A stretch of 64,000 nucleotides of DNA. Source: Agrobacterium vitis. GTDB taxonomy: Bacteria; Pseudomonadota; Alphaproteobacteria; Rhizobiales; Rhizobiaceae. The stretch lies in assembly GCF_014926405.1 (NCBI RefSeq), contig NZ_JACXXJ020000005.1:2175001-2239000 (forward strand), written 5' to 3'. Below, one piece after another: positions 1 to 64,000 of this stretch (position 1 is the stretch's first letter; each line of letters begins with the position of its first letter). Made by a program: the position numbers and the translations under genes. The notes below the pieces were generated by a model. It was not told where the DNA came from and searched no databases. It saw only the letters and a list, made by a program, of their open reading frames with translations.

Positions 1-107
1 GCCGGAGCGGTCATCAACCGGGCTTAAACCGTTTGCGGATAAAGCTGTCGGACCGTTCCCGGCTTCGTCCGTGAAACTGCCGTCCTCCCACCTGACAGGA
101 AGCATCC

Positions 108-485
108 ATGCGCTTTACAGTCCTTGCCACGTTCATGGCGCTGATCGCCTATAACTGGTTCTTCATCAAGGTCGCCCGGGCGCGCCAGCAATTTGGGGTC
201 AAGGCACCGAAGATGACAGGCGATGAGAATTTCGAGCGGATTTACCGGGTTCAACAGAACACCGCCGAGCAATTGGTGTTCTTCCTGCCATCGCTCTGGC
301 TCTTCGGCTTTTACCTGTCTGACCAGTTGGCCGGGTTACTAGGCCTGTGCTGGACAGGCGCACGGGTGCTCTATGCCGCTGAATATTATGCGGATGCCAA
401 AAAGCGCGGTCCCGGCGCGCTGATTTCCTGGGTCATTGCCTTTCTGCTGCTGATGGGCGGCACGGTGGCGGCACTGCTGCAATAG
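108..485 (+). CDS. MAPEG family membrane protein
   Basis: A 125-residue, almost wholly hydrophobic protein with about four membrane segments and the charged loop between segments 1 and 2 (residues 24-55, including ERIYRVQQNTAEQ) typical of MAPEG proteins. The family includes glutathione-dependent transferases and peroxidases of membranes, but the substrate of bacterial members is mostly unknown. The ATG follows an AGGA ribosome site (CAGGAAGC) by a few bases. It converges on the DksA-like gene, with 27 bases between the stops. Family call is good; enzymatic role is inference only. Confidence 0.85.
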   Translation: MRFTVLATFMALIAYNWFFIKVARARQQFGVKAPKMTGDENFERIYRVQQNTAEQLVFFLPSLWLFGFYLSDQLAGLLGLCWTGARVLYAAEYYADAKKRGPGALISWVIAFLLLMGGTVAALLQ

Positions 486-512
486 CCGGGCCGCGCCTGT
501 CTGCACGTCTGT

Positions 513-830
513 TCAGGCCGGGGCGCAATCCTGGCAAAACGGCGTGGCGGGCAAAAGGGCGAGCCGCTCGGGTGCAATTGCCGCATCGCAGGTCACGCAG
601 CGTCCGTAGGAACCGGCCTCCATGCGGGCCAATGCCGCCTCGATGCCGCGCAGCTCGTTTTCGCCCGCCTGCCCCAGGCTTTCCAACACTTCGTCATTTT
701 CCGATTCGATAGCGCGCTCGGCGCTTTCGGCGCTGCGCTGCTCCGAAAGGTCACCGGAAATTTTTCCTAACCGGCTGGAGAGTTCCAGCCGCCGTCCGAG
801 CAGCGTCTGCCTATATCCATCCATGTCCAT
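513..830 (-). CDS. DksA/TraR family zinc-finger protein
   Basis: A 105-residue protein with an acidic, helical N-terminal half (coiled-coil-like, rich in Glu and Ser) and a C-terminal four-cysteine zinc finger: CVTC near residue 78 and CQDC near residue 99. This is the TraR/DksA C4 type. Family members bind the RNA polymerase secondary channel and change promoter choice under stress; short rhizobial members are uncharacterised. The start ATG has a GAGGAG ribosome site a few bases upstream. It is followed upstream on the same strand by a universal stress protein gene, so a shared stress role is possible. Confidence 0.85.
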   Translation of the reverse strand: MDMDGYRQTLLGRRLELSSRLGKISGDLSEQRSAESAERAIESENDEVLESLGQAGENELRGIEAALARMEAGSYGRCVTCDAAIAPERLALLPATPFCQDCAPA

Positions 831-870
831 GATTTATCTCCTCAAAATGTGAAACGCCTCCCGGATACGA

Positions 871-1281
871 TTACCGGTCGACAAGTACCGCGCATCGGGC
901 GTGGCGCACGACGCGGTCGGCAGTCGCCCCGATCAGGTAGTTGGAAAAATCCGGGATATGCGAAGCGATAATGATCAAGTCGGCCTTTTGCTCCACTGCT
1001 ACCGCCAGAATCTCATGGGCGGGCGAGCCGACCCGCAATTGCGTTGTCACGCCAGGCCCAACCGAAGCGGCCAGCGCGGCGAGTTTGGTGCGCCCTTCCT
1101 CCACCGCCCCATCGATGATGTCATGCGGAATATCGATGGCGAGATAGGACGGCAGATGCTCGACCACGGTCAGCAGCACGATCTCGCCACCAGCATCCAG
1201 CAGGCTCTGCGCCTTTCGCAGGATCTTGTCGCCCTTTTCCCATTGCGCGATGTCCACGGGAACGACGATCTTTCTGTACAT
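871..1281 (-). CDS. Universal stress protein (UspA family)
   Basis: The protein has 136 residues from the chosen ATG. It begins MYRKIVVPVDIAQWEKGDKI, the first beta strand of the Usp fold, and ends near residue 117 with a loop variant of the ATP-binding motif (GATADRVVRHARCAVLVDR, in place of GSVSERVLRHAPCPVLVV). UspA proteins are cytoplasmic nucleotide-binding dimers induced by stress. The open frame continues upstream to 1350, but the ATG at 1281 has a strong GAGGAGAGGG ribosome site directly before it and gives the normal family length, so this start was preferred. It lies 40 bases upstream of the DksA-like gene on the same strand. Confidence 0.9.
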   Translation of the reverse strand: MYRKIVVPVDIAQWEKGDKILRKAQSLLDAGGEIVLLTVVEHLPSYLAIDIPHDIIDGAVEEGRTKLAALAASVGPGVTTQLRVGSPAHEILAVAVEQKADLIIIASHIPDFSNYLIGATADRVVRHARCAVLVDR

Positions 1282-1521
1282 GGCCCTCTCCTCTCGGCTG
1301 CTGAACGACTTTGCCGACAACAACCTGCGCGCGCCAATCTCCGCCCGCATTGATCCCGATCAAGCCTGGAAATCGCCAGGATTGAACGATGACAAAGACA
1401 CTGTTCAGCATTATCGAACGATCTTTCGCGTATATGCGCTCTACATGAAACGACCGGCAGGCTGTATCTAGGAAGCAAGACGTTCCAAGCGCCCTCGCGC
1501 CAACCTATCGGACCTGCCGTC

Positions 1522-2406
1522 ATGGATGCCCATCATTCCCCAAGCTTTGCCCTGACCCGCCCGATCCATATCGGACGGGCGCATCTGGTGGTTGGCGATC
1601 TGGCCATGGTCTCCAGCTTCTACCGGCATATCATTGGCCTCGCCGTGCTGGAAAGCACAGCCAGCGGCATGGTGTTGGGGGTGGGCACGACGCCGCTGCT
1701 GACGCTGACCACGAGGAGCGATGCGGCCATGGCGCCACCCACGGCAGCCGGGCTGTTCCACACCGCTTTTCTTTTGCCGAGCCGCAAGGCACTGGCGCAA
1801 TGGCTGCGCCATGCCGCCCATTCCGGCGTTCAGTTGGACGGCGCTTCGGATCATCTGGTCAGTGAGGCGATCTACCTGTCCGACCCGGAAGGCAATGGCA
1901 TCGAGATCTACCGCGATCGCGACCCGCAGGAATGGACCTATCAATCCGATGGCATGATCAGCATGGCCACCCTGCCCCTCAGCCTGCAAGCGCTTTACGA
2001 CAGCGCCACGGATGAGGCATGGACCGGCCTGCCCGAGGGCTCAAGCATTGGCCATATGCATTTGCAGGTCGGCAATGTGCCGGAAGCAGACCGGTTTTAT
2101 GAGGGTGTGCTGGGTTTGAAGAAAATGGCCTCCTATCCCGGCGCCAGCTTCTTTGGCTCCGGCCAGTACCACCACCATGTCGCCGCCAATATCTGGAACA
2201 GCCGGGGTGCTGGCCCTCGCCTCGCGGCAATGACCGGGCTTGCCGATTATTCTTTGACGTTTAACGACAAGGACGCGCTGCAAAAGGCACTGGCGACGCT
2301 GGAGGCGATGGAGATTCCGGTGACCCTGGGCGCGGAAGGCCACCGACTGACCGATCCCTGGGGAATTGGTCTGACTTTGAATTCGGTGCCGCCCATATCT
2401 GGATAA
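1522..2406 (+). CDS. VOC-family dioxygenase (CatE-like, two glyoxalase modules)
   Basis: A 294-residue protein built from two vicinal-oxygen-chelate modules, residues about 15-135 and 175-290. Metal-ligand positions are visible: His near residue 20 (IGRAHLVVGDL), His near 77 (LFHTAFLLP), an acidic ligand in GIEIY near 127, and His near 179 (IGHMHLQVGN) for the second module. This layout matches CatE/catechol-2,3-dioxygenase-like proteins of Bacillus and proteobacteria, iron-dependent ring-cleavage-type enzymes. The substrate cannot be told from sequence. It converges on the deacetylase gene, with only three bases between the stops. Confidence 0.85.
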   Translation: MDAHHSPSFALTRPIHIGRAHLVVGDLAMVSSFYRHIIGLAVLESTASGMVLGVGTTPLLTLTTRSDAAMAPPTAAGLFHTAFLLPSRKALAQWLRHAAHSGVQLDGASDHLVSEAIYLSDPEGNGIEIYRDRDPQEWTYQSDGMISMATLPLSLQALYDSATDEAWTGLPEGSSIGHMHLQVGNVPEADRFYEGVLGLKKMASYPGASFFGSGQYHHHVAANIWNSRGAGPRLAAMTGLADYSLTFNDKDALQKALATLEAMEIPVTLGAEGHRLTDPWGIGLTLNSVPPISG

Positions 2407-2409
2407 ATG

Positions 2410-3189
2410 TCAGTTGACCGGCGGGCCTTTGACCGCCTCAACCGGACCCGCCTCGCTCAGATGCACAAACACCACGCCCCTTGCCTTCAGGGCCTTTAAA
2501 CCGGCCACCACGCCTTCACCAGCGGCGTGGGTGGGCTGGTTGATATGGGCGATCAGCACGTCACCGTTTTTGGCGCGGGCAAATTGCTGCTCGGTCTGTT
2601 TGGCACCCAGCAGTGAGCCGGAATCGCCATTGATGGAAAAGCCGCCAATCTGATAGCCCATCGCCTTGATCTCGGCGATAGCGGAGGGGGAATACTTGGC
2701 CGTAGCATCCCGGTACCAGCGTGGCGGAGAAAATCCCGCGGCCCGCATGGCGTCCGCGCCGCCGGTCACTTCCCTGGCAACGGCTTCCGGCGATCCGGCG
2801 GCAGCGATGCCATAGACGGTGGTCGGATAATCCACCGCCGGGATGTGGTTTTCTCCGTGGTTTTCCACTTCGAACAGGTCCGGCCTGGACTTCAGCACGG
2901 CAACGGCCTGCGGATTGGAGCGGATCCAGCGACCGGTGACGAAAATCGTCGCCTTGATATTGTCATCCAACAGGGTGGAGAGAATACGCATATCGGTCTT
3001 GCCCATGCAGGCATCCAGCGTCACCGCCACCTGCACCAACCCTTTCGGGGCGGCATGAATATGCAGTTTCGGCTCGATCAAACCATCCGCAGCGGCAAAA
3101 GCAGGCTGTGCTGCCCCATTGAGCAGCATCGACCCCAGTAGCAGTGATGATAGGTAAATACCGATCCGGCGGACATCCAAAACAACCAT
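2410..3189 (-). CDS. Secreted polysaccharide deacetylase (NodB-fold)
   Basis: 259 residues with an N-terminal signal peptide (hydrophobic 9-31, cleavage after AFA) followed by a NodB/CE4-type domain. Visible motifs are the first motif as TLDAC (usual form TFDDG, near residue 57), the metal-binding His-x3-His in NHGENH near 111-114, a loop resembling motif 3 (RWYRDATAKYS), and the C-terminal LIAH motif near 215. The general-base aspartate position is kept, but the second Asp of motif 1 is replaced by Ala, so activity may differ from chitin or peptidoglycan deacetylases. Periplasmic or secreted location is inferred. Confidence 0.8.
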   Translation of the reverse strand: MVVLDVRRIGIYLSSLLLGSMLLNGAAQPAFAAADGLIEPKLHIHAAPKGLVQVAVTLDACMGKTDMRILSTLLDDNIKATIFVTGRWIRSNPQAVAVLKSRPDLFEVENHGENHIPAVDYPTTVYGIAAAGSPEAVAREVTGGADAMRAAGFSPPRWYRDATAKYSPSAIAEIKAMGYQIGGFSINGDSGSLLGAKQTEQQFARAKNGDVLIAHINQPTHAAGEGVVAGLKALKARGVVFVHLSEAGPVEAVKGPPVN

Positions 3190-3276
3190 GACACTCTTCT
3201 CGCGCCTGCCAGCCAGATGGCCGTGATACCAAGGCCCTCATACCAAGGTCTGGGATGCTGCATCCTGCCTTGAAGA

Positions 3277-3298
3277 AAGCGTTTCGGGAAAAACGCTT
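3277..3298 (-). terminator. Hairpin between FAD oxidoreductase and deacetylase genes
   Basis: A perfect 8-bp stem (AAGCGTTT / AAACGCTT) with a 6-base loop lies 55 bases after the FAD oxidoreductase stop. Read on the minus strand it is followed by a pyrimidine run (TCTTC) and not a clean U tract, so it is only a possible terminator. Confidence 0.4.
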
Positions 3299-3352
3299 CT
3301 ATCGTGCTGCCGTCAAGAGAATTTTATCGATGGAGCGGCTCGCTGGCCTTCC

Positions 3353-5131
3353 TCACGACCTCTGAAGGTTGAAAGCCAGCGCCTGGCTGTTGGGATCGCG
3401 CGGCAGAACCGAGGGCTTGGCGCCCGGTGGGACGTAGAGGCTGGAAATCAGCTCATCATAGGACACGTCCTGAATATCGGCCCGGCTGACAGCGACGAGC
3501 GCGGCAGCGGCACCTGCCGACTGTCCTGTTTGCATCAGGCTCATTTCCATGCGGATCGCCCCGAAGGCCTCATGGGTAGCGCTGAGCGCGAAGATCGACA
3601 TCAGATTGGTGCATTCCGCCCGGCGCGGCACAATGGCCGACAGCGGAATGGTGAAGATCCGGTCAGCGCCGCCAGCTTCAGCCTCGAAATTGCCCTCGTT
3701 CCAGACACTGAGCGTCGGCGTACCCAGCATGTTGACCGTGGTACGGACGATGCGCTGGGTATGGTGGCTATCACGCTTGTAGGAACCAGTGGAAATCGTG
3801 TTGTTGTCGCGCAATTCTTGGTCGTCGGCGGCGGTGACGTCATGGCCGGTCATCTGATGGTCGGACACCATGCGCCGGGCTTCCCGCACATAGAGCTGAT
3901 AGGGCCAATGCGCCTCGTCGTTTTCGTGCGGGTCCTGATAATGTTCGCCGTCCAGTCCATAATCAAGGAACACATCGCGCAGATGGCCCGGCATACGAGC
4001 GTCCTTGTGGTGTTGGAGCGCGTAGAACAGGCCCCGTGTCCAGCGCTCATGGGCCTTCCAGATCTTTTCACGCATGCCGTAATCGGCCTGCGGATAGCCC
4101 CAGGAGCCGCCGATATAATCGGTGGAGACCGCACCGCGATTGTTGATGTCGAAAATGCCGTTGCCAAGATCGTTATGCAGAAGAAACTGCATCTTGACGG
4201 CGTTTTCCGCGTCCGCGAGCTGGCCGCGCTCACCCAGCGCCTTGATCCAGCGAAACAGCAATTCGTAGCGGGTCGGATCAAAGCCCGGCGGCGGTGTCGA
4301 GGGCAGATCCACCCTGCGGGCCGGATCGCGCGTCATGGTCATGCGGAAATTATAGGCCTGCACAGCCCGGTCGCCCGCGCCAACTTCCGGAGAAGGATAA
4401 TTGCGGATGCCCGGCAAAAGACCGCTGGCGGCCACGCCCTCGGTGACGAAAGGATCGACGCCAACCTGACCGATCACCCGCTCGAAACGGCGATGCAGCT
4501 GGAAATTATGATTATCGCCCCAGGAATCCGTCCGGGTGCCGCGAAAGCCGTTCAGCACATTGTCGCCATCCTGCGGCTCGCGGCCAATGGTCCAGGAAAC
4601 ACCTGAGGCGGCCATCAAGTCGCCTTCATAGCTGGCGTCGATGAACACACGGCCATTGAACACCTGGCGGTCAACCGTTTCCATCGCATCGATCCGGGGT
4701 CCGGTCTTGGCGACCCGCAGCACACCACGGCTTTGAAACACCGGAATATCATATTCGCGCAGCAGTTTTTCAAACACGGTCTGGGCAAAGCGGGGCTCGA
4801 AGGCGAACCGGTCGTCGGCCACCTGGGCCTCTTGATTGATCCTGGAAATCACATGGCGCGCCAGACCGCCGAAGGCGCTGCCGGCCTCGACATCGGTGCC
4901 GCCAAGCCCGCCCGACATCATCCCACCGGGATGACGTTCACGCCAGCCGCCAACAATTGCCACGGTTCTTCCCATGACTTTTGCCTGTATGGCAGCGGTA
5001 ATCCCGCCACTGGTCATTCCATAGACAATAACATCATAGGTCGCTTGCTGTGCAAAACTTGGTCTCAACGCGAAAAGACTAGCCGCTCCAGCAACAAACA
5101 CTCGACGACCCATAATGAAACGCATAGTCAT
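3353..5131 (-). CDS. Tat-exported FAD-dependent oxidoreductase
   Basis: 592 residues. The N-terminus carries a twin-arginine-type signal (GRRVFVAGAASLFAL, cleavage near FAQQ), then a Rossmann dinucleotide site in variant form (VIVYGMTSGGITAAIQA, near residue 34), followed by a GGMMSGGLGGTD segment (residues 68-79). This is the FAD_oxidored family that includes large secreted or periplasmic flavoproteins of unknown substrate. The second strand of the FAD fold is visible as VFIDASYEGDLMAASG near 162-177. The gene stands alone: upstream is a long AT-rich region, and downstream a separate deacetylase gene lies 163 bases away. The donor substrate is not predictable from sequence. Confidence 0.8.
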   Translation of the reverse strand: MTMRFIMGRRVFVAGAASLFALRPSFAQQATYDVIVYGMTSGGITAAIQAKVMGRTVAIVGGWRERHPGGMMSGGLGGTDVEAGSAFGGLARHVISRINQEAQVADDRFAFEPRFAQTVFEKLLREYDIPVFQSRGVLRVAKTGPRIDAMETVDRQVFNGRVFIDASYEGDLMAASGVSWTIGREPQDGDNVLNGFRGTRTDSWGDNHNFQLHRRFERVIGQVGVDPFVTEGVAASGLLPGIRNYPSPEVGAGDRAVQAYNFRMTMTRDPARRVDLPSTPPPGFDPTRYELLFRWIKALGERGQLADAENAVKMQFLLHNDLGNGIFDINNRGAVSTDYIGGSWGYPQADYGMREKIWKAHERWTRGLFYALQHHKDARMPGHLRDVFLDYGLDGEHYQDPHENDEAHWPYQLYVREARRMVSDHQMTGHDVTAADDQELRDNNTISTGSYKRDSHHTQRIVRTTVNMLGTPTLSVWNEGNFEAEAGGADRIFTIPLSAIVPRRAECTNLMSIFALSATHEAFGAIRMEMSLMQTGQSAGAAAALVAVSRADIQDVSYDELISSLYVPPGAKPSVLPRDPNSQALAFNLQRS

Positions 5132-5788
5132 CCGCCTTGTACATATTATTTACTCTATCAATGTATTGGAAACCGCGCCAAAAAACACATATTTTCAGTT
5201 GCATTTTTTGTTTTTCCAACCCTAATACAAATCTTGGTTTTTACACTTTTCAGACACTTTTATTGGGTGCATCTCTATTTTTTTGGAGCAGTTACCTGCC
5301 AGTGTCAGGGTTTTTTTGTTTCGGATAGTTACAAAAACCTCCATATCTCCATGGATGCAGACTCAAAATGCCGATTTTTCGTAGACCCCTGTAATAATAG
5401 TGGATTTTACGAAAGGAGGCTGACGCTCACGGCTGCAACCCGTGATTTAGCGCGTATATCGTGCAGAGACCCGACCCGTTCCGATCATCTGCCCCAAATT
5501 GATACAACCCTTGAATCCCGCAATTCGCACCAAAGTGGCGCAAGCAAGGCAAAATCTGGGCGGAACCACTGCCCGTTCTGCGCGTTAATTCGGGATTGCT
5601 TGTCAAAATGAGTTTTGACAGCGCTCTCGGATAGAGCATCCGACAGCTGCGCCAAATGACGACATGGCCCTCATCCTGATGGCAATCCGAAGAGATTATG
5701 TAGTAAATATAACGTGTTGCAGCTTTACACCCTCCTGGTGCCGATATGGCTGCACACAACACTGGTACCGACAGGGGCGTTAGCGGAC
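5132..5788. other. AT-rich intergenic region, no convincing gene
   Basis: About 650 bases separate the minus-strand FAD oxidoreductase from the plus-strand permease. The first 280 bases are markedly AT-rich and hold the promoter side of the oxidoreductase gene. An imperfect inverted repeat (AATCCCGCAATT near 5514, AATTCGGGATT near 5586) brackets about 60 bases. Open frames here are short, with atypical composition, and I do not call any of them. Confidence 0.6.
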
Positions 5789-6889
5789 ATGATGGATGAC
5801 ACGGTGAAGCGGCGAATTTTACAGCCGGCAGAAACCCGGCTGGGCCGGCACCGCAAGACGGCGCTGGAACTGGCGCAGGCCTGGGCGGTGATTGGGCTCT
5901 TCATGATTGTGGCAATTGCCGCGCTGCACTACGCAGGCACCATCCTGATGCCCCTGACGCTTGCGGTTGTGGTCGGCCTTATCCTGGGCTTGGCCGCAGA
6001 CCGGCTGGAGGCACTGGGTGTGCCGCCGATGATGAGTGCCGTACTGCTCACCACGGCGCTTTTCACGCTGGTGACGATCATTGCCAACACACTGGCAGGA
6101 CCGCTGATGGAACTGGCGCAGGACATCCCCAGCATTGGCCAGACCATGATGGATCGGTTTACACCCTATTTTCAACGCTTTCACTGGCTGCATCTGGACA
6201 GGCTTGCCAGCGGCAACGGCCCTATCAACCTCGACAAGATGCTGGAAAATGGCGGTGGCATTCTCTCGACAGTGGCAAGCCAGGTGACGCCCGCCATCGT
6301 CCAGACATTGATTTTCTTTGCCGCATTGGTGCTATTTCTGGCCGGGAGGGTGTCGATCCGCAAAACTCTGATCGTCTCTTTCCGCGACCGCGCTCGCCGG
6401 CTCTCGGCCATCCGCAGCATCAATGCGATTGAAACGGCGCTGGGCTTCTACTTTGCCACCGCTTCGGTAATCTACGCGGGTGTCGGCTGCTGCGCGCTGC
6501 TGATTGCCTGGGTTGGCGGGCTGACGCTGCCGGTACTCTGGGGCTTTTTCGCCTTTCTCTCCAGCTTCGTGCCTTTTCTCGGCGTAACCGCCATGACCTT
6601 TGCGCTGGCCGTGGCCGGAATGCTGACCCATAGCAGCCTTCTGTTTGGCCTGCTTCCCGCCATTGCTTTCTTCACTGTCCATGCGCTGGTCGAAAATCTG
6701 GTGACGCCAGCCGTGATGGGGCGACGCATGGAGATCAACGCCTTTGGCGTGTTCGTCGCCATTATCTTCTGGACCTGGGTCTGGGGGGCAGCGGGCGCCA
6801 TGCTGGCCGTGCCTCTGGCGCTGATCGGCAAGGCGATCTTCACCGAACTGGCGCCCCATGCGGCACCGAAGCCAAAACTGCCAGGGTGA
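5789..6889 (+). CDS. AI-2E family transporter (PerM/YdiK-like permease)
   Basis: From the ATG at 5789 the protein has 366 residues with seven or eight membrane helices. A long amphipathic segment follows the third helix (GPLMELAQDIPSIGQTM), and the C-terminal block has the family pattern LPAIAFFTVHALVENLVTPAVMGRRMEINAF. The family (UPF0118/PF01594) includes the proposed autoinducer-2 exporter TqsA and sodium/proton antiporters; no function is assigned here. The frame is open back to 5714, but those 25 residues look like an upstream artefact and the Met-Met-Asp-Asp start gives the usual length. Confidence 0.85.
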   Translation: MMDDTVKRRILQPAETRLGRHRKTALELAQAWAVIGLFMIVAIAALHYAGTILMPLTLAVVVGLILGLAADRLEALGVPPMMSAVLLTTALFTLVTIIANTLAGPLMELAQDIPSIGQTMMDRFTPYFQRFHWLHLDRLASGNGPINLDKMLENGGGILSTVASQVTPAIVQTLIFFAALVLFLAGRVSIRKTLIVSFRDRARRLSAIRSINAIETALGFYFATASVIYAGVGCCALLIAWVGGLTLPVLWGFFAFLSSFVPFLGVTAMTFALAVAGMLTHSSLLFGLLPAIAFFTVHALVENLVTPAVMGRRMEINAFGVFVAIIFWTWVWGAAGAMLAVPLALIGKAIFTELAPHAAPKPKLPG

Positions 6890-6896
6890 CAGGGCA

Positions 6897-6918
6897 AAAA
6901 GGGTGACAGGCGTCACCC
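6897..6918 (-). terminator. Rho-independent terminator of the DUF930 gene
   Basis: A 7-bp stem (GGGTGAC / GTCACCC, 4-base loop) lies 17 bases after the minus-strand stop at 6935. On that strand it is followed by CCCTTTTTG, a clear U tract. The converging permease gene ends at 6889. Confidence 0.7.
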
Positions 6919-6934
6919 CACGGCTTGTTGCTCG

Positions 6935-7324
6935 TCAATTATACAAGTAATATTTGCTCCAGCTTTCCTTGGGCACCTCGGCGCCGACCTGATAGCTGAA
7001 ATTCTTCACGTCCAGGCGCTGGTTGCCGGTCTCGCACTGGTATTTCAGCCGATACCAGTGGCCCTTGCTGCGAAACACCGCGCCCGGCGCCTTCAGCCGG
7101 TTGCCATCGGCCTTGGTCTGGGCGAACGTATAGGCGATCACCTTGTCGGGCGAATAAGTTTTGCTATCCTTGCCAATCCGGCTCATCGCCTCCATGTCGC
7201 AGCGCTGTTCCAGCCGCTCGGCCGGCGACAGCGACTTGAGCTGGCGGGTGGCTGCGGCGTCAAGCGCAAAGGCCGATTGCGCAAAAACCATCGCCAAACC
7301 ACCCCCTAAAATCATCAATCGCAT
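6935..7324 (-). CDS. DUF930 domain-containing exported protein
   Basis: 129 residues from the ATG at 7324, beginning with a signal peptide (MRLMILGGGLAMVFAQSAFA). The mature part matches the rhizobial DUF930 pattern: LKSLSPAERLEQRCDMEAM, then a conserved cysteine pair (C35-range and C97-range) and a tryptophan-rich C-terminus, SWSKYYLYN. Function is unknown; periplasmic location is inferred from the signal. The frame is open to 7438, but the upstream residues lack a signal-like character, so the later start was chosen. A terminator follows directly. Confidence 0.8.
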   Translation of the reverse strand: MRLMILGGGLAMVFAQSAFALDAAATRQLKSLSPAERLEQRCDMEAMSRIGKDSKTYSPDKVIAYTFAQTKADGNRLKAPGAVFRSKGHWYRLKYQCETGNQRLDVKNFSYQVGAEVPKESWSKYYLYN

Positions 7325-7452
7325 ATAGAATTTCCTAACAGATACCGATTCGGCGGAATGTATTGCCTGACTTCTGGCGAAGCCAGCACTCAAAACGTGC
7401 ATCCCGCATTTGTGATCGGCTTCCTCTGTCGCTGGCACCGGCCATGGCCGGG

Positions 7453-7479
7453 ACCACCGATTTCTGCTTGATCGGTGGT
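7453..7479. promoter_or_regulatory. Hairpin in the DUF930/ptrB divergent region
   Basis: A perfect 9-bp inverted repeat (ACCACCGAT / ATCGGTGGT, 9-base loop) sits between the divergent DUF930 and oligopeptidase genes, 65 bases before the latter. It could be an operator or leader hairpin; no U tract makes a terminator unlikely. Confidence 0.35.
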
Positions 7480-7544
7480 GGGCGGACGCCTATCTCTCAT
7501 GCAACACATCCTACGTAACACAGGCCTTATACCAAACCCCGCCT

Positions 7545-9692
7545 ATGCCAAAAAAAGCGAGATTGCTCTTGTCTTCATCCTCAAAGCCCCTGTTTGCCAA
7601 CCTGCCCGCCGCCCCCACGGTCCAGAAGAAACCGCTGAGCGACACCCGCCACGGCATCACCCGCATTGACGACTACGCGTGGCTGCGGGCCGATAACTGG
7701 CAGCAGATGTTCAAGGATACCTCGATCCTTGATCTGGAGATCCGCGCAGTTCTGGAGGCCGAAAACATCTATATGGACGCGGCCATGGCCGATACCAAGC
7801 CACTGCAACAGCAGCTGTTTGCCGAGATGAAAGGCCGGATCAAGGAGGATGACAGCTCCATCCCGATGAAGGATGGCCCTTATGCTTACGGTTCGGCTTT
7901 CGTGACCGGTGGCGAGCAGCCGCGCTATTTCCGCATTCCACGCGACGGCGACCCGAAGGACGAGAGCCTGCGCGAATTGCTGCTGGATGGCGACAAGGAA
8001 GCGGCGGGCAAGGATTATTTCCGCCTGTCCGGCATCGACCATAGCAATGATCACACCCGTGGCATCTGGGGCTATGACGACAAGGGGTCGGAATATTACA
8101 CGCTGCGCATCCGCGATCTCAAAACCGGCGAAGACCTCGCCGACGTGCTGGACAATACCGCAGGCGGCGGCGTCTGGGCACCCGATGGCAAGAGCTTTTT
8201 CTATACGCTTCAGGATGAAAACCACCGTCCGTCCAAAGTCTTCCACCATATTATCGGCGAGCCGCAATCCTCCGACCGGCTGGTCTATGAGGAAAAGGAC
8301 CCCGGCTTCTTCATGGGGGTCGGCGGGTCGCTGCTCGACGACTTTATCTATATCGACATCCACGATCACGAGACCTCCGAATACCGGCTGCTCTCCACCA
8401 AAGATCTGACGGCAGAACCTAAGCTGGTGGCTGAGCGCGAGGAAGGCGTCGAATATTCGATGACCGAGGGCGGCGATGTGTTCTACATCCTGACCAATGC
8501 CGACGGTGCCAAGGATTTCAAGATCATGGAAGCGCCGGTTGGTGCGCCGGGCAAGGACAACTGGAAAGACCTCGTTCCTCATGTGCCGGGCCGTCTTATC
8601 CTGTCGCATATGGCCTTTGCCGGACATCTGCTGTGGCTGGAACGCCGCGATGGCCTGCCGCGCATCATGATTCGCGACCGCAAGACCGGTGAAGAACATG
8701 CTATCGACTTTGCCGAGGAAGCCTATTCGCTTGGCCTGTCAGGCGCTGCCGAATATGATGCCACGGTCATCCGTTTCTCCTATTCGTCGATGACGACGCC
8801 CAGCCAGCTCTACGATTACGATATGGTGAGCCGTGAGCGGGTACTGCTGAAAACCCAGGAAGTCCCCTCGGGCCATAAGGCCGAGGATTATGTGACCCGC
8901 CGGGTGTTCGCCAAGGGCCATGATGGCGTCGATGTGCCGGTTACGCTGCTCTATCGCAAGGACACGGCGCTGGATGGTTCCGCCCCCTGCCTGCTTTACG
9001 GCTACGGCGCTTACGGCGTGACCATTCCGGCTGGTTTCAACACCAATTGCCTGTCACTGGCCGACCGAGGCTTCGTCTATGCCATCGCCCATATTCGCGG
9101 CGGCAAGGATAAGGGCTTCCAATGGTATGAAGACGGCAAAATGGAGAATAAGGTCAATACCTTCAAGGACTTCATTTCCGCCGCCGATCATCTGGTAAAA
9201 GAGGGCTTCACCGCCTATGACAAGATCATCGCCGAAGGCGGCTCGGCGGGCGGCATGCTGATGGGCGCCGTCGCCAATATGGCACCGGAAAAATTCGCCG
9301 GCATCATCGCCGCCGTGCCCTTTGTCGACGTGCTCAACACCATGCTGGATGACACCCTGCCGCTGACCCCGCCGGAATGGCCGGAATGGGGCAACCCGAT
9401 CGAGTCAGAAGAAGAATACCGCTGGATCGCCGCCTATAGCCCCTATGACAACGTAGGTAAAAAATCCTATCCACCCATTCTGGCTCTCTCCGGCCTGACC
9501 GACCCCCGCGTCACCTATTGGGAACCGACCAAATGGGTGGCCAAGCTGCGCGAAAACGCACCCGAGGCCGGGCCGTTCCTGCTGAAGACCAACATGTCAG
9601 CAGGCCATGGCGGCAAATCCGGGCGTTTCCAGCGGCTGGAAGAGGTAGCGTTTGAATATGCCTTCGCGGTGAAGGTGGCGGGGAAAATGTGA
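7545..9692 (+). CDS. ptrB: S9 family oligopeptidase B
   Basis: 715 residues, the normal length for oligopeptidase B. The N-terminal two thirds form the seven-bladed propeller (for example FRIPRDGDPKDESLRELLL and FFYTLQDENHRPSKVFHH). The C-terminal alpha/beta hydrolase carries the triad: Ser in GGSAGG near residue 566, Asp in SGLTDPRV near 652, His in SAGHGG near 688. The enzyme is a cytoplasmic serine peptidase cleaving short peptides, usually after Arg or Lys. The start MPKKARLLL is the first in-frame Met with a plausible upstream region. No operon partners. Confidence 0.92.
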   Translation: MPKKARLLLSSSSKPLFANLPAAPTVQKKPLSDTRHGITRIDDYAWLRADNWQQMFKDTSILDLEIRAVLEAENIYMDAAMADTKPLQQQLFAEMKGRIKEDDSSIPMKDGPYAYGSAFVTGGEQPRYFRIPRDGDPKDESLRELLLDGDKEAAGKDYFRLSGIDHSNDHTRGIWGYDDKGSEYYTLRIRDLKTGEDLADVLDNTAGGGVWAPDGKSFFYTLQDENHRPSKVFHHIIGEPQSSDRLVYEEKDPGFFMGVGGSLLDDFIYIDIHDHETSEYRLLSTKDLTAEPKLVAEREEGVEYSMTEGGDVFYILTNADGAKDFKIMEAPVGAPGKDNWKDLVPHVPGRLILSHMAFAGHLLWLERRDGLPRIMIRDRKTGEEHAIDFAEEAYSLGLSGAAEYDATVIRFSYSSMTTPSQLYDYDMVSRERVLLKTQEVPSGHKAEDYVTRRVFAKGHDGVDVPVTLLYRKDTALDGSAPCLLYGYGAYGVTIPAGFNTNCLSLADRGFVYAIAHIRGGKDKGFQWYEDGKMENKVNTFKDFISAADHLVKEGFTAYDKIIAEGGSAGGMLMGAVANMAPEKFAGIIAAVPFVDVLNTMLDDTLPLTPPEWPEWGNPIESEEEYRWIAAYSPYDNVGKKSYPPILALSGLTDPRVTYWEPTKWVAKLRENAPEAGPFLLKTNMSAGHGGKSGRFQRLEEVAFEYAFAVKVAGKM

Positions 9693-9733
9693 GGACAGCT
9701 TCCCGGCTGTTATTTCAAGTATGGATTATCTCG

Positions 9734-9768
9734 ACCATGTCCGCTTTGGCTTTCAAGGCGGACATGGT
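9734..9768. terminator. Convergent intergenic hairpin, probable bidirectional terminator
   Basis: A perfect 11-bp inverted repeat (ACCATGTCCGC / GCGGACATGGT) with a 13-base loop lies between the stop of ptrB (9692) and the stop of the SUFU gene (9770). No long U tract, but position and strength fit termination from both sides. Confidence 0.6.
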
Positions 9769-9769
9769 T

Positions 9770-10342
9770 CTACGCGATGAAAACTTCTTCTGAGCGTTTC
9801 AGGTCCCAAATATCGGGATCTTGTTTTTCCAGCAGGTCCTCGTAACAGCTCCACCCTTGCTGTCTAATCAGGTCACTTTCCCGCTCGGTGATAGGGATCA
9901 AAAGTACAAATAGAACCGGTGGCGCAAAACAGGAAAGCTCAGAAAAACCCGTCTCGAACGACGTGGGATTTGTGGCATAGACCGCTGTTACTGTCCCCCC
10001 TTGAACGAGAGGACGGCGAAAATTGATGACCTCACCTCGGAGAACGGCTCTCTTTCTCTCCAGGATATAATCAGTGCAATTCAGCAAAATATTTGCGATG
10101 TCTCCCGCAGAACTGTTCTCATGGACGGACATTACCAGTTCCTGCCGTATGCTTCGATCCTTGGGCAGGGCCAAAGCAAATTCGCTCATGCCGAGCGTCG
10201 AATACGTCGTGATCTGATCTATTGGCTGATTTTTGAAACTGACGACTTTGAGTCCATGAGGTGTAGTCTCGTCGGACCAACCAGCATCAATTGCGCCGAG
10301 ATAGCGTTCGAGATGATCCGGAACCGATCTGCTTTCGACCAA
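9770..10342 (-). CDS. Suppressor-of-fused (SUFU) domain protein
   Basis: 190 residues matching the bacterial SUFU-like family. The N-terminus holds the HGLKVVSF strand and the TYSTLGMSEFAL motif; the C-terminus ends with LEKQDPDIWDLKRSEEVFI. In animals SUFU regulates Hedgehog signalling; bacterial SUFU-domain proteins often occur as immunity proteins near polymorphic toxins, but no toxin gene is visible beside this one. The neighbours are a multicopper oxidase upstream on the same strand, 310 bases away behind a terminator, and the convergent ptrB. Function is therefore open. Confidence 0.75.
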   Translation of the reverse strand: MVESRSVPDHLERYLGAIDAGWSDETTPHGLKVVSFKNQPIDQITTYSTLGMSEFALALPKDRSIRQELVMSVHENSSAGDIANILLNCTDYILERKRAVLRGEVINFRRPLVQGGTVTAVYATNPTSFETGFSELSCFAPPVLFVLLIPITERESDLIRQQGWSCYEDLLEKQDPDIWDLKRSEEVFIA

Positions 10343-10582
10343 TCATTGCTCCTATGACATAACTGAACATGCACGATACTACTAGGTTAGTGAAGAGTGG
10401 ACCGAAATTCCATCTCCTCTTTCTGTTTTCCTTCTGGCGCTCCATGCTGGAAAATCTCATGGCTATGCCCAGCTTTCACCACGACCACCATCAATTCCCT
10501 GAGGTCGGGATAGTCACCCGGCTGATGATGACTCGGCTGAAGACGAAGGAGCGATTTACGGCTCGTACCCTCTACTGAAATG

Positions 10583-10614
10583 AAACAATTCCGCCATCCC
10601 GAAGGACGGCGGAA
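10583..10614 (-). terminator. Terminator of the multicopper oxidase gene
   Basis: A 7-bp stem (TTCCGCC / GGCGGAA, 12-base loop), 38 bases past the oxidase stop. On the minus strand it is followed by TTGTTTC. The remainder of 10343-10652 shows no convincing gene. Confidence 0.65.
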
Positions 10615-10652
10615 ACAGTTTGTCGCATCAATTCCGGTTACCAAGCGGAGGT

Positions 10653-12878
10653 CTACTTACTCTCTGGTGAACTTCCGTGATGATGGGCGTTTGCCAATCC
10701 GCCCGCACCATCCGGCAAGCCGATGGAGACATTTTGCATCATGCCCTGGTCCTCATGGTCGAGGATGTGGCAATGCAGGACGAATTCGCCGATATAGCGT
10801 TCATAGCGGGTGCGGATGAAGATGCGGTAGACGCCTTGCGGCTTGGCTGCATCGGGGGTATCGGGGGCATCGGGAATCGACTTGCGGCTGAGATCGCCGT
10901 TCAGCCAGGCGGCATCGACTGCTGTCAGCGGATTGTTGACATTGCTTTTGATCCAGAGCGTATCCTTCCACACACCTTTCAGGCCAGCATATTGGGAATC
11001 CAATCCGTCCAGTTCCTTGGCGTCCAGCCCGCTGACATCCTTGCCGTCGGGGCGAAGAATGCGGACGATCTGGAAGGGATTGACGTGGATATGAAAGGGA
11101 TGACTGACTAAATAGGAGCGTAACTCCCATTCCTGCGCTGTCCCCAACACCAGTTTGCGATCAACCACATTAGGATCGTAAGCCTTGGCGCCGTCTGGCA
11201 CATAGACGCCGACATCGTTTTGCACGACATTGAAATTCCTACCGACCTGGAAGCCATTTGGCCCATTACCGCCCGGACCGAGATTGATGAAGAACACCAG
11301 ATCCTGCTTTGGCTGGCCGGCAACTTCTTCGTCGGTAACTGTCGGATGGGGAATGAATTTCGTCAGCTTCAGCCCATCGTTCAGATCAGCGACCACCGTA
11401 TTGGCGACGTCAGGTGTGTAGAAGGCATTGGCGTTGGCGATCAGCTGGCGTTTAATGTCAGCAATCGGATCACCCGCTGCGGGCGCGCCCTTGCCCCCTT
11501 TGACCCGGACGAAGCCGAGAACTGAGCGGGCCTGCTGCGTGCGCGTGACGGAATTGGCAGCGTCGGTTGGCGGGTTGACGATGCAGTAAAGACCGTCTTC
11601 CGGGAAATTCACCAGCAGGTCGTTGCGATAGCCGGGTTGCAGGGTAATATCATTGCGCACCTGGCCCTGCTCCATGGTCAGCCCGTCGGAAGCCGCCACG
11701 ACGTAAGGCACCGGCTGGCCAGTGCACAGGTCAGTGGCGAACCGGTCTTCCCCATCCGCATCGGTGCTGCGTTCGCGCTTGAAGAAATCCGTGGCGTTCA
11801 TTTTGCGGAACTGGACCTGGATGGTGTTGCGCACGCCCGCATGCACCAGACGCCAGCGCTCGGTCTTGCCCGTTTCAGCATTGGCAAACACCGGCCGCAC
11901 CCGGCCATTGACCGTCGTGAACCGGCCGGAATCATCCCAGCTTGAGGGCGTGAACTGTTCGTAGGAAATCACCTCGCCCACTTCGCCCTTCTCGCAGGTC
12001 CAGTCGATGACATAGCTTCCCTTCGTCGGGTCGTTGGGATCGGGGACAAATGTCTGCTTCAGCTTGCCATCCTTTGTCAGGCAGGCATAGGGGATCTGCT
12101 CGAACACCAGCAGCCGTTCCGGAAATGGTTTGACCAAGGTGTCGAGGTCGCCATTGGTCTTGTCTGTTGGTGGGCGGTCGCCGCGAATGATCAGTGCGCC
12201 CGCCATGCCGCTGCCGACCTGCAAGGCGGTGGAGCCATGGCGATGCGGGTGATACCAGAACGTGCCCGCCGGATGATCGGCTGGAATATTGTATTCATAT
12301 TCAAACTTCATGCCCGGATTGATCGACAGCAGCACATTGTCGCTATTGCCGGTCGGGCTGACCCACAGGCCGTGGCTGTGAAGATTGGTGCCGTTGAAGC
12401 AATGGGGCACATCCACCGATGTATCGCTGGATGTGCAGGACGGGTCGGCCGGCAGCTGGTTGTCCAGCCTTACCCGAATGGTGTCGCCCGGCATCGCCTC
12501 GATGGTTGGAGCGACAAAGGGATGGTCGGGATCGACATTGGTGCCTTGGTAACTGCGCAAGCGCACGCGATCGAAAGGGTTATCCGGCGGCCCACCCGGC
12601 TTGCGGATCCTGCCTTCCGTATAGACGACCTTGAGGTCGAGCACCTGTTCGCGCCCGGCATGGGGCAGCGGCACCGTGGATGGTGGCACCCGGTAAAGCG
12701 TACCCTTCGGCGCAACAGGCGATTGCCCCAGCACCGGCGGATTGCCGAATGTCTCCTCGCCTGCGGCAGGGCTTGTAATGGGGCTGGCAACCGGAGCGGC
12801 TTCCTGCGCCTGGGCTGGGCCTATCGGGCTAATGAAGGCAGCGGCGACGAATAGGGAACGCCATCGAGCGCTTTGCAT
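10653..12878 (-). CDS. Exported multicopper oxidase
   Basis: 741 residues with a signal peptide (cleavage after AQA near residue 24). All copper-site motifs are present: LHSHG near residue 167 and WYHPHRHG near 208 (type 3 and type 2 ligands), HPFHIH near 592, and HCHILDHEDQGMM near 702, with the type 1 copper His-Cys-His and axial Met. It is longer than CueO or laccases (about 500 residues), with an insertion-rich middle containing several Cys. It probably oxidises phenols or metal ions in the periplasm. No copper chaperone or efflux gene lies beside it. Its own terminator follows at 10583. Confidence 0.9.
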   Translation of the reverse strand: MQSARWRSLFVAAAFISPIGPAQAQEAAPVASPITSPAAGEETFGNPPVLGQSPVAPKGTLYRVPPSTVPLPHAGREQVLDLKVVYTEGRIRKPGGPPDNPFDRVRLRSYQGTNVDPDHPFVAPTIEAMPGDTIRVRLDNQLPADPSCTSSDTSVDVPHCFNGTNLHSHGLWVSPTGNSDNVLLSINPGMKFEYEYNIPADHPAGTFWYHPHRHGSTALQVGSGMAGALIIRGDRPPTDKTNGDLDTLVKPFPERLLVFEQIPYACLTKDGKLKQTFVPDPNDPTKGSYVIDWTCEKGEVGEVISYEQFTPSSWDDSGRFTTVNGRVRPVFANAETGKTERWRLVHAGVRNTIQVQFRKMNATDFFKRERSTDADGEDRFATDLCTGQPVPYVVAASDGLTMEQGQVRNDITLQPGYRNDLLVNFPEDGLYCIVNPPTDAANSVTRTQQARSVLGFVRVKGGKGAPAAGDPIADIKRQLIANANAFYTPDVANTVVADLNDGLKLTKFIPHPTVTDEEVAGQPKQDLVFFINLGPGGNGPNGFQVGRNFNVVQNDVGVYVPDGAKAYDPNVVDRKLVLGTAQEWELRSYLVSHPFHIHVNPFQIVRILRPDGKDVSGLDAKELDGLDSQYAGLKGVWKDTLWIKSNVNNPLTAVDAAWLNGDLSRKSIPDAPDTPDAAKPQGVYRIFIRTRYERYIGEFVLHCHILDHEDQGMMQNVSIGLPDGAGGLANAHHHGSSPESK

Positions 12879-13176
12879 GAAATCTCCATAAGAAAAATTG
12901 AGGGAATCGGCTAAAAGGCCAGACTTTCCTTAAGTAGCAAAAAAATCAATTGCAACTTTTCAAACGAAACCCTGAAGCCGCCGCTAAAATCTGCTGCCGC
13001 CCATCGTCATCCCATTGAATTCATAGTGAAATTTATAGAATAACTCAGCCTGAACGAGACCCGGTTGACCGACCGGCCATTTTTGGGGGCAAGTGCTGCA
13101 TGCCCTTTGCATTTTCTCCTTGACGTTGCGCAGTGCAGCGGTTCTTTTGCCGCAACACCCGATCTGGAGACTGAGA

Positions 13177-14058
13177 ATGACCGTCGATACCACCCCGCGT
13201 ACCCCCACCTGGACCTATGTCGATGGCGAATGGCTGTCGGGCAACCCGCCACTGATCGGGCCGACATCGCATGCCATGTGGCTGGGCTCGACGGTGTTTG
13301 ACGGAGCGCGCTGGTTCGAGGGGCTTTCGCCTGACCTCGACCTGCATTGCCAGCGAATCAACCGTTCGGCTTTGGCCATGCATATGCAGCCGACCATGAG
13401 TGCCGAGGAAATCGAGCGGCTGGCGCGCGAAGGGGTTGCCAAGTTTGACGGCAAGACGGCGATCTATATCAAGCCGATGTATTGGGCTGAACATGGCGCG
13501 CCGGGCTCGGTCGTGGCACCCGATGCTGCCTCCACCCGCTTTGCGCTCTGCCTGTTCGAGGCGCCGATGCACACAGCCACGCCGCACACGCTGACCGTGT
13601 CTCCCTTCCGTCGCCCCTCGCCGGAATGCGCGATGACCGATGCCAAGGCCGGTAGCCTCTATCCCAATTCCGGCCGGATGATCCTGGAGGCCCGCGCCCG
13701 TGGTTTTGACAATGCGCTGGCGCTGGACATGAATGGCAATGTGGCGGAAACCGCCTCCTCCAATATCTTCATGGTCAAGGACGGCGTGGTGCTGACTCCG
13801 ATCCCCAACCGCACCTTCCTGGCGGGTATCACCCGGTCGCGCGTCATCACCCTGCTGCGTCAGGCGGGCTTCGACGTGCAGGAAGTCACGCTCAGCGTCG
13901 CCGATTTCCTCGGTGCCGACGAAGTATTCACCAGCGGCAATTATTCAAAGATCGCCCCGGTCTCCAGGCTTGACGGCCGCGATTATCAGGAAGGCCCCGT
14001 GACCCGCAAGGCACTGGATCTCTATATGGATTGGGCGCGATCCGGCAGCGATATGTGA
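13177..14058 (+). CDS. Class IV branched-chain-type aminotransferase
   Basis: 293 residues from the ATG at 13177, which has a GGAGA site 6 bases upstream; the frame open to 13093 is not needed. The fold-type IV PLP pattern is clear: the N-terminal MWLGSTVFDGARWFEG segment, the catalytic lysine region (MTDAKAGSLYPNSGRMILEA, near residues 152-171), the glutamate block GNVAETASSNIFMVKDG, and the phosphate-binding ITRSRVITLLRQAG. The family contains IlvE, D-amino acid transaminase and 4-amino-4-deoxychorismate lyase; this rhizobial form is usually annotated as branched-chain aminotransferase, but substrate is uncertain. Monocistronic, converging on the GGDEF gene. Confidence 0.85.
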   Translation: MTVDTTPRTPTWTYVDGEWLSGNPPLIGPTSHAMWLGSTVFDGARWFEGLSPDLDLHCQRINRSALAMHMQPTMSAEEIERLAREGVAKFDGKTAIYIKPMYWAEHGAPGSVVAPDAASTRFALCLFEAPMHTATPHTLTVSPFRRPSPECAMTDAKAGSLYPNSGRMILEARARGFDNALALDMNGNVAETASSNIFMVKDGVVLTPIPNRTFLAGITRSRVITLLRQAGFDVQEVTLSVADFLGADEVFTSGNYSKIAPVSRLDGRDYQEGPVTRKALDLYMDWARSGSDM

Positions 14059-14076
14059 GCCACGGATAGAATTGCT

Positions 14077-15000
14077 TCAGCCGTTCTCCCCCTGGTCGAA
14101 GCGAACCAGACGGCCACGGCCCTGGCTCTTGGCTCGGTAAAGGGCAATATCGGCGGCGCGCGTCAATTGCGCCGTCTGTGTTCCATGGTCTGGAAACAGG
14201 CTATAACCAAGGCTGATGCCCAGGGATAAGGACTTGCCCTCGAAGACCACTGGCTGGTCGGCGCAGGCGATCAGCTGCTGCGCAAGCCTTTCGGCGTTGG
14301 CGTCCGGCGCATCGTCATCATTGCAAAGAAACAGAAATTCGTCGCCGCCGAGCCGGGCGGCGAAATCGTTGCGGCCGAGGACAGCTCGGAAGCGGCAGGC
14401 CATTTCCTGCAACACCGCATCGCCAGCCGCGTGGCCATGGGTATCGTTAATGACCTTGAACAGATCGAGATCGCCAATCAGCACCGCAAACCGACCTCTG
14501 CCCTCGCTCTTGATGGCCGTCAACCGATCAAGCTGAGCCTCGACGCTGGCGCGGTTGGCAAGGCCGGTGAGAATGTCGTGGCTGGCAAGATAGGCCAGCC
14601 GACGTGCCGCGACGATCTGCTCGGTAATATCCTGCTGCACCGAAAGGATCATCCGGTCTTCGATCATCCGGTCTTCCACCGCAATGATCCGGTCGCCGAT
14701 TTCGAGCTGATCCCGGCATAGACCGCCATTATCGACAAGACGCGCAACCAGGGTTTGAAAATACCGGGCCGGATCGGTATTCCAATGGGCGAGCGCCCCG
14801 GACTGGACAAGATCGCTGAAGCCACCCGCCGGGGCCAGATGCGCGGCATAATCGTGCAATGTCCGAAACGGCTTGTTGGCAAACAACAGGCTCCCGTCCA
14901 AACGCATCAGGGCGACGGCCACCCCCATATTCTCCGTGGCAAGCGTCATCGCCTCATAGTCTCCGATGTCGACCCACGGCGTGATGGCATTTTCTTCCAT
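14077..15000 (-). CDS. Diguanylate cyclase with PAS-like sensor domain
   Basis: 307 residues. Residues 15-130 form a PAS-like domain (AVALMRLDGSLLFANKPFRTLHDYA). Residues 140-305 form a complete GGDEF domain with DILTGLANRASVEAQLDR, the substrate motif DLDLFKVINDTHGHAAGD and the active-site RLGGDEFLF. It should make cyclic-di-GMP in the cytoplasm. No membrane segment is seen. An RxxD inhibitory site is not evident before the active site. No EAL domain, so a pure synthase is expected. Confidence 0.92.
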   Translation of the reverse strand: MEENAITPWVDIGDYEAMTLATENMGVAVALMRLDGSLLFANKPFRTLHDYAAHLAPAGGFSDLVQSGALAHWNTDPARYFQTLVARLVDNGGLCRDQLEIGDRIIAVEDRMIEDRMILSVQQDITEQIVAARRLAYLASHDILTGLANRASVEAQLDRLTAIKSEGRGRFAVLIGDLDLFKVINDTHGHAAGDAVLQEMACRFRAVLGRNDFAARLGGDEFLFLCNDDDAPDANAERLAQQLIACADQPVVFEGKSLSLGISLGYSLFPDHGTQTAQLTRAADIALYRAKSQGRGRLVRFDQGENG

Positions 15001-15145
15001 TGATAACCCTCAAGAGCAGGCGCGCATGGTAACCTCCATTCCCTAACCTTTGGTTGTTTTAGCGTGTATGAATTCCAACAAACTCCCTCATGGCTTCCTT
15101 CTGCTTTTTTGGCCAGAAACAATTCCGCTCCTCATGCTTTTGCGC

Positions 15146-15245
15146 TAGAGTTTGCTGGGAAAAGTGGCAACCGGTTTTCCCGAAAAGACAAACGAAAACA
15201 AGAAAAGCGTGAGCCTGTCTGGTTCAATATGAACCTGACAGGCTC
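15146..15245. repeat. Composite intergenic repeat upstream of the YkgJ-family gene
   Basis: The left part (15146-15206) resembles a segment at 58998-59055 in this window: both start TAGAGTTTG and contain AAAAGTGG, then a GTTTTC block and GCGAAAACAA- or ACGAAAACAA-like ends. Such motifs recur between genes in rhizobia. The right part (15211-15245) is a 35-base palindrome with 17-base arms differing at one pair (GAGCCTGTC..GGTTCA and its complement), ending 11 bases before the next start codon. Confidence 0.55.
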
Positions 15246-15256
15246 TAAGACAAATC

Positions 15257-15610
15257 ATGCTGGAAACCTCACCGCCCGAAATTTTCGATTGCCAGACCTG
15301 CGGCGCCTGTTGCGCCTATCAGGCGGATTGGCCGCGCTTTTCATTGGAAAGCGACGAGCAACTGGCGAAAATCCCTGAGACATTCGTGGCCGCAGATCTG
15401 AGCGGCATGAAATTCGAGGTCGATGCGGCTGGCAAAGGCCGCTGCGCGGCGCTGACCGGCGACCTTGGCAAGCATGTCGGCTGCGGGGTTTACGAGGTCC
15501 GACCCCAGGTCTGTCGTGATTGCATGCCCGGCGATCCCGAATGCAAGATTGCCCGTAAAGCGCTCGGCTTCCCCGTCGACGACCTGCCCGACCCGGACGT
15601 CTATGACTGA
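15257..15610 (+). CDS. YkgJ-family cysteine cluster protein
   Basis: 117 residues with the family cysteine pattern: CQTCGACC near residues 10-17, a middle CAALTGDLGKHVGCGVYE block, and CRDCMPGDPEC near 90-101. The spacing fits the putative zinc- or iron-chelating YkgJ/UPF0153 family. Function is unknown in the family. The start ATG lies just after a strong palindrome (15211-15245) that may affect translation. No obvious operon partner; superoxide dismutase begins 260 bases downstream. Confidence 0.8.
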   Translation: MLETSPPEIFDCQTCGACCAYQADWPRFSLESDEQLAKIPETFVAADLSGMKFEVDAAGKGRCAALTGDLGKHVGCGVYEVRPQVCRDCMPGDPECKIARKALGFPVDDLPDPDVYD

Positions 15611-15872
15611 TAACAGGCTTCGCCTGTTTGCTTTATTGTGTTGCGATAGGGTTTGAAGCTGGTGCCGTTCAGTCGATAAAGGGCAAGAATCGAGGCTCTC
15701 GGGGAAGCTCCGGACAACACTGGAACATTATACCATCCAAGGGATTAACCGAGGAAGGAAACTTCCCTAGGGGGAGCGAATTTACCATTTCGCAGGTTGC
15801 CTCTTGTGTCCCGCAATCCTATGGTCCGCTCGCTCACGATTTCCATACTCGATGCCAAGAGGAGATTTTATC

Positions 15873-16475
15873 ATGGCTTTCGAACTTCCCGCACTTCCCT
15901 ACGCTTACGATGCACTCGGCCCATTCATGTCGGCCGAAACGCTGGAATTCCACCACGACAAGCATCATCAGGCCTATGTCACCAACGGCAATAATCTGCT
16001 GAAGGATTCGGGTCTTGAAGGGCTTTCGCTGGAGGAAGTCGTCAAGCAGTCCTATGGCAAGAATGCCGGCCTGTTCAACAATGCCGGCCAGCACTACAAC
16101 CACGTGCATTTCTGGAACTGGTTGAAGAAAGACGGCGGCGGCACCAAGCTGCCTGGCAAGCTGGAAGCAGCGATTGCCTCCGATCTCGGTGGCTATGACA
16201 AGTTCAAGGCCGATTTCATTGCCGCTGGCACCACCCAGTTCGGCTCCGGCTGGGCCTGGCTCTCCGTCAAGGACGGCAAGCTGGAAATTTCCAAGACCCC
16301 GAATGGCGAAAACCCGCTGATCCATGGCGCATCGCCCATCCTCGGCGTCGATGTCTGGGAACATTCCTACTATATCGACTACCGCAACGCCCGCCCGAAA
16401 TATCTGGAAGCCTTCGTGGATAGCCTGATCAACTGGGATTACGTGGCCGAGCTTTACGAAGCCGCTACCAAGTAA
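15873..16475 (+). CDS. sodB: Superoxide dismutase, Fe/Mn type
   Basis: 200 residues from the ATG at 15873, which follows an AGAGGAG ribosome site; the frame open to 15804 is upstream sequence. Metal ligands are visible: His27 (EFHHDKHHQAYV), the second His in NHVHFWNW near residue 80, Asp in GVDVWEHSYY near 161 and His four residues later. The cytoplasmic enzyme converts superoxide to peroxide and oxygen. Metal choice cannot be settled by eye, so the symbol is the common rhizobial annotation. The 260-base leader holds a GGAAG/CTTCC inverted repeat near 15755. A clean terminator follows. Confidence 0.93.
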   Translation: MAFELPALPYAYDALGPFMSAETLEFHHDKHHQAYVTNGNNLLKDSGLEGLSLEEVVKQSYGKNAGLFNNAGQHYNHVHFWNWLKKDGGGTKLPGKLEAAIASDLGGYDKFKADFIAAGTTQFGSGWAWLSVKDGKLEISKTPNGENPLIHGASPILGVDVWEHSYYIDYRNARPKYLEAFVDSLINWDYVAELYEAATK

Positions 16476-16503
16476 TCGGTAATAACAGACTACAGACGAC
16501 AAT

Positions 16504-16536
16504 AAGGCCCGGCGGCTTGATGCGCCGGGCCTTTTT
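16504..16536 (+). terminator. Rho-independent terminator after superoxide dismutase
   Basis: An 11-bp stem (AAGGCCCGGCG / CGCCGGGCCTT) with an 8-base loop ends in a U tract (CCTTTTTC), 29 bases past the stop. Confidence 0.9.
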
Positions 16537-16569
16537 CATTGAGCAGCCCCTCAAGCCGTGCAGGAAAAA

Positions 16570-17040
16570 ATGATTGAATTCACAGGGATGTCCGAGGAGG
16601 ACTACAGTCACTACCTCAATTATTTCATTGCGGATTACGCTGCCGAAATCGCTCTCAATTATAACGTCGCCGAGGGCGAAGCCTTAAAACGGGCAGAACA
16701 CGAGATCGCTAAAAGCCTGCCGCACGGCCCGAAAACTTCGGGTCATGCATTGCTTAACATTGTTGACAAACAGCAGCAGGCGATCGGCTATCTCTGGTAT
16801 CGCTTCGACGAGACGGCGAAATCCGTATTCATCCTCGATTTCTATCTTTTCCCGACCCATCGCGGCAAAGGCCAGGGCAAACAAGCCCTTGCTGCCCTGG
16901 AAACCCTGTTGGCGGAGGAAGGATACCTCGAAATCAAGCTGCGGGTCGCTGCCGACAACGACCGCGCCCGGCATATCTATGAATATGGTGGCTTTCGTGT
17001 CACCGGCGTCAACATGGCAAAGCAGATCAGGGCTTCCTGA
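16570..17040 (+). CDS. GNAT family N-acetyltransferase
   Basis: 156 residues with the GNAT core in the second half: DFYLFPTHRGKGQGKQALAALE (acetyl-CoA pyrophosphate loop, near residues 90-115) and LRVAADNDRARHIYEYGGFRVTG (motif B). Substrate unknown. Start at the ATG at 16570, which has AGGA four bases upstream, was preferred to the GTG at 16558. The last 14 bases overlap the 3' end of the convergent HxlR gene, so the two transcripts are antisense at their ends. Confidence 0.85.
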   Translation: MIEFTGMSEEDYSHYLNYFIADYAAEIALNYNVAEGEALKRAEHEIAKSLPHGPKTSGHALLNIVDKQQQAIGYLWYRFDETAKSVFILDFYLFPTHRGKGQGKQALAALETLLAEEGYLEIKLRVAADNDRARHIYEYGGFRVTGVNMAKQIRAS

Positions 17041-17470
17041 TGCCTTGCTTCTTCGCCGCCTTGTCGAAACTGTCGCGGGCCTTGGCAATACAAGCATAAT
17101 TGTCGAAGGCCCAGTGGCCAAGCGCCTCGATCGGCTGGCGCAGCGACTGGCCGAGATCGGTCAATTCGTAATCCACCCGGGGCGGAATGGTGGGAAACAC
17201 GGTGCGCTTCACCAGCCCATCGCGCTCCAGTCCGCGCAGGGTCAATGTCAGCATGCGCTGGGAAATGCTGCCGATCCGCCGCTTCAACTCGTTAAAGCGT
17301 TGCGGGCCGCCAGCCAGCATCATGACGATCAGCACGCTCCATTTGTCGCCGATGCGGGTCAGGACGCTGTTGACCGCCTCGCAGCTGCTGCGCTGGTTGA
17401 CGGCCGCCATGGAAACCTCCGGCGCGGCTGTCGGTTCGGATGTGGTTACATTGATGTGCCCGAGTTCCAA
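17027..17470 (-). CDS. HxlR-family transcriptional regulator
   Basis: 147 residues from a TTG at 17470 with an AGGAGG site 7 bases upstream; an ATG at 17410 with GGAGG 5 bases upstream and an ATG at 17506 are alternatives. The winged-helix core is typical: [58 protein letters not shown] and [12 protein letters not shown]. The single Cys just before the HTH is where YodB/HypR-type regulators sense electrophiles and disulfide stress. It is divergent from an azoreductase gene, the classical arrangement for a redox-sensing repressor of quinone-detoxifying flavoenzymes. Confidence 0.9.
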
Positions 17471-17515
17471 GTCTGTGCCTCCTTGCGCCCGATTGGCAGT
17501 TACCATAAGTGTGTC

Positions 17516-17532
17516 GGTATTGATTTTATACC
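17516..17532. promoter_or_regulatory. Candidate HxlR operator between regulator and azoreductase
   Basis: An inverted repeat GGTAT-N7-ATACC lies 14 bases before the azoreductase ATG, inside the divergent promoter region. HxlR regulators bind short inverted repeats of this type; the assignment is by position only. Confidence 0.5.
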
Positions 17533-17546
17533 ACAAGGAAAGGTCG

Positions 17547-18167
17547 ATGACCATGAAACTTCTGCATCTCGATTCCAGCGTGCTTGGCCCCTATTCTGTC
17601 AGCCGCGACCTGTCGGCGTCGATTGTGAAGACCCTCAGCGAAAAGACCCCAGGCCTGGACGTGACCTACCGCGATCTGGCCGCCAATCCGCTTCCGCATC
17701 TGTCCGGCCTGACGCTGGCGGCTGCCATGGGCAATTACGATGCAAGCAATGACGAAGCCACCAAGGCCGATCTGGCGCTGGGCGGCGAGGTGCTGGAACA
17801 GTTCCTCACCTCCGACGTCGTCGTCATTGGCGTTGGCTTCTACAATTTCGGCATTCCGAGCCAGCTCAAGGCCTGGATCGACCGTATCAGCGTTGCCGGC
17901 AAGACCTTCAAATACGGCGCTGCCGGTCCTGAAGGTCTGTGCGGCGGCAAGCGGGTGATCGTTGCCATCTCGCGCGGCGGCATCTACAGCCAGGGCCCTG
18001 CGGCTCCGCTTGAACATGCCGAAACCTACCTGAAGGGCGTCTTCAGCTTCCTCGGCATCACCGATCTGGACTTCGTGATCGCCGAAGGCGTCAACATGGG
18101 CGAAGAAGCCAAGGCCGCTGCCGTCAAGGGCGCCAAGGATTCGATCGCGACCCTGAAGGCCGCTTGA
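17547..18167 (+). CDS. azoR: FMN-dependent NADH-azoreductase
   Basis: 206 residues of flavodoxin-like fold. The N-terminus has the FMN-phosphate loop ([23 protein letters not shown]), the middle has the FMN isoalloxazine loop ([20 protein letters not shown]), and a [15 protein letters not shown] segment lies near residue 137. These are AzoR hallmarks. The enzyme reduces quinones and azo dyes with NADH in two-electron steps. An AAGGAA site precedes the ATG. Divergent from the HxlR regulator, which probably represses it. A terminator follows 24 bases after the stop. Confidence 0.92.
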
Positions 18168-18191
18168 TCCGCTTGACATAAAGTCAAATGA

Positions 18192-18226
18192 AAGGCGCAG
18201 CGGCATCCCCGCTGCGCCTTTGTTTT
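18192..18226. terminator. Terminator between azoR and a GNAT gene
   Basis: A stem AAAGGCGCAGCG / CGCTGCGCCTTT with a short loop, followed by TGTTTT on the plus strand and A-rich on the other. It probably serves both convergent genes. Confidence 0.85.
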
Positions 18227-18239
18227 ATGGTGCCACGCT

Positions 18240-18740
18240 TTATCCTGACACCTTGGCCCAGCGCTCATGATCGCGCCATTCTCCACCGATTTTCAGATAG
18301 CGCCTGGAAAAACCTTCCTTCTCAAAGCCGCACCGCGCGACAAGCGCAATCGAGCGCAGGTTTTCCGGCTGGATATTGGCCTCGATCCGATTCAGGCCCA
18401 CCTCCGTGAAGGCATGGGCAATAACCGCGTTCAGCGCGTCCGTCATCAATCCGCGCCCGCCAAAGGCAGCCATGCCGTAATAACCGAGATAGCAGCTTCT
18501 GAAATTGCCCAGCACGATCTGACTCAGGGTAAAGACCCCGACCACACCGTGACTGTCTGACTCTCGGGCAATCAGGCCGATCATCGCGCTGCTGATCGTC
18601 TGGCTGAGATAGGCTTCGAAACCATCGAGATCGGTGAAGGGCGCCGCCCAGGGCGCATGGTAATCGCGGCTGGCCAGATTGGCCGCCACCAGATCCGGGC
18701 CGTCGGCACGGCAGATGCGGGAGACTATGATCGATGACAT
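18240..18740 (-). CDS. GNAT acetyltransferase, RimJ/RimL-like
   Basis: 166 residues. The C-terminal half has the GNAT pattern of RimJ/RimL enzymes: YLGYYGMAAFGGRGLMTDALNAVIAHAFTEVGLNRIEANIQPENLRS, then the VARCGFEKEGFSRRYLKIGGEWRDHERWA ending that is typical of ribosomal-protein-alanine acetyltransferases. It may acetylate a protein N-terminus; the target is unknown. The ATG has a GGAG site 8 bases upstream. It stands alone, convergent with azoR. Confidence 0.88.
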   Translation of the reverse strand: MSSIIVSRICRADGPDLVAANLASRDYHAPWAAPFTDLDGFEAYLSQTISSAMIGLIARESDSHGVVGVFTLSQIVLGNFRSCYLGYYGMAAFGGRGLMTDALNAVIAHAFTEVGLNRIEANIQPENLRSIALVARCGFEKEGFSRRYLKIGGEWRDHERWAKVSG

Positions 18741-18831
18741 AAGAGCACTCCAATGAAAGTGCGCCGATGTATTCTCCCGTCATCCACAGCGCAAGTCTGT
18801 TGCCGTCACGCTGCTGTTATAGCCGGGGCCT

Positions 18832-19716
18832 ATGTCCACGGCGGATGCAACCGACCGTGACGCGCACATCATGCCCCAACTCCGCCTCGGGCTTATCGCC
18901 GATCCGCAATATGCCGATCTGCCGCCCAACCTGACCGCCAACCGCTATTATGCCCTAAGCCTCGCCAAGATACAGGCGGCCATCGACATGTTCAACGAAC
19001 AGACGCTGGATGCCGTGCTGCTGCTGGGCGACCTGATCGACCGGGATTTCCGCAATTTCGCCCCGGCTTTGAAAACGCTGGAAGGCCTGCGCCATCCGCT
19101 GATTGCCCTGCCCGGCAATCACGATTTCGCGGTCTCCGACGCTCAAAAACCGATGGTGCGCGACGCGCTGGGCATGCCCGCCCCGTACTTCGACCGGGTG
19201 ATCAACGGTATCAGGCTGATTTTCATCGATGGCTGTGAAATCTCCACTTTCTCGGTGGCGCGCGACGATCCTGCCAGGGAAGTGGCGGTGCGCCAGCTCC
19301 TCGCGCTGAAGGCAAAAGATGCTGCCAATGCCCAGGACTGGAACGCCGCCATCAGCCAGCCGCAGATCGACTGGCTGGAAAGCCGCCTGACGCTAGCGCA
19401 TGCCGCAGGGGAAAAGGCAATCGTCTTCGGCCATTATCCGCTCCATCCCTTCACCGACCATGCCCTGTGGAATGCACAGGAGGTGGCTGACGTGATTGCC
19501 GCAGCACCCGCTGCCATCGCCTATATCAACGGGCATGACCACCGTGGCGGCTATGGCTTGATCGACGATACCCATTTCATCACTCTGAAAGGCATGGTGG
19601 ATGGCGAAGAGGACACCGCCTTTTCGATTCTGACCCTTGAGACAGACGCGCTTGGGCTTCAAGGCTTTGGCCGCGAGGAAGACAGGCTCTTGCCGCTCAG
19701 GCGGCACGGCGCTTGA
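18832..19716 (+). CDS. Metallophosphoesterase (ADPRibase-Mn/CDP-alcohol phosphatase-like)
   Basis: 294 residues of calcineurin-like phosphoesterase. All five blocks are visible: ADPQYAD near residue 22 (D-x-Q in place of D-x-H), GDLIDRDF near 65, GNHDF near 96, FGHYPLHPFTDH near 198 and NGHDHRGG near 229. The DPQYAD start and the order of motifs match the ADPRibase-Mn branch, which hydrolyses ADP-ribose or CDP-alcohols. The ATG at 18832 has a weak ribosome site; MPQLRLGL at 18871 is an alternative. Neighbouring genes offer no pathway clue. Confidence 0.85.
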   Translation: MSTADATDRDAHIMPQLRLGLIADPQYADLPPNLTANRYYALSLAKIQAAIDMFNEQTLDAVLLLGDLIDRDFRNFAPALKTLEGLRHPLIALPGNHDFAVSDAQKPMVRDALGMPAPYFDRVINGIRLIFIDGCEISTFSVARDDPAREVAVRQLLALKAKDAANAQDWNAAISQPQIDWLESRLTLAHAAGEKAIVFGHYPLHPFTDHALWNAQEVADVIAAAPAAIAYINGHDHRGGYGLIDDTHFITLKGMVDGEEDTAFSILTLETDALGLQGFGREEDRLLPLRRHGA

Positions 19717-19883
19717 AAATGTCACTGATATGATTGTTATATCAGATATTTAACCATCGAAAACATCACTCTCTTGTGACTTTATTTGCTATTTGATTTA
19801 CCATCAAAATGCGGTGACCGAAATTGAAGAGAATATCACGTGTGAAAAACGCCGCAGGTTCGGCCATCAACAGGAGAATGACG

Positions 19884-20351
19884 ATGATATCAGGGCTTGG
19901 CATGAGGAAGCTTGTAACCATGGCCGCCATTGGCCTCTGTCTTGGCGCCGGCCTCAGCAGCGCGGTCAGCGCCGCTGATGAGCCGCAGGTGGTGCGCGCC
20001 GGAATGATGAAGAAAGTCGGCGGTGCTATGGGCCAGCTGGCCGCTATCGCCAAGGGCGAAAAGCCCTATGACGCAGCCGTGGTCAAGGCTTCGCTGACCA
20101 CGATGGAGGAGGTTGCCAAGGCCTTCCCGGAACAGTTCCCCAAGGGCTCCGAGACCGGCCTCAACACGGAAGCCAGCCCGAAGATCTGGGAAGACCCGGC
20201 CACGTTCAAGACCAAGGCCAAGGCGCTTGAAACCGCCGCCGCAACGCAGCTCGCCACCCTGCCCGCTGATCAGGCTGGCGTTGGCGCAGCGCTGAAAAGC
20301 ATTGGCGGTACCTGTGGCGATTGCCACCAGACGTTCAGGCTGAAGAAATAA
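19884..20351 (+). CDS. Cytochrome c' / c-556 family protein
   Basis: 155 residues: a signal peptide (ending VSAADEPQ), then a four-helix bundle with the single haem motif CGDCH at the extreme C-terminus, as in cytochrome c' and c-556. Start at 19884 has AGGAG 7 bases upstream; nearby Met codons at 19878 and 19902 are possible. These periplasmic proteins carry electrons or bind NO. The diheme cytochrome gene starts 64 bases downstream, so the two may be co-expressed and act as an electron relay. Confidence 0.88.
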   Translation: MISGLGMRKLVTMAAIGLCLGAGLSSAVSAADEPQVVRAGMMKKVGGAMGQLAAIAKGEKPYDAAVVKASLTTMEEVAKAFPEQFPKGSETGLNTEASPKIWEDPATFKTKAKALETAAATQLATLPADQAGVGAALKSIGGTCGDCHQTFRLKK

Positions 20352-20415
20352 TTGCATCCCATGTAGAGACCCGTCCGGGCCACCCGGGCGGGTTTGATAT
20401 ATAAAGAAATTGGGG

Positions 20416-21336
20416 ATGAACATGGCTGGAACGGCAAAATTCGGCATCGCGGCGGCACTCGTCGTGGGTGTAGCATTGGTCGGCACCTATGTGTTTGCCG
20501 TGGCACCGCATCGCCAGCCCGCTACCGTCTGGGCCGCAACCACGGCACCCGATCTAGCCAATGGAAAACGGATGTTTTTTGCCGGTGGCTGTTCCAGCTG
20601 CCATGCCGCCCCTGGGGCGAGTGGCGATGCGCGCCTGCTGCTGACCGGCGGCGTGGCGCTGAAAACCCAGTTCGGCACCTTTCACGTCCCCAATATTTCG
20701 CCGGACCCGAAGGCCGGGATCGGCCAATGGACGCTGGCCGAATTTGGCGATGCCGTCACCCGTGGCATCGGCCCTTCCGGCGAAAACCTTTATCCCGCCT
20801 TTCCCTATACATCCTATGCGCGGATGAAGCCGCAGGATGTAGCCGATCTCTATGGCTATCTGAAAACCCTGCCCGTCAGCAGCAATGTCGCGCCCCCGCA
20901 TGAGCTGGGCTTTCCCTTCAACCAGCGCATCGCGCTGACCGGCTGGAAACTGCTGTTTCTAAACGATAAACCGCGCGTCATCCTGGCCTCTGCGGATGCG
21001 CCAGTCCAGCGCGGCCAATATCTGGTCGAAGGCCCCGGCCATTGCGGCGAATGTCACACCCCTCGCAACGTGATCGGCGGGCTGAAGGTGGATCAATGGC
21101 TGGCTGGTGGGCCAAACCCGGAAGGCGAAGGCCGCATCCCCGATATCACCCCCGGCTCAGACAGCATGGGTAAATGGTCAAAAGACGAAATCGCCAGCTA
21201 TCTGGAAACCGGCTTCACCCCCGATTTCGACAGCGTCGGCGGCTCGATGGTCGAAGTCCAGAAAAACCTCGCCGAACTGCCAGCCGAAGACCGCGCAGCG
21301 ATTGCCGCCTATCTCAAGGCCATTCCAGCGAAGTGA
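20416..21336 (+). CDS. Diheme cytochrome c, membrane-anchored
   Basis: 306 residues with an uncleaved-looking N-terminal hydrophobic segment (residues 5-30) and two haem motifs: CSSCH near residue 55 and CGECH near 212. Candidate axial Met residues occur after each (for example YARMKPQDV). Organisation resembles the cytochrome subunits of periplasmic dehydrogenases (gluconate, sorbitol or fructose dehydrogenases), which normally have three haems; this one has two, and no dehydrogenase subunit is adjacent. Start codon 20416 or 20422. Together with the cytochrome c' gene it forms a two-gene unit. Confidence 0.85.
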   Translation: MNMAGTAKFGIAAALVVGVALVGTYVFAVAPHRQPATVWAATTAPDLANGKRMFFAGGCSSCHAAPGASGDARLLLTGGVALKTQFGTFHVPNISPDPKAGIGQWTLAEFGDAVTRGIGPSGENLYPAFPYTSYARMKPQDVADLYGYLKTLPVSSNVAPPHELGFPFNQRIALTGWKLLFLNDKPRVILASADAPVQRGQYLVEGPGHCGECHTPRNVIGGLKVDQWLAGGPNPEGEGRIPDITPGSDSMGKWSKDEIASYLETGFTPDFDSVGGSMVEVQKNLAELPAEDRAAIAAYLKAIPAK

Positions 21337-21375
21337 GATTCGTTTGGAAATGTGATTTCCGCTAAGCTGCACTAT

Positions 21376-21813
21376 CTACGAGAACAGAGCCGGAAGAGGA
21401 TAAGGCAACGCGAGGGACGGCATGTCATCGATGGCAAAATATCGAAGTGATTTTGTCTCAGTATCCGTCCACTTGCCCCCGCCTTCATGCACCCGGCACT
21501 TAAACAACGTCACCACATACTCGACTTGATGGCCATTCGGGTAGACGTACCGAAACTCACGTCCACCAAAAACGCCCAGAATGCCGGTTGAGGAGACGAC
21601 GAGGCCAGTCTCTTCCTTTACCTCCCGGATGACGGCGTCCTGCGGCGTTTCGCCGGGTTCGATTGCGCCAGAAGGGAGGCTCCACCCCTCCCCTGATGCC
21701 TTCTCTTGCAAAAGCAACTTGCCGGTATGGTCATGAATGACGCCCGCAACAGAAGGGAGTAAAATTAAGCGGTTTCCGATCAAACCGCGAAGGTCCATAA
21801 GATATGATGTCAT
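21376..21813 (-). CDS. NUDIX hydrolase
   Basis: 145 residues with a complete Nudix box (GAIEPGETPQDAVIREVKEE and TGL following, near residues 48-70): G-x5-E-x7-R-E-x2-E-E. A beta strand and LFKC segment complete the fold. Substrate is unknown. The ATG at 21813 (MTSYLMDLRGL) was chosen; the frame is open to 21843. It converges on the diheme cytochrome gene. Confidence 0.88.
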   Translation of the reverse strand: MTSYLMDLRGLIGNRLILLPSVAGVIHDHTGKLLLQEKASGEGWSLPSGAIEPGETPQDAVIREVKEETGLVVSSTGILGVFGGREFRYVYPNGHQVEYVVTLFKCRVHEGGGKWTDTETKSLRYFAIDDMPSLALPYPLPALFS

Positions 21814-22046
21814 TGGGCACTCACTTTGATGGGGAACGTTCACTTAAAACACATTCCACACTGGCGAAAAAGGACGAGCCTCCATGGTCCTAACTTAACT
21901 ATCACCAGCATCAAAACTAGGAAAAACCGTATGATGAACAAAACGGGGCGCGATGTTTTATAGCCGCTCGCACATTTTGTGATCTCTGTTTAATTGCGTG
22001 TCGTTATCGGAAAACCGAGATACACTTTTACGCGGCGGCTTTAGCT

Positions 22047-22319
22047 TTAGTGCTGCGAAACCGGGTTTCTCGACCATTCCTGCAATGTCGTCCTGATCAG
22101 AACCAGCGCCGCATGGCGGGCCTGATCGCGCTCGGACGGATCGACGATACCGGCAAGCCGCGCCTCAAATGCCCCTACGGTTTCGCGCACCCAGCGATGC
22201 AGGGCGGGGTCGGAATGCCGGTCGAGAAGCGCGCGGATAGCGCTTTCTATCCGCCGGTTTTCCATGGCGAGTGTCTCAGCCCTCGTTTGGTCGGTTTTCT
22301 TGAGCATTGCCGAAGTCAT
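22047..22319 (-). CDS. Small helical protein of unknown function
   Basis: A 90-residue, highly charged, probably all-helical protein (MENRRIESAIRALLDRHSD, then VRETVGAFEARLAGI). No family recognised. Amino acid composition looks natural for the genome and the frame has no competing gene on the other strand. The ribosome site is weak. It lies alone between NUDIX and DJ-1 genes, with about 200 and 160 bases on either side that show nothing else. Confidence 0.45.
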   Translation of the reverse strand: MTSAMLKKTDQTRAETLAMENRRIESAIRALLDRHSDPALHRWVRETVGAFEARLAGIVDPSERDQARHAALVLIRTTLQEWSRNPVSQH

Positions 22320-22482
22320 GCGATATCGTCACTTTCACCTTCTTCAAGAAGGTCTAATATAGAAGGCCGGGCTTGCCCCAGGCATGCCCGCAGATAAAGA
22401 ACCTTGAGTGGCAAGCCATCTTCGAGCCTTCCGAAAACAGGCACGTCGTTGCGAAACCACGTCTCACGACGACTGCAAGCGT

Positions 22483-23049
22483 TCAGGAATGTTCAGCGGC
22501 AAAGCCCTGCATTTCCGCTTGAATCTCCGGCGTCCAGAGATCAAGAGCTTTCAGGATCTCCACCGTGAAGGTGAAGGGTGAAGTGCCGGCAGCGGTGATA
22601 ATGCCACCATCCGAAACCGCCTGCGGCTGATGCATGTAGAGCGCATCTCCGAGATAGGCAGCATAGACCTTATGCGCGGCGAGACCGTTACCGGTATGGG
22701 AAACGTCATTGAGGACGCCAGTGCCAGCCAGCGCACTCGCCGCGGCACAGATTCCGGCAATCAGCGTGTTGCTGGCGCGAAACCCATCCACCAGACCGGA
22801 AAGATCCGGCGCATTGCCCTTTTCCCAACTCATGCCGCCCGGAATGATCAGCGCATCGAAGGCTTTGGTGTCCAGCGCGGCATAGGCGCAATCCGGTGTT
22901 ACCTTCACGCCGCCCATGGATGTGACCGGCTCGCCCTGCGGCGACGCATAAACGATATCCAGGTCGAGAAAACTGCGCGCCACGGCGGTCAACAGAGCGA
23001 TTTCCCAATCGGCATAATCCTCGGCCAAAGCGATTGCGATGCGGGTCAT
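22483..23049 (-). CDS. DJ-1/PfpI family protein
   Basis: 188 residues with the class I glutamine-amidotransferase-like fold. The nucleophile elbow is GICAAASALAG with Cys near residue 100, and the acidic residue typical of the family is in the N-terminal ALAEDYADWE segment. Members are putative glyoxalases, deglycases or chaperones; a safe call is DJ-1/PfpI-like. It starts 31 bases after the GNAT gene on the same strand, so it belongs to the transcript controlled by the leader described at 23612-23759. Confidence 0.88.
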   Translation of the reverse strand: MTRIAIALAEDYADWEIALLTAVARSFLDLDIVYASPQGEPVTSMGGVKVTPDCAYAALDTKAFDALIIPGGMSWEKGNAPDLSGLVDGFRASNTLIAGICAAASALAGTGVLNDVSHTGNGLAAHKVYAAYLGDALYMHQPQAVSDGGIITAAGTSPFTFTVEILKALDLWTPEIQAEMQGFAAEHS

Positions 23050-23080
23050 GATCTCGTCTCCCCTGTCGTCTTCGGCGCCT

Positions 23081-23569
23081 TCAGGCCAGCGCCTGAATAT
23101 AGCGCATGCCGGTCACCGGACGGGCGGAGAACTCCATCTGCTCGTAGAAACGATGGGCGGCGAAATTGCCGGTGGCGGCGGACACCGAAAGGTAATCACA
23201 GCCGGACTGGCGCGCTACATCACGGGCGCGGTTGATAAGGTGCTGGCCGATGCCATTGCCCCGCTGACCGTCACGCACATAGAGATGCAGCATTTCCATG
23301 CCACGCTTGCCTTCATTGGCCCTGTAAAGCGGCATCAGAATGGCGTAGCCGATCAGCTGTTCACCGCCATCGGCCACAAGTGCTGTGATCCACGGCATGG
23401 GGCCGAACAGGTCGCGTTTCAGCGTTTGCGGGGTCATGTCCGAGGCATCACCGTGATGGGCGACCAAGGCCGCGATCATCTCGTTCAACTCCGGCAGGTC
23501 GCCGGGCTGGGCATTGCGAATGCTGACCATTGCAGGTCTTGGCAGGGTAATGTCGCTATCTTCAGTCAT
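23081..23569 (-). CDS. GNAT family N-acetyltransferase
   Basis: 162 residues of the GNAT fold: MEMLHLYVRDGQRGNGIGQHLINRA holds the acetyl-CoA loop (R-x-x-G-x-G, near residue 106), followed by CDYLSVSAATGNFAAHRFYEQMEF. The Ala/Ser-rich SVSAATGN and YEQMEF suggest a small-molecule acetyltransferase; the substrate is not readable. The ATG has an AGAGGGA site 7 bases upstream. The first gene of a two-gene unit with DJ-1, preceded by an apparent leader peptide and attenuator, which ties its expression to translation of aromatic codons if the model is right. Confidence 0.88.
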   Translation of the reverse strand: MTEDSDITLPRPAMVSIRNAQPGDLPELNEMIAALVAHHGDASDMTPQTLKRDLFGPMPWITALVADGGEQLIGYAILMPLYRANEGKRGMEMLHLYVRDGQRGNGIGQHLINRARDVARQSGCDYLSVSAATGNFAAHRFYEQMEFSARPVTGMRYIQALA

Positions 23570-23611
23570 GGCTGCTTCCCTCTTGAAATACCGCCGTCAG
23601 GGAAGCTCGTT

Positions 23612-23667
23612 CAAACAACAAGGCCGCCTGACGGCGGCCTGTTGACATGGTGATCTGTCAGGCCGCC
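23612..23667 (-). promoter_or_regulatory. Attenuator: terminator and competing antiterminator
   Basis: On the minus strand the transcript would contain GGCGGCCTG (23667-23658), then CAGGCCGCC, GTCA loop and GGCGGCCT followed by TGTTGTTTG. The last pair forms a perfect 8-bp terminator stem (plus coordinates 23621-23628 and 23633-23640) with a U-rich tail. The first and second arms pair over 9 bases and would exclude it. This is the classical 2:3 versus 3:4 choice of amino acid attenuators. The tail ends about 43 bases before the GNAT start. Function is inferred from structure. Confidence 0.7.
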
Positions 23668-23669
23668 GG

Positions 23670-23723
23670 CTACCGGTAGGCCCAAAAATACGTGCAGGAA
23701 ATGGTTGCGCGCGTGTCGATCAT
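23670..23723 (-). CDS. Candidate 17-residue leader peptide with aromatic codons
   Basis: ATG-to-TAG frame coding MIDTRATISCTYFWAYR. The Tyr, Phe, Trp and Tyr codons near the end stand where stalling would expose the antiterminator. The stop codon is followed directly by the antiterminator arm, as in trpL and pheL leaders. A -35-like TTGACT (23759-23754) and -10-like TCTATT (23734-23729) put the expected transcript start near the ATG, making a leaderless message possible, as is known for the rhizobial trpE(G) leader. AAGGAGGG at 23743-23736 is the alternative ribosome site but is 12 bases away. Too short for automatic gene calls. Confidence 0.65.
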   Translation of the reverse strand: MIDTRATISCTYFWAYR

Positions 23724-23728
23724 GATTG

Positions 23729-23759
23729 AATAGATCCCTCCTTACAGAGGAAAAGTCAA
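23729..23759 (-). promoter_or_regulatory. Candidate promoter of the leader-GNAT-DJ-1 transcript
   Basis: TTGACT, 19-base spacer, TCTATT on the minus strand. The spacer is longer than ideal (17 or 18 give weaker -10 matches), so the element is tentative. It would start transcription at or near the leader ATG. Confidence 0.45.
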
Positions 23760-24011
23760 GTGGTCATTGTGGCTTGCCATCCGGCACAGCCAGCACGCAG
23801 CAGCACCGTTTCACCACATGAAGTCGGCGTTCCGATAGAAACCTTATAGTGGTAATTTATAAAAAAACAACTATTGTGCGCATTCCTTCAAACCATTTGC
23901 GTGAAAAATTGGAAGCTGTTTTGCAGCGCACGGTTCTTTTGTTGCTCCGCACAATGATGTGACATGCCCTCAACCTTGGAGTTCAGGTCTCTCAATATAA
24001 AGGGCATTGAT

Positions 24012-25161
24012 ATGAGCGAAAAGAAAAACGTTTTTCTTACAGGTGCAACTGGTTTCATAGGCGCATACCTTCTTACCGAAATGCTCAAAAGTTCTCATAT
24101 CGGGAAAATTTATACTTTGTGCCGCAGGTTCGATCCGCAAAATGATAGGGATAGAATTCTACTTTCATTCAAGAAATTCTCCATAGAGATGGATAGGGCT
24201 TATTTATTTACCGATCAGATCCAAGTCGTGGAAGGTGACATAACAATGCCCCGTTTTGGACTGTCTGAACTCCACCTACGAAATGATATGTCAGGAAGCC
24301 GATCTTATCCATCATGTCGCCGCGCGGGTGAATCACATTCAGCCTTATCAATTGCTCAAGAAACCCAATGTAGATAGCATGGCAGATGCCATTATCATGG
24401 CTTCCCGTGGGAAGCAGAAAATCGTGAATTTCGTATCAACGTTAGGCTCCGCAGTTACGCGGGATAGCATTGGTAATTATCTAGAGGACTTTCCAGACAA
24501 CACAGCCCTAGAATCTGATATGGGATATCTGCTTTCAAAATGGGAAGGAGAAAAACTACAAGCAAAATTCATAGCCGAAGGGGGTAAAACAAACCTGTTT
24601 CGCCTCGGTTATATATCCGGACACAGTACGTCTGGAGTTTCTTTATTTGAAAATAACCAGTTTATGCTTTTCGTAAAAAGCTGCATTCAACTCGGCTATG
24701 CGCCAGAGCTAGATAGAACAATCAACTTCACACCCGTTGATTACACAGTAAAAATTATGAATGCTCCAAAGTATACTATTGAGGGTGGACACGTTTTAAA
24801 TCTATTCAATTTTACAGGTTTGATCGAGTGGAAAAATGTCGTTCAGTGGCTAAATGCACGAGGATATGAAATATCGATAATTCCTTTCTATGAATGGCAG
24901 AAGTTACTTTTGTCTGATGGTGACAGTAATCCACTTTATCGTCTTCTACCACTTTACGGCAGCGACAACGCTCACGAAAAAATCCTACGTTTTGGACGAG
25001 AAATTCACAAATACCGCTACGACAATGTCTGCGCTGCAACGATCGAAAATGATGTCTGGCCCCCCCGACTCAAGTTTGAGTTACTAGATACGTATTTGAG
25101 CTACTTGCAGAGTCAGGAATTCTTACCAGCACCAACCATGATGGAATCATGTGCGGCATAG
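24012..25161 (+). pseudogene. Thioester reductase-like protein, frameshifted
   Basis: The first part (from MSEKKNVFLTGATGFIGAYL, NAD(P)-binding GxTGFxG motif) runs to GDITMPRFGLSE, where the frame is lost; the second part resumes at STYEMICQEADLIHHVAARV with the catalytic-region YLLSKWEGEKL (Tyr-x3-Lys) and a complete C-terminus. Joined, they give about 382 residues of a stand-alone thioester/carboxylic-acid reductase (Male-sterility NAD-binding family), as used to release lipopeptides or polyketides. One extra base near 24268-24270 explains the break (total length is 1 over a multiple of 3). The DNA is more AT-rich than its flanks, suggesting recent acquisition. A sequencing error cannot be excluded. 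Confidence 0.8.
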
Positions 25162-25210
25162 TCGAATTTCCAGTCGGACCAACCCATTGATTACTTTAAG
25201 GCCTCTCGCC

Positions 25211-26398
25211 ATGCTTGATTCAAATAGGAATCTCTTTTTTCTGGCAACAATCTGCGCCTTTTGCGTCGCAAATATCTACTACAGTCAGCCTATGTTGGGG
25301 CTTATTGCCCAAGAATTTGGCGGAGAGGCAGGCTCAGTCAGTGTCATAGCCACCATCGTCCAACTCTCTTATGCGGCCGGTCTGGTGGTCTTTGTGCCTC
25401 TGGGTGATCGGCTCTCGCGGCGCGGTCTACTTGTGGGTCTTATCACGTTAAACGCACTGGGGTCACTTTGCGCCGCATGTTCGACAAGCCTTTTTGCTTT
25501 AGGCGTGTCGAACATCGTGATTGGCATGACCTCTGTTGGTGGGCAGATTATTATTCCCGCCGTTTCTCTCTATGCACGCGAAAACCGGCGTGGCCATGCG
25601 ATGGGCATTGTCACAAGCGGCTTGCTGGCTGGTGTGCTGATTGCCCGTGCGCTGTCGGGCATCATTGGCGAATATGAAGGTTGGCGCGCAATGTATGTCG
25701 TCGCAACCGTGATCAATCTGGCGCTCGTGCCTTTCGCTATGACGATCATTCCGAAAAATGTCCCAGACGTCAAAGAGCCCTATGCTACATTCATGAAATC
25801 CCTGTGGCATTTGGCCAAGCAGCCGGAGTTGCACCTCCCCGCCCTCAGCGGCGCTTTGATGTTTGGCTCCTTCAGTGCGCTTTGGGGAAGCCTTGCCCTT
25901 CTGGCGGGCCAAGCCCCATTTCATTTAAACAGCGCCCAGATCGGGGCATTCGGGTTTGCTGGGTTGATCGGAACCCTTTCAGCCCCTTTTATCGGCAAAT
26001 TAGCGGATAAAATTGGCGCACGCCGCGTTGTTTTATCCGGCGCGAGCCTCAATATGCTGGCGTTCATGTTGATTGCTTTCACCACGCATCAACTGTTCTT
26101 CCTGATCATCGGAATGATTATTCTTGATCTCGGCGGCAGAGCGGGTCTGGTCGGAAACCAAATCCGCGCACTTTCACTGGACCCGCGCGCGCGCAGCCGC
26201 CTGAACACCGTTTTCATGTCAATTTATTTCCTTGGCGGCGCTGTGGGGACCAATTTGGGTGCCAGTGTTGGCGCGCACTATGGCTGGTTCGGCATTGCCG
26301 GTTTAGGCTTGTTCGCATCTTTCAGCGTGATCGGACTGAACTTCGTCAGTCGCCCCAAGAGCGCGCTCAGCCCAGCCCAGAGGCAGGATCAGCAATGA
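25211..26398 (+). CDS. MFS transporter (YnfM-like)
   Basis: 395 residues with 12 membrane helices. Loop 2-3 motif is GDRLSRRG (residues 65-72) and the matching second-half loop is GKLADKIGARRV near 262. The helices before them (NIYYSQPMLGLIAQEFG; VVFVPLGD) match drug or metabolite exporters of the Bcr/YnfM type. The ATG at 25211 follows the reductase pseudogene by 49 bases on the same strand, so it may have been its partner (exporter of a product). The substrate is unknown. It converges on the LysR gene. Confidence 0.88.
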   Translation: MLDSNRNLFFLATICAFCVANIYYSQPMLGLIAQEFGGEAGSVSVIATIVQLSYAAGLVVFVPLGDRLSRRGLLVGLITLNALGSLCAACSTSLFALGVSNIVIGMTSVGGQIIIPAVSLYARENRRGHAMGIVTSGLLAGVLIARALSGIIGEYEGWRAMYVVATVINLALVPFAMTIIPKNVPDVKEPYATFMKSLWHLAKQPELHLPALSGALMFGSFSALWGSLALLAGQAPFHLNSAQIGAFGFAGLIGTLSAPFIGKLADKIGARRVVLSGASLNMLAFMLIAFTTHQLFFLIIGMIILDLGGRAGLVGNQIRALSLDPRARSRLNTVFMSIYFLGGAVGTNLGASVGAHYGWFGIAGLGLFASFSVIGLNFVSRPKSALSPAQRQDQQ

Positions 26399-26418
26399 TC
26401 CTGTCCTTATAAAACATG

Positions 26419-27333
26419 TCACTCTACGCCATGCCCAGTTTCAGAAAATTTGCGCAAGTGATCAAGGAGCGCGTCATGAAAAATCTGGAGTCTGGCCGAA
26501 GGCTTGGAAGACGCCCGCAACAGAGAGATAGGCTCGTCACCGCGTTTGCTATCGTCGAAAAGCTTCACCAGCCTCCCCGCCGTGATATCTGGCAACGCCA
26601 CCCAATCCGGCAGATAAGCCAAGCCTAGCCCACCAAGCGCTGCCTGTCGCAACCCATCAAAATCATTGCAGCGAAAGCCTATGAACATGGCCGAATACTG
26701 CTGCGGATCAAGCGCTCCATGCCAGCAAATTCCAGCCGGATCATGCAATTTATCGACAATTGCATGCCCAGCAAGCTGGCTCCAGCCTGCTGGTTTTCCA
26801 GATCGATCAAGATAGGCGGGGCTTGCGCACACAAGCCAACGCTGAACGCCAATGGTTTTCGCATAAAGCCCGCTGTCGTTCAAAGGACCAATGCGCAAAA
26901 CGGCATCAAGCCGTTCAATCGACGGATTGGCAATCCTCTCTGTCAAATCCAGCTCCACCGTCATGCGGGGAAAACTCTCACGCAATTTTGGCAACCAAGG
27001 CAAAATATGCAACTTGCCAAATGTGGGAAGGCAACTGATACGAAGCGGCCCATCAAGATTGTCTTTGATGGATTTGATCTCGACGCGCATGGCGTTCAGC
27101 TCGTTGAGAATAACCTCTGCCCGCGCCACCAGCACTTCGCCAACATCTGTCAGCATCAGCGCCCGTGTGGATCGCACAAAAAGTGCGGCACCAAAATAGT
27201 CCTCAAGCATGTCAATCTTACGGGCAATAGAAGAAGGCTTCATGCCTTGACGTCTTGCCACCGCCGAAAATGAACCTGCGCGCACGACATCAACAAAAGT
27301 GGAAAGATGGTGTGTGTAATTAACAGTGTCCAT
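26419..27333 (-). CDS. LysR-family transcriptional regulator
   Basis: 304 residues: N-terminal winged HTH (LSTFVDVVRAGSFSAVARRQGMKPSSIARKIDMLEDYFGAALFVR, residues 10-54) and a periplasmic-binding-protein-like effector domain from about 90. LysR proteins usually control a divergent gene; here the upstream side faces a non-coding 150-base stretch before the methyltransferase gene, on the same strand, so its target is not evident. It converges on the MFS gene, with 20 bases between stops. Confidence 0.9.
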   Translation of the reverse strand: MDTVNYTHHLSTFVDVVRAGSFSAVARRQGMKPSSIARKIDMLEDYFGAALFVRSTRALMLTDVGEVLVARAEVILNELNAMRVEIKSIKDNLDGPLRISCLPTFGKLHILPWLPKLRESFPRMTVELDLTERIANPSIERLDAVLRIGPLNDSGLYAKTIGVQRWLVCASPAYLDRSGKPAGWSQLAGHAIVDKLHDPAGICWHGALDPQQYSAMFIGFRCNDFDGLRQAALGGLGLAYLPDWVALPDITAGRLVKLFDDSKRGDEPISLLRASSKPSARLQIFHDALLDHLRKFSETGHGVE

Positions 27334-27486
27334 TTCTGCAACCTGGAGGCTAAGGCTTGCACCATTGGACGTGATGATACCCTCATGCCCCTGCAGACGA
27401 CGGGGTGATGCAGATTACAACACGATCTCAACCGAAGGTTATTTAACAAAACAAGGATAAAGACAAGGGTGCAGACGGCCCACTGA

Positions 27487-28290
27487 TCACCGCAGAGCGC
27501 AAATCGCATAGCGATGCTGGGTTGCCCGCTCTAGCCCCTTCAAAAATCCGAAATTGGCGCGTTGCGCCCGGTTGATGGCGCGCAAGTCTGTATCAACCGT
27601 CACGGAGGAAAAACCTGCCTCTTTCAACAGGGCCACAACGGCATCCGCCCTGGCGCCATCAGAAAAATACACCCGTGAGAGAATGCTCCTGTGGGTTTCC
27701 ACTAGCGACGATGCCGGGCCGTGATGGGCGACGGTTTTGCCGATGCCAAGGCGTGACGCCAGCTTGGCCAGCAGGCCGGTCAGTTTGGCAAGCGGGCTGG
27801 GATTGACGAAATCGCCATCGACGATCAGCAGCTTGCCGCCGGGTTTCAGCACGCGGTGCCATTCCCTAAAGGCTGTGAGCGGATCGACCAGCGTCCAGAC
27901 CAGATGACGATTGGTAATGGCGTCGTAGCTTGCCTCCGCCTCCATGGTGTTTTCGGCGTCACCGATCAGGAAGCGGATATTGCGGCCACGGGATTTGGCC
28001 TTGGCGCGGGCGCGTTCCAGCATCGGTTCAGCCCAATCCATCCCGGTCACTGAAAACCCGAGATCATCCAGCAGATGCGAGACGACGCCGGTGCCTGACG
28101 CCAGATCCAGCACCTTGCGACCCTCGCCAGCGCCCAGATGTTTACGGATCAGCGCATGCCAGGCGCCGCGCTCGTTTTCGGAAAAGATCTCGTGGCCCGG
28201 CTGGCTGTCGAAGGTTTCGGCGCGGGCCGACCAATAGGCCTTGATCTCGTCTTTCAGGTTGTAATTCTGTTGCATTGCCGTCTGCGTCAT
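27487..28290 (-). CDS. Class I SAM-dependent methyltransferase
   Basis: 267 residues from the ATG at 28290; the frame is open to 28371. SAM-binding motif I is VLDLASGTGVVSHLL near residue 60, with the acidic GMDWAEPM (motif II) and the FLIGDAENTMEAEASYDAI block. The methyltransferase-11-like pattern resembles UbiE/SmtA types; substrate unknown. It is divergent from the metal-chelate ABC importer genes, with about 190 bases between the starts, which suggests a role linked to that importer or a shared regulator. Confidence 0.88.
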   Translation of the reverse strand: MTQTAMQQNYNLKDEIKAYWSARAETFDSQPGHEIFSENERGAWHALIRKHLGAGEGRKVLDLASGTGVVSHLLDDLGFSVTGMDWAEPMLERARAKAKSRGRNIRFLIGDAENTMEAEASYDAITNRHLVWTLVDPLTAFREWHRVLKPGGKLLIVDGDFVNPSPLAKLTGLLAKLASRLGIGKTVAHHGPASSLVETHRSILSRVYFSDGARADAVVALLKEAGFSSVTVDTDLRAINRAQRANFGFLKGLERATQHRYAICALR

Positions 28291-28429
28291 GCCCGCGAAA
28301 CCCCTCAATATCTCTGGAATTCTTCTAAAAGATATTTCTTGACTGTCAAACTCATAAAAACATAAATCCACGGCGAAACACTGTGCAGGTCGAGAACGCG
28401 GGGACCGGTGGGGACGCCATCCCGCAATC

Positions 28430-28453
28430 AGACTTGTGCATAAGACTTGCGCA
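28430..28453. promoter_or_regulatory. Direct repeat upstream of the ABC importer operon
   Basis: Two copies of AGACTTG-x-GCA (28430-28440 and 28443-28453) lie 13 bases apart, 27 bases before the first gene's GTG. They could be a regulator-binding site for the importer or the divergent methyltransferase. Confidence 0.35.
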
Positions 28454-28479
28454 ACAGCATATTATATTTGGAGGCAAAC

Positions 28480-29619
28480 GTGTTCAACGTTCATGGGGTG
28501 GCTTGCGCCGCAGCACTTTCGCTCGCACTTTTTTCCAGCGTGGCAAACGCTGGCGAGATGGTGAAGATCAAGGATATTACCGGCCGTGAGGTCGAGGTCA
28601 GCGTGCCGGTAGAGCGGGTGATCCTCGGTGAAGGCCGCCAGATCTATTTCACCGCCGCCCTCGATACCGAAACACCGTTCAAGCGCATCGTTGGCTGGCG
28701 CGACGATTTTCAGAAGGCCGATCTGGACGGATACAATGCCTATCTGGAAAAATTCCCTGAGATGGCAAAAATCCCGACCTTTGGCGGCATGAAGGATGGC
28801 ACATTCGATATCGAACAGGCCGTGACGCTGAAGCCTGACGTGATTATCATGAATATCGACGCCAAATCGGCGACCGAGGAAAGCGGTTATATCGAAAAGC
28901 TTGCCAAGGTCGGCATTCCCCTCGTTTATGTCGATTTCCGCGAAAAGGCCATGGAAAATACCGACCCGTCGATGCGGCTGATCGGCAAGCTCTATGGCAA
29001 GGAAAAGCGCGCCGAAGAGTTCGTTGAGTTCCACGATGCGCAGATCAAGCGCGTCACCGAGACGCTGGCCAACGCGAAAGACCTGAAAAAGCCTGTCGTG
29101 TTCATGGAACGCGCCGGTGGCTATAGCGACGATTGCTGCATGTCGTTCGGCAACGAGAATTTCGGCAAGATGGTGCAGCTCGCTGGTGGCGTCAACATGG
29201 CCGGAACCATCATTCCCGGCACGTTCGGCACCGTCAATCCAGAGCAGATCATTGCCTCCAACCCCGATCAGGTGATCGTCACAGGTGCCAATTGGGAATT
29301 GTATGTCCCCGGCGGCAAATGGGTTGGCGTTGGCCCCGGCGCCGACAAGGCACTGGCCCAAAAGAAGCTGGCTGACCTGATGAAACGCCCTGCCTTTACC
29401 GATATCAAGGCGGTGAAGGATGGCAATGTCCACGCCATCTGGCACCAGTTCTACAACAATCCCTATCAGTTCGTCGCCGTGCAGCAGATCGCCAAATGGT
29501 TGCATCCCGAGCTGTTTGGAGATCTGGACCCGGAAGCGACTTTCAAGGAACTGCACGAGCGCTTCCTGCCGGTTGCTTACCGTTCCGGCTATTTCGTCTC
29601 GCTGAACACGGGTCTCTAA
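28480..29619 (+). CDS. Metal-chelate ABC transporter substrate-binding protein 1
   Basis: 379 residues from a GTG with GGAGG 5 bases upstream. A signal peptide (residues 1-24, ending ANA) precedes the FecB/BtuF-like domain: DITGREVEVSVPVERVILGEGRQIYF and later VGIPLVYVDFREKAME. Unusual is a Cys pair in DDCCMSFGNENFG near residue 219, in the ERAGG loop. The family carries siderophores, haem or cobalamin to a FecCD permease. It is the first of four genes in the same direction, with no TonB-dependent receptor visible in the window. Ligand unknown. Confidence 0.88.
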   Translation: MFNVHGVACAAALSLALFSSVANAGEMVKIKDITGREVEVSVPVERVILGEGRQIYFTAALDTETPFKRIVGWRDDFQKADLDGYNAYLEKFPEMAKIPTFGGMKDGTFDIEQAVTLKPDVIIMNIDAKSATEESGYIEKLAKVGIPLVYVDFREKAMENTDPSMRLIGKLYGKEKRAEEFVEFHDAQIKRVTETLANAKDLKKPVVFMERAGGYSDDCCMSFGNENFGKMVQLAGGVNMAGTIIPGTFGTVNPEQIIASNPDQVIVTGANWELYVPGGKWVGVGPGADKALAQKKLADLMKRPAFTDIKAVKDGNVHAIWHQFYNNPYQFVAVQQIAKWLHPELFGDLDPEATFKELHERFLPVAYRSGYFVSLNTGL

Positions 29620-29681
29620 TACTTTCAAAGGCTTCCGGCGGCTGGCACTTGCCGCCGGAATTTATATAAAGAGGTTTGTTG

Positions 29682-30833
29682 ATGACTTTCAGAATGATCA
29701 TGCGGGCGCTCGTCGCCCTTTTGCCGTTTATGGCCGCACCTGCGCTAGCCGCCGAGATTACCGATGTCGCTGGCCGCACGGTGACACTCGACCTGCCTGC
29801 AAAGCGGGTTCTGGTCGGCGAGGCCCGGCAGATCCACACCATCGCGGCGCTGGCCGGGCACAAGACCTTCGACACCATTGTCGGCTGGCGCGATGACATG
29901 GTGAAAAAGGACCCCGACAGCTACGCCGCTTATGTCGAGCGCTTCCCTGAGATCGCCAAGCTGCCGCAATTCGGCTATCTGCCGCAGGGCGGTTTCAGCT
30001 TGGAAGCAGCGATTGCCCTGCATCCCGATGTGATGACGCTTAATCTGGAAGTGTTACAGGCGGCGCGTGAAAGCGGGCTGGAGGAAAAAGCGGCAGCGGC
30101 GGGCATTCAGGTCGTCTATGTCGATTTCCGCCTCGATCCTGACAAGAATACCGAGAAATCCATTGAAATCCTCGGCCAGATTTTTGGCGCAGAAGACAAG
30201 GCGAAAGAGCTGATCGCCTATCGCCGCCAGCAGATTGCAATTGTCACCGACCGGCTGACCGCTGTGAAGGACCTGAAACGCCCTGCTGTCTTCATGGAAC
30301 GCGCGCCGGGCAATGATGCAGAAGGCGGCTGCTGCCGCACCTTCGGCCCGGCCAATTTCGGCCAGATGATCGAGATCGCTGGCGGGCATAATATTGCCTC
30401 CGACATCATCTCCACCACCTTTGGCGAAATCAGCATCGAACAGCTGATCGCCTCCGATCCGGCCCAGATCATCGTTACCGGCTCCAACTGGCTGGCGGAA
30501 TCCAAGACCAACCGTTTCGTGCATGTCGGGCGAGGTGCCGATCCCGAAAAGGCCCGCGCCAAGCTGCAAACCCTGATCGAGCGCACCGGCTTCGACGGGC
30601 TTGCCGGCGTGCGCAATCGCCAGGTTCATGCCGCGTGGCACCAGTTCTACGGCGTGCCCTATGAATTTGTTCCTATCCAGCAATTCGCCAAATGGTTCCA
30701 CCCGGAGCTGTTTGCCGATCTTGACCCTGACCGGACCTTCCGGGAATTTCACCAGAAATTCCTGCCAGTCGCCTATAAGCCGGGCTATTTCGTCTCAATG
30801 AACCCGTCGGACGACGAAAAAGGATCAAACTGA
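29682..30833 (+). CDS. Metal-chelate ABC transporter substrate-binding protein 2
   Basis: 383 residues, homologous over its whole length to the preceding gene, with signal peptide (cleavage after ALA near residue 25), ITDVAGRTVTLDLPAKRVLVGEARQIHT, the same ERAPG loop and a Cys pair (GGCCRTFGPANFGQM, near residue 218). Start at 29682 has AAAGAGG 7 bases upstream. Two paralogous binding proteins for one permease is unusual; they may bind different ligands or act as a relay. Its stop overlaps the permease start (TGATG). Confidence 0.88.
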   Translation: MTFRMIMRALVALLPFMAAPALAAEITDVAGRTVTLDLPAKRVLVGEARQIHTIAALAGHKTFDTIVGWRDDMVKKDPDSYAAYVERFPEIAKLPQFGYLPQGGFSLEAAIALHPDVMTLNLEVLQAARESGLEEKAAAAGIQVVYVDFRLDPDKNTEKSIEILGQIFGAEDKAKELIAYRRQQIAIVTDRLTAVKDLKRPAVFMERAPGNDAEGGCCRTFGPANFGQMIEIAGGHNIASDIISTTFGEISIEQLIASDPAQIIVTGSNWLAESKTNRFVHVGRGADPEKARAKLQTLIERTGFDGLAGVRNRQVHAAWHQFYGVPYEFVPIQQFAKWFHPELFADLDPDRTFREFHQKFLPVAYKPGYFVSMNPSDDEKGSN

Positions 30834-31912
30834 TGACTGTTGCCATTGAGAACGCCGCTGAGGTGCAGGGTGAAGGAAAGGGTCGTAGCCAATACCGCGC
30901 GCTGACCGCCCGGCGCGTCACCATTCTCCTGTGCCTGCTGGCGGCTCTAGCCACAAGCGTTGCCGTTGATATGGCGCTTGGCCCGGCCCGCTACACACTA
31001 TCGCAGGTGCTTTCGGCGATTTTCACCCCCGATAGCGTCACCAACCAGATCCGGGTGGTGATCTGGGATATCCGCATGCCGATTGCGCTGATGGCTGTCA
31101 CCGTCGGCGCCTGTCTGTCGCTGGCGGGGGCGCAGATGCAGACCATTCTCGCCAATCCGCTGGCAAGCCCGTTTACCCTCGGCATTTCGGCCGCCGCCGG
31201 TTTTGGCGCAGCGCTGGCGCTGGTCGGCGGCATTGCCGTGTTTCCGGCGGCCATTGAGTTCATGGTGCCGATCAATGCCTTCCTGATGGCGATGCTCGCC
31301 TCGCTGTTCATCTACGGCGTTTCCACCATGCGCGGTGTGACGGTGGAAACCATCGTGTTGCTGGGCATTGCGCTGGTTTTCACCTTCAACGCGCTGTTGT
31401 CGCTGCTCGAATATCTGGCCTCGGAACAGGCGCTGGCCGCCGTGGTGTTCTGGACTATGGGCAGCCTGACCAAGGCGACCTGGATGAAGGTTGGTGTGAC
31501 GCTGGCCGTGCTGGTTATCTCGGTGCCGCTGTTTGCGCGCCGCGCTTGGGCGCTGACGGCGCTGCGGCTGGGCGATGACAAGGCAGCCAGCCTTGGCGTC
31601 AATGTCCGGGCGCTCCGGCTGGAAACCATGATGCTGGTCAGCCTGCTGGCTGCCATTCCAGTGTCCTTTGTCGGCACCATCGGCTTTATCGGTCTGGTCG
31701 GGCCACATATCGCCCGGATGCTGGTTGGTGAAGACCAGCGGTTCTTCCTGCCCGGCTCGGTCATCTGCGGAGCGCTGCTGCTGTCCGTCACCTCGGTCGT
31801 GTCGAAAATGCTGATCCCCGGCGCCATTCTCCCCATCGGGGTGATCACCGCACTGGTCGGCGTTCCGTTCTTCTTCTCACTGATTTTCACCAACAGGAGG
31901 CGCGCATGGTAA
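30833..31912 (+). CDS. FecCD-family ABC permease
   Basis: 359 residues with 9 or 10 membrane helices. FecCD landmarks are visible: IWDIRMPIALMAVTVGACLSLAGAQMQ near residue 74 and TIGFIGLVGPHIARMLVGEDQ near 282. It forms a homodimeric channel for metal chelates. Translationally coupled to the upstream binding protein (start overlaps its stop) and to the ATPase (starts 7 bases before this stop). Confidence 0.92.
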   Translation: MTVAIENAAEVQGEGKGRSQYRALTARRVTILLCLLAALATSVAVDMALGPARYTLSQVLSAIFTPDSVTNQIRVVIWDIRMPIALMAVTVGACLSLAGAQMQTILANPLASPFTLGISAAAGFGAALALVGGIAVFPAAIEFMVPINAFLMAMLASLFIYGVSTMRGVTVETIVLLGIALVFTFNALLSLLEYLASEQALAAVVFWTMGSLTKATWMKVGVTLAVLVISVPLFARRAWALTALRLGDDKAASLGVNVRALRLETMMLVSLLAAIPVSFVGTIGFIGLVGPHIARMLVGEDQRFFLPGSVICGALLLSVTSVVSKMLIPGAILPIGVITALVGVPFFFSLIFTNRRRAW

Positions 31913-32661
31913 GCCTGAAGCTCGACCGCGTCGGCGCCCGCTATGGCCGCGCCCAGGTTTTTGAAGACATCAGCACCGATTGGCTGACCGGCGGTGAAAT
32001 GACCGCGCTGATCGGCCCGAATGCGGCGGGCAAATCCACCCTGTTCAAGCGCATTGCCGGGCTGATTTCCGGCCCCGGCGTGGTTGCCGTGGAAGATGTG
32101 CGCGAAGGCTACCGCCCGATCTGTTACATGCCACAGGATACCGGCGCCAATGCGGTGCTGACCGTCTACGAAAGCGTGCTGCTGGCCGCCAAACAGGGCG
32201 GCGGCTGGCGGGTGGCCGATGGCGAACTCAACGATATCGACCGGATTCTGGCCGCGCTGCGCATTTCCGATCTCGCCTTCCGCGATCTCGGCGCACTCTC
32301 GGGCGGCCAGCGGCAATTGGTGGCGATTGCCCAGGCGCTGGTGCGCAAGCCGGAAGTGCTGCTGATGGACGAGCCGACCTCAGCGCTCGACCTGTTCCGG
32401 CAGATCGAAGTGCTGGACTTCATGCGCAAGATCGCCACCCGCGAAGGCATTGCCGTGCTGATCGCGCTGCACGACCTCAACCATGCGCTTCGCTATTGCA
32501 GCCGCACCCTCGTCATCGGCGGCGGCAAGCTGATCGCCTCCGGCCCCACCGAAGACGTCATCACCCCCACCCTGCTTCGCGACGTCTACCGCGTCGATGC
32601 CCGCATCGAGGCGTGTAGCCAGGGGCGCTTGCAGGTGATTGTGGATGGGGCGTTGGTGTGA
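31906..32661 (+). CDS. ABC transporter ATP-binding protein for metal chelates
   Basis: 251 residues: Walker A GPNAAGKST near residue 38, Q-loop YMPQDTGAN, signature LSGGQRQL near 131, Walker B VLLMDEPTSALDL near 150 and switch His in IALHDLNHAL near 189. FepC/FhuC-like. It powers import by the FecCD dimer. Only one base overlap unit separates it from the permease (ATG at 31906 lies inside its last codons). The end of the four-gene operon; no terminator clearly seen. Confidence 0.93.
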   Translation: MVSLKLDRVGARYGRAQVFEDISTDWLTGGEMTALIGPNAAGKSTLFKRIAGLISGPGVVAVEDVREGYRPICYMPQDTGANAVLTVYESVLLAAKQGGGWRVADGELNDIDRILAALRISDLAFRDLGALSGGQRQLVAIAQALVRKPEVLLMDEPTSALDLFRQIEVLDFMRKIATREGIAVLIALHDLNHALRYCSRTLVIGGGKLIASGPTEDVITPTLLRDVYRVDARIEACSQGRLQVIVDGALV

Positions 32662-32749
32662 GATGTTTATGTAGACACATGGCTGACTTGAGCTATTGAC
32701 GACGAACGCGCTATGCGCGAACTATGCGACCATAGTTTGCGGGGGCATC

Positions 32750-33805
32750 ATGAGCACAATCGAAGAAAGTTTGAGAGCGATTTCCGAAAGAGTGAAATCG
32801 CATTCCAGCAGTATGGCAACCGAAGAAGCCGTGAAGACAGCCGTCGTTCTGCCGTTTTTACGAGCCCTTGGCTATGATGTCTTCGACCCCGGCGAAGTTG
32901 TCCCCGAATTCACCGCCGACGCCGTTGGGAAAAAAGGCGAGAAGGTCGATTACGCGATCAATATCGACAATGAAATCCGCATACTGATCGAGTGCAAACC
33001 GATCTCGACATTGCTGGAGAAGAAACATCTCGATCAATTATATCGCTACTTCAGCGTTACGAACGCCAAGTTCGCAATTTTGACCAATGGGCGGACGTTT
33101 AATTTTTATACAGACCTCGACGCCCCGAACAAATTGGACACTCGACCGTTCCTTGTCTTCGATATCGCCGATTTCAATTCCAGCATTATCGCGGAACTGA
33201 AAAAATTCGAGAAAGCCTCTTTCGATGTAACAGCCATTCTCGCAACGGCAGAGAGGCTGAAATATACGTCGGGCATCAAGCAGGTCATCGCAAAGCTCAT
33301 TGAAGATCCAAGCGAGGACTTCGTTCGGATCGTATCGAGTGGTATCTACGAAGGCCGGATAACGTCCCAGGTCCGGGAGATGCTAACTGGGGTCGTCCGG
33401 TCCGCCTTCCGCGAAGTCATTATGGATACGGTAAAGAACAGGTTGTCGAGCGCCCTTGCGGAAACCGAGCAGGTTATCGAGACCATCGATCAAACCGTTG
33501 AAGAGGCCCAGGACGTCATCACCACAGACGAAGAACGGGAGGGCTACATGATCGTGAAGGCGATTGCCCGGGAGGTTATCGGCCCCTCAAGAGTGGTTAT
33601 GCGCGATCAAAAGACCTATTGCGGCATCTTGATCGACAACAACAATCGAAAACCTTTGGCACGCCTTTGGTTCAATCGGTCTGTCAAGTATATAGGCCTT
33701 TTTGACGGAGAGCAGGAAGAACGGGTCATCATCAATTCGCTGGATGAGATTTACGAATATAGTGAGCGCCTGCGTGTAACGGCGAAGCGTTACTGCGAAA
33801 CGTGA
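32750..33805 (+). CDS. HsdR N-terminal-like PD-(D/E)xK protein
   Basis: 351 residues. The first 130 resemble the nuclease domain at the start of type I restriction subunit R: TEEAVKTAVVLPFLRALGYDVFDPGEVVPEF, an Asp in EKVDYAI and E-x-K in LIECKP near residue 85, the PD-(D/E)xK signature. There is no helicase domain and no HsdM or HsdS neighbour. The C-terminal part (from residue 220) is of unknown type. Such stand-alone proteins are common on mobile segments. The GGGGG run before the ATG is a poor ribosome site. Followed by a toxin-antitoxin pair. Confidence 0.8.
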   Translation: MSTIEESLRAISERVKSHSSSMATEEAVKTAVVLPFLRALGYDVFDPGEVVPEFTADAVGKKGEKVDYAINIDNEIRILIECKPISTLLEKKHLDQLYRYFSVTNAKFAILTNGRTFNFYTDLDAPNKLDTRPFLVFDIADFNSSIIAELKKFEKASFDVTAILATAERLKYTSGIKQVIAKLIEDPSEDFVRIVSSGIYEGRITSQVREMLTGVVRSAFREVIMDTVKNRLSSALAETEQVIETIDQTVEEAQDVITTDEEREGYMIVKAIAREVIGPSRVVMRDQKTYCGILIDNNNRKPLARLWFNRSVKYIGLFDGEQEERVIINSLDEIYEYSERLRVTAKRYCET

Positions 33806-33881
33806 GTCTAACTATTCGGCGCCTGCTCAGTAGAGAGACGGTCAAGCATTTGGTGAGGTGCGCGGAGCCAAGCCGCATCCG

Positions 33882-33916
33882 TTGACAAATTTGCGAAAAT
33901 TACGTATTTTACGCAA
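33882..33916 (+). promoter_or_regulatory. Promoter and palindromic operator of the toxin-antitoxin operon
   Basis: TTGACA (33882-33887), 17-base spacer and TATTTT (33905-33910) make a good sigma-70 promoter. A 26-base near-perfect palindrome with central TACGTA (33891-33916; two mismatched pairs) overlaps spacer and -10, 20 bases before the antitoxin ATG. This fits autorepression by the antitoxin. Confidence 0.7.
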
Positions 33917-33935
33917 TTACTTCAGGAGTTCAACG

Positions 33936-34184
33936 ATGGCCCATCAAGTTCCAGCCAGTGCATTTTCGCGGCAATTCGGCAAGATCCGCGAGGACGTCTA
34001 CGAAGCCGGCGTGATCGAGGTCACCTCGCACGACCGCGTGGTCGGTGCCTATATCAGCCCGAAGGAGTTGGAGCACTTCAACAGGTTGAAAAGCCAGGAA
34101 GTTCGGGTTTTGCACGCGAGCGAAATTGATGACGATCTCCTGGGGGAAATTGAAAACGCACAATATGGCGTGATTTCCAAGTGA
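33936..34184 (+). CDS. Phd/YefM-like antitoxin
   Basis: 82 residues from the ATG at 33936 with CAGGAG site upstream. N-terminus (VPASAFSRQFGKIREDVYEAGVIEVTSHDRVVGAYISPKE) shows the DNA-binding Phd fold; the C-terminal acidic part (ASEIDDDLLGEIENAQ) would mask the toxin. Its stop overlaps the toxin GTG (GTGA). Short, coupled and autoregulated as expected of a type II system. Confidence 0.85.
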   Translation: MAHQVPASAFSRQFGKIREDVYEAGVIEVTSHDRVVGAYISPKELEHFNRLKSQEVRVLHASEIDDDLLGEIENAQYGVISK

Positions 34185-34591
34185 ATCTGCCGGACCCTGT
34201 TCCGGGTCTTGTGATCCGGTTTGGCTACACCTGGCATAAAGACCGCTTCAGAAAAGATAGGCCCTGCGCAATCGTGCTGACGTCCAAGGAGTCAGGTATG
34301 GTGACAGTGGTTCCGATCACCCATTCCTATCCAGAAGTCGGAGAAGAAGACCAGTCCATTCTCATCCCAGAGGACATCTGCAAGGCTATCGGATTGGATC
34401 AGGAGGCTAATTACGTCCGCGTATCTGAAATCAATCAGTTCACGTGGCCCTCGGATCGGCTGGCTCCCTTGCCGCACGATCAAACCCGTTGCGACTATGG
34501 CATGGTTCCGGAGAGCTTCTTTGTTGAGATTCGCAAGAAACTCGCGGAAATCGTCAGAGCGAAGCGGATGAAAGCCCTCAAAGTCGATTGA
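34181..34591 (+). CDS. PemK/MazF-like toxin
   Basis: 136 residues, starting at GTG that overlaps the antitoxin stop by 4 bases. The pattern PGLVIRFGYTWHKDRFRKDRPCAIVLTSKESGMVTVVPITHSYPE and later VRVSEINQFTWPSD matches the PemK-like branch of MazF-type ribonucleases, though it is longer than typical MazF (about 110) and lacks the exact N-terminal RG-D/YW motif. The likely role is growth inhibition by RNA cleavage, neutralised by the neighbour. The two form an addiction unit beside the HsdR-N-like gene. Confidence 0.78.
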   Translation: MNLPDPVPGLVIRFGYTWHKDRFRKDRPCAIVLTSKESGMVTVVPITHSYPEVGEEDQSILIPEDICKAIGLDQEANYVRVSEINQFTWPSDRLAPLPHDQTRCDYGMVPESFFVEIRKKLAEIVRAKRMKALKVD

Positions 34592-34631
34592 TCCATGATG
34601 GTTCGCATGACTGAACCGCAAAACGGTTGCG

Positions 34632-35831
34632 TCATCCCCCACTCCCAAACAACCGCTCATCAATCGCCCGCAGCGCATGATCCACATGCCCTTCCTGCAC
34701 CAGATCGGCCTCGTCGCCAACAAGGCTGATCGGCGGGGCGCCGTCGAGGCGGACTTGCAGGGATTGGGTAAGGCCCTCCTCTAGCCCCTGCGCCAGCAGG
34801 TCATAATAGCGCGTGCCGGGGCCAGTGATGATGACGGGGAGCGTTTCGTGGAGGCTGAAGACCCGTGACAGGCCTTGGCCAAGCGCCAGCCCCGCCTGGC
34901 GGAAGGCATATTGGGCCATGCGATTGCCCTGGCGGGCCGAGAGCGCGATCTTGTCCATTTCGGTGATTGGCACGAATTTGGCGGGAATGGTATCGGGCCG
35001 CACTTCGAACGCCATGCGCAGAATGCCATAGAATCCGGCGGAAGCCTCGATACAGCCGCGCGCGCCGCAGCGGCACAATTTGCTGTCGGCGGTATTGAGC
35101 ATATGGCCGAAATTCGGGGCGCTGACCGCCACCGTGCCATCCGGCATCGGCCTTGCAATACCAAGGCCGATGCTGTGGCCGAGCGACAGCGCGATCAGAC
35201 CGCGAAACGTGCCATCCTGGGCATCCATGCGGCGGCTGAGACCGTGAGCCACCAGCAGGGTCTCGTTGCTGAGCAGAGCCATGGCCTTTTCGAAATCACC
35301 AAGGCCCGCCTTGAGGTCAAGCGGTTGCTGGCCGAATACTGGTGTCCAGAGCAGTCTTGCGCCGCCCGCATCGACAATGCCTTTGGAACTGACAGAGAGA
35401 ACGGCGACCTTTTCCGGCTCCAGTTTCGAGCGGCTGGCCAGACGGGCAAGGTTGCGGCCTAGCCCTTCGATAAAGCCTGCCGCAGACACATCAAGCGGGC
35501 GCTGCTCCTCGAAACGGTCCATCAGCTTGCCGCGAAAATCCGACAGGGTGTAATTCAGCCGGTCGGAGGAAATCCTGACCGACATCACATAGGCGAAATC
35601 CCGGCGGCGCGACAGGGCGACACGCGGTCTGCCCCGTGCGCCAGCAATCTGCTGCTCATGCCGCTCGATCACACCGGCCTGTTCCAGCTCACTGGTAATG
35701 GCGGTCACGGTTGCCGAGGCAAGACCGGTCACGGCGGCGATCTGGGTATGGGACATGGCCTGCTCCACCCGCAAGGCGGCGAGAACCAGGGCCGAATTCT
35801 GGCGGCGGATCTGTTCGGTGCTGGATTTCAT
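34632..35831 (-). CDS. ROK-family transcriptional regulator (XylR-like)
   Basis: 399 residues. An N-terminal MarR-like HTH (QIAAVTGLASATVTAITSELEQAG, near residue 33-56) is followed by a ROK sugar-kinase-like domain with the zinc motif CRCGARGCIEA near residue 252. It lies divergent from xylF, with about 400 bases between. In rhizobia the ROK XylR represses xylose genes. The sequence supports a regulator of the xyl operon; the effector is inferred. Confidence 0.88.
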   Translation of the reverse strand: MKSSTEQIRRQNSALVLAALRVEQAMSHTQIAAVTGLASATVTAITSELEQAGVIERHEQQIAGARGRPRVALSRRRDFAYVMSVRISSDRLNYTLSDFRGKLMDRFEEQRPLDVSAAGFIEGLGRNLARLASRSKLEPEKVAVLSVSSKGIVDAGGARLLWTPVFGQQPLDLKAGLGDFEKAMALLSNETLLVAHGLSRRMDAQDGTFRGLIALSLGHSIGLGIARPMPDGTVAVSAPNFGHMLNTADSKLCRCGARGCIEASAGFYGILRMAFEVRPDTIPAKFVPITEMDKIALSARQGNRMAQYAFRQAGLALGQGLSRVFSLHETLPVIITGPGTRYYDLLAQGLEEGLTQSLQVRLDGAPPISLVGDEADLVQEGHVDHALRAIDERLFGSGG

Positions 35832-36101
35832 CAGCATCGATGCGCCGACCTGTTCCTGTTTTCTGTCATCTCTGCCTGAACCACATGCCCTCCCAAAGCA
35901 TCTGTTTCACTGCAACGCCCACATCCTTCTGGGTCATCCTGAACCAGCAGGGTCTGATTTTTCTATGCCCCATTTGTCATTTTGGGAAAAGCGCTGTTCC
36001 TTTCCCTCTGGGCAAACTCACAGGTGTTGCAGGTCCCGCCCCATGCACCCGTTTATGCTCACAACAGGCGTATTGACAGGGTGAATTTCTTCTGCCAGTT
36101 A

Positions 36102-36122
36102 TTTTCTCGACTGTCGAGAAAA
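36102..36122. promoter_or_regulatory. Palindromic operator upstream of xylF
   Basis: A 21-base palindrome, TTTTCTCGAC-T-GTCGAGAAAA, with perfect 10-base arms lies 113 bases before xylF. A TTGACA box is 24 bases upstream (36073). This is a good candidate for the ROK regulator's site. The rest of 35832-36235 contains no gene. Confidence 0.6.
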
Positions 36123-36235
36123 ACAATCGTCTGGCTTGAAAGAGCCTGATGATTGGGGAACAGAGGCAGTTTTCTGGCAGCGTGGCGGCGGACGAGGAGG
36201 TCTGCCCGCGCTGCCTTCACCTGGGGAGGTTTACA

Positions 36236-37276
36236 ATGAAATCCGTTTTGAAACTGATGGCAGTGGCTGCCGTCATGACGTCTGCCTATGGTCCTGTTCA
36301 TGCCAAGGATCTGGTGGTTGGCGTGTCCTGGTCCAACTTCCAGGAAGAGCGCTGGAAGACCGATGAGGCCGCCATCAAGGAAGCGCTGAAGGCGCATGGC
36401 GCCAAGTATATTTCCGCCGACGCCCAGACATCCGCCGCCAAGCAGTTGACCGATATCGAAAGCCTGATCGCGCAAGGCGCCAACGCACTGATCGTGCTGG
36501 CCCAGGATTCGAGCGCCATTGGCCCGGCCATCGAAAAGGCTGCGGCGGAAGGCATTCCTGTCATCGGCTACGACCGTTTGATCGAGAACCCCAACACCTA
36601 TTACATCACCTTCGACAACAAGGAAGTCGGCCGCTTGCAGGCCAAGGAAGTGATGAAGGTCAAGCCCACAGGCAATTACGTGTTCATCAAGGGTGGCTCG
36701 ACCGACCCGAACGCCGATTTCGTGTTCTCCGGCCAGATGGAAGTGCTGAAAGACGCCATGGCCAGCGGCAAGATCAAGAATGTTGGCGAAGCCTATACCG
36801 ATGGCTGGAAGCCGGAAATTGCCCAGAAAAACATGGAGCAGTTTTTGACCGCCAACAACAACAAGGTCGATGCGGTCGTCTCTTCCAATGACGGCATGGC
36901 GGGCGGCGTTGTCGCCGCGCTCGAAGCACAGGGGCTTGCCGGTTCCGTGCCGGTTTCCGGTCAGGATGGCGACAAGGCAGCGTTGAACCGCGTCGCACTT
37001 GGCACCCAGACCGTCTCCGTCTGGAAAGACAGCCGCATGCTGGGCAAGAAGGCCGGTGATGTGGCCGTGGCGTTGGCTGGTGGCAAGAAGATGAGCGAAA
37101 TCCCCGGCACCGCCAAGTTCAAGGGCGGCACCAAGGGTGTGGAAATGGAATCGCAATTCCTGATGCCGCAGGCCATCACCAAGGACAATCTCAACGTCGT
37201 TCTGGATGCCAAGTGGATCACCAAGAGCGAGTTGTGCCAGGGCGTGAAAGCCGGAGCTGTGGCGGTCTGCAAGTAA
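36236..37276 (+). CDS. xylF: Xylose ABC transporter, substrate-binding protein
   Basis: 346 residues, signal peptide (cleavage after VHA near residue 23). The mature sequence follows E. coli XylF closely: [51 protein letters not shown], and [22 protein letters not shown] strong GGGGAGG site precedes the ATG. XylF binds xylose in the periplasm for XylHG. The permease follows after a 336-base gap carrying a rhizobial inverted repeat. Confidence 0.93.
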
Positions 37277-37330
37277 GGGCGGTTTGGGGGGCCACAGCAG
37301 CGGAAACATGCGCTGCGGTGTGTGGTTTAC

Positions 37331-37507
37331 CCCCCTCTGCCCTGCCGGGCATCTCCCCCTCAAGGGGGGAGATCAGCAAGCGGTTTATCCCTCGCTCTTA
37401 ATTCATGATCGCGCATCTAAGCGCGTAACGTGTCAAACGAGATGGGCGCTCATCCCCATCCAATCTCCCCCCTTGAGGGGGAGATGGCTGGCAAGCCAGA
37501 GGGGGGG
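37331..37507. repeat. Inverted intergenic repeat between xylF and xylH
   Basis: Two 43-base copies in opposite orientation, 37331-37373 and 37463-37507, each with a CATCTCCCCC-TCAAGGGGG core and a CCCTCTG end. About 90 bases separate them. The element resembles the RIME-type palindromic repeats of rhizobial genomes. Between the genes it could form a long hairpin that separates xylF from xylHG expression. Confidence 0.75.
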
Positions 37508-37612
37508 CCGCGGGCTGCGCCCGTCAAAAGCACCCTATCCCGCGCCACGACAGTTCGCCATCAAGCGTGCATCTGACGCAGATCTTTAAGATCATAAAGG
37601 AGTACCCGATCC

Positions 37613-38926
37613 ATGGTGGATCACACAATCGGCGCAGCATCCAGCAGTGCGCGTCCGTCAACGATCAGTCCCTGGCGGCGGTTTTTGAATGCCACCGAAA
37701 TCGACACCCGGTTGATGGGCATGGTGGTCGCGCTGCTGCTCATCTGGTTCGGCTTTCATATTCTGTCGGATGGACTGTTTCTGACGCCGCGCAACCTGTG
37801 GAACCTGTCGGTTCAGGCCGCGTCGGTCTCGGTCATGGCCACGGGCATGGTGCTGGTTATCGTTACCCGTAATATCGATCTGTCCGTCGGATCGATCCTT
37901 GGCTTTGTCGGCATGATGATGGCCGTCACCCAAACCAAGTTTCTGCCGCAGCTGCTCGGCTACGACCATCCGCTGATGTGGGTTTTGGCACTGTCGCTCG
38001 GCATTGTCATCGGCGCTGCCATCGGGGCGTTTCAGGGCGCGATCATCGCCTTTCTCAACGTGCCGTCCTTCATCGTCACGCTGGGCGGTCTGCTGGTCTG
38101 GCGCGGCTGCGCCTGGATGGTGACGAGCGGCGCGACGGTCGCGCCGATGGATACCCGTTTTCGCCTGATGGGCGGCGGCGCGGATGGCTCGATCGGGGCC
38201 ACCGCCAGCTGGCTGGTGGGGGTCATCGCCTGCGTGTTCATCGTGTTGTCCATCCTGCATTCTCGCCGTCAGCGCAAGCGGTTTGGCTTTCCGCTGAAGC
38301 CGATCTGGGCCGAATCTTTCATAGGGCTGATCGGCTGCGGTGCGGTGCTTGGCTCCGTCAGCGTGCTCAACAGCTATTACATGCCCGTCAATCTGGCCCG
38401 CAAATATGCCGAGGCCAACAATATCGCCTGGCCGGACAGCGGGCTGGACATTTCGCTGGGTATTGCCATTCCGGTGTTGATCGCGCTTGGCATTGCCATG
38501 GTCATGAACTTCATCACCAACCGCACAAGGTTTGGCCGCTATGTGTTTGCCATTGGCGGCAATCCGGAAGCTGCCGTGCTGGCGGGCATCAAGACCCGCT
38601 GGGTAACAGTGCGGATCTTTGCGTTGATGGGCGCACTTTGCGCCATTGCCGCAGCGATTTCCACCGCCCGTCTCAATGCCGCCACCAATGCGCAGGGCAC
38701 ACTGGACGAGCTTTACACCATTGCCGCAGCCGTGATTGGCGGCACATCGCTGGCCGGTGGTGCCGGCACCATTGCCGGCGCAGTGCTGGGGGCCATCGTC
38801 ATGCAATCGCTGAATTCGGGCATGGTGCTGCTGGGCATGGATACGCCGCTGCAAAGCATCGTCATCGGCATGGTGCTGGTCGTCGCGGTCTGGCTGGATA
38901 CGGTTTACCGCGCCCGTACCCGATAA
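37613..38926 (+). CDS. xylH: Xylose ABC transporter permease
   Basis: 437 residues with about 11 membrane helices. The start [16 protein letters not shown] precedes the first helix near residue 35. XylH pattern: [45 protein letters not shown] and [37 protein letters not shown] near the C-terminus. It is the single permease of the xylose system. It is followed by xylG with 17 bases between. Confidence 0.93.
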
Positions 38927-38943
38927 AAAGCAGGAGAAACGTT

Positions 38944-39729
38944 ATGACACAACAGAACACGCCTCTTGTGGAAATGAAGAATATCTCCATCTCCTTCGGC
39001 GGTATTCATGCCGTCGATGATGCCTCGGTGGATCTTCATGCAGGCGAGGTCGTTGCCCTGCTCGGCCATAACGGCGCGGGCAAATCGACGCTGATCAAAA
39101 TCCTGTCAGGCGCTTATAAACGCGATACCGGCGAGATCCTGATCAATGGCCAGCCTGCCGACATCAACAATCCCCGTGATGCCAAGCGCCATGGCATCGA
39201 GACCATCTACCAGACACTGGCCGTCGCCGACAATGTCGATGCCGCCGCCAATCTCTATCTGGGACGCGAGCTGCGGACCCCCTGGGGCACGCTGGATGAT
39301 GTGGCCATGGAGGCCAAGGCGCGTGAGGTGATGGGGCGGCTCAATCCGAATTTCCAGCGCTTCAAGGAGCCGGTGAAAGCCTTGTCAGGCGGCCAGCGGC
39401 AATCGGTGGCCATAGCCCGCGCCATCCTGTTCGATGCCCGCATCCTGATCATGGATGAGCCGACCGCAGCGCTTGGTCCTCAGGAAACCGCCCAGGTGGG
39501 CGAGCTGATCCTGCAACTGAAAAAGGAAGGCATCGGCATTTTCCTGATCAGCCACGACATTCACGATGTCTTCGATCTCGCCGACCGGGTGTTTGTGATG
39601 AAGAACGGCAAAGTGGTCGGCCATGCCCGCACACAGGATGTCACTAAGGATGAAGTGCTGGGCATGATCATCATGGGCAAGGTGCCGCCGGGTGCCGTGC
39701 CTGGCCCCGGGGCGATGCAGGTGGTTTGA
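38944..39729 (+). CDS. xylG: Xylose ABC transporter ATP-binding protein (single-domain)
   Basis: 261 residues from the ATG at 38944. Walker [10 protein letters not shown] near residue 42, signature [14 protein letters not shown] near 148, Walker [13 protein letters not shown], switch His in [10 protein letters not shown]. coli XylG is a fused two-domain ATPase of about 510 residues; this one has a single domain, as is usual in rhizobia, and would dimerise. The same frame is open from 37978, but the upstream part overlaps xylH and has no coding character. Confidence 0.93.
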
Positions 39730-39738
39730 GACCCAGGT

Positions 39739-40611
39739 TTACGAAGCCATGCCGGAGGCGGCAGCCGCCAGCAGGACCACGCCCAGAATGATCCGGTAGA
39801 TCACGAAGGGCCAGGTAGAGAAGCGTTCCAGGAAGCGCATCAGGCCCCAGATGGCGATGAGCGAGGAGATGCCGCCCGCCACCAGGCCGACACCGAGCAG
39901 CGCCCAACCATGGCTGTCCAGCGCCAGCTTGTGCAATTCCCAGACCTCCTTGAGACCGGCCAGAAGAATGGCCGGCAGGCCGAGCAGGAAGGAAAAGCGC
40001 GCTGCTTCCTCCCGCTTGAAGCCCAACGCCAGAGCCGCCGTCATCGTCGCGCCGGAGCGCGACACGCCGGGGATCAGCGCGCCGACCTGGGCGATGCCGA
40101 CCAGAAGAATATCCAGCGGACGAATGCTGGGCAGGTCGCGGCGATGTTTGGCCAGAAGCTCCGTGGCGGCCAGCAGCCCGCCCATGACCAGACAGGCCAG
40201 CCCCACGGCCCATAGGCTGCGCAGCGGTGAACCGCAGCTGTTCAGCGTATGCGACAACGCCAGCCCGGCGACGATAATCGGCAGCGTGGCGATCAGAATC
40301 CACAAGACCAGCTGGAAATCGAAATTCTCAAAGTCGCGGCGTTTCACGGCGCTGATCGAACCGTTGGCCAGGCCGTAAATGTCGCGCCAGAAATAGCTGA
40401 TCACACCAACCAGCGCGGCCATCTGCATGGCGGCGGAAAAGGCGGCACCGGGATCGGGCCAGCCCAGCAGCGCCGGTACCACCCGCATATGGGCCGAGGA
40501 AGACACCGGCACCAGTTCCGTCACTCCCTGCACCACGCCTAGAAACGCGGTCTGGATAAAACTCAGATCGACAAAACCCGTTGCCGAACCCACCACGCAT
40601 GCATCCGCCAT
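39739..40611 (-). CDS. uppP: Undecaprenyl-diphosphatase
   Basis: 290 residues with 8 membrane helices. The BacA/UppP signature is present: [14 protein letters not shown] near residue 31 and [10 protein letters not shown] near 177. It dephosphorylates undecaprenyl diphosphate, recycling the lipid carrier for peptidoglycan and polysaccharides, and gives bacitracin resistance. The frame starts at ATG 40611; it converges on xylG with 9 bases between stops. Confidence 0.93.
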
Positions 40612-40953
40612 CTTGTACCCTTTACCTTACCCGCTCATCGCTCGTTCTGGCATCAAACGCCAGGTGTTTTGAAACCTCGACCATGGCATAAGCAAGACAG
40701 TATATTGCCGGATCGTGACAGAATACCAAAAACAGTACAGCAAGTACGCGATTTGCGATGGCGCTAATCTCCCAAGACGAGCGCGCACATCTCCGTCTCC
40801 TTTTGCGGGAAAATCAAAATGTTGGATGTGGTTTCATGACATTATTCAACATTATTAATGTTTAAACCTATTTGCCATTAAACTGAGGATTAGCAACATC
40901 ATAATGGTAACCCTGCAAGAAAGCGGGCCGTGCGGCTCCGGAGATTTTTAAAA
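40612..40953. other. Divergent promoter region uppP / chemoreceptor
   Basis: 342 bases without a gene. The half near the chemoreceptor is AT-rich (CATTATTCAACATTATTAATG, 40840-40860) and likely holds its promoter. No operator recognised. Confidence 0.5.
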
Positions 40954-42768
40954 ATGCGCATCTCTCTTGGCCAACTTCTCATATCCCTGTTCGCAGTCAT
41001 TCTTCTGGTCGTGGTCGGCCAGGGCATTTATGCGGTGACGTCGCTGAACACCATATCGGTTGGGACCAATCAGATCGTCGATAAGCGGGTTCCCTCCTTC
41101 ATCCTTATGGGGCAGATCAATGCTGATCTGGGCGATATCCGCGTTGCGCAGAGCAATTATCGCAGTGCCGCCACACCGGAGCAACGCGCCGTCTTTCTGG
41201 GATCGCTGAACAATGCCTATACCGCACTTGAGCAGGCTAGAAAGCAGTATGAGCCGCTGATCGTCGACAAAGAAGACCAGGCGCTTTACGACACCTTCTC
41301 CAAGGATTGGGCCAAGGCCGAGCAATTGTGGCAGAAGGTCAAGACATTGACGGACAGCGGCAATGCGGATGAGGCAAAACAGCTGTTTCTGGGAGACTCC
41401 CTGGCGACCTATGCCAAGGCCGGTGACGATATCCAGGCCGCTGTTGACGATCTGGCCAGCAACGTTAAAGACGAGGGCGCCTCCAACGCTGAGCAAATTT
41501 CCCTGGCCACGACCGTGACCTATATCGCTCTTGCCTTAGCGTTCAGCATCGGCATCGGTGCGGCACTGATCAGCAGCCTGCGGGTCGTGCGCCCCTTGAA
41601 GCATATGACGGACAATATGCGGACCTTGTCTTCCGGCGATACCAGCGGCAGCGTGCCTTACATGAGCCGCAAGGACGAAATCGGCGCGATGGCCGCAGCC
41701 CTTCAGGTGTTCAAAGACGGAATATTGCGCAATCGCGCCCTGGAAGCCGAAGCCGCCAGCGCCAGCGAAAAGGCCGAATCCGAAAAGCTGCGCCTTCAGC
41801 AGGACGCCGAAGCCGCAGCGCAGAAGAAATTGCTGGAAGCAACCTCCGGTCTTGCATCTGGCCTCAAGCGCCTGGCCGCCGGTGACCTCGGCTTTGAACT
41901 GAAAGAACCGTTTGCCCCGGAATTCGACGCTCTGCGCCTCGACCTGAATACCGCCGTCGCCCAATTGGGCAGCACGATTTCCACCGTTGCCACCTCTGCC
42001 AACGCTATCAGCGACGGCTCACGCGAAGTCAGCCAGAGTGCGGACGACCTTTCCAAGCGCACGGAACAGCAAGCCGCATCGCTGGAAGAAACAGCTGCCG
42101 CTCTCGACCAGATCACGGTCAATGTCAGCAATTCCTCAAAGCGCGTTGAAGAGGCGCGTGGTGTGGCGAAAGAAGCCAATAGCAGCGCGGTGCATTCCGG
42201 CAAGGTGGTTGGCGAAGCCATCAGCGCCATGCAGCGTATCGAGCATTCCTCCAACCAGATCTCCAATATCATCACCGTGATTGACGAGATTGCCTTCCAG
42301 ACCAATCTTCTCGCCCTGAATGCCGGTGTCGAAGCCGCCCGTGCGGGCGAAGCGGGCCGTGGCTTTGCGGTGGTCGCCACAGAAGTGCGCGAATTGGCGC
42401 AACGCTCGGCCAAGGCCGCGCGCGAAATCAAGGAACTGATCAACAAATCCACGCAGGAAGTGGAAAACGGCGTTCGTCAGGTGCAGGAAACCGGCGACGT
42501 TCTGAAAGCCATCGAGCATCACGTCACGACAATCAACGGCCTGATGGACGCCATCGCCACCTCCTCGCGTGAACAATCGGTCGGCCTGTCGGAGGTCAAC
42601 ACCGCCGTCAACCAGATGGATCAGGTCACCCAACAGAATGCCGCCATGGTAGAAGAAACCAGCGCCGCCAGCGCCAACCTTGCGCAGGAAAGCGTGCGTT
42701 TGCAACAACTGGTCTCGGACTTCACACTCCCCAATACCACCAGCAATCAGAGACGCCGGGCGGCGTAA
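40954..42768 (+). CDS. Methyl-accepting chemotaxis protein (4HB sensor)
   Basis: 604 residues: a transmembrane segment (8-30), a periplasmic four-helix-bundle sensor (31-185), a second membrane segment (near 190-212), HAMP (213-265), and a cytoplasmic signalling domain with the conserved hairpin tip [22 protein letters not shown] near 446. The C-terminus lacks an NWETF-type CheR/CheB pentapeptide. The ATG at 40954 was preferred to an in-frame upstream codon at 40930. No che genes flank it. The ligand is unknown. Confidence 0.93.
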   Translation: MRISLGQLLISLFAVILLVVVGQGIYAVTSLNTISVGTNQIVDKRVPSFILMGQINADLGDIRVAQSNYRSAATPEQRAVFLGSLNNAYTALEQARKQYEPLIVDKEDQALYDTFSKDWAKAEQLWQKVKTLTDSGNADEAKQLFLGDSLATYAKAGDDIQAAVDDLASNVKDEGASNAEQISLATTVTYIALALAFSIGIGAALISSLRVVRPLKHMTDNMRTLSSGDTSGSVPYMSRKDEIGAMAAALQVFKDGILRNRALEAEAASASEKAESEKLRLQQDAEAAAQKKLLEATSGLASGLKRLAAGDLGFELKEPFAPEFDALRLDLNTAVAQLGSTISTVATSANAISDGSREVSQSADDLSKRTEQQAASLEETAAALDQITVNVSNSSKRVEEARGVAKEANSSAVHSGKVVGEAISAMQRIEHSSNQISNIITVIDEIAFQTNLLALNAGVEAARAGEAGRGFAVVATEVRELAQRSAKAAREIKELINKSTQEVENGVRQVQETGDVLKAIEHHVTTINGLMDAIATSSREQSVGLSEVNTAVNQMDQVTQQNAAMVEETSAASANLAQESVRLQQLVSDFTLPNTTSNQRRRAA

Positions 42769-42792
42769 GCGTTTTCACTTCCTGGAAATGCA

Positions 42793-43725
42793 CTAAACCA
42801 AAGCGGCCAGCACCAAAGGTATCGTCACAGCTGCTATTGCTGTCTGGATGCTGATGATGCTGGCCGCCATCCGATAATCTCCTCCGAACAGCCGGGCCAT
42901 GATATAGGTGGAAGGCGTACACGGAAGCGAATTAAACAGGATGATCGTTGCCAGAGATGTGCCAGTCAGGCCAAGCGACTTACCGATCCCATAGGTGGCA
43001 ACCGGCAGTACAGCGAGCTTGATGGCCGAAGACAGCCAAATCATGCCACGCGAGGCGCGAACAGCGGCAAAATCTATTCCGGCCCCGACGCTTAACAGTC
43101 CGAGCGGCAGGGAAGCGCTTCCCAAAATTTTGAGAATGGCTGTCACGAAATCCGGCATTGGTATGCTGGCAAGATTGACCACGCCACCAATCACCACGGA
43201 TAAAATGACGGGATTGGTAACAATGGTTTTCACCATATGCCTTTTGCCGACAGGGCCGTTACCCCCATGGATCATCAGAATGAAGATCGATCCGACATTC
43301 AGCACCGGAATGGTGATGGCGATGGCCACAGCCGTCACCATCAAACCTGGCTGACCATAGAGGGCGGTCGCGGCGGCAACGGCAACATAGGTGTTGGGGC
43401 GTAAAGCCCCTTGCAGAACGGAGGAAAAAACAGGCCCCGGTCTCGGAAACAGCACTTGCAACAGAAAGACGATACTGCCGCCCAGCACAATGCCTCCCAA
43501 AAGAGCGATTGTGACCAGGGATAGAGAAATACCGGCAAGGTCAGCCGTCACGATCTGGCTGAACATCAAGGCTGGAAAGAGATAGAAGTAGTTCAACCGC
43601 TCGCACGGCATCCAGAATTCGGACGCCAAAAGAGTGCGGCGATGGAGAATGAACCCCATCAAAATCAAGGTGAAGATGGGGATCAAGGCCGTGAGTATTG
43701 TCAGCACGCGCACAAACTCCGGCAT
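42793..43725 (-). CDS. AEC family transporter
   Basis: 310 residues with 10 membrane helices, matching the auxin efflux carrier/malonate transporter family: IFTLILMGFILHRRTLL at the N-terminus, LQGALRPNTYVAVAAATALYG in the middle, and FNSLPCTPSTYIMARLFGGD near 265. Bacterial AEC proteins export or import organic acids such as malonate; the substrate here is unknown. Its ATG overlaps the stop of the pyruvate-kinase-like gene (TGATG), so translation was meant to be coupled. Confidence 0.9.
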   Translation of the reverse strand: MPEFVRVLTILTALIPIFTLILMGFILHRRTLLASEFWMPCERLNYFYLFPALMFSQIVTADLAGISLSLVTIALLGGIVLGGSIVFLLQVLFPRPGPVFSSVLQGALRPNTYVAVAAATALYGQPGLMVTAVAIAITIPVLNVGSIFILMIHGGNGPVGKRHMVKTIVTNPVILSVVIGGVVNLASIPMPDFVTAILKILGSASLPLGLLSVGAGIDFAAVRASRGMIWLSSAIKLAVLPVATYGIGKSLGLTGTSLATIILFNSLPCTPSTYIMARLFGGDYRMAASIISIQTAIAAVTIPLVLAALV

Positions 43726-45127
43726 CAATTCGGCTGCAAGGCGGGATGGTTTGCTCCACCGACACGCAGGGTTTGGAAACTGTTGAAATAGTCGCGGTCA
43801 TCACCCTGGTTTGCCCCGACGATCAGCACAACGTCTTCGGGACTCAGCAATGTGCCGTCATTGACCTCTTTCAAATCGTGCAGCGCAGAAGACGGCACCT
43901 GCCAGTCAACCTTGGAAAGGTGAATACCGGAGACACCAGGCACCAGGTTCAGCGCCCTTGCCACCCAAGGGTCATCATGGACGGCAATGACCTGCTGCTG
44001 AACGGACGCCGACGCGACCAGGCCCACAGCGTAGCCGCTGCGCGAAACGACGACGATCTTGTCCACCGGCAGAGTGGAGATGAGGGCCTTTCAGCGCGTG
44101 CGATCTCATGTTTGGGGCCATCTTGGGGCGCTGACGTGGAGATATAGGTCTGGGAAATGGCTGCGATATTCCTTAACCGCCCGACGGCCTCGACCGGATA
44201 GCGCCCGACTGCCGTTTCGCCTGATAGCATCAACAGGCTAGCACCATCGATGACGGCGTTGGTGATATCTCCGATTTCCGCCTTTGTCGGATAGGGGTTA
44301 TCGATCATCGAATGCAGCAATTCCGTCGCGACAATCACAGGCTTGCCATGCGCATTTGCTGTTGTGATAATCCGCTTCTGAAACACGGAAACGCTATCGA
44401 CATTGGTTTCCACGGAAAGGTCGCCGCGGTCGATCATGATAACGTCAGCAGCGCCGACAATGTCCTCCAGGTTATCAAGACCACCCTGATTCTCGACCTT
44501 GGCGACGATGCGAGGTGCCCGACCGCCGATCAGCCCACGGATGGCATCGACATGTTCGGCGCTTTCCACAAAGCTGATCCCGAGATAATCGACCCTGTTG
44601 TCTCTGGCGAAATCGACCATCGTGCGGTCGTTTGATGTAATGAGTTCCCGTCCGAGAGAGACCTCAGGCACGTTAATGCCCTTCCGGCTCCGCAATGTAC
44701 CATCGCCACCGGCACGCACATGAATGTCTCTCCCGTCAATCCTCTCAACCTGGAAGGACAATGTTCCGTCGTCAGCATAGAGCCGAATGCCGGGAGCCAG
44801 TTGCTCATGCAGGCCATCGAAATTCACCGGTACTTTTTCAGTACCGTCATGGCTGATATCTGTCGTCAGGATCAGGATCTCGCCTTCCTTGAAGCTTGGC
44901 TCGTGGGCGAGCTGGATCGTTCTGATCTTGCGCCCCGGAATGTCGAGCAAGACCGGAACACCGGGAACGGCTTTACGGATCAGGCGAATGGTTTGCCTGT
45001 GCCAATCAAGATTGCCATGAGAGCCATTCAGCCGTGCAACGGTCATTCCGGCCTCTCTCAGTGCTTGCAGAGTGGTGAAATTGGCCGAGACCGGACCAAT
45101 GGTTGCAATAATACCTATAGACGCCAT
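43725..45127 (-). pseudogene. Pyruvate kinase-like gene with a frameshift
   Basis: The N-terminal and central parts are pyruvate kinase: IGIIATIGPVSANFTTLQALREAGMTVARLNGSHG (substrate-binding Asn and Arg), TIQLAHEP, VAKVENQGG and IMIDRGDLSVE (usual MVARGDLGVE). Reading continues to TNAVIDGASLLMLSGETAVGRYPVEAV, then frame is lost near 44089-44091, a run of three T (A on the coding strand). The C-terminal domain continues in the next frame as DKIVVVSRSGYAVGLV to the stop at 43725. One missing base accounts for it: the span is 1403 bases, one short of a multiple of three. Repaired length would be about 467 residues. It may be a dead gene or a sequencing error. Confidence 0.8.
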
Positions 45128-45160
45128 GAGAGGTCTCCGAATGAAGCGGTTATGTGAAAT

Positions 45161-46438
45161 TTAAAGGGTTCCTTCCAGCGCGGCATCGCCAACGGTGGAG
45201 GTCTTTGCGTAGTCAGCCCGGTAGCGGAGAACAAGCTCTGTCACGGGTGCAGTGATAATCGACGCGACAACGAATGCCGAGAAGGCGTTTACATTGATGA
45301 GGTTCATCGAATAGGCGACGGTGGCGAGCACGAGCCCCGGACCGCCGCGCGTGTTGAACACGACCCCATTGAGGAAGGACTGCCGGGCATTTTTCGACAT
45401 CAGGAAATGGGTGACGGTAACGGAAGTTATCTTCAGTGCGGATGACCAGAGCAGGAAGACGGCAATATCGTAGATCGATATAGCATTATCGAAAACCAGG
45501 CCTCGCCCAACAAGGATGAAATACGCTGGAATGAAAACCCAATGCGCCAGCTTTGCGAGGAACGGCATGCTGCGCTCGGCGATAGACTTTGCTCTCCCCA
45601 GACACAATCCTGCAATCAGCATCCCCAGCAAGAGACCTGCACCCAAGGAGGCAGACGTCAGAGCGGCGGCCAGGGAGACGGCGACGATGAAAGCAATGCC
45701 GATTTGCCCGCTCTCATGCCGTTGCGCCCATGTGTCATAGAGTTTGACAAGGGAGAAGGTTACCAGAAACAGAGCGCCAGCCGCAGTCAACGTCATGACC
45801 AAGCTTGTCAAAACCGGCAGAAGGTCGAATTGTGATTGCGTTCGCAGCACGTCGGAAATGGGAAATACCGCCCAAATCAGAATATCCAGCAAACAGGCCG
45901 ACAAGAGGACCGTCGATGAAAAGGTGGTCCCGATCATTTTGAGATCGATGAAGATTTTCGTCAAAAAGGGTACAGACGTAACGATGACCGCCAAAGCAAG
46001 CACAAGGATCGTTGCTCTTTCCTCACCGACCGTTTGAGACGGAAACGTCAGTCCCGGCGCAATGCGCAAAACGATGTGGGACGTCGAGAGCGCCAGAAGA
46101 AGGGCCGCGAACGTACCCGCCATGTAGGAGGTCAAAGATTTGAGATCGACTTGCTTTTCCGCACTCCGGATATTCGAGAAGGACGTAACAATCAAAAAAC
46201 CGAGAGCGACGTTACTGAGGGCATAAATCTCACCAATCCGCGCACCTACCCGATGAAGCTCAAACCAACCTTCAACATTGAGGGAATATGGCCCAAGAAA
46301 AATACCGAATATAATATATAATATAATTTTTGGTATTTTTGTATTAAATAATTTTGCATTGAAAAATATAAACGCAAAAAATGACATAATCAAAATCAAA
46401 GAACAATATATAATTGATTCAACGTTCGTAATATACAT
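45161..46438 (-). CDS. Cation/proton antiporter (CPA2-like)
   Basis: 425 residues with 12 or 13 membrane helices, of the Na+/H+ or K+/H+ exchanger family: ILYIIFGIFLGPYSLN near the N-terminus, an ASLGAGLLLGMLIAGLC core, and TRGGPGLVLATVAYSMNLI near 352, comparable to the conserved helix of KefB-like exchangers. No TrkA-N domain follows. It starts a presumed operon: the pyruvate-kinase-like gene begins 33 bases downstream. Confidence 0.88.
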   Translation of the reverse strand: MYITNVESIIYCSLILIMSFFAFIFFNAKLFNTKIPKIILYIIFGIFLGPYSLNVEGWFELHRVGARIGEIYALSNVALGFLIVTSFSNIRSAEKQVDLKSLTSYMAGTFAALLLALSTSHIVLRIAPGLTFPSQTVGEERATILVLALAVIVTSVPFLTKIFIDLKMIGTTFSSTVLLSACLLDILIWAVFPISDVLRTQSQFDLLPVLTSLVMTLTAAGALFLVTFSLVKLYDTWAQRHESGQIGIAFIVAVSLAAALTSASLGAGLLLGMLIAGLCLGRAKSIAERSMPFLAKLAHWVFIPAYFILVGRGLVFDNAISIYDIAVFLLWSSALKITSVTVTHFLMSKNARQSFLNGVVFNTRGGPGLVLATVAYSMNLINVNAFSAFVVASIITAPVTELVLRYRADYAKTSTVGDAALEGTL

Positions 46439-46975
46439 GGATCTTCCTATATTAAATAAAAAGAACCCCTTATATATGAATCTACGCGGGCCATTTTATT
46501 TTCATGACCTATCTTTTCGTAGTCAATTATCTTGATGGATCTTCAATTGTGACAGTTTCATGACAAAATATATCGATATTGTTCATTAAAAATGAAGCTG
46601 TTTCATGCTAAAATTTCCACCCGAAACAGGCAATAATTCCACCAAATAGCGATTGATTGACTTAATTTTCTACAATAGATTGCATTAGATAATGTTCATC
46701 AACACACACACCCTGGTTAGAGACCGGTGGCTTATTCATCGGGCGATGAAAATCCTGTCATTTGGAGCGAAACCAACGATATCGATCGTTCAGGACAAAC
46801 TCTGTCTTTTTGTGACTGCATAATTTTCTCCAGCGAACCTCTGTGCGCCATATCTGGCGAACGGCGCTGTCGTATATCGCCGATTGCCGAAACCGGTTCC
46901 GTTTTCCTGGGAAGCTGTCCCTGCCAGCCAGCCTCCCCCTGACACCCAATGACACCCTCCTTTGGCGAGCATACC
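46439..46975. other. AT-rich region upstream of the antiporter operon
   Basis: 537 bases between the end of the HerA-like gene and the start of the antiporter gene, both on the minus strand. The part near the antiporter (46439-46730) is strongly AT-rich and must hold its promoter. An open frame at 46727-46942 is not credible by composition. No RNA gene recognised. Confidence 0.6.
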
Positions 46976-48547
46976 CTACCGCTTCAAACTCCCCAAAATC
47001 CCCCGAACCAGCGCCCGGCCGAGCTGGTTGGCGACTTGGCTGGCGAGTGAGCGGGCGGCGCTTTTCATTGCTGCCTCGATCACCGTTTGGCGTTGGCGGC
47101 CGGGGGGTGCGGTGCGGTCAGGCGCTTGGCGGGTGGTGGTGGTTTTTTGCTCTGGTGCTTCATCGCCAAAGCCCGGCAGTTTCCAGCGGCTGGCGGCGCT
47201 GCTGTCCTCGGCGCTATCATCGGCTCCGCTGTGGCCTGCGGCTTTTTCGGCCCGTTCCGCCAGGATTTCGAAGGCCGAGTGCCGGTCGATGGTGCGGTCA
47301 TAGAGGTTCGCCATGGGGCTGGCGCCGATGATTGTCGCCCGTTCGCTTTCGGTCAGCGGGCCGATGCGGGCGGAGGGCGGGCGGATCAGGGTGCGCTCGA
47401 CCATCGAAGGCACGCCTTTGCCCTGAAGGGTCGAGACCAGCGCTTCACCGGTGCCGAGTGCCGTAATCGCCTCTTCGCAGGAAAAGGCCGGATTGGGCCG
47501 GAAGGTTTCGGCGGCGGTCTTCACCGCCTTCTGTTCGCGGGGCGTATAGGCCCGCAATGCGTGCTGCACCCGGTTGCCCAATTGCGCCAGAATGGTTTCC
47601 GGCACATCCAGCGGATTTTGCGTGACAAAATAAACGCCGACGCCTTTGGAGCGGATCAGCCGCACCACTTGCTCGACCCGCTCGACGAGAACGCTTGGCG
47701 CATCGCGAAACAGCAGATGCGCCTCATCGAAGAAGAACACCAGTTTGGGCTGGGCGAGATCGCCAACCTCAGGCAGTTCCTCGAACAGTTCCGAAAGCAA
47801 CCAGAGCAGGAACGTGGCATAAAGCCGTGGGTTCATCATCAGCCGGTCGGCGGCCAGCACCGAAATCGTCCCTCGCCCATCCGGCGCGACCCGCATAATA
47901 TCCTGGATAGACAGCGCCGGTTCACCAAAGAACTGGTCCGCGCCCTGGCTTTCCAGCAGCAGCAGCGCCCGTTGCAGCGAGCCGACCGAGGACTTCGACA
48001 CCAGCCCGAATTGGCCCGATAGTTCACTGGAATTTTCCGCCATATAGGTCAGCAGCGCCTGCAAATCCTTGAGATCCAGCAGCGCCAGCCCGCCCTTATC
48101 GGCGATTTTGAAGGCAATGTTCAGCACGCCCTCCTGGGCTTCCGAGGCCTCCATCAGCCGGGCCAGCAGAAGCGGTCCCATTTCGGCGATGGTGGTGCGG
48201 ACCCTATGGCCTTTTTCGCCGTAGAGATCCCAGAAGGTGACCGGAAATTCCGCGAAGGGATAGGGCGAAAGCCCGATCTCCTCAGCGCGCTTGATCAGGA
48301 AATCCTTGGCCTCCCCCGGCGCGGCGATGCCCGACAGATCACCTTTGATGTCGGCGCAGAACACCGGAACACCGGCACTGGCGAACCCTTCGGCCAGGAT
48401 TTGCAGCGTCACGGTCTTGCCGGTGCCGGTGGCGCCGGTGATGAGGCCGTGGCGGTTGGCAAGTTTCAGATCCAGATATTCCGGTGCGTTAAACGCATCA
48501 TCCGGCTTGCGGCTGGCCCCGAGAAACAATTTTCCATCTTCAAGCAT
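46976..48547 (-). CDS. HerA-like ATPase of the DUF853/YjgR type
   Basis: 523 residues from the ATG at 48547 (the frame is open to 48568). Walker A GATGTGKTV near residue 38 and Walker B LVFFFDEAHLLF near 275 with the neighbouring VYFVTQNPLDVP. Arrangement matches YjgR, a HerA/FtsK-type ATPase of unknown cellular role in proteobacteria. The C-terminal 120 residues are Ala/Arg-rich and disordered-like. It stands alone; the divergent gene at 48837 is 289 bases away. Confidence 0.88.
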   Translation of the reverse strand: MLEDGKLFLGASRKPDDAFNAPEYLDLKLANRHGLITGATGTGKTVTLQILAEGFASAGVPVFCADIKGDLSGIAAPGEAKDFLIKRAEEIGLSPYPFAEFPVTFWDLYGEKGHRVRTTIAEMGPLLLARLMEASEAQEGVLNIAFKIADKGGLALLDLKDLQALLTYMAENSSELSGQFGLVSKSSVGSLQRALLLLESQGADQFFGEPALSIQDIMRVAPDGRGTISVLAADRLMMNPRLYATFLLWLLSELFEELPEVGDLAQPKLVFFFDEAHLLFRDAPSVLVERVEQVVRLIRSKGVGVYFVTQNPLDVPETILAQLGNRVQHALRAYTPREQKAVKTAAETFRPNPAFSCEEAITALGTGEALVSTLQGKGVPSMVERTLIRPPSARIGPLTESERATIIGASPMANLYDRTIDRHSAFEILAERAEKAAGHSGADDSAEDSSAASRWKLPGFGDEAPEQKTTTTRQAPDRTAPPGRQRQTVIEAAMKSAARSLASQVANQLGRALVRGILGSLKR

Positions 48548-48836
48548 CGCGTCACATCCCCTCGACACGCTCCCACAAAGCCATCCCGGCGCATGTTATC
48601 AAACACATAAGCGCTGCATGGTCTTGTCCTTCAATCGGTTTCGACTGAAGGACGTGTACAATCGCCGAATGCCCCTTCGGTCATGCACTTGTTGTTCTTA
48701 GCAGAATATGGAACATCCTCAACTCCGTCAGCGGTTTCACACGGCTTTGAGCAGATTGAAGGCGCTTGCCGCTTGAGTTTGCGGCCTGAGTAAATTACGT
48801 TGACGTGAACGTCAAAAAACCTTTGAGGAGCATCCC

Positions 48837-49226
48837 ATGAGCGAATTGGTCACCCGCATTTCCGACAATGTCGGCATCGCCCCGGACACGGCGGAAAAGG
48901 CGCTTGGCATGATGCTGGGCTTTTTGCAGCGCGAAGCCGATGACGGCGCGGTTGCCCGGATGATCGAAGCCATGCCCGGTGCGCCGGAACTGGTGGCTAT
49001 GCACAACGGCGAAGGCAAAACCGGCGGCCTGCTGGGCGGCCTGATGAGCGCCATCGGCGGCGGCGGCATCATGGGTCTCGGTCAGCAATTGATGAGCCTT
49101 GGGCTTGGCATGGGCGAAATTTCGGCCCTTGCCAAGGAAACCATGGCCATTGCCCGCGAACATGCCGGTGACGAAGTCGTGGACAAGGTCGTGGCATCCG
49201 TACCGGGTCTTAGCCAGTTCGTCTAA
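48837..49226 (+). CDS. Small helical protein, DUF2267/DUF2780-like
   Basis: 129 residues. An N-terminal helical half (LVTRISDNVGIAPDTAEKALGMMLGFLQREA) with the pattern of DUF2267/DUF2780-type proteins, a glycine-rich linker (GGLLGGLMSAIGGGGIMGLG, residues 63-82) and a C-terminal helix ending VPGLSQFV. The ATG has GAGGAG 7 bases upstream. Family level is uncertain and function unknown. Nothing suggests an operon. Confidence 0.65.
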   Translation: MSELVTRISDNVGIAPDTAEKALGMMLGFLQREADDGAVARMIEAMPGAPELVAMHNGEGKTGGLLGGLMSAIGGGGIMGLGQQLMSLGLGMGEISALAKETMAIAREHAGDEVVDKVVASVPGLSQFV

Positions 49227-49265
49227 GACGGACCAGTCAGACTCTCCTTTCAAATATTTCAAACC

Positions 49266-49308
49266 TTGCAAATATCTCAAGCACCTGATGCATTTGAGAT
49301 ATTTGCAA
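49266..49308. repeat. Perfect inverted repeat upstream of a chemoreceptor
   Basis: TTGCAAATATCTCAA and its exact complement (15-base arms) separated by 13 bases. Flanking AACCTT and AAGGTT pairs may extend it. It lies in the 226-base gap before the next gene, without a U tract, so an operator or structured leader is as likely as a terminator. Confidence 0.6.
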
Positions 49309-49452
49309 TGCGTTGAAGGTTAGACGCAGGTATGCTTGCCATCCATGATGGCATTTCGGCAGGCTATTCGGATTTGAATACCGAATATTAGCATTTATTT
49401 AGAAAATCAAAGATACGGTTCCGTAGGCCTTACAACCAGTCGGAGTCATTTG

Positions 49453-51639
49453 ATGAAAATGCCAGTGCAATCGGTTTCAGCAAAGCTTCTGCTGGCAGCA
49501 GGGGTCGTGATAACGATCTCTCTGGGCGGCTTCTCGATTGTCGGCATATTTGCCACCAAAACGCAACTGAGCGACAATATTGTCGCCGTGGCGACGCAAA
49601 AGGCCGAGCTTGCCTCCAGGCAGGTAACGGCAGATATTACCAATGTGGTTTCCTCTGCGACCAGCGTCGCGGCCAGCCTGTCGGGACTGATTGAAAACGG
49701 CGCCGGCAGCCGCGCCGATGTCATCGCCGCGCTGAAAAACATTCCACCACAATATCCAAGCATGTTTGGCGCATGGATGACCGAATTGCCTGATGTCCCG
49801 GCGGACCTTAAACTGCAGGGCGCTGAGGGCACCAACAAACAAGGTCTGTTCACGGCCTATTGGACCAAGGACGATAGCGGCAAGCTGGGATTTTCCACCT
49901 GGGACATCAAAACCACCGATCAATGGTATGCCGAACCTCTGGCAACCGGCAAGAGCTTGATTACCCAGCCTTATATCTCGACCACCGGTCAGTTGCTGAC
50001 ATCGATATCCTTGCCGGTAAGGGTGAATGGCAAGATTGTCGGTCTGGCGGGCGTCGATATCAAGCTGGACGATCTCGCCGCGACAATCAGCGCTTTGCGG
50101 CCCTTCGAGGATGGCCGCATCATGCTGCTGGCCGATAACGGCAAATGGCTCGTTAATACCGACAAGTCCCTGATGATGAAGGACTATGCCGATACCGGGG
50201 CCGCCGAGGTCAAGGCGGCGCTTGCCGATGGCAAGACGCGTATCATCCATGGCCTGCCGGATGGCGCGACACGGATTGTCTTTCCCTTTACAAGCCCCGG
50301 CATGAACAAGATCTGGGCCACGGTGCTGGACATTCCGGAAAAGACCTTCACAGGCCCGATCAAGGAACAGATCATCGCCATATCCTCCAGTTGTCTGATC
50401 ATGCTGACGATCGGTCTTTGCCTGATTTACTTTGTCTCGACGCTGATCGTACGCCGCCCATTGGCAAATGTGGTGGCAGGTGTGCGTGTGATGGCCGGTG
50501 GCGATTACAATAAACCGATTGCCGGAACGGAGCGTCACGACGAATTTGGCACCTTGGCGACAGCGCTCGACCAGTTCCGCCGCGAACTCTCCAATGGCCT
50601 GCGCGTGCAGCAGGAGCAGGATTCCCTGCGCAAAAGCGTGGAACAGGACCGGGAACGCCAGAGCGCGCTGGAAAAGGCCAAAGCCGAAGATTTGCTGCAA
50701 TTTGTCCAGCAGGTCCAGGCTGGCTTCAATGCCCTGGCTGCAGGCGATCTGACCGTGCGCATGCAGGACAATGTCGCACCGGAATTCGAATCCATCCGCC
50801 AGAATTTCAACACCTCGGTGGCAAGCCTTGAAGAAGCGATCGGCGCCGTTGTTCACGCAATCGGCACGATCCGGTCTGGTCTTGGCGAAATCTCGGCCGC
50901 CTCCAACGATCTGGCCCGGCGCACCGAACAGCAGGCCGCATCGCTGGAAGAAACCATTGCAGCACTCGGCGATGTGTCACGCGCCATCGACGGCACAGCC
51001 GACGGGGCTGGCCGGGCGCAGACCGTCGTCACCGCCACCCGCGACAATGCCGCCAAGGGCGGAGACATTGTCTCCCGCGCCATAGAGGCGATGACCGCCA
51101 TCCAGGGCTCATCCGAAAAGATCGGCAATATCATCGGCGTCATCGACGAAATTGCCTTCCAGACCAATCTTCTGGCCCTGAATGCCGGGGTAGAAGCGGC
51201 CCGCGCCGGGGAATCCGGCAAGGGTTTTGCCGTGGTGGCGCAGGAAGTGCGCGAACTCGCCCAGCGCTCCGCCAATGCGGCCCGCGAAATCAAGGCGCTG
51301 ATCTCCACCTCCAGCGCCCAGGTTGAAACCGGGGTCCATCTCGTCAGCGCCTCGGGGACCTCGTTGCAACAGATTGTCGACCAGGTCGCCAATATGAGTT
51401 CGACAATCACAGACATTGCCAATTCGGCCCGCGAACAGGCTACATCGCTGCGCGAAGTGACGAATGCGGGCGATGTCATGGACAAGGTCACCCAGCAGAA
51501 TGCCGCCATGGTGGAAGAAACCACCGCCGCAGCCCAGAACCTTGCCCAGGAAACCGAAAACCTTGCTCATATGGTCCGGCGTTTCCGGACCAACGGCACC
51601 AATTCCGACCAGTCGCCGCGCTACGCCAGGGCGTCGTAA
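49453..51639 (+). CDS. Methyl-accepting chemotaxis protein with Cache sensor
   Basis: 728 residues: a membrane segment (10-30), a dCache-type periplasmic sensor with [30 protein letters not shown] and [11 protein letters not shown], a second membrane segment near 315-335, HAMP, and a methyl-accepting domain with [33 protein letters not shown] near 570. Start at 49453 follows CGGAG by 7 bases. Closely similar in length and sequence to the next gene. Ligands of Cache receptors are often amino acids or organic acids; not predictable here. Confidence 0.92.
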
Positions 51640-51847
51640 GATTGGAATAGGGTATTCGTCCCTAAGGTAAGCAAATAGATGCCGCCGGATGACTCGGCGG
51701 CATTTCGCTTTCACGGTTTCGCGAGTGGAATAATTTTTTCACAAAAAAGGTGGGTGCGGTGCAGCAATGCAGGTCCGGCCTTAGACTTTCGTTAGAATCT
51801 CTATGCAACCTTAGCCTAAATTCGGCAAACCGAGGGGGTTGGTTGCG

Positions 51848-54034
51848 ATGAGTATGCAGGTAAGGACTGTTTCAGGAAAACTTATGCTGGCGGCAGGCGC
51901 CGCGATGGCGGCGCTGATTGCGTCCTATACGGCATTTAGCGGCTGGGAAACCAGCAAGCGTGTCAATGATCAGGTGGTGGCACTCGCCTCCGAAAAGGCG
52001 GCCTCGGTCGCCAATCAGGTAGCCGTGCAGATCACTGATGTCGTCTCCGCCGGAACCAGTGTGGCGGGCAGCCTGTCCGGCCTGATCGAAAACGGCTCAC
52101 GCAACCGCACCGACGTGATTGCGCTGTTGAAGGGCGTTCCGACCCATTACAAAACCATGTTCGGCGCCTGGATGACCGAAGTGCCGGAAGCCCCGCAGGA
52201 GCTGAAACTGCAAGGCACCGAGGGCAGCAACAAGGTCGGGATTTTTGCGGCCTACTGGACCAAGGATGATAGCGGTAACCTGGAATTCTCCACCTGGGTC
52301 ACGACCACCACCGATCAGTGGTATGCTGAGCCTCTGACCACAGGCAAAGGGCTTATTACCCAGCCCTATATCTCCACCACCGGTAAGCTTCTAACCTCGG
52401 TTTCGACCCCCGTCGTCGTCAAGGGCAAGATCATCGGTCTTGCTGGCGTTGACGTCCAACTGGGCGATCTTTCTGCCTCGATCAGCGCCATGACACCGTT
52501 TGACGGCGGCCGGGTGATGCTGGTGGCCGATAACGGTAACTGGCTGGTGCATCCCGACAAGGACACGCTGATGAAGCCGTACGGCGACACGGGTGCCTCC
52601 GATGTCAAGGCCGCCCTTGCCGATGGCAGGATGCGCATCATTCACGGCCTGCCGGATGGGGCGACGCGGCTGGTCTTTCCTTTCACGGCGCCGGGCATGA
52701 ACAAGACCTGGGCCGCCGTTCTCGATGTTCCCGCCAAAACCTTTTCCGAACCGGTCGTCGCGCAGGTGACCTCCACTGCCATCAGCGGGTTGATCCTGCT
52801 GGTCATTGCTCTGGTGATGATCTACGGCGTTTCCATCCTGATCGTACGCCGCCCGCTGGGCGACGTGGTGGAAGCCGTGCGCCGCATGGGTGGTGGTGAT
52901 TACCAGACGGACGTGACCGGCAAGACCCGCAGCGACGAATTCGGCATGCTGGCCTCGGCCCTCGACAGCTTCCGCCTTGATCTCGCCAATGGCCGGTCCG
53001 TGCAGTCGGAACAGGAAAAGCTCAGGGCCAGCGTCGAAAGCGACCGCGAGCGCCAGACGGCGCTGGAACTGGCCAAGGCGGAAGATCTGCGCCATTTCGT
53101 ACAGCAGGTCCAGGCGGGCTTCGACGCGCTGGCCGCAGGCGATCTGACCGTGCGGATGAACACCCATGTTGCACCGGAATTCGAGGCGATCCGCCAGAAT
53201 TTCAACACCTCGGTCGCAGCGCTTGAAGACGCGATGGGCTCGGTGGTTTCCACCGTCAGCACGATCCGTTCCGGCCTTGGCGAAATCTCCGCCGCCTCCA
53301 ACGATCTGGCACGCCGTACCGAACAGCAGGCCGCCTCGCTGGAAGAAACCATTGCCGCACTGGGCGATGTGTCGCGCGGCGTCAACGGCACCGCCGAAGG
53401 CGCAGGCCGCGCCCAACATGCCGTTACCGCCGCCCGTGACAATGCCGCCAAGGGTGGCGACATCGTCGCCCGGGCCGTGGAAGCGATGACGGCCATCCAG
53501 GGCTCATCGGAAAAGATCGGCAACATTATCGGCGTCATCGATGAGATCGCCTTCCAGACCAATCTTCTGGCCCTGAACGCCGGTGTGGAAGCTGCCCGCG
53601 CTGGTGAAGCCGGTAAGGGCTTTGCGGTGGTTGCCCAGGAAGTGCGCGAACTCGCCCAGCGTTCGGCCAATGCCGCCAAGGAGATCAAGGCACTGATTTC
53701 CACCTCCAGTGCGCAAGTCGAGACCGGCGTCGGCCTCGTCACCGCATCCGGCACATCGCTGAAGGAAATCGTTGAGCAGGTGGTCGAGATGAGCACCACC
53801 ATCACCGACATCGCCAACGCCGCCCGTGAACAGGCGACCTCGCTGCGCGAAGTCACCGCCGCTGGCGACCAGATGGACAAGGTCACCCAACAGAACGCCG
53901 CCATGGTGGAACAAACCACCGCAGCGGCCCAGAGCCTCACCCAGGAAACCGAACACCTCGCCCAGATGGTCCAGCGCTTCCGCACCAATGCCGGAAGCTA
54001 TGGCCAGCAGCAACGCTATGCGATGGCGTCTTGA
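51848..54034 (+). CDS. Methyl-accepting chemotaxis protein with Cache sensor (paralogue)
   Basis: 728 residues, the same as the previous gene, which it matches along its whole length. Sensor segments [17 protein letters not shown] and [11 protein letters not shown] and the [27 protein letters not shown] tip align position by position. A GAGGGGG site precedes the ATG at 51848. It probably arose by tandem duplication. Differences concentrate in the sensor half (for example [21 protein letters not shown] versus [21 protein letters not shown]), fitting ligand divergence. Confidence 0.92.
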
Positions 54035-54199
54035 GGTGAGGAATGATGTAGGGGGGTGGCTGCGCTGCCCCCTGCCCTCTTTGCGTCACGCACGATATTG
54101 AAGTGATAAAGGGCGCGCAAATCTCTCAACTTGCGCTTGTTGCATGCGCATAATCGGTGTAGCCATCCGGCATTTGCGACAGGTTCAGAGAGGCCGAAA

Positions 54200-54736
54200 A
54201 TGACCGGAAATGCGCCCTCCCCATTGGCGGAACTCGCCAGACAAATAGCAGCCACGGCGACCCTTGAGGGCGAATTCGTGTTGCGCTCCGGCCAGGTCTC
54301 CAACCGTTACTTCGATAAATATCGCTTCGAGGGAAACCCGGTTCTCTTGAGAGAACTGGCAAAGGCCATGGCTTCCCTGCTTCCACCGACGACCGAAATC
54401 CTTGCTGGTCTGGAACTCGGCGGCATTCCGCTTGTCACCGCAATTTCTTTGGAAACAGGACTTCCCGCCGCCTTTATCCGGAAGGAGGCAAAAGCCTATG
54501 GCACCTGTCGCGCCATAGAGGGACAGGACGTCAGAGGCCGCCGGATCACCTTCATAGAGGACGTGATCACCACAGGCGGCGCCGTCGCCGACGCGCATCG
54601 ATTGGCCTTGGCAGAGCAAGCAGACATTCTTGCCGTCGTTTGCGCAATCTGGCGGGGGAACGGCAGTCCTCATATCACAAACGCGCCCGACCTTCCGGTA
54701 TTGCCGGTTTTCACCGCCGCTGATCTGGAGAAGTGA
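54200..54736 (+). CDS. pyrE: Orotate phosphoribosyltransferase
   Basis: 178 residues from the ATG at 54200. The PRPP-binding motif ITFIEDVITTGGAVADA (near residues 116-132) and the FIRKEAKAYGTCRAIEG loop are those of OPRTase. It converts orotate and PRPP to OMP in pyrimidine synthesis, cytoplasm. The frame is open to 54131 but the extra residues are not needed. Its position near the quorum-sensing pair recalls the sinRI neighbourhood of Sinorhizobium, an impression, not a check. Confidence 0.9.
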   Translation: MTGNAPSPLAELARQIAATATLEGEFVLRSGQVSNRYFDKYRFEGNPVLLRELAKAMASLLPPTTEILAGLELGGIPLVTAISLETGLPAAFIRKEAKAYGTCRAIEGQDVRGRRITFIEDVITTGGAVADAHRLALAEQADILAVVCAIWRGNGSPHITNAPDLPVLPVFTAADLEK

Positions 54737-54766
54737 TCCAGGACCTTGGACCGGTCAAGGCCCGAT

Positions 54767-55495
54767 TCAGGGCCCGACGAAGATTGAGGCGTTGAAATCG
54801 CTCAAGATTACTTCGCCCGAGGCCACCGGGTTGCTGTCATAAAACCGCTCGATTGCGGCATCGTCCATCATCACCAGAATATACTCCTGGATGATCTGGT
54901 AGTAGCGATCCCGCAGCACGGTCGAATCCGGATCAAGATTGGTGACGCAGACGGTGCCGGTCGGCTGGGTATCGACGAGGGTGATGTGCAGGTCTGGCCG
55001 GTAGGTCTTGAGGATCGGGATGATTTTCCAGACATCGCCGGTCCAGGACGGGGCATTGTCGCGGTCACGCCGGCCAGCCAGATTATAGACGCGCTCGGTC
55101 ATTTCCGCGTTGATCGGCAGGCAATCGTCCAGCAGGATCACCGTGTCACGGTGGGCGATCCGCTCGCTGTTGATGAAGTCGCGCAGCAGATATTCAAACT
55201 GGTGCAGGCCATCGAGGAAAATCACGTCCGGCGACCGGCCCAGGATCACGCGCGGATCGTGATCGCGGAAAAATACGTCGCTGGTCATGCTGTAGAGATG
55301 AACCGCATTCTTGTTGGCGAGTATGTCGTAGCGGGTCTTGAACTCCGGATCGACGCCGATGGCCTCGCATCCGACCCCTGACAGCGTGCCGCCATCCCGG
55401 ACACCGACTTCGAGATAGCCGCGCGCCTGTTTCTTGCCAGCAATCGCGGCAATGAAGTCACGGTAAACAGGGCCTTGATGATTGCGTCTGAACAT
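54767..55495 (-). CDS. Class I SAM-methyltransferase-fold protein
   Basis: 242 residues from the ATG at 55495 (AAGGA upstream); the frame open to 55687 overlaps the kinase leader. A SAM-like GYLEVGVRDGGTLSGV motif near residue 29, VIFLDGLHQFEYLLRDF and VILLDDCLP are the pattern of Methyltransf_24-like proteins. Often found near glycan or lipid genes; the substrate is unknown. Between pyrE (convergent) and the kinase gene (divergent). Confidence 0.7.
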   Translation of the reverse strand: MFRRNHQGPVYRDFIAAIAGKKQARGYLEVGVRDGGTLSGVGCEAIGVDPEFKTRYDILANKNAVHLYSMTSDVFFRDHDPRVILGRSPDVIFLDGLHQFEYLLRDFINSERIAHRDTVILLDDCLPINAEMTERVYNLAGRRDRDNAPSWTGDVWKIIPILKTYRPDLHITLVDTQPTGTVCVTNLDPDSTVLRDRYYQIIQEYILVMMDDAAIERFYDSNPVASGEVILSDFNASIFVGP

Positions 55496-55689
55496 GTTTT
55501 CAATTTCCTTACCTGGATATGGCCCGATCCAGGCCAAGACTGACCCTCTCCGCTTTGCGGTCATGGAGGAGCCAATAAATTGCACAACCTGATGTGCCAG
55601 TTCTGGCTTGTATGAAACTGAACCGAAGCAGCAGCCAGGCGATGTTTCAAAACAATCACCGCCACATTGATGAACGAAGGGATGCACGC

Positions 55690-56277
55690 ATGGGCCAGCG
55701 CAATATTCTGATCGAAGGCGTTTCAGGAACCGGCAAGACCTCCGTCGCTACCGAACTGCAACGGCGCGGCTACCACGTCATCCACGGTGATCGTGAACTG
55801 GCCTACCAGGGCGACCCGGAAACTGGCGAACCGCTGGATGCGTCCACACTGGCGCAGGGTCTTGCGGATGTAGCTTTCGGACACAGGCACCACCTGTGGA
55901 ATATCGACAAGGTCAAAGCGCTGGTCAGCGATCAAAGCCACCCGATCTCCTTCTTCTGCGGCGGCTCCCGCAATTTCCACCGGTTTATCGAGCTTTTTGA
56001 CGGGGTCTTCGTTCTCGACGTCGATCAGCACACACTGAAAAACCGTCTGGCCAGCAGACCCGAAGACGAGTTCGGCGGAAAACCAGCCGAACGGGAGCTG
56101 ATCATGCGGTTGCATGCAACGTGGGAGGATATTCCCGAGAATGCGACGGTTATTGATGCGACGGTGCCGGTTGATGCGGTTGTCGAGCTGATTTTGCTGG
56201 GGTGTGGAGGTGATCACTCACCCCCTAAGGGAGAGTATGACGTCCTGCCGGATCACCAGTGGAAGAAATTGCCATGA
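55690..56277 (+). CDS. P-loop kinase-like protein
   Basis: 195 residues with Walker A GVSGTGKTSV near residue 9 and a lid region (LKNRLASRPEDEFGGKPAE) typical of nucleotide or shikimate kinases. The substrate motif is not identified. The ATG at 55690 precedes the P-loop by nine residues and is preferred to the in-frame start at 55594. Its last 53 bases overlap the minus-strand small ORF at 56225. Confidence 0.8.
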   Translation: MGQRNILIEGVSGTGKTSVATELQRRGYHVIHGDRELAYQGDPETGEPLDASTLAQGLADVAFGHRHHLWNIDKVKALVSDQSHPISFFCGGSRNFHRFIELFDGVFVLDVDQHTLKNRLASRPEDEFGGKPAERELIMRLHATWEDIPENATVIDATVPVDAVVELILLGCGGDHSPPKGEYDVLPDHQWKKLP

Positions 56278-56446
56278 AGACGCTTACCCAGAATAGGGCA
56301 TTGGTGTGATTCTCAGTCCGTTCGGCGATCATGGCTCGAACGAGTGCTTCTGCCCCAGCCAAGTCACCATAGATTTTCAAGGCTTGGATGGCCTGGTCGA
56401 TACTGGGCTGCTCTTCATTGAGAATTGTCAAAATCTTTCTGGACAT
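56225..56446 (-). CDS. Small protein between kinase and LuxR genes
   Basis: A 73-residue frame (MSRKILTILNEEQPSIDQAI...YGDLAGAEALVRAMIAER) with natural, helical composition and a hydrophobic LFWVSVFMAISS segment near residue 50. No family recognised. No good ribosome site is seen, and it overlaps the end of the plus-strand kinase gene by 53 bases. Its placement beside the quorum regulator suggests it is worth checking; it may equally be noise. Confidence 0.4.
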   Translation of the reverse strand: MSRKILTILNEEQPSIDQAIQALKIYGDLAGAEALVRAMIAERTENHTNALFWVSVFMAISSTGDPAGRHTLP

Positions 56447-56559
56447 GGCGCGAGGATAACACTTCGAAAAGCTTTCGTCATATCCCACAAATATGCGAGA
56501 CAGCCCGCTCGCAATGAGCTTATAAGGACACTTTACCCCCTTGAATCGTGGGTTTACCG

Positions 56560-57294
56560 ATGCGCATTGACCATGACCAAAGCCTTTTTGAAAAGACATT
56601 TAATCAGATCAAGTTAAGCCGAAACACCAGTCTCGCGGTATTGATCTTGCGTGACAACTATTCAGCCCTGGCCCATGTGACTTATCACCACGCCCATACC
56701 GTGCTGGGTAAGATGACTGTCGATGCACCATTCGTGAAGACAACCTATCCAGATGCCTGGATCGGACGTTACATCATCCAGGGTTACGCCGCTATAGACC
56801 CGGTGGTTCAGGAAGGAACCAAACGAATGTTGCCGTTCCGCTGGGCGGAGATTGAAGTCAAACCCGAGTCGTCCGCTCTTTTTACCGAATTCGAAGCCCA
56901 CGGCCTCGGCGGCACCGGCTATTCCATTCCGATCATTGATCGTGCCGGTCGACGGGCACTGCTTTCGCTCAACTTTTCGCCGGATTTTACGGAATGGGAA
57001 GAATATGTGAATCTCTATCAGTCAGAATGGAGCGAACTAGCGCATCTCATCCACAAGCAAGCCATTGAAGAAATGTATGGCGATAAAGACCCAGCGCCAC
57101 AAATAAGCCCACGAGAATTGGAAACACTCTATTGGGTCGGCCAAGGCAAAGAAGCTGCCGGGATCGCCGTCATTCTTGGCATTTCCGAGCATACCGTCCG
57201 GACTTACATGCGTTCAGCCAGGTCGAAATTGGATTGCGCGACCTTGGCTCAGGCCGTTGCGAAGGCAATGACCTTAAGGCTGATCAAGGGCTAG
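56560..57294 (+). CDS. LuxR-type autoinducer-binding regulator
   Basis: 244 residues from the ATG at 56560. The AHL pocket residues are all present: W67, Y71 (WIGRYIIQGY), D80-P81 and W95. The C-terminal HTH is SPRELETLYWVGQGKEAAGIAVILGISEHTVRTYMRSARSKL. It is a solo regulator paired with the AHL synthase 105 bases downstream. It resembles SinR/AvsR types; whether AHL activates or relieves is not told by sequence. Confidence 0.92.
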   Translation: MRIDHDQSLFEKTFNQIKLSRNTSLAVLILRDNYSALAHVTYHHAHTVLGKMTVDAPFVKTTYPDAWIGRYIIQGYAAIDPVVQEGTKRMLPFRWAEIEVKPESSALFTEFEAHGLGGTGYSIPIIDRAGRRALLSLNFSPDFTEWEEYVNLYQSEWSELAHLIHKQAIEEMYGDKDPAPQISPRELETLYWVGQGKEAAGIAVILGISEHTVRTYMRSARSKLDCATLAQAVAKAMTLRLIKG

Positions 57295-57349
57295 TCATAC
57301 CACATATGTACTAGTCCTTTCGAGTTAACATGACCATGGGACTTATAAT
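57291..57349 (+). promoter_or_regulatory. Candidate promoter and lux-type box before the AHL synthase
   Basis: A TATAAT (57344-57349) without a good -35 suggests activator dependence. Upstream, CTAGT-N14-ACTAG (57291-57314) overlaps the regulator's stop codon and is the best inverted repeat in the gap. It is a weak lux box match. Confidence 0.4.
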
Positions 57350-57399
57350 TTTAATCAATCGAGCGATGATCCTTCCAGTATCTCACGACGGAGGCTTCA

Positions 57400-58062
57400 A
57401 TGTTCTTTTCTTTACAAGCTCACAATTACGATCATCATCAACCTCTCATGGAGCAAATGTTCAAACTCCGTAAACGTGTATTTCAAGACACGTTGAAATG
57501 GGATGTATGTTGCTCGCAAGACAAAGAATACGATATTTACGATACATACGGTCCTGCCTATGTTGTCTGGTGCAGTAAAGATGGGCAGCGCCTTTATGGT
57601 TCGATGCGCCTCATGCCGACCACCGGGCCGACCCTTCTCTATGATACGTTCCGCTCCACGTTCCCCAAGACTGTGAATTTGGTCGCTGCTGGGATTTGGG
57701 AAGGCACGCGACTGTGCATCGACGAAGATGTGCTGGCAAAAGACCATCCAGACCTACCTGTCGCCAGGGCCTTCGGTATTATGCTTCTTACCGTTTACGA
57801 ATGCGCCTTGGCGCACGGCATCAAGGCAATCGTTGCAAATTACGAACCACGTCTAAAGAAAATCTATGATCGGGCAGGCGCCGATGTGCTGGAAATCGGC
57901 CGGGCCGATGGCTACGGAAAGTATCCCGTCTGCTGCGGAACATTCGAAATTAACCATCAGGGCCGTGAAAACATGCGCCATGCCTTGAAGGTTCATGAAC
58001 CGCTCTTCTCACGCGACGTACCGAACCCGGAATTTACGCCTGCTTTCGCCGTTGCTGCCTGA
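57400..58062 (+). CDS. Acyl-homoserine-lactone synthase (LuxI family)
   Basis: 220 residues. All eight invariant LuxI residues stand at their usual positions: R24, F28, W34, D45, D48, R70, E101 and R104. It makes an N-acyl homoserine lactone from SAM and acyl-ACP. The closest rhizobial types by impression are SinI and AvsI, which make long-chain AHLs; chain length cannot be read here. It has a good ACGGAGG site upstream and pairs with the LuxR gene. A small ORF follows 32 bases later. Confidence 0.93.
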   Translation: MFFSLQAHNYDHHQPLMEQMFKLRKRVFQDTLKWDVCCSQDKEYDIYDTYGPAYVVWCSKDGQRLYGSMRLMPTTGPTLLYDTFRSTFPKTVNLVAAGIWEGTRLCIDEDVLAKDHPDLPVARAFGIMLLTVYECALAHGIKAIVANYEPRLKKIYDRAGADVLEIGRADGYGKYPVCCGTFEINHQGRENMRHALKVHEPLFSRDVPNPEFTPAFAVAA

Positions 58063-58094
58063 GCGAAGAATATCGAATAATGCGGAGTTTTGCA

Positions 58095-58304
58095 ATGAAA
58101 CCGAATGATCCTGCAGATGTCGCTATTCTCAAAGCCAAAATTGCCGATCATGCCCTCATGATGAAACGGCTGATCAAGGAGGCAGCTGACGCGCGTACAC
58201 AGGTTCACGAGGAACTGTATCTTATAGACCATCTGATCAACATGCTATTCCTGGCCAGTTCCGGAATAGAGGATGAATATCGGGGCATGTCGTTCGTTCT
58301 CTAG
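58095..58304 (+). CDS. Small helical protein following the AHL synthase
   Basis: 69 residues (MKPNDPADVAILKAKIADHA...) ending SSGIEDEYRGMSFVL. Largely helical with a hydrophobic LYLIDHLINMLFLASS stretch. GGAG 8 bases before the ATG gives a good ribosome site. It lies 32 bases after the synthase stop, so it is likely co-transcribed. No family recognised. Confidence 0.6.
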   Translation: MKPNDPADVAILKAKIADHALMMKRLIKEAADARTQVHEELYLIDHLINMLFLASSGIEDEYRGMSFVL

Positions 58305-58406
58305 GTGTTTTAGTTTTAGTCTCTGCTTCCAAGGGGGCCGCGCCGGGTGCTCTGTATAGCGCACACGGGTTCGCTGTAGCGCTTGATATCCACTTCGTAA
58401 TTTTCT

Positions 58407-58430
58407 CCTTAAATCGATGCCGATTTAAGG
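58407..58430. repeat. Short palindromic intergenic motif
   Basis: CCTTAAATCG-ATGC-CGATTTAAGG: perfect 10-base arms with a 4-base loop, followed by AAACATGCAG. A similar motif (AAATCG..CGATTTAAGG then ATGCAG) recurs in rhizobial intergenic regions to my knowledge. The rest of 58305-58562 shows only a 26-codon frame noted in the findings. Confidence 0.6.
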
Positions 58431-58562
58431 AAACATGCAGTAAATGGGAGTGCAGTGGGAGATCGGCTTATAGAGAGGCCAGTTCTTCCGCTGCCAGCCA
58501 GAGGCAGATGTCGTTCCGGACGTTATCGGGACTTCCTCTCGCCTTCATTTTCCTGCTAGGCC

Positions 58563-58955
58563 TCAGGTGATATGGGCGTGTGGATCCTCGCTCAAAAGCA
58601 GCTGTGCCATTGCCTCGGTAATGGTGAGTTCGTCGTAGGGCTTCGAGAAGAAGCGACTTCCGCCAGGCAGCATGCTCTCCTCGAGAATGGCAGCACCGGA
58701 TGCGACGATCAGCTTCACCGGCGGCCATCGATCACGGATGTAGTGGGACAATTTGATACCGTCCATCGTCCCCGGCATCTGAACATCGGTGAACACAAGG
58801 TCAATGTCGTCTCGCGATTCGAGGATGCGGATTGCCTCGTCAGCGTCGCCAGCCTCCAACACGTCGTAGCCCGCCGATAGGACAAGATCGATGGCACCCA
58901 TTCTTATCAATGGACTGTCTTCTACGACCATGATAACCGGTCTGCCGTTCTTCAT
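58563..58955 (-). CDS. Single-domain response regulator
   Basis: 130 residues, a receiver domain alone. Phospho-acceptor D57 in FTDVQMPGTMDG, acidic pair E12-D13, S87 and K105 (FFSKPYDEL) are all in place. Without an output domain it may act by phosphotransfer or protein binding, as in CheY or PhyR-pathway regulators. Together with the upstream histidine kinase on the same strand (170 bases away) it is likely a two-component pair. Confidence 0.92.
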   Translation of the reverse strand: MKNGRPVIMVVEDSPLIRMGAIDLVLSAGYDVLEAGDADEAIRILESRDDIDLVFTDVQMPGTMDGIKLSHYIRDRWPPVKLIVASGAAILEESMLPGGSRFFSKPYDELTITEAMAQLLLSEDPHAHIT

Positions 58956-58997
58956 TGTTCACTCGATCTATGAGGCTAGCCACAATGCCGCGGCCTT

Positions 58998-59055
58998 TAG
59001 AGTTTGTTTTCGGAAAAGTGGAAAGCAGTTTTCGAAAAAACCGATGCGAAAACAA
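58998..59055. repeat. Dispersed rhizobial-type intergenic repeat
   Basis: Related to the segment at 15146-15206: TAGAGTTTG, GGAAAAGTGG, GTTTTCGAAAA and GCGAAAACAAAA blocks in the same order. It sits between the response regulator and the kinase. Confidence 0.5.
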
Positions 59056-59124
59056 AATTTTATGCGTCCTACAATGCCGTTTTTCTGCACAACACCTTTA
59101 GCGTTTTGGGAAGCCGTTTTGTTC

Positions 59125-60177
59125 CTATGCCGCTGGAGAAAAGTCGGCCTGGAGGTCCGATGCGTCCCGATGACTGATCGTAACCACCGTACCTGGCTCC
59201 GCGCTGCTCAACGTAATCTCACCGTTCATATTCTTCACGAGTGCTTCCACAATACCCGTCCCCAATCCCGCCTTGGGTGCATCGCTGCCCACCGGCATTC
59301 CTATACCGTTGTCGGTAATGGTAAGCGTCCAGTCCTTGCCAGCCGATCGATAGTCGATGACGATCGTCCCGGCCCGCCCGTCTGGAAAGGCATGCTTAAG
59401 AGCATTGATCACCAGTTCGGTTACGATGAGCCCCAGACTTATCGAGACGTCCGCATCCACCGTACTATCGTCAACCGTCACCTGGATCGATAGCCTCTCG
59501 GGGTCGGCGATCATCGATGCACCGAGGCTTTGGCACAATTGCGTGAAGTAGGCACTGAGTTCAACACTGCCGCCGGGGGATGCGGAAAGCTGCCGTTGCA
59601 GCGCGGCGATAGACATGATGCGTTGACGGGCATCGTGCAGATGTCCGCGCGCCTCCTCCGACTGAACGCGACGTGCGCTCTGCATCAGGACGCTGGCGAT
59701 GATCTGTAAACTGTTGGCGACCCTATGCTGGACCTCCTGCAACAGGATGGCCTTGTCGCGCACCAGATCGTCTTTCAGACGCGCTTCGGCGCGCATGTCG
59801 GTCACGTCGGTTATGGCGAGAAGCAGACGAATATGGTCGAGGTCGCCATCGTCGAGCGTTCGTGCATTGACGACCAACCGCCGCGTTTTCTGGTTTGGTC
59901 GCTTCAGGTCGAGCTCGTAGGCATCCACGTTTACACTGCCGGTGGCAGTCGCCATCAGCAGCGACTGAAGCCTGGGCATCGCCCATTCGCCGCTGCCAAG
60001 GTCGCCGAGGCGTTTACCGGAGGTGGACGTGGTGTCGATCTCGAACGCCCGGCAGAACGATGTGCTTGCCGCAATAATTCTAAGGTCGTCAGACAGAAAC
60101 AACAACGGTTCGTTGGAAGACACCACCACGGCAAGGGTGCTCGCCGCTTCGAAATGGACTGTCGGTATCTTTGGCAT
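59125..60177 (-). CDS. Sensor histidine kinase (HisKA_2 type)
   Basis: 350 residues from the ATG at 60177 (AGAAGG upstream). A PAS-like sensor covers residues 20-130 (LLFLSDDLRIIAASTSFCRAF). The phospho-acceptor is His151 in LLQEVQHRVANSLQII, the HisKA_2 (HWE-like) pattern common in rhizobia. The N-box is ELVINALKHAFPDGRAG and G1 is DNGIGMP. No membrane helix, so it senses inside the cell. It pairs with the response regulator. Confidence 0.92.
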   Translation of the reverse strand: MPKIPTVHFEAASTLAVVVSSNEPLLFLSDDLRIIAASTSFCRAFEIDTTSTSGKRLGDLGSGEWAMPRLQSLLMATATGSVNVDAYELDLKRPNQKTRRLVVNARTLDDGDLDHIRLLLAITDVTDMRAEARLKDDLVRDKAILLQEVQHRVANSLQIIASVLMQSARRVQSEEARGHLHDARQRIMSIAALQRQLSASPGGSVELSAYFTQLCQSLGASMIADPERLSIQVTVDDSTVDADVSISLGLIVTELVINALKHAFPDGRAGTIVIDYRSAGKDWTLTITDNGIGMPVGSDAPKAGLGTGIVEALVKNMNGEITLSSAEPGTVVTISHRDASDLQADFSPAA

Positions 60178-60509
60178 GAAAAGGCCTTCTAGGGCCGAAG
60201 ACTTGCGGAGCAAGCCATGACTCGGCAGGCAGCGTCGGAAAATCGATGGGGTCAAGTCCAACGCTGTCACTGTAACACGCCTGCCGCGGGGTTGTTGCAT
60301 CAAATCGCCCAACGTGAGCGCTCACGGTCAAAGGGTTAGGGGCAAGCGCACCTTTCGGCCATGCGATGTTGGCTGGTACGTTCATAAGACCAAGCTGCTC
60401 GAGGCATGGTGTGGTCGTGTGTCAGTCATTGGCCTGTTGCGGTCATAGTACACAGAAGCTAACGACATGGAACCATACGCGAAGATGCTTTCGAAAGGTC
60501 GGAGAATCA
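60178..60509. promoter_or_regulatory. Divergent region with a 14-base palindrome
   Basis: The gap between the kinase and the hypothetical gene holds a perfect palindrome CGTGAGCGCTCACG at 60313-60326, a candidate operator. No gene seen in the remaining stretch. Confidence 0.4.
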
Positions 60510-60926
60510 GTGATTAGATACAAACCTATGGGATTCGATCTTGGGGCGGGAGCGACGGCGGCGGACCTTGCTCGTCTTGAGATGATTTACCACACTGACT
60601 CAGGTGCGAAGGAACTGAGCGCGTATTTTTCTGTGAGCGGGCAGGACAAGCATCTGAGAGTGTTCTTTCCGCACGTAGACATGTTCCGGGTCATCGATGA
60701 GATGCACCGGCCGCTGGAAGAGCAAGGGATTGAAATAGTGGGGCATCTCTCCAACCACTTTGCTTACAAAGTCGAGGGAAGCCCCTTCTGGGCAGCGCAA
60801 CGCGAAGTCTTCGAAGTATTGCTCCCGGAAGCTACCCACTACCTTTTTGTCACGGGAGGCGACTGCGTCGACGTGATTACAAGAGAAGAACCTCGCTTCT
60901 GCTGGGTCAATTCCAACACCGAATAG
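60510..60926 (+). CDS. Hypothetical protein
   Basis: 138 residues from a GTG with GGAG 5 bases upstream; the frame is open to 60366 but those residues look non-coding. Mixed alpha/beta composition with many aromatic residues (LRVFFPHVDMFRVID, GSPFWAAQREVFEVL, FCWVNSNTE). No family recognised. Followed by the isochorismatase-type gene after about 100 bases. Confidence 0.6.
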   Translation: MIRYKPMGFDLGAGATAADLARLEMIYHTDSGAKELSAYFSVSGQDKHLRVFFPHVDMFRVIDEMHRPLEEQGIEIVGHLSNHFAYKVEGSPFWAAQREVFEVLLPEATHYLFVTGGDCVDVITREEPRFCWVNSNTE

Positions 60927-61029
60927 GTTGGTTTGACTTGAAATAGTTAGCCACTGTCGGCCCTTTGCAGACATGTTGGCACATGATAGGCAAGACTATT
61001 ACATTTGCAGACCCACAGGATCACCGATT

Positions 61030-61578
61030 TTGAAACAAGCTCTTGTTATCGTTGATATGCAGATGTACTTGCAGGACCGCCTTGATGGCGGGCGGGATCA
61101 TGTCAATGGCGATGCCATCGTCAAGATCGCCGCACTAGCTGCGAAATTTCGTAAAGACAGTGAGACGGTAATCCATGTTCATCATGGCGACCCCGATCCG
61201 GCATCGCCTATGCACCCAGGTGCACCAGCACAACGGTTGATGCCAGGCGTCGAACCCCTTTGCGGGGAACCAGTTTTTGTCAAAAGCACATCATCGCCCT
61301 TTGCATCGACAGACATGGAAAACTATCTTCGAGACAATCACATCGAAACTCTCGTCGTCACGGGTGCCGTTGCAGGTTACTGTGTTAACACGACCGTTCG
61401 AGTTGGGTCAGATCTTGGGTTCACGATAATCGTGGTCCGCGATGCCGTCATGGGTTTCGACCTTCCCGATGAAAATCTATCTGCTCGTGCGATTTTTGAT
61501 GTCACCATGGCCCATCTCAAATCCGATTTCGCCAATGTTGTCGACAGCTCCGAAATCATGGCGCCCCTTAGCGAATGA
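61030..61578 (+). CDS. Isochorismatase-family cysteine hydrolase
   Basis: 182 residues from a TTG at 61030 (KQALVIVDMQMYL) with AGGA 9 bases upstream; an ATG at 60973 is the alternative. Catalytic residues are visible: Asp in VIVDMQ near residue 9, Lys in VKSTSSPF near 87 and Cys in VAGYCVNTT near 122. The family hydrolyses isochorismate, nicotinamide or related amides; the substrate here is unknown. A terminator follows about 68 bases after the stop. Confidence 0.85.
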   Translation: MKQALVIVDMQMYLQDRLDGGRDHVNGDAIVKIAALAAKFRKDSETVIHVHHGDPDPASPMHPGAPAQRLMPGVEPLCGEPVFVKSTSSPFASTDMENYLRDNHIETLVVTGAVAGYCVNTTVRVGSDLGFTIIVVRDAVMGFDLPDENLSARAIFDVTMAHLKSDFANVVDSSEIMAPLSE

Positions 61579-61645
61579 CCTCACTTGGCGCAAAGCGGAC
61601 CTCTAGCTCAAGAGAGTGACACGCTTACCCCTCCTCCCAAACGAC

Positions 61646-61675
61646 AAAAGGCCGGTCCCGCCAGACCGGCCTTTC
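61646..61675. terminator. Bidirectional terminator
   Basis: AAAAGGCCGGT / ACCGGCCTTT stem, U tract on both strands (CTTTTGT on the minus, CCTTTCTC on the plus). It serves ohr and the hydrolase. Confidence 0.85.
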
Positions 61676-61695
61676 TCACATCCCCTACCTCAGCC

Positions 61696-62118
61696 TCAGG
61701 CCAGCGTAGCGGATACTTCCGTTGCTGTGCGCATGGCGTGGCTGTAGGGGCAGACAATGTGGGCGGCGGCGACGAGTTTTTCGCCGGTTTCGCGGTCGAT
61801 GCCAGGCAGGTCAACGCTGATGGAGACTTCGATGCCGAAGCCGGTGCCGTCTTCGCGCGGGCCGATACCGACCGTGGCAGTGACCTTGGCGTCTTCAGGC
61901 ACCTTCACCTTCTGCTGGCCGGCGGCAAATTTCAGCGCGCCGAGGAAGCAGGCGGAATAGCCAGCGGCAAACAGCTGCTCGGGATTGGTGCCGGTGGCGC
62001 CATTGCCGCCCAATTCCTTCGGCGTCGTCAGCGTTACATCCAGAACGCCGTTTTCGCTGACGGCGCGGCCTTCGCGACCACCGGTTGCAGATGCTTTGGT
62101 TGTGTAGAGAATAGCCAT
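61696..62118 (-). CDS. ohr: Organic hydroperoxide resistance protein
   Basis: 140 residues from the ATG at 62118. The two catalytic cysteines of Ohr are present: C57 in YSACFLGAL and C123 in VCPYSHAMR. It reduces organic peroxides via lipoyl partner proteins. The GAGAGACTCTC stretch before the ATG serves as ribosome site. It is divergent from ohrR, with a matching operator between. The frame upstream to 62358 is antisense to ohrR. Confidence 0.94.
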   Translation of the reverse strand: MAILYTTKASATGGREGRAVSENGVLDVTLTTPKELGGNGATGTNPEQLFAAGYSACFLGALKFAAGQQKVKVPEDAKVTATVGIGPREDGTGFGIEVSISVDLPGIDRETGEKLVAAAHIVCPYSHAMRTATEVSATLA

Positions 62119-62207
62119 GAGAGTCTCTCCTTTTTGAAAACTGGTCGTTTTGGTTGGTTGAAGGCCGGAACAGTGTGCCAGCCGCTGCGTCTGCATTGTT
62201 AGTATCA

Positions 62208-62222
62208 CGCAATTTAATTGTA
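62208..62222. promoter_or_regulatory. Candidate OhrR operator
   Basis: CGCAATTTAATTGTA matches 12 or 13 of 15 positions of the known TACAATTNAATTGTA OhrR box, midway between ohr and ohrR. A second half site, CGCAATTG, follows at 62223. The inverted core CAATT-T-AATTG is perfect. Confidence 0.7.
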
Positions 62223-62300
62223 CGCAATTGTTTTTTGCACATTGCATTTTTATGACAAGGCTGGGAGAATGCGCCCTCACCTGCATGAAGGATAAGGCCG

Positions 62301-62747
62301 ATGGACAAGACGGATCTGGTGCTGGACAAGCAGCTCTGCTTTGCGCTTTACGGCGCATCGCTGGCGCTGACGCGCACTTACAAACCGCTGCTGGAGCCGC
62401 TGGGCCTGACCTATCCGCAATATCTTGTGATGATGGTGCTGTGGGAAACCGACCATCTGGCGGTCAAGGCGCTGGGGGAGCGGCTGGGGCTGGATAGCGG
62501 CACGCTATCGCCACTGTTGAAACGGTTGGAACAGACCGGCTACGTCACCCGCCAGCGCCAAAGCCAGGATGAGCGGCAGGTGACTGTCTCGCTCACCCCC
62601 ACAGGTGCCGCCGTGCAGAACAAGGCTCTCGGCGTTATGGCGGCAATTGGTACGGCCACCGGCTGTAGCCTGGAAGAAATCGCAGCGCTGCGCGATCAAT
62701 TGCAGGATTTGCGCGGCAAGCTGAATGCCGCCGCGCAGGACTCTTGA
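62301..62747 (+). CDS. ohrR: Organic peroxide sensor, MarR family
   Basis: 148 residues with winged HTH (LAVKALGERLGLDSGTLSPLLKRLEQTGYVTRQRQSQDERQV). The peroxide-sensing Cys13 (DKQLCFALY) is in place, as in OhrR. It represses ohr and itself until its cysteine is oxidised. It is divergent from ohr. The ohrR stop lies 4 bases from the L,D-transpeptidase stop (convergent). Confidence 0.93.
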   Translation: MDKTDLVLDKQLCFALYGASLALTRTYKPLLEPLGLTYPQYLVMMVLWETDHLAVKALGERLGLDSGTLSPLLKRLEQTGYVTRQRQSQDERQVTVSLTPTGAAVQNKALGVMAAIGTATGCSLEEIAALRDQLQDLRGKLNAAAQDS

Positions 62748-62750
62748 TCC

Positions 62751-63464
62751 CTATTGCAGGACGATGATCCGCGCCTTGTTCGGCACGCGGTCATAGAGGT
62801 CGATAATGTCCTGGTTCATCAACCGCACGCAGCCCGACGACATCGCCTTGCCGATCGAGTTCCATTCCGGCGAGCCATGCAGACGGTAGAGCGTGTCCTG
62901 ACCGTTCTGGAAGATGTAGAGCGCGCGTGCGCCCAGCGGGTTCATCAGGCCCGGTGCCATCCCACCATTGGCGGAGGAATATTTGGCCAGCTGCGGCTGG
63001 CGGGCAACCATTTCATCCGGCGGCGTCCATTTTGGCCATTTCTGACGCCATTGGATCACGCCTTCGCCCTGCCAGGCAAAGCCCTCGCGGCCAATGCCAA
63101 CGCCGTAGCGCATGGCGGTGCCGCCCTGTTCCACCAGATAGAGGAAGCGGTTGGGCGTATCGACCACGATGGAGCCCGCCGGATAGCCGGTCGGATCGCT
63201 GACCCGCTGGCGATAGTAGCGCGGCGGAATCTGCTGGTAGGGAATGGCCGGAATGACGAAGCCGCCATCGACCACTTCGCCATACATGGCGTCCAGCTCC
63301 GGCGTGGATGGCGCCATCGGGCCCGTGGGCTGCACCATGCCGCCCAGCGAACCCTGATCATAGATCGGAGGGCGATAGGACGAGGCGCAACTGGACAAAA
63401 GAGCTGCTGCGCCAAGGCCAGAAAAGGAGAGAAAGGCACGGCGGGAAAAATCGGGGCTTGTCAT
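62751..63464 (-). CDS. L,D-transpeptidase (YkuD family), lipoprotein-like
   Basis: 237 residues with Tat/lipobox-type signal (SRRAFLSFSGLGAAALLSSCASS), so a lipoprotein or Tat substrate. The YkuD domain has catalytic His in YRLHGSPEWNSIGKAMSSGCVRLMNQDIIDLYDRV, with the SGCVR Cys near residue 220. It forms 3-3 crosslinks or attaches proteins to peptidoglycan. A paralogue lies upstream. Start at 63464 preferred to 63506. Confidence 0.92.
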   Translation of the reverse strand: MTSPDFSRRAFLSFSGLGAAALLSSCASSYRPPIYDQGSLGGMVQPTGPMAPSTPELDAMYGEVVDGGFVIPAIPYQQIPPRYYRQRVSDPTGYPAGSIVVDTPNRFLYLVEQGGTAMRYGVGIGREGFAWQGEGVIQWRQKWPKWTPPDEMVARQPQLAKYSSANGGMAPGLMNPLGARALYIFQNGQDTLYRLHGSPEWNSIGKAMSSGCVRLMNQDIIDLYDRVPNKARIIVLQ

Positions 63465-63656
63465 ATACGGTGGTACATCCTGCTGGTCAGCAGCGCACAA
63501 ACGCACGCTACGCGGTTTTGTTCCGCAAGATCCTATCTACAGTGATTTATCCGAATTTCACCGCCAATAGCGCACACAGACGTTCACATTTGCGCCATTG
63601 CGTGTCGTTCCGGCAACAGGCCGATAAGCGGACCCACAACCGTGGCTGCCTACACC

Positions 63657-64000
63657 TTACATAACCACGATCTCCGCTTTGTCCCGCACACGGGCATAAA
63701 GATCAATCACGTCCTGATTGAACATGCGTACGCAACCTGACGAAACGGCCTTGCCGACGGATTGCCAATCGGGCGTACCATGGATGCGGTAGAGCGTATC
63801 GCGGCCATTCTGGAAGATATACAGCGCGCGCGCACCGAGCGGATTGCGCAGGCCCGGCTCCAGCCCGCCTTGCGCGGCGGCAAACTGGCGCATGTCGGGC
63901 TGGCGCTCGACCATGTCGTCGCTTGGCGTCCAGCGCGGCCAGGTCTTCTTGAATTGAATGATGCCCCGGCCCTGCCAGGCAAAGCCCTGCTTGCCGAGGC
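63657..64000 (-). CDS. L,D-transpeptidase, cut by the window end
   Basis: The C-terminal 113 codons of a second YkuD protein run off the window edge. Reading continues upstream of 63914 in the same frame as GFAWQGRGIIQFKKTWPRWTPSDDM. The catalytic YRIHGTPDWQSVGKAVSSGCVRMFNQDVIDLY is complete. It is a close paralogue of the 62751 gene and on the same strand. The N-terminus is outside. Confidence 0.9.
   Translation of the reverse strand, partial: LGKQGFAWQGRGIIQFKKTWPRWTPSDDMVERQPDMRQFAAAQGGLEPGLRNPLGARALYIFQNGRDTLYRIHGTPDWQSVGKAVSSGCVRMFNQDVIDLYARVRDKAEIVVM

Follow-up and report, generated by a model that had tools for sequence, protein, structure and literature searches.

Ribosome-mediated attenuation is classically known from the enterobacterial trp, pheA, pheST and his leaders. 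The leader described here lies in the window, a stretch of 64,000 nt of Agrobacterium vitis DNA (contig NZ_JACXXJ020000005.1), and resembles the enterobacterial attenuators in its alternating segments, S, A, B and C corresponding to regions 1 to 4. It is unlike them in having three amino acids represented per leader, a probable leaderless start, conserved segments beyond the terminator and, in the window, a weak 1:2 helix. Two hosts of other systems compared below need a word of background: the YjhQ protein of Escherichia coli is a GNAT, as is the product of our target gene, and Acholeplasma belongs to another phylum than the Alphaproteobacteria that carry the present leader.

In Sinorhizobium meliloti, the trpE(G) attenuator (trpL/rnTrpL/peTrpL) comprises a leaderless short ORF and gives rise to a short attenuated RNA (PMC7298713, PMC10117765). 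The likeness to our locus is one of features: a leaderless short ORF with control codons and a choice between antiterminator and terminator (PMC7298713, PMC10117765). The S. meliloti system, however, is concerned with Trp and a biosynthetic gene, whereas here the codons are Tyr-Phe-Trp, the target is a GNAT gene, and two helices, H:D and anti-Shine-Dalgarno (anti-SD), are added.

Three other systems share some of these features. The Bacillus subtilis vmlR leader combines transcription and translation attenuation behind one upstream ORF (uORF), but it senses antibiotics, belongs to a Gram-positive host and has an unrelated target (PMC9226507). In E. coli toiL-topAI-yjhQ, a uORF precedes an operon and stalling in toiL frees a hidden ribosome-binding site; termination there is Rho-dependent and the signal is a ribosome-targeting antibiotic (PMC12121999). 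The Acholeplasma uORFC-13-1 motif upstream of aroF, compared by description, has a predicted uORF with a Phe codon beside a terminator, and differs in its biosynthetic, aromatic-pathway target (PMC8632094).

Among the matches listed from the open-access literature, none reported the leader, any of six peptide strings or proteobacterial tyrosine attenuators. Likewise, none of 4227 Rfam families matched the whole window at gathering score; five matches fell at 23450-23850, the best with an E of 0.87 and all far below gathering. The leader most likely works like trp-type attenuators: most of the structural features tested are present, and it is the behavior of the untranslated leader that may differ.

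The leader and its target in A. vitis

The minus strand of the window carries an ATG..TAG frame of 17 codons (23723..23670), probably leaderless and conserved in orthologues, which encodes the peptide MIDTRATISCTYFWAYR. Its control codons, TAT-TTT-TGG (23682..23690), place Tyr, Phe and Trp at -6, -5 and -4 from the stop. Segment A (GGCGGCCTGACA; 23656..23667) is the 5′ arm of the antiterminator and corresponds to classical region 2. Segment B (ACAGGCCGCC; 23633..23642) is shared, being the 3′ arm of the antiterminator and the 5′ arm of the terminator (region 3), and segment C with its tail (AGGCGGCCTTGTTGTTT; 23613..23629) provides the 3′ arm of the terminator (region 4). The start of the leader, segment S (AUGAUC; 23718..23723), would be the 5′ end of the RNA and the partner of S′ (GATCAC; 23650..23655), which lies within the A:B loop; this 1:2 helix is weak in the window, with five pairs.

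The terminator has eight pairs, seven of them G-C, and an interrupted U-tract; its tail runs to 23613, which leaves 43 bases to the GNAT ATG (23569). The first-pass annotation had described the 17-codon frame, the pairing of the antiterminator arms GGCGGCCTG and CAGGCCGCC, and the 8-bp terminator 43 bases before the GNAT start; all are present in the sequence. Its further claim, that the antiterminator and terminator arms are mutually exclusive and accompany aromatic codons, also holds. The observation is confirmed and extends further than first described. Two more conserved helices were found downstream of the terminator. In the first, segment H (GCCGTCAGG; 23627..23635), made up of the inner terminator arms and loop, faces segment D (CCTGACGGC; 23593..23601), its exact 9-nt complement. 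In the second, the anti-SD arm (GCTTCCCT; 23599..23606) faces the GNAT Shine-Dalgarno arm (23574..23581), of which it is the exact 8-nt complement; the helix in the window is GCUUCCCU paired with AGGGAAGC. The anti-SD arm has three bases in common with D, so that the two helices compete at their border.

It should be noted that terminator-like sites around the leader number 4, versus 3.8 expected from shuffles. The window by itself therefore proves little, and the proof lies in conservation.

A -35 box, TTGACT (23754..23759), lies 36 nt upstream of the leader ATG. When boxes with at least 5/6 matches were sought 25-42 nt upstream of the ATG, TTGACA or TTGACT was found at 34-37 nt in 120/120 leaders, which bears out the promoter-like spacing proposed earlier for a leaderless mRNA. 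The likely -10 box, GATCTA (23731..23736), is weak and was placed by eye on the better-conserved columns -13 to -8; a promoter scan of the window, with this weak -10, did not report the TTGACT box of the leader. The spacing suggests that transcription begins at the leader AUG or right beside it.

The gene behind the leader encodes a GNAT N-acetyltransferase of 162 aa (23081..23569, minus strand), which is the constant target in Rhizobiaceae. Its nearest matches in sequence and in the fold predicted for it (mean pLDDT 85.7) are diamine/thialysine acetyltransferases and the plant NATA amino-acid acetyltransferases, with 17-29% identity in the ten best fold matches. It is followed by a DJ-1/PfpI-family gene (188 aa; 22483..23049, minus strand), and the first-pass annotation had accordingly spoken of a GNAT-DJ-1 operon. 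The GNAT half of that claim stands; DJ-1 is frequent but optional. Among the 108 loci that extend 1300 nt or more past the GNAT start, DJ-1 follows in 68 (63 by a distance rule, and five placed from coordinates because the GNAT start is shifted), and tblastn did not find it in the other 40. DJ-1 was therefore dropped as a constant part.

The window GNAT is 98% identical to that of A. vitis (Allorhizobium) strain CG78, where no DJ-1 follows it and a 90-residue protein comes next by eye (L031, after 4486); in CG118 (L032) the DJ-1 gene is in place. The 90-residue protein (window 22047-22319, minus strand) has no Pfam or NCBIfam match. It gave a tblastn match in at least 47/108 GNAT loci, a lower bound because some loci end early. 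On the other side, a divergent NAD_binding_4 gene of male-sterility type (23964-25161, plus strand) is split into two overlapping frames (23964-24377 and 24256-25161) and looks broken or mis-sequenced.

Conservation, codon register and covariation

When 199 family genomes were searched with the GNAT protein, 42 orthologues came out at E<=4.5e-35, and the match listed after them has an E of 1.8e-18. The short ORF and the arms are both kept upstream of all 42. Outside the family the orthologue is nearly absent: at E<=1e-25 it was found in 6/297 genomes of the order, five of them in the family. Eighty further GNAT loci, the best 80 of 506 relatives in a named collection, include some of the same strains. 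Of the resulting 122 fetched loci, 120 have a complete leader (115 distinct sequences). The two incomplete loci are cut by contig ends: in L103 nothing upstream of the gene is left, and in L076 the break falls within the leader, whose end is kept. The leader is a real, conserved element. Within its own genome, model R1 finds it as a single strong match (E 7e-22; next 0.03).

Among the control codons, Tyr keeps its place and Trp moves. Tyr is at -6 in 120/120 leaders and Phe at -5 in 119/120. Trp is at -4 in 112/120, at -7 in six (WYFT), at -8 in one (L122, WFYY) and absent in one (L117). The leader is thus a short ORF with its control codons fixed near its end. In YF leaders Phe is TTT in 119/119, and Tyr is TAT in 117 and TAC in two; the corresponding shares in the window, counted over 26 long frames, are 36% for TTT among Phe codons and 67% for TAT among Tyr codons. 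The peptide varies in its first half. Across all the leaders found, the order of residues at the peptide end varies as well (YFW, WYF, YF, YY, IWW, WFYY), which does not fit nascent-peptide arrest of the TnaC/SecM/erm kind.

Pairing was analyzed on 59 representatives with <90% identity; a separate alignment, A4, omits L117 and four more of 60 prepared sequences. The RNAalifold consensus of the 59 is A:B plus H:D, not the terminator, and its covariation term is small (-0.47 of -16.72). In that structure 96.1% of cells pair, versus 41-48% when it is slid by one column. Double-sided changes occur in 34 cells versus 11.7 in shuffles (0/500), and the pairs showing them number 5 versus 3.3 (19/500). 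Twenty of the 34 cells are in H:D and 14 in a single flanking A:B pair. Four of the five A:B core pairs never show a pairing-preserving change on either side, and the cores of A:B and B:C hardly vary.

The two downstream helices were examined further by swapping arms between sequences, a procedure that ignores relatedness. The own H:D pairing gives -17.5 kcal/mol versus -15.3 when swapped, and the own anti-SD:SD pairing -11.4 versus -7.8 (0/10000 permutations in each case). Outside the Rhizobiaceae GNAT leaders, both helices gave 0/5000 (27 sequences, many of them close relatives). The own H:D pairing was better than with all 15 other hairpin types in 11/26 sequences only, and L117 is without H:D pairing. 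For S:S′, 59 distinct leader starts gave 0/5000; the signal is present outside the Rhizobiaceae GNAT leaders (24 sequences, 0/5000) and borderline inside (35 sequences, 230/5000). This last test omitted L188 and L221 (terminator pattern lacking, start not found). L186, whose frame continues beyond the usual stop, entered it with a manually assigned leader end. The own pairing falls in the best tenth of swaps in 11/59 sequences for S:S′, 18/59 for A:B, 44/59 for B:C and 30/59 for anti-SD:SD, which is modest.

Relatives of the leader before other genes

The switch is not confined to the GNAT gene. Apart from the 42 GNAT leaders, the 45 matches at E<=1.5e-6 in the 199 family genomes were a plain terminator and two second copies. 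Of 16 regions read, 14 were rejected as plain terminators and the two kept are Tyr-Tyr leaders. The second copies have Tyr-Tyr leaders: one (L127, MIKTALIAATYYATSP) precedes a tyrosyl-tRNA synthetase (TyrRS) gene, and the other (L128) has lost it. In the genus of these two, 10/16 genomes have the second copy, with TyrRS behind eight (one interrupted) and lost in two.

In the order, model R2 matched 10/297 genomes: five matches precede GNAT genes, two TyrRS (L174, L175) and two TyrA-like genes (L177, L179), and one is a degenerate remnant (L176). L178, read in the same search, is a plain terminator. In the class, model R3 matched 23/385 genomes at E<=1e-3. Eighteen of the 24 non-own matches were read; ten regions look real and eight were rejected, mostly as plain terminators. 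The members precede TyrRS (L180), five GNATs (L181-L184, L190) and a tryptophanyl-tRNA synthetase (TrpRS; L185) with IWW codons and, by eye, a TyrA-like gene (L186) and stand-alone S4-like genes (L187, L188). In the family of G686, which is Reyranellaceae going by the names of the relatives of its GNAT, R3 matches are found in 72/75 genomes; among the 30 best loci, 28 have a WYF leader and 28 a GNAT gene on the same strand within ~600 nt. One of the 30 (L198) has a Tyr-Tyr leader before TyrRS. A Reyranellaceae GNAT (that of L183) shares 28% identity with the window GNAT, 26% and 22% with a further two from Rhizobiaceae, 46% with that of L182 and 33% with that of L181, so that rather different GNATs stand under one switch.

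Some of these loci deserve a word of their own. L185, from another family of the class, has at 1327-2331 (minus strand) a second TrpRS whose leader peptide ends in IWWRSF. The small proteins at 2148-2411 of L187 and 2122-2397 of L188 (both minus strand) resemble by eye the C-terminal S4 domain of TyrRS and lie behind WYF/YF leaders; they are possibly RNA-binding regulators. An accessory TyrRS lineage with its own aromatic, mostly Tyr-Tyr, attenuator occurs in several families (L127, L166-L172, L174, L175, L180, L198), and a leader or its remnant without intact TyrRS in L128 and L173.

The codons follow the target: leaders of a second TyrRS or a TyrA-like gene have Tyr-Tyr, those of a second TrpRS have Trp-Trp, and those of other GNATs have WYF. 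TyrRS and TrpRS charge the amino acid that their leaders would sense. The TyrA-like proteins match prephenate dehydrogenase models with E 8e-37 and 4e-36, below the curated cut-offs, and the GNAT shows no such relation to the amino acids of its leader. In the genomes checked, the synthetase controlled by the leader is a second copy: two TyrRS matches exceed the cut-off in G466, G399, G710 and eight genomes of the L127 genus, and G683 has two TrpRS. In a tree that includes housekeeping TyrRS from seven of the eleven loci, the 11 leader-controlled TyrRS are split from these seven by a branch with support 1.000. This is what would be expected of inducible backup or resistance synthetases.

How the switch may work and what it may mean

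The nascent RNA ending just after B was folded in different ribosome states. A ribosome placed on the aromatic codons lets A:B form (P>=0.5) in 59/59 sequences, and one placed on the stop in 0/59. In the fold model, then, a stall frees the antiterminator arm and a ribosome at the stop hides it, and the antiterminator and the intrinsic terminator are mutually exclusive. Shifting the ribosome codon by codon blocks A:B at 0 and -1 (footprints +12 and +15) and allows it from -4 to -10, the furthest tested, with P>=0.74 (0.74-0.93 at -8 to -10). The aromatic codons are just inside the permissive zone. As stalls at -8 to -10 are also permissive, the folds account for the 3′ limit of the register and not for the 5′ limit. 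Without a ribosome, A:B forms in 38/59, including the window (P 1.0), so that an untranslated leader would read through, unlike in classical trp.

The equilibrium fold was tried as support for the switch and dropped. Even in the stalled state the terminator prevails over A:B (mean 0.96), as it does in almost every state, and H:D is rarely formed, with means of 0.12 for the stalled ribosome, 0.03 for the ribosome at the stop and 0.04 for no ribosome. In the window, H:D at equilibrium is independent of the state (0.75, 0.71 and 0.71, respectively). The nascent-RNA folds alone were therefore used for the switch, antitermination must be kinetic, and the case for a translation layer comes from covariation and not from folds.

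We favor, with a probability of about 0.82, a ribosome-mediated attenuator that senses the supply of aromatic aminoacyl-tRNA. The attenuator interpretation of the first-pass annotation is supported by the conservation of leader and arms in 42/42 orthologues, the spacing, the codons and the exclusive arms; what changes is its scope, as the same RNA family elsewhere precedes accessory TyrRS, TrpRS and TyrA-like genes. Transcription would start at or beside the leader AUG. When tRNA-Tyr, tRNA-Phe and tRNA-Trp are all charged, the ribosome would reach the stop codon and cover arm A, the B:C terminator would form and the GNAT gene would remain untranscribed. A ribosome waiting at Tyr(-6), Phe(-5) or Trp(-4) would leave A free to pair with B before C is made; with A:B formed first, the terminator would be pre-empted and transcription would continue. 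In the read-through RNA, H:D pairing would occupy some of the anti-SD arm and so expose the Shine-Dalgarno sequence of the GNAT gene; in RNA escaping a leaky terminator the anti-SD arm could hide it. We lean, with less assurance than for the attenuator itself, towards this added translation layer, and the conserved H:D and anti-SD helices suggest that one ribosome event may set both transcription and translation. The computations support the conservation, the place of the codons, the mutually exclusive arms and the covariation of H:D and anti-SD:SD; we infer termination in vivo, the order of events, the switching of H:D and anti-SD:SD and the response to amino acids. The presence of fewer control codons than in classical attenuators (one each for Tyr, Phe and Trp) and the interrupted U-tract count against an attenuator.

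The main alternative is that the leader senses a drug or arrests on its own peptide: the peptide or an exit-tunnel antibiotic would stop the ribosome, and the GNAT would answer ribosome-targeting antibiotics. uORFs that sense translation inhibitors do exist, both among hosts of this group and beyond it: the DUF1127 uORF of S. meliloti (PMC12218461), toiL of E. coli (PMC12121999) and vmlR (PMC9226507). Moreover, GNATs include drug-modifying enzymes, and stalls at several codons would free A. Yet the order of the residues varies, and which codons are present depends on whether TyrRS, TrpRS or another gene lies downstream, which makes this explanation improbable. A drug that slows translation of the leader could still induce, and drug sensing is therefore possible as a side role. 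Less probable again is a main action in trans, by the attenuated RNA or by the peptide of 17 residues, the cis switch being secondary. Such action is described for rnTrpL and peTrpL in S. meliloti, a related host (PMC7298713), but here the first half of the peptide is variable, its aromatic end is permuted and the cis-pairing arms covary. That a chance ORF precedes an ordinary terminator, with the upstream conservation owed to other DNA elements, would agree with the shuffle result in the window. It is rejected by the orthologues: 120 complete leaders in 122 loci keep Tyr in one place, with synonymous TAT/TAC there, and homologues with other targets switch codons.

Returning to the attenuator that senses aromatic aminoacyl-tRNA, what the GNAT does in it can be guessed at: the enzyme might remove what makes the ribosome stall, by N-acetylation of a synthetase inhibitor or of a toxic analogue of an aromatic amino acid. 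Because backup synthetases stand under the same switch, detoxification of such an inhibitor or analogue is the most economical role that we can suggest for it. RimL and MccE appear to acetylate processed microcin C. A wider and decidedly tentative view is that one ancestral switch, acting as an OR-gate for Tyr, Phe and Trp, defines a regulon with which Alphaproteobacteria answer aromatic aminoacyl-tRNA stress and which covers backup TyrRS and TrpRS, TyrA-like enzymes, stand-alone S4-like proteins and GNATs. In it the GNATs would be inducible immunity enzymes, perhaps acetylating, by analogy, compounds of soil and rhizosphere at their alpha-amine, whether mimics of aminoacyl-adenylates or toxic aromatic amino acids.

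In closing, the leader appears to represent an undescribed attenuator family, with three aromatic amino acids in one register and members in several families of Alphaproteobacteria. In the switching of codons among GNAT, TyrRS and TrpRS targets, nature offers an experiment on the change of attenuator specificity, and the leader predicts which backup synthetases are inducible. In those Rhizobiaceae that have it, an uncharacterized acetyltransferase is kept together with the leader; tied in this way to aminoacyl-tRNA supply, the enzyme gains a testable role.
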